Of a stretch of DNA of 10,038 nt, positions 1 through 10,038 are shown piece by piece. Position 1 is the stretch's first letter, and each line of letters starts with the position of its first letter. Position numbers and translations under genes: made by a program. This DNA is from Candidatus Baldrarchaeum yapensis (GTDB lineage Archaea > Asgardarchaeota > Baldrarchaeia > Baldrarchaeales > Baldrarchaeaceae). The stretch lies in NCBI GenBank assembly GCA_016840465.1, contig JAEOSH010000068.1, positions 1 through 10,038 of the forward strand, read 5' to 3'. The notes below the pieces were generated by a model. It was not told where the DNA came from. It worked only from the letters and a program-made list of their open reading frames with translations, and ran no database searches.

Positions 1-50
1 GTGGTATGCTCGACGAGAGGTGAGAGGGGCAGAAACGTATAGTGTTGCAT
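1..50 (-). CDS. Possible 5' end of an unidentified gene running off the left edge
   Basis: On the minus strand an ATG at position 50 opens a frame of 16 codons (MQHYTFLPLSPLVEHT) that stays open to the window edge. A good archaeal box A, CTTTATAAGG read on the minus strand, lies about 35-45 bases upstream at 86-95. It would place transcription start near position 62-68, just ahead of the ATG. The fragment is too short to assign a family. A second minus-strand frame through 1-100 also reads without stops, so the choice of frame is uncertain. Confidence 0.25.
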   Translation of the reverse strand, partial: MQHYTFLPLSPLVEHT

Positions 51-85
51 TTGCTGCCTTCACGCACCTTTGCAACCTCAAACCC

Positions 86-95
86 CTTATAAAGG
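86..95. promoter_or_regulatory. Box-A/TATA element, readable in both directions
   Basis: CTTATAAAGG on the plus strand reads CCTTTATAAG on the minus strand, and both fit archaeal box A. On the plus strand it lies about 25 bases before the GC-rich hairpin region starting near 112. On the minus strand it lies about the same distance before the possible start at 50. Which direction is used cannot be decided from the sequence alone. Confidence 0.4.
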
Positions 96-111
96 ACTTC
101 TGTTGTGTTAA

Positions 112-300
112 GCGGGCTCCGCCCGGGATGTGGGAGGGACGGTGAGAGGGAGGGAAGCCCGAAAGGGCGGAGCGAAGGGTCAGATGGATGTGCGGAGTAC
201 CGCTCCCCGCGAAAGCCCGTCGATGGACCCCGAGACGGGAAGGCTTTCCGCCACGCACGCGTCAATTGCAACAAAAGTGGCGGAGAGTCAGAACGGTAAA
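112..300 (+). ncRNA. Candidate structured RNA, GC-rich and hairpin-rich, family unknown
   Basis: This stretch is far richer in G and C than its flanks and holds a run of clean hairpins. GGGC/GCCC pair at 114-117 and 121-124. GCCC-GAAA-GGGC, with a GNRA loop, is at 157-168. GCGG-AGTA-CCGC is at 192-203. A longer two-part stem pairs 211-217 with 242-248 and 218-221 with 234-237. A TATA element at 86-93 is correctly spaced to start a transcript near 112. Two overlapping plus-strand reading frames cross it but show no protein-like composition. I tried RNase P RNA (a GAGGGAAG-like stretch near 149) and SRP RNA, and neither core fits. It could instead be the 5' leader or decayed upstream DNA of the pseudogene that begins near 301. 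Confidence 0.33.
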
Positions 301-1975
301 ATGGAGGTCACAAAGGATATGAAACTCGTCCATAAGGCCTAAACTTGCACGCCAAGAGGACGCCAGATAAGGTTGCGATAATTTCTCACCGGTTCCTTCC
401 CATGCCGCACCGGGAGAGGCTTACATTCAGAGAGATGTACGGACTTTCAAACAGATTTGCAAATGCTCTCAGCGGGTTGATAGAGCCAGGGGTAGAGCCG
501 CCCTTCTGATGCCGAATCTCAAGAAGTGACTCTACATAGCGAATGCAATCGGCAAGGCGGCGGAATTCTTGTCCCAGTGAACTTCCTCTTTAAGGGGCAG
601 GAGATAAAGTACATAATTAAATAACAGTAAGGCCCGCGTAATACTCGCCACTACCCGTGGGGTGAACTGCGGTAAAGACAGTTGTCAACGAGTTAGAGAC
701 AGTCGAGAGGATAATAATTCTGTATGGAGACAAATTCCCGAGAATGAGAAAATGAAGAACATGATAGATCTGCAGGCCTCGTCTCCTCGGGTTCTCCCGA
801 GTACATTTCGTACGACGCATCTCCTGAGGATCTCACATGCATAATGTACACGGACGGAACGACCGGCAGACCGAAGGGCGTCATGTACACGCACAAAATG
901 GTTCTCACAAATGCTAGGATGATAGTAAAGAGGTCGGGCTCAACAAGAATGACGTGGGGCTTACGCTGGTTTCATAATTCCACTCCTATGGCTTTATAAA
1001 CATGGTTCGTGGTGGTGTGGTCGGTTAACGGATGTTTGCATGGACATATTCGACCCGCGTACGACTTTGGAGTTAATACAGGAGTATAAGGTCACCGTGT
1101 GGCTGGAGTTTCGGCAATGCACAGAAAGATTCTGGATCTGCTGGAGGAGGTCATCAAAAAGTATGACCTGAGGTCCCTGAGAATGCGCGTCTCAGCGGCG
1201 GAGAACCTGCCGATGGAGGTACACAAGCGCTGGAAGGAACTCACCGGATGTGAACTTTATGAGGGTCACGGGTTAACTGAACATTAACCAACTGCTTCGC
1301 TAAATCCGGGACCCGGATTGGGTATCAACAAGATTGGAAGTGCGGGGCCGCCGCTCGACGGCGTGGAGGTTAAGATAGTTGACGAGGAGGGAAAAGAAGT
1401 TCCACTGGGAGAGCCCGGGGAACTGCTGTGCGTCATGAAGGGTATTGGAAGGATCCGGAGCGCACAAAGCAAGTGATAGACGAGGAGGGCTGGCTGTACA
1501 CCGGAGATATGATGAAGATGGACGAGGACAGGCATCTTTATTTCGTGGAAAGGAAGAGCGAAATGATAAACGTCGCTGGGGAGAAGGTCTGGCCAGCGGA
1601 GGTGGAGGAAGCAATTCTGCAGCACCTCGGCGGTGGTGCTCATTGCAGTGATCGGGGATTCCAAATAGGATAAAGGGCGAGGTTCCGAAGGCGATAATTC
1701 AGCTGAAGCCTGATTACAAACCGTCCCCCGAACTTGCGGAGGAGATAATAAAGTGGTGCAAGGAGAGGCTGGCATCCTTCAAGGTCCCACGTGAGGTGGA
1801 GTTCAGGTCTACGTTGTCCTTGACTCCTATTGGAAAAGTGTGGAGGAATCTGCTGAAGCAGGAGAAGAGGAAAAGTACGAGAGAAGATGAAAGGGAGAGG
1901 GAGGCCGCCAGAAGTCAGTTTTCTCATCAAAAACCTCATCTATTACCTCTTCGCTGTACTTCACTACGTCCTTGA
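301..1975 (+). pseudogene. Decayed AMP-forming acyl-CoA synthetase/ligase
   Basis: The intact ancestor would be an ANL-superfamily enzyme that activates a carboxylic acid with ATP to an acyl-adenylate and transfers it to CoA. Family motifs appear in order but in shifting frames. They are an N-terminal block (LTFREMYGLSNRFANAL, from about 420), GILVPVNFLFKGQEIKYI (562-618), the P-loop-like YTDGTTGRPKGV (about 847-883), a YEGHGLTEH block (about 1258-1284), GWLYTGD (about 1488-1508), and PIGKVWRNLL (about 1826-1855), which still has the catalytic lysine. At least three true nonsense codons interrupt otherwise continuing frames: TGA 527-529, TAA 975-977 and TAA 1285-1287. The frame changes near 500, 560, 620, 675, 740, 790, 933, 1030, 1097, 1440, 1630 and 1670. 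The likely old start is ATG 301 (MEVTKDMKLVHKA), with a shift before 366. The 3' limit is approximate; the last frame stops at 1973-1975. Substrate cannot be inferred. Confidence 0.93.
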
Positions 1976-2279
1976 AACACTTAGGATCGTGGGATCGAAC
2001 TTAAAGATTCCTCGAAGTGGGAGAACCTGCTATCCTCATAGAAATCTCCCAGAAGTTTTCAGTCCGGTATTAACATATAATTTCTGCGTCTATGTACTTC
2101 TTTTTAAGCTATTCGTCAACTTTTATCGAATCCACCGATTTGCCTCATGAAATTGCCACTCTGAAGGAAGAATGGAAATCTATCGAGAATTTGAACACCC
2201 TAGGAACGTAATATGCGATTATTACTCCTAGAAACGTAAGCACGGGGAGATCCTCTATCATGTCGATTATTGGCGTCAT
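1900..2279 (-). pseudogene. Decayed small membrane protein gene, family unknown
   Basis: From ATG 2279 on the minus strand the frame reads MTPIIDMIEDLPVLTFLG and on through a hydrophobic segment (residues about 12-29), stopping at 2145 after 44 codons. The same frame then continues protein-like across three nonsense codons (e.g. the block VDE-stop-LKKKYIDAEII). Two further shifts lead to DPKCFKDVVKYSEEVIDEVF, ending near 1900. The ancestor was therefore probably about 130 residues, with one N-terminal membrane segment and a charged cytoplasmic part. A purine-rich ribosome site (GAGGGTGG) precedes the ATG. The ATG overlaps the stop of the upstream frame as ATGA, the mark of a former operon. 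It faces the acyl-CoA ligase pseudogene tail to tail. The 44-codon piece alone could still be a gene. Confidence 0.45.
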
Positions 2280-2483
2280 CTGCCACCCTCTTCCACGATC
2301 TTGTTCAGCACCTTCTCACGGCACTTTAATTTATGCTTGGAGTGTGTGGCTATCACCACTAACAGTTGAAAAGTGAAAAACTGTAACCTGCAGAGTATTT
2401 TCGAGATCTTCCGGATCAGATATTACATCTTCATCTATACTGGCGAGTTTTTTCCTCAAGGATTTTAAATCATCCGCAGGCAT
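2276..2483 (-). pseudogene. Small charged protein gene, apparently frameshifted; family unknown
   Basis: The best start is the minus-strand ATG at 2483, because GGGGAGGAG sits a few bases upstream; a longer start at 2528 lacks such a site. The frame reads MPADDLKSLRKKLASIDEDV and is highly charged, ending at 2331 after 50 codons with an uncharacteristic tail. In the next frame a protein-like stretch (LLVVIATHSKHKLKCREKVL) runs on to a TGA at 2278-2276 that overlaps the ATG of the downstream gene. One extra base around 2370-2410 would explain both, giving an original product of roughly 68 residues. Alternatively the 50-codon frame is intact and the remainder is relic. Confidence 0.35.
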
Positions 2484-2529
2484 TTTCTCTCCTCCCCATA
2501 TTGCATTAAGAGTAACTTTTCCAGACATA

Positions 2530-2925
2530 AAATAATAAGTCTAATGTGTAGTGGAAAGAACAAGCAGATATATGTGATTATAAAGTAAAAATAAAATGTT
2601 TCATGTCATGACGCAATTTTTGTAATCATTTTTAGAAAATTAGTGATTGCTATACTGTGTCCTTATGCGATAATAAATTATGACGAAAAATCATACGAGT
2701 AGCGTGAGACCGGAGGTTTACAAAGTTGTGGTAATATCAAGGAAATATTTAAAAACCAAAACACGATCTTTCTCAAAAGGTCTGTTAATGTGTACCCGAA
2801 ACCGTGGAAGTGAAAAATACCGGCAAATGCTCATGCCTAATAAAAAGTGTCCGGAAATCGCATCACATGGCAACGGTTGTTAAAATAGAATGGGTAGAGC
2901 GCGTGAACTGTGGGCAATGAGACAT
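2530..2925. other. AT-rich intergenic region without a convincing gene
   Basis: About 400 bases of mostly low GC. Minus-strand CTTTATAATCAC near 2570-2582 could be the box A of the decayed small operon to the left. On the plus strand AAATATTTAAAAACC near 2744-2758 is TATA-like. A 67-codon plus-strand frame at 2680-2883 is basic, lacks a ribosome site at its ATG, contains that TATA-like run and shows no recognisable domain, so I do not call it a gene. A weak TATA-like TTAAAATA at 2880-2887 may serve the coiled-coil gene that follows. Confidence 0.5.
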
Positions 2926-2939
2926 GAGGGGATGAAGTT

Positions 2940-3713
2940 ATGGGTAGTAACGTTCACAAGAAACTTCTGGTGGGTGATATTGGCAGTAGTGCGGATAACC
3001 TTCTTTCCGCAAGGCTCATTTGCCAAGCAACACAATTTCTCATATCAGGTCACTCGCTTACCGCGGTGGAGCGCGCAAAGGCGGCTCTGAGAGTTGCGGC
3101 GAGGTATTATGGGAGACTGAATAACGGCATCAGGACTACGATAAACGATCTTTTGCTCTCAACGCCACAGAGTCCCCCTTACCACAAGTGGAGCGTCGAG
3201 TACGTTGTTAAAACAATAGAGGTACTTAGGACAATTGGAGCGATAGACAAAAAGACGAGTGGTGTGCTTTTTAACATGCTATCATTGGTCGTTTCGCGGG
3301 AACAGATTAACGAGTTGAGGTCCTTGGTTATTAGGTCATCCTCGCCTCGGAAAGAAGAAAGCACGAGTATGAGCACTGCGCCGCCCATGGGTGATATTGT
3401 TGCACTGAAAAGTAAGGCTATGGAGCTGCGTGCGGAAGTTAAGAGGCTGAAGTACGAAGTTACGACTGAGAAAAGAAAATTAATGTCAATAAATGGAGAA
3501 ATACGAGGGGTGAAAGAAAAGATCAGCAGGATTAGCAACTCGATGGAAAATGTTGGTGAGCAGGTACGTGATGCGGGAACGGTGCAATATTTCCAAGTAG
3601 CGGGTGTTGCGTTTCCAGATGCGGAAATTGTTCCGATAAGATTGATCATTGCGCTGAGTGTACTAGTATCCTTATTGTTCATAGCGTTGCTAATGCTTTC
3701 CGGGGCCGCGTGA
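2940..3713 (+). CDS. Tail-anchored coiled-coil protein of unknown function
   Basis: A 257-residue protein in three parts. Residues 1-135 are mostly helical with no recognised domain. A polar linker spans about 136-150. A strongly charged heptad-like coiled coil spans about 150-212. One hydrophobic segment at about 233-254 ends three residues before the C-terminus. There is no signal peptide, so the layout is that of a tail-anchored protein: a cytosolic body held to the membrane by its C-terminus. ATG 2940 is the first start after an in-frame stop at 2925-2927, and GAGGGGAT lies about 6 bases upstream. The 3' end meets the small minus-strand gene at 3718-3873 with only four bases between stops. 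A 181-codon frame on the opposite strand is a shadow. Function unassigned; a scaffold or partner-binding role is only a guess. Confidence 0.8.
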   Translation: MGSNVHKKLLVGDIGSSADNLLSARLICQATQFLISGHSLTAVERAKAALRVAARYYGRLNNGIRTTINDLLLSTPQSPPYHKWSVEYVVKTIEVLRTIGAIDKKTSGVLFNMLSLVVSREQINELRSLVIRSSSPRKEESTSMSTAPPMGDIVALKSKAMELRAEVKRLKYEVTTEKRKLMSINGEIRGVKEKISRISNSMENVGEQVRDAGTVQYFQVAGVAFPDAEIVPIRLIIALSVLVSLLFIALLMLSGAA

Positions 3714-3717
3714 GCAT

Positions 3718-3873
3718 TTAACATTTAAATTTGTACCTTTCCGTGAAGTAGAATCTAGGATCGAGGCTACTTCTTAGAACCTTAACCAGGTAGCGGCATT
3801 TTCTTTTCTTGCACTCCCGCAGCTTGTCTCTACGAATAACGCGTCGGTGGTATATGCACACGAATACCTCCAT
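3718..3873 (-). CDS. Small basic cysteine-containing protein, 51 residues, unknown function
   Basis: The frame starts at ATG 3873 and ends with TAA at 3720-3718. The product begins MEVFVCIYHRRVIRRDKLRE and ends FYFTERYKFKC. It is strongly basic, with an Arg/Lys cluster at residues 10-31 and cysteines at 6, 21, 26 and 51. The cysteine spacing does not make an obvious zinc ribbon. There is no membrane segment. A full GGAGGAG ribosome site (3886-3880) sits six bases before the ATG, and TTAATTAAA at 3919-3911 is a plausible box A. Composition and signals favour a real gene, perhaps a nucleic-acid-binding or partner-binding small protein, but this is inference. It converges on the coiled-coil gene. 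Confidence 0.6.
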   Translation of the reverse strand: MEVFVCIYHRRVIRRDKLRECKKRKCRYLVKVLRSSLDPRFYFTERYKFKC

Positions 3874-4223
3874 CGCGCACTCCTCCACAGAAATAGTATG
3901 TAAAATGGGTTTTAATTAACATTTCTGTACTCTATCGAAAATCCGTATGATCGGGTAATAGACAAAGGTTGGGAATGATGGAAGTATGAGGATGCGGAGG
4001 CCGCAATGTTAGGTGCGTGGTGCGCAGACCATATATTTTATGCGCGGAAAACTATCTCTTGCCTTTTATACATGCCGTATTCTGCGCTATATTCGAAAGT
4101 GTCATGCGTAAGATTAAAGTACGGAAAATTTCAAAATGCCACCCCATGACAACGCATTTCGGCATCCGTATATTTTTTGTCATTACAATTAGCTTTATAT
4201 GCCTCCTATTGCTAGATTTTCAC
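3874..4223. other. AT-rich intergenic region, no convincing gene
   Basis: This stretch contains the promoter of the 51-residue minus-strand gene near 3880-3919 and several AT-rich tracts. A 71-codon plus-strand frame (4017-4232, GTG start) ends in a hydrophobic segment (IFFVITISFICLLLLDF). Its AT-rich codons differ from neighbouring genes and it runs over the TATA element at 4192-4200, so it is probably chance. No tRNA or repeat array was seen. Confidence 0.5.
4192..4201 (+). promoter_or_regulatory. TATA box for the GC-rich RNA candidate
   Basis: GCTTTATATG is a close match to archaeal box A. Its centre is about 27 bases before 4224, where a GC-rich segment begins abruptly. This spacing fits transcription starting at the first base of the predicted closing stem, or at the ATG at 4225 if a short leaderless message is made. 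Confidence 0.5.
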
Positions 4224-4295
4224 GATGCCTGAGAGGGGGAGACGCCGAGCGGGTGCGATGACGATGGAGGGAGGGGCGAAGAAGTCGGCATCAAA
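4224..4295 (+). ncRNA. Candidate small RNA, possibly guide-RNA-like; alternatively a 41-codon leaderless ORF
   Basis: A GC- and purine-rich segment sits inside AT-rich spacer, directly downstream of a TATA box. Its ends pair: GATGCC at 4224-4229 with GGCATC at 4287-4292. Inside, CGCC at 4243-4246 can pair with GGCG at 4275-4278, leaving unpaired purine-rich strands on both sides. GATGA at 4257-4261 could belong to a kink-turn, as in archaeal H/ACA RNAs, but no clear ACA tail or matching D box is visible, so the class is not established. Pyrimidine-rich sequence follows (about 4296-4310) and may end the transcript. Alternatively ATG 4225 opens a 41-codon frame to 4350 (MPERGRRRAGAMTMEGG...) that would be leaderless. 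Confidence 0.35.
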
Positions 4296-4367
4296 CCTCC
4301 TCCTTTCCTTAATGTTATGCTCATGTCCTCCTGTCACGGGCTATCAGTAATATCTTTCTGGAGATTG

Positions 4368-4910
4368 TTATGCAGATAGCCCATGGTCCGTCCACTGGTT
4401 CCTCCAGCCCTCATCTCTCTCTCGCATCACCCGAATTATTCTCTCGCGCGCCCTTCTTATCTCATCCGGGATCTTGGATACGCCACCGAACCTTAATATT
4501 TCATTAAGCAGCTTTTCAACAAAATCGCGTGTCTGTCCGGTTTTTTCAACGATTATTTCCACTAGTTCATCGAAGCTGCCGAACTCTAGCGAATTCACGA
4601 GAGTTGCCAGTTCAGAAAGCGAAGGCGCCCTTCTTCTTACTTTAGTTGGTTTTCCGAGCGCCGCTGTGATTTGTAAAAGCATTTGCTCTGGCGCCTTCAC
4701 CGTTGCCTTTAGTACTAGGTTCAGACTCTCATCGAGTGAGAACGTAAGCCAAACGCGTGCGCGTGCACCAGCGTGTTCTATTTCGATGATGTTACCCTCC
4801 TCGCTCACGAATCTGTACTTGAAGTTTGCCCTTATACCATCGATGAAGTTGGAGATTGATTTGACCCCCTTTAGCGTATACGAAAGTAGAAGCTCGGTCA
4901 TGTGAGTCAT
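4368..4910 (-). CDS. Uncharacterised archaeal protein, 180 residues
   Basis: No family recognised. Residues about 1-90 look alpha/beta, with alternating strands such as IIEIEHAGARARVWLTFSLD at 41-60. After a basic linker (VRRRAP, 91-96), residues 97-165 are helical and highly charged and end in RRARERIIRVMRERDE. There is no membrane segment or signal peptide, so it is probably cytosolic. Two starts are possible: ATG 4910 with GGGAG touching it, or ATG 4901 (MTELLLSY), with GGGAG about nine bases away. The second has the better ribosome-site spacing and would give 177 residues. It is transcribed divergently from the phospholipase-D-family gene across a 74-base gap with a shared TATA-like element, suggesting but not proving a functional link. 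Confidence 0.75.
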   Translation of the reverse strand: MTHMTELLLSYTLKGVKSISNFIDGIRANFKYRFVSEEGNIIEIEHAGARARVWLTFSLDESLNLVLKATVKAPEQMLLQITAALGKPTKVRRRAPSLSELATLVNSLEFGSFDELVEIIVEKTGQTRDFVEKLLNEILRFGGVSKIPDEIRRARERIIRVMRERDEGWRNQWTDHGLSA

Positions 4911-4947
4911 CTCCCGTCAGTCCCGTGCATCATTGCGACCGGAAGCA

Positions 4948-4956
4948 CTATATGTA
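4948..4956. promoter_or_regulatory. Shared TATA-like element of a divergent gene pair
   Basis: CTATATGTA on the plus strand reads TACATATAG on the minus strand. It sits about 25-30 bases before plausible transcription starts in both directions, ahead of the start near 4985-4994 on the plus strand and the start at 4901-4910 on the minus strand. The gap has room for one core promoter per direction, so the element may work bidirectionally or only one way. Confidence 0.45.
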
Positions 4957-4984
4957 GTCTTGCGTCTATCATATCAACGTTGGG

Positions 4985-6145
4985 GTGGAAGCGTTGAGAA
5001 GGTCAGCATACTATTTGGTAATCTTGGTATTAGTACTAATTCTGGCAATAGCTAGCTACAGGCTTCTAACGGGACCCCAAGCGCAGGAGGAGATCGAGGC
5101 AACCGTTATATGCTTTATATCGCCGGATAACAGCTACAGCGTTATATGTCAGTTAATAGATAGCGCGAATCATTCGATATTCATAGAGATGTACTTGATG
5201 ACGAACCCATACCTTGTGGCCCGGCTCGACCACGCCATAGAGAGGGGTGTGAGGGTGATAGTAATATTAGAAGGAAATCCACTGGGTATCTCCGAGGAAT
5301 ATGTTGAATGGGTAGCTTATAATCTAACATTGGCTGGTGCCAGTGTTTACTGGGCACCTAAGGAGTTCAACTTCATGCATAGCAAGTTCATGATAATAGA
5401 CAACGAAACTGTCGTTGTGGAGAGCGCAAATTGGGCGAAAACCGGAATTCCGGTCGATCCATCATATGGAAATCGAGAATGGGGAATTGCCATTAAAAGT
5501 TCGGTGGTGGCGCAACAGTTTCTTGAGATATTCCTGAAAGATTTGGCAAATGCAACCTTCTATGAGCCATCCGGCGAGGAAGTATATGAAGGGCCATCAC
5601 CGTCGATTCCGGAAGGAAAATACAGTCCTCAATTTGAGCCTTTCGAGTATTCGGGCAAAATCCGCGTTAAGGCTGTGTTTTCGCCGGAAAATTCCGAGCA
5701 TGAGATTTTAGATTTGATAAGATCTGCGAATGAGAGCATATGTATTGAAGTCGTGTACATGTACTTACATTGGGGAGAGGAGATAAATCCGTTCGTACGT
5801 GCATTGGTTGACGCGAGCAAGAGGGGTGTAAGGATAAGAATTATACTTGACATTGGAAAGATGGATGACAGCACCGAAGCGATCGAGTATCTGCTCGATA
5901 ATGGTAATGCCAGCAACATCGAGGTTAGGTGGAGCAACAGCACCTACTTTGAGACGATGCACAACAAGGGAATAATCGTGGACGGGAAGGTTGTTCTGAT
6001 ATCGAGTATAAACTGGAGCGAGAGTTCGGTGTGGAAGAACAGGGAGGCAGGGGTTATAGTGTACTGCGAGGAAATTGCGCAGTACTATCTCGGGGTGTTC
6101 AACTGGGATTGGGCGGTATCAGTGCCGTACCAGCCATCCTCCTAA
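4985..6145 (+). CDS. Membrane-anchored phospholipase D family protein with two HKD motifs
   Basis: A 386-residue protein of the PLD superfamily, whose members hydrolyse or transfer phosphodiester bonds of phospholipids or nucleic acids. Both catalytic HxKxxxxD motifs are intact: H132/K134/D139 followed by SAN at 147-149, and H326/K328/D333 followed by SSIN at 340-343. The accompanying NRE turns (NREWGIAI, NREAGVIV) follow each. Two complete half-sites in one chain agree with a monomer forming one active site. An N-terminal hydrophobic segment (residues about 9-28) after Arg-rich MEALRRS suggests a signal anchor or signal peptide, so the enzyme probably acts outside the cell membrane. GTG 4985 is the longest start. 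TTG 4994, with GGGGTGGA just before it, is a good alternative that keeps the anchor. Substrate is unknown; cardiolipin-synthase-like, phospholipase and nuclease activities are all possible. Confidence 0.9.
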   Translation: MEALRRSAYYLVILVLVLILAIASYRLLTGPQAQEEIEATVICFISPDNSYSVICQLIDSANHSIFIEMYLMTNPYLVARLDHAIERGVRVIVILEGNPLGISEEYVEWVAYNLTLAGASVYWAPKEFNFMHSKFMIIDNETVVVESANWAKTGIPVDPSYGNREWGIAIKSSVVAQQFLEIFLKDLANATFYEPSGEEVYEGPSPSIPEGKYSPQFEPFEYSGKIRVKAVFSPENSEHEILDLIRSANESICIEVVYMYLHWGEEINPFVRALVDASKRGVRIRIILDIGKMDDSTEAIEYLLDNGNASNIEVRWSNSTYFETMHNKGIIVDGKVVLISSINWSESSVWKNREAGVIVYCEEIAQYYLGVFNWDWAVSVPYQPSS

Positions 6146-6158
6146 CATTACAGACATA

Positions 6159-6168
6159 TTTTTATATT
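6159..6168 (+). promoter_or_regulatory. TATA box of the PIN-domain operon
   Basis: TTTTTATATT is a strong box A whose centre lies about 27 bases before ATG 6191. Transcription would start at or within a few bases of the start codon, so the message is probably leaderless; no ribosome site precedes the ATG. Confidence 0.6.
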
Positions 6169-6186
6169 ACATTGTAGTCATTGTAA
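6167..6186 (+). promoter_or_regulatory. Repeat between TATA box and start codon; possible operator
   Basis: CATTGTA occurs twice with a nine-base period (6170-6176 and 6179-6185). The outer ends also form a short inverted pair, TTACA 6167-6171 and TGTAA 6182-6186. The site covers the expected initiation region. A ribbon-helix-helix protein encoded in the same operon is a natural candidate for binding here and repressing its own promoter, as known for many toxin-antitoxin systems. The pairing with this protein is inference. Confidence 0.4.
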
Positions 6187-6190
6187 TACG

Positions 6191-6736
6191 ATGGTGGGAA
6201 ATGCGGTCATAGATGCGACATCCCTCATATATCTCGCGAAGTCGTCGAACAAGGATCTGCTCCGGTTACTTTTCGGCAAGATACTGGTACCACCCGCCGT
6301 ATACGAGGAGGTCGTAGTACGCGGTAAGGAGATAGGTGCAAGAGATGCATTGCTGGTCGAGAGGAACATAAAGGAAGGAGTGCTGGAAGTTGTGGCCATA
6401 GACGATGATAAAGTGAAATCTGTTGAAAACATGCTACCTACCAAGCTATCGGCCGGGGAGAGGGAAGCGATAGCCATCGCAGCGACACGCAACTTGCCCA
6501 TCATACTTGATGATCTGGCCGCCGTGAGGGTATGTATGGACCTCGACCTCGAGACGCTAACATCGGAAATTGTCCTGATAACTGCGCTTATCGAGGGACT
6601 GATTTCAGCGAGAGAATTCGAGGAGCGGCTTTCGAGGTTACTCAACTATAAGAGGGTAAGGACGGATGTCCTCCTCCTAATATTGAAGATTCATGAAATG
6701 TGGGTGAGGAAGTTTGGTAAAGAAGGCGGTACTTAA
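6191..6736 (+). CDS. PIN-domain nuclease-like toxin (DUF3368-type)
   Basis: A 181-residue cytosolic protein with the layout of a PIN-domain ribonuclease. It has VIDATSLIYLAK at residues 6-17 with the first metal-binding Asp8, VPPAVYEEV at 33-41 with Glu39/40, LSAGEREAIAIA at 87-98 with Glu90/92, and PIILDDLAAV at 103-112 with Asp107/108. The spacing and the LSAGE block match the DUF3368 family of predicted nucleic-acid-binding PIN proteins. Such proteins usually cut RNA when not held by a partner. The start ATG 6191 is set by the TATA box 27 bases upstream. Its last 23 bases overlap the next gene, which encodes the likely antitoxin. Order is toxin first, antitoxin second. All acidic site residues appear present, so activity is plausible but the target RNA is unknown. 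Confidence 0.85.
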   Translation: MVGNAVIDATSLIYLAKSSNKDLLRLLFGKILVPPAVYEEVVVRGKEIGARDALLVERNIKEGVLEVVAIDDDKVKSVENMLPTKLSAGEREAIAIAATRNLPIILDDLAAVRVCMDLDLETLTSEIVLITALIEGLISAREFEERLSRLLNYKRVRTDVLLLILKIHEMWVRKFGKEGGT

Positions 6737-7052
6737 CATAAGAGTGGAGGAGTCTCTCCTGAGAGATTTGGACATGCTAGCCGAGATGGAAGGCCTGGAC
6801 AGATCCGAAGTTGCACGAAGCATTCTGAAAACAGGAATTAAGGAGCGGAAAATAAAGAAAGCGGTAGAACTCTACATGAAGGGAGAGGTCTCACTTGCCA
6901 GGGCTGCGGAGATAGCCGGAGTTCCTCTTACCGAAATGATCGATATTGTTAACCGTATGGGGATTGAGGACAGGATGACAGTAGAGACCTTCAGAGAACT
7001 CGTCAGAAGAGCGTTAAAAAGTAAAAAGCCCGAATTGTCCGATCTTATATGA
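6714..7052 (+). CDS. Antitoxin-like protein: ribbon-helix-helix plus UPF0175-type domain
   Basis: A 112-residue protein. Residues about 5-42 look like a ribbon-helix-helix DNA-binding domain (beta strand VLNIRVEE, then helices LLRDLDMLAEMEG and DRSEVARSILKTGI). Residues about 46-84 resemble UPF0175, with the pattern AVELYMKGEVSLARAAEIAG and a helix-turn-helix-like segment. UPF0175 proteins are common partners of DUF3368 PIN toxins in archaea, which supports the pair. The start is TTG 6714, chosen because GGTGAGG at 6703-6709 is correctly spaced. It lies inside the toxin gene, so translation is probably coupled. Expected roles are neutralising the PIN protein and repressing the shared promoter; both are inferred. 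Confidence 0.82.
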   Translation: MVKKAVLNIRVEESLLRDLDMLAEMEGLDRSEVARSILKTGIKERKIKKAVELYMKGEVSLARAAEIAGVPLTEMIDIVNRMGIEDRMTVETFRELVRRALKSKKPELSDLI

Positions 7053-7069
7053 TCCCTTAGTAGTAAGGT

Positions 7070-7078
7070 AATGAGGTG
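7070..7078 (+). promoter_or_regulatory. Ribosome binding site of the 74-residue gene
   Basis: AATGAGGTGA holds GAGGTGA, a close match to the archaeal anti-Shine-Dalgarno, five bases before ATG 7084. It fixes the start and argues that this small frame is translated. Confidence 0.6.
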
Positions 7079-7083
7079 AAAAT

Positions 7084-7308
7084 ATGTTGGGAAATTTACG
7101 AAAAAAGACACGCTTTATTGCAAAATCTGGTGATAAGATCATAGCAGAGGCAGAATCCCTCGAGGATCTCGCAAAAACGTTACAGGCTAGGAACATAGAT
7201 CCACGCCATGTCGAGATATTATCCTCCGAAGACCTCTTCGGAACACGAAGGGAGCATATGGGATTTAGAATTCCCAAAAGTCGCTATAAGGAATTATCCG
7301 ATCAGTAA
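7084..7308 (+). CDS. Small DUF5678-like protein, third gene of the toxin-antitoxin-like cluster
   Basis: A 74-residue basic protein. Residues about 10-48 (RFIAKSGDKIIAEAESLEDL, then a helix and a strand ending VEILSSED) resemble the short alpha/beta unit of DUF5678 proteins, which are small archaeal and bacterial proteins often paired with a second small gene. The match is by eye and not certain. It lies 31 bases after the UPF0175-type gene with its own strong ribosome site, so it may be part of the same operon. An A/T-rich run near 7012-7028 could also supply a separate promoter. No partner such as an aspartyl-protease-like gene follows; the next 310 bases are non-coding. A GC-rich hairpin starts 11 bases after its stop. 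Confidence 0.65.
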   Translation: MLGNLRKKTRFIAKSGDKIIAEAESLEDLAKTLQARNIDPRHVEILSSEDLFGTRREHMGFRIPKSRYKELSDQ

Positions 7309-7319
7309 CGCGATGATTG

Positions 7320-7340
7320 TGCCGAAAGGACATCTCGGCA
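7320..7340 (+). terminator. Stem-loop after the three-gene cluster
   Basis: TGCCGA (7320-7325) pairs with TCGGCA (7335-7340) around a nine-base loop, 11 bases after the stop at 7308. AT-rich sequence follows rather than a pure T-run. It may end or protect the mRNA of the cluster. Confidence 0.4.
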
Positions 7341-7618
7341 TCGAATTATATATAATTTCTAGGAATGCCCGGTTCCTCTGATTCAATTTTGAATGAAGAG
7401 AAAAGTTTTGTAACGAGGAATCTCGCGGATCACATAAAGTGAATACTCGCTAGTGATGGCGAATTAGCAGGCCCCGATACCTTAAGGGAAAAGATTAATT
7501 AGAGTAACGTGTCGAACTTGTGTCCAACAGGTGGTAATCATGGTTCTAAGCAGGTAACTTCTTCTCGTCTCAATTCTCAGATGCTCTGATAAAATTGCGT
7601 CTTCTGGAGGAGATTTCT
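7341..7618. other. Intergenic region with palindromes, unknown role
   Basis: No convincing gene. AATTATATATAATT at 7344-7357 is a perfect 14-base palindrome that can serve as a TATA box in either direction. ATTCAA/TTGAAT pair at 7381-7394. CGAG-GAAT-CTCG forms a small hairpin at 7414-7425. A five-codon frame, ATG 7540 to TAA 7557 (MVLSR), has GGTGG at 7530-7534 in front of it and could be a short upstream ORF of the acetyltransferase fusion gene. If transcription starts near 7376, that gene would have a leader of about 240 bases. Confidence 0.4.
7606..7614 (+). promoter_or_regulatory. Ribosome binding site of the GNAT fusion gene
   Basis: GGAGGAGAT lies about five bases before ATG 7619. It is one of the strongest sites in the window and fixes the start of the long open frame. 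Confidence 0.7.
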
Positions 7619-10019
7619 ATGGGAGAAATTCTAGTGCGTCCGATGAGAGTAGAGGATTTCAAAGATGTTATGGAAATTTACGTCAGTTGTGATGAGGACT
7701 TCCCCTTCACCCTTCTAAGGGGAGAACCGCCCTATCCCGATGCGCTGAGATGGAGCTTCATAGAGTATGACCCCCTCATGAAGTTGGTCGCCGAGGTTGA
7801 TGGGAAGGTAGTCGGGTACCTATCGATTAACAGGCACTGGGAGGACCCCGATGCCGGATACCTCGAGTTTCTGATAGTCCACAGGAATTTTAGGAGGAGG
7901 GGCGTGGCGACTGCGCTGATCCGCGAGGCGCACAGGATCTTCAAAGAGAGGGGATTTCGGAGGTACTCTTTGGATACGTGGCTCACGAACTTCCGGGCCA
8001 GGAATTTGTACCGGAAAATGGGCTTCGTATGGGTGCCCGAGTCCGAAATCGTCTACGAGAACTTTCTACTGACGATAGAAAAAGTGCCGATATGCGCAGA
8101 ATGGCTAAATAAACACCCTGATGCGAAATTATCGGTTACAGAACACCCTGTAGAGTCCGAAAATGGCAAGTTTTGGGTTTACGAGTGGAAGAGCGACGGT
8201 GACGAGTTGCGGGTCGAGATAGACGTGAAGTCCAAAGGAATTAGGAGCATAACGTCCACCGAGGGTAAAGCCATTCTCCATGTAAGTGCAGTCCCAGTAA
8301 AATGGAAATATTACACAGGTGAGAACGTGAGCATCAGGGTGAGGGCGCTATTAGAGGGTAACGGGGAACTGGCATTAGGAATTCACGTAAAACTCCCCGA
8401 AGGATGGAAGGCGAACCCCTCTTTCATCTCAACACATATAAGGCCCTCGGAACAGTACGAGGTGAACATCTCGTTATCACCGGAAGGCGATGAACTTGAA
8501 GAGGGTGTGAAGAGTTTTCCGGTGATAGTATCGCTGGGTGGCAGATCGGTTGAATTAATGCCGTCATTTAAGGTCGAAGCCCCGCTCGAGATCATAGCCC
8601 CGGACAGTTACGTGATAATAAACTCCGGAGAGCGTGCGGAAGTCCCGATAGCGGCGAAGGTGAAGAGGAATTTAGAACACGCGACTATAAAGATACTCTG
8701 TGAGCCGGATCTTCTCATTTCCCCGAGAGAAATAAGAATAGAGCGCGCAAAGGAGGGGGACGTTGTCAAAGAAAAAATTGCATTGATGCCAGCCGGAGAC
8801 GACTATCGGGAGTACAGAGTAAAATTCGTATGTTACGCCGATAAAGAAGGTAAAGCCGTGCGGCTTCTCGAGTTACCAGTGGTCGTTACCAGGTTTCCGG
8901 GGGTTGCAGTTCTCAGGACCGGCGACCAATTGATAATCGACAACCCCCACATGAGGGTTATACTGAATGCAAAAACCGGAGACCTGAAGAAGATAGTGGA
9001 CAAAACGAACGGGGTCAAATGCACGTTCTGGGGAGGTATAAGAGAGGGGGTACACCCCAACTTCAATCTCCTGGAGTTTGTCACCCGGGAGTTCAGAATC
9101 GTGGAGAAGTCCCGCGAGAGGTGCGTAATAGAAGCGATCATGGAGTCATTCCGCAATAGAGATCTGCGCCTCACTAGGAGGATCACCGTTACGAACTCCA
9201 TGCCGGCACTACTACTCGAGTGGCAGTTAACAAATACGGGTGAAAGACCCTTCGAGGGAGCGTTAAAGGTAGCGCTTAATGTGCTTCCAGGAGATGAGTC
9301 CCCCGCGCACAGACTCGTGGTTCCCTATAGGAACTCCGTAATTTCCGATAGAGTTGTTAAGAGGTTCTGGCCTCCCATCTTTCCGCTTGCGATCAAAATT
9401 GGAGAAAGTGAAGGCTGGATTGCGATCGAGGACGAGCTACAGAAGTCCGTCACCGGAATTGTGGTAAGGGAAAATACCGGCGTCGACGAGATAGTCGCAG
9501 ATTACAGAGGATATGTTTACGGACTTGGCTTTCTACAGAGCAAAATCGGAAAGCTAAACCCCGGTGAGAGCATAAATATCGGACCGGTGGCGTTGCTTAT
9601 CACAAGGGGAGATTGGAGCATCATACGCCACTTTTATTTGAACTTTGGAGGGAAAAAGAGGCTAAAATCTCCCATTAAAATATTAAAACCATATGTTTTC
9701 TCGATAGAAGCTCCGAACGACGTCATCAGAAAGGATAAACCCTCCGAAATTGTAGTAACAGCACGTCGATTGGTATCACGTCCCGCCGCCGGCACGATAC
9801 GATTAAGGGAAAGCAATGGGATTCGTTTTTCGCCAAACTGTGTGCGCTTCGAAGTATTTGAGAAAGATTGCACTAGCGAGCGGCTATCGGTTACTATCGA
9901 TGAGAATTTGCAACCCGGGATCTACGAGATAAATGGGGAGGTAGAAATACTCGGCAGAATTCTACCGCTGAGCAGGTTGATAGCGCTGGTGTCGTCTTCC
10001 GGAACACTGAGTTACAAGA
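7619..10019 (+). CDS. GNAT acetyltransferase fused to long beta-rich, carbohydrate-protein-like region (3' incomplete)
   Basis: One frame of 800 codons without a stop, cut at the contig end. Residues about 4-155 are a GNAT acetyltransferase, which moves acetyl from acetyl-CoA to an amine. The CoA-binding RRRGVA (92-97) follows the strand YLEFLIVHR, and ARNLYRKMGF (127-136) is the conserved C-terminal motif. Residues about 185-320 form a beta sandwich like those seen beside glycosidases, including a GNGELALGIHVKLPEGW turn (248-263). A second sandwich-like block spans about 321-430. Residues about 432-670 begin VLRTGDQLIIDNPHMRVILN and recall the mutarotase-like fold common to sugar-processing enzymes. 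Another beta region begins about 690. These fold assignments are by eye. No signal peptide or membrane segment was seen, so a cytosolic site is likely. Nothing identifies the substrate; an amino-sugar or glycoprotein is a guess. Confidence 0.8.
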
Positions 10020-10038
10020 CTGTCTCTTATACACATCT
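10020..10038. other. Nextera/Tn5 mosaic-end adapter sequence, not genomic
   Basis: The last 19 bases, CTGTCTCTTATACACATCT, are identical to the transposase mosaic-end adapter used in Nextera libraries. They follow genomic-looking coding sequence at the contig edge. Translating through them adds the artefactual residues TVSYTH to the GNAT fusion. They should be trimmed. Confidence 0.97.

Follow-up and report, generated by a model that had tools for sequence, protein, structure and literature searches.

What would a cell do with a GNAT N-acetyltransferase that is joined, within one reading frame, to about 640 residues of almost wholly beta-strand sequence, and is the joint real or a product of assembly? 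The frame lies at the 3′ end of the window, by which we mean the entire stretch of DNA analysed here, a whole contig of 10,038 bases (C39) from a genome of 2.27 Mb that is 96% complete. It starts at an ATG at position 7619 of the forward strand, 6 bases downstream of a likely ribosome-binding site (GGAGGAG, 7606–7612, forward strand), and runs without interruption for 800 codons up to the contig end (7619–10018). The terminal 19 bases of the contig, CTGTCTCTTATACACATCT (10020–10038), match exactly the Nextera mosaic end, a non-genomic adapter sequence left untrimmed at 17 places in the assembly, on 17 contigs (G000); copies on contigs of known length lie at the contig end or a few bases from it. 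The frame stops at about 10019 because the assembly stops there, and the protein is therefore truncated by the assembly, in agreement with the cut-off implied by the coordinates of a first-pass annotation of this DNA. Adapter sequence at a contig end could suggest that the fusion is itself an assembly or frameshift artefact. However, the adapter touches the last 19 bases only, and the one continuous frame recurs in independent genomes and collections, so that this explanation is already refuted by the homologues and can be given practically no weight.

The fusion is genuine. Chance and misassembly are excluded because collinear homologues in many phyla share it; intact homologue genes are single frames of about 980–1150 amino acids, and the full-length architecture, roughly 1100 residues, is GNAT, beta module, Ig-like domain, super-sandwich, Ig-like domain, super-sandwich. 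Profile searches detected the beta region in 83 of 227 genomes of the same phylum (Asgard) and in 10 of 201 Chloroflexota genomes. When the beta region alone was used as query, it was found in 21 other Asgard genomes, where frames uncut by a contig end start with the GNAT domain. Among named genomes, a family search yielded 231 confirmed loci, of which the 80 that were kept come from archaea (Thor-, Hermod-, Hod- and Heimdallarchaeota, Bathyarchaeota, Thermoplasmata, and Theionarchaea) as well as bacteria (Paenibacillaceae of the Bacillota, Chloroflexi, Armatimonadetes, and Zixibacteria). This last search relied on a GNAT motif and so cannot alone prove the fusion universal, whereas the beta-only query and the beta-region profiles did not rely on it and can. 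Among 158 frames, drawn from loci partly redundant between collections, 153 hold the GNAT domain and the beta region together; of the five exceptions, those of L013 and L158 run into the end of a locus or contig, two are the pieces of an interrupted frame (L169), and that of L085 is a 116-residue fragment close to an intact copy. Hence the single uninterrupted frame described in the first-pass annotation stands, and the possibility it raised, that homologues would carry the two parts as separate genes or that a frameshift had joined them, does not.

Pairwise identities of the GNAT domain and of the beta segments are correlated across the family (r 0.80–0.82; 0 of 999 permutations), which fits inheritance of the two as a single unit. 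The window member is collinear with the family yet divergent, with mean identities of 0.28 in the GNAT domain and 0.15–0.18 in the beta part. It lacks several near-invariant family residues (the W of WPGGF, the DWY that follows the GNAT domain, and the GPPF of the first super-sandwich) and keeps the core GNAT positions. As a single-sequence query against genome contigs it gave no match, whereas the family alignment gave matches.

The search for full-length relatives, proposed earlier as a way to recover the missing C-terminus, supplied the second super-sandwich that is absent from the window; the homologues that have it are about 1040–1130 residues long. Moreover, a second contig of the same assembly (G000 C35:22-618, L120) starts with the same adapter, followed by a 198-residue open frame that ends in a stop. 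Residues 39–185 of this frame align to the C-terminal part of the family profile at 20 bits, with one stretch of 60 residues scoring better on the related first super-sandwich (26 bits). In length and position the frame suits the missing C-terminus of the window gene, across a gap of roughly 60 codons, and it is probably that part.

The N-terminal domain (residues 1–157; 7619–8089, forward strand) is a GNAT N-acetyltransferase by several lines of evidence. Residues 29–136 match Acetyltransf_1 (PF00583) with an E-value of 1.5e-23 and 83.7 bits against a Pfam cut-off of 20.7, and residues 2–157 of the structural model align to many solved GNATs with Z-scores of 17–19. The acetyl-CoA loop R-R-x-G-x-A is present as RRRGVA in the window translation, and T120, W121, N124, A127, Y131, G135, and W138 are invariant in the GNAT domain of the family. 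Sequence and structural hallmarks of the superfamily are found here: the fold, the profile score, the acetyl-CoA pyrophosphate loop (Q/R-x-x-G-x-G/A), and the N…A…Y of the C-terminal half. Judged from its residues, the intact core would be catalytically active. Neither a signal peptide nor a transmembrane stretch is evident in the protein by hydropathy, as the first-pass annotation had stated for export signals.

The protein was modelled with AlphaFold2 from 45 related sequences (mean pLDDT 86.2). Beyond the GNAT domain it comprises, on the forward strand, a first beta module (residues 170–306; 8126–8536), an Ig-like beta sandwich (309–424; 8543–8890), a first super-sandwich of the galactose-mutarotase/GH38 C-terminal fold (427–686; 8897–9676), and a further Ig-like beta sandwich (687–791; 9677–9991) that, by its position in homologues, precedes the missing second super-sandwich. 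In the model, the segments at approximately 170–306, 309–424, and 687–791 look like Ig-type sandwiches. For 309–424 this agrees with a Foldseek search with the whole model, which returned mostly chains of Ig-like domains at low TM-scores and was not used as a guide to function. The first module has a weak resemblance to NPCBM_assoc (NEW3, PF10633), which scores E 0.1 and 13.2 bits at residues 236–288 of the window protein, below the cut-off of 24.4, and reaches E 0.01 or better in 3 of 41 relatives (best E 1.3e-8); the Glyco_hydro_38C match of the window protein is also sub-threshold in Pfam (E 0.13).

Structural alignment gives a clearer picture of the super-sandwiches. In VIA-align, residues 427–686 match solved GH38 alpha-mannosidases, a PL26 lyase, and GalM-like proteins with Z-scores of 17–20, and residues 427–664 align to the GalM structure 3mwx with a Z-score of 18.4, as expected of the GalM super-sandwich fold. 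In the model of a full-length Brevibacillus homologue (1038 residues, mean pLDDT 84.5) the second super-sandwich occupies residues 765–1031 and aligns to GalM with a Z-score of 20.1. The guess made from the raw translation, that beta-rich units resembling mutarotase and glycosidase super-sandwiches are fused to the GNAT domain, is therefore borne out by the model and by the carbohydrate-associated fold that structural alignment returned; one unit of the window protein (427–686) is such a super-sandwich, and full-length relatives carry two.

Does this fold bring sugar chemistry with it? GalM requires two histidines and a glutamate, as in the Lactococcus enzyme. Across 41 family sequences no histidine beyond the GNAT domain reaches 65% conservation, so that, as judged by conservation, the GalM arrangement of two histidines plus a glutamate is not found. 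Pfam detected no glycoside hydrolase catalytic domain in the family; the GH38 catalytic domain is absent from the matches of the 41 members, which have only the C-terminal-domain fold in common with GH38 enzymes, and GH3 is not among the families listed for them. The absence of a conserved histidine and of a detectable glycosidase catalytic domain is the reason that we read the beta part as probably non-catalytic. The fold matches to GalM, PL26, and GH38 enzymes, together with the invariance of E598 and W600 in the first super-sandwich, might instead argue for a bifunctional enzyme with mutarotase, epimerase, lyase, or hydrolase activity in the super-sandwiches, but in view of these missing elements we hold that to be very improbable. 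Outside the GNAT domain few positions are conserved: besides the two invariant residues, N539 and R670 are conserved in at least 90% of sequences and W666 in about 83% (window numbering), and no obvious sugar-binding site emerges from the conserved beta-part residues.

In our preferred reading, to which we assign a probability of about 0.42, the protein works in the cytosol as an acetyl-CoA-dependent N-acetyltransferase, and its beta part serves to position a large amine that probably bears sugar. The N-terminal GNAT domain would be a permanent part of a protein of about 1100 residues, the beta part, devoid of sugar chemistry either from the start or through loss, would hold and position a bulky acceptor, and the GNAT domain would acetylate a primary amine of that acceptor. 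The acceptor would most likely be sugar-bearing, either an amino-sugar oligosaccharide or a glycoconjugate precursor, a choice favoured by the folds and by the precedent of the fungal enzyme RmNag. Counting against this reading are the small number of conserved positions in the beta part and the absence of WPGGF, DWY, and GPPF residues from the window protein. Alternatively, the beta part may only be a scaffold that stabilises the protein, lets it oligomerise, or binds partners; sugar would then play no part, and the GNAT domain would acetylate a protein or a small molecule. This would fit with the generic nature of the best profile matches of the GNAT part (RimI, PaiA, and WecD) and with the spread of the super-sandwich fold, which is found not only in enzymes but also in supporting domains and in proteins of unknown function (e.g., 5cd6). 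Mean pairwise identity is 0.41 in the GNAT domain, with its well-conserved active region, versus approximately 0.21 in the beta part, and a specialised glycan reader is therefore not required. On the other hand, almost all archaeal and bacterial members retain two super-sandwiches and the same succession of domains, which would be costly for a scaffold alone. We regard the scaffold role as possible, and as nearly as likely as the sugar-bearing amine because the beta part is poorly conserved and consistent sugar genes are lacking nearby.

No consistent sugar pathway was found among the neighbour genes of family loci, archaea included. In 16 Bacillota loci (Paenibacillaceae), an Amidohydro_2 gene lies directly 3′ of the family gene, overlapping it or within about 20 bases (e.g., L079:11098-11952), an identification that rests on Pfam scans of two of the 16 loci, with which the other genes cluster. 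The gene is absent beside the Cytobacillus family member and the association does not extend to archaea; it is the best functional lead. Asgard synteny is clade-limited. Since no neighbour is general, none was used to name the substrate. Some further neighbours are recorded here as observations. A histone-deacetylase-superfamily gene (L098:11143-12249) overlaps the 3′ end of one Chloroflexi member, an acetyltransferase/deacetylase pair seen once, and an ABC transporter gene adjoins some Bathyarchaeota and Theionarchaea members. In Hermodarchaeota, a gene for formylmethanofuran dehydrogenase subunit A lies upstream of the GNAT-beta gene (L061:5284-7005, syntenic in L065, L067, and L070), and in L061 a further GNAT gene stands between the two.

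Other genes of the window, all on the forward strand, are described for completeness. Between 748 and 1972, pieces of an AMP-forming acyl-CoA synthetase lie in different frames with stops between them (AMP-binding at 748–996 and 1090–1284, AMP-binding_C at 1652–1972), and represent either a pseudogene or a contig end with many errors. A phospholipase D-like protein at 4985–6142 has two PLD domains, and its hydrophobic N-terminus suggests that it is probably membrane-anchored or exported; DrmC models match it via the shared PLD fold. At 6191–7049, a PIN-domain gene is followed by an overlapping ribbon-helix-helix/UPF0175 gene, the two forming a toxin-antitoxin-like pair, and both match the PADLOC candidate PDC-S70. 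PADLOC gave no match to the fused protein, and Rfam gave none in the window.

The suggestion in the first-pass annotation that the protein acetylates or binds a glycan is reasonable but unproven: it was not borne out by a fold that is widely shared, by mutarotase histidines that are not conserved, or by neighbourhoods that lack a consistent sugar pathway. The family itself is large, conserved, and unnamed: about one in three of the searched Asgard genomes has it, as do Paenibacillus and Brevibacillus, which can be cultivated, yet annotation goes no further than "GNAT". Through the bacterial members its function can be put to a direct test. Should the acceptor be a glycan, the protein would perform a cytosolic glycan N-acetylation step common to archaea and bacteria.

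The impression of the first-pass annotation that no described family has this domain order agrees with the libraries tested, in which no family covers the whole architecture and the matches of the 41 members scanned are confined to short domain models, for the most part GNAT. The architecture was also not found described in the open-access literature, where absence is no proof. What is new is the way in which known folds are combined, not the kind of system. Bacillota relatives of approximately 1030–1060 residues are named just "GNAT family N-acetyltransferase", an annotation that covers the GNAT domain and leaves the beta part nameless; one of them, WP_233811912.1 of Cytobacillus spongiae, so named in RefSeq, belongs to the same family, with 96% coverage and 33% identity to the Brevibacillus member. 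Both super-sandwiches resemble those of GalM (3mwx), Bl_Man38B (7ufs), Ams1 (7vqo), and a PL26 lyase (5xq3) with Z-scores of about 17–21, but identity is 10–15%, the GalM histidines are not conserved, and no attached GH38 or PL26 catalytic part was found. In fungi, RmNag is a GH3-GNAT beta-N-acetylglucosaminidase (PDB 4ZM6) whose GNAT region acetylates glucosamine (PMC4680927), and it likewise joins a GNAT to a carbohydrate-enzyme module in one chain. However, in RmNag the GH3 hydrolase comes first, the GNAT is in tandem and last, and there are no super-sandwich domains, whereas the window family has a single N-terminal GNAT and, by Pfam, no hydrolase domain. In Ngs1, also fungal, a catalytically dead GH3 domain senses GlcNAc and the fused GNAT acetylates histones (PMC5063960). 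By analogy, the super-sandwiches in the window family might bind a sugar and switch the GNAT domain, making the protein a sugar-gated protein acetyltransferase, and a sugar-enzyme-like fold that lacks the conserved catalytic mutarotase histidines would suit such a sensor. We consider this unlikely, given that the GH3-like sensor of Ngs1, a eukaryotic nuclear protein, differs in fold and precedes the GNAT, and that no conserved ligand pocket emerged here. Less likely still, the family could be an Asgard-widespread prokaryotic counterpart of Ngs1, a sugar-sensing switch that would place protein acetylation, possibly of chromatin, under the control of sugar in archaea. What the two proteins do have in common is a non-hydrolysing, sugar-enzyme-like module fused to a GNAT domain.
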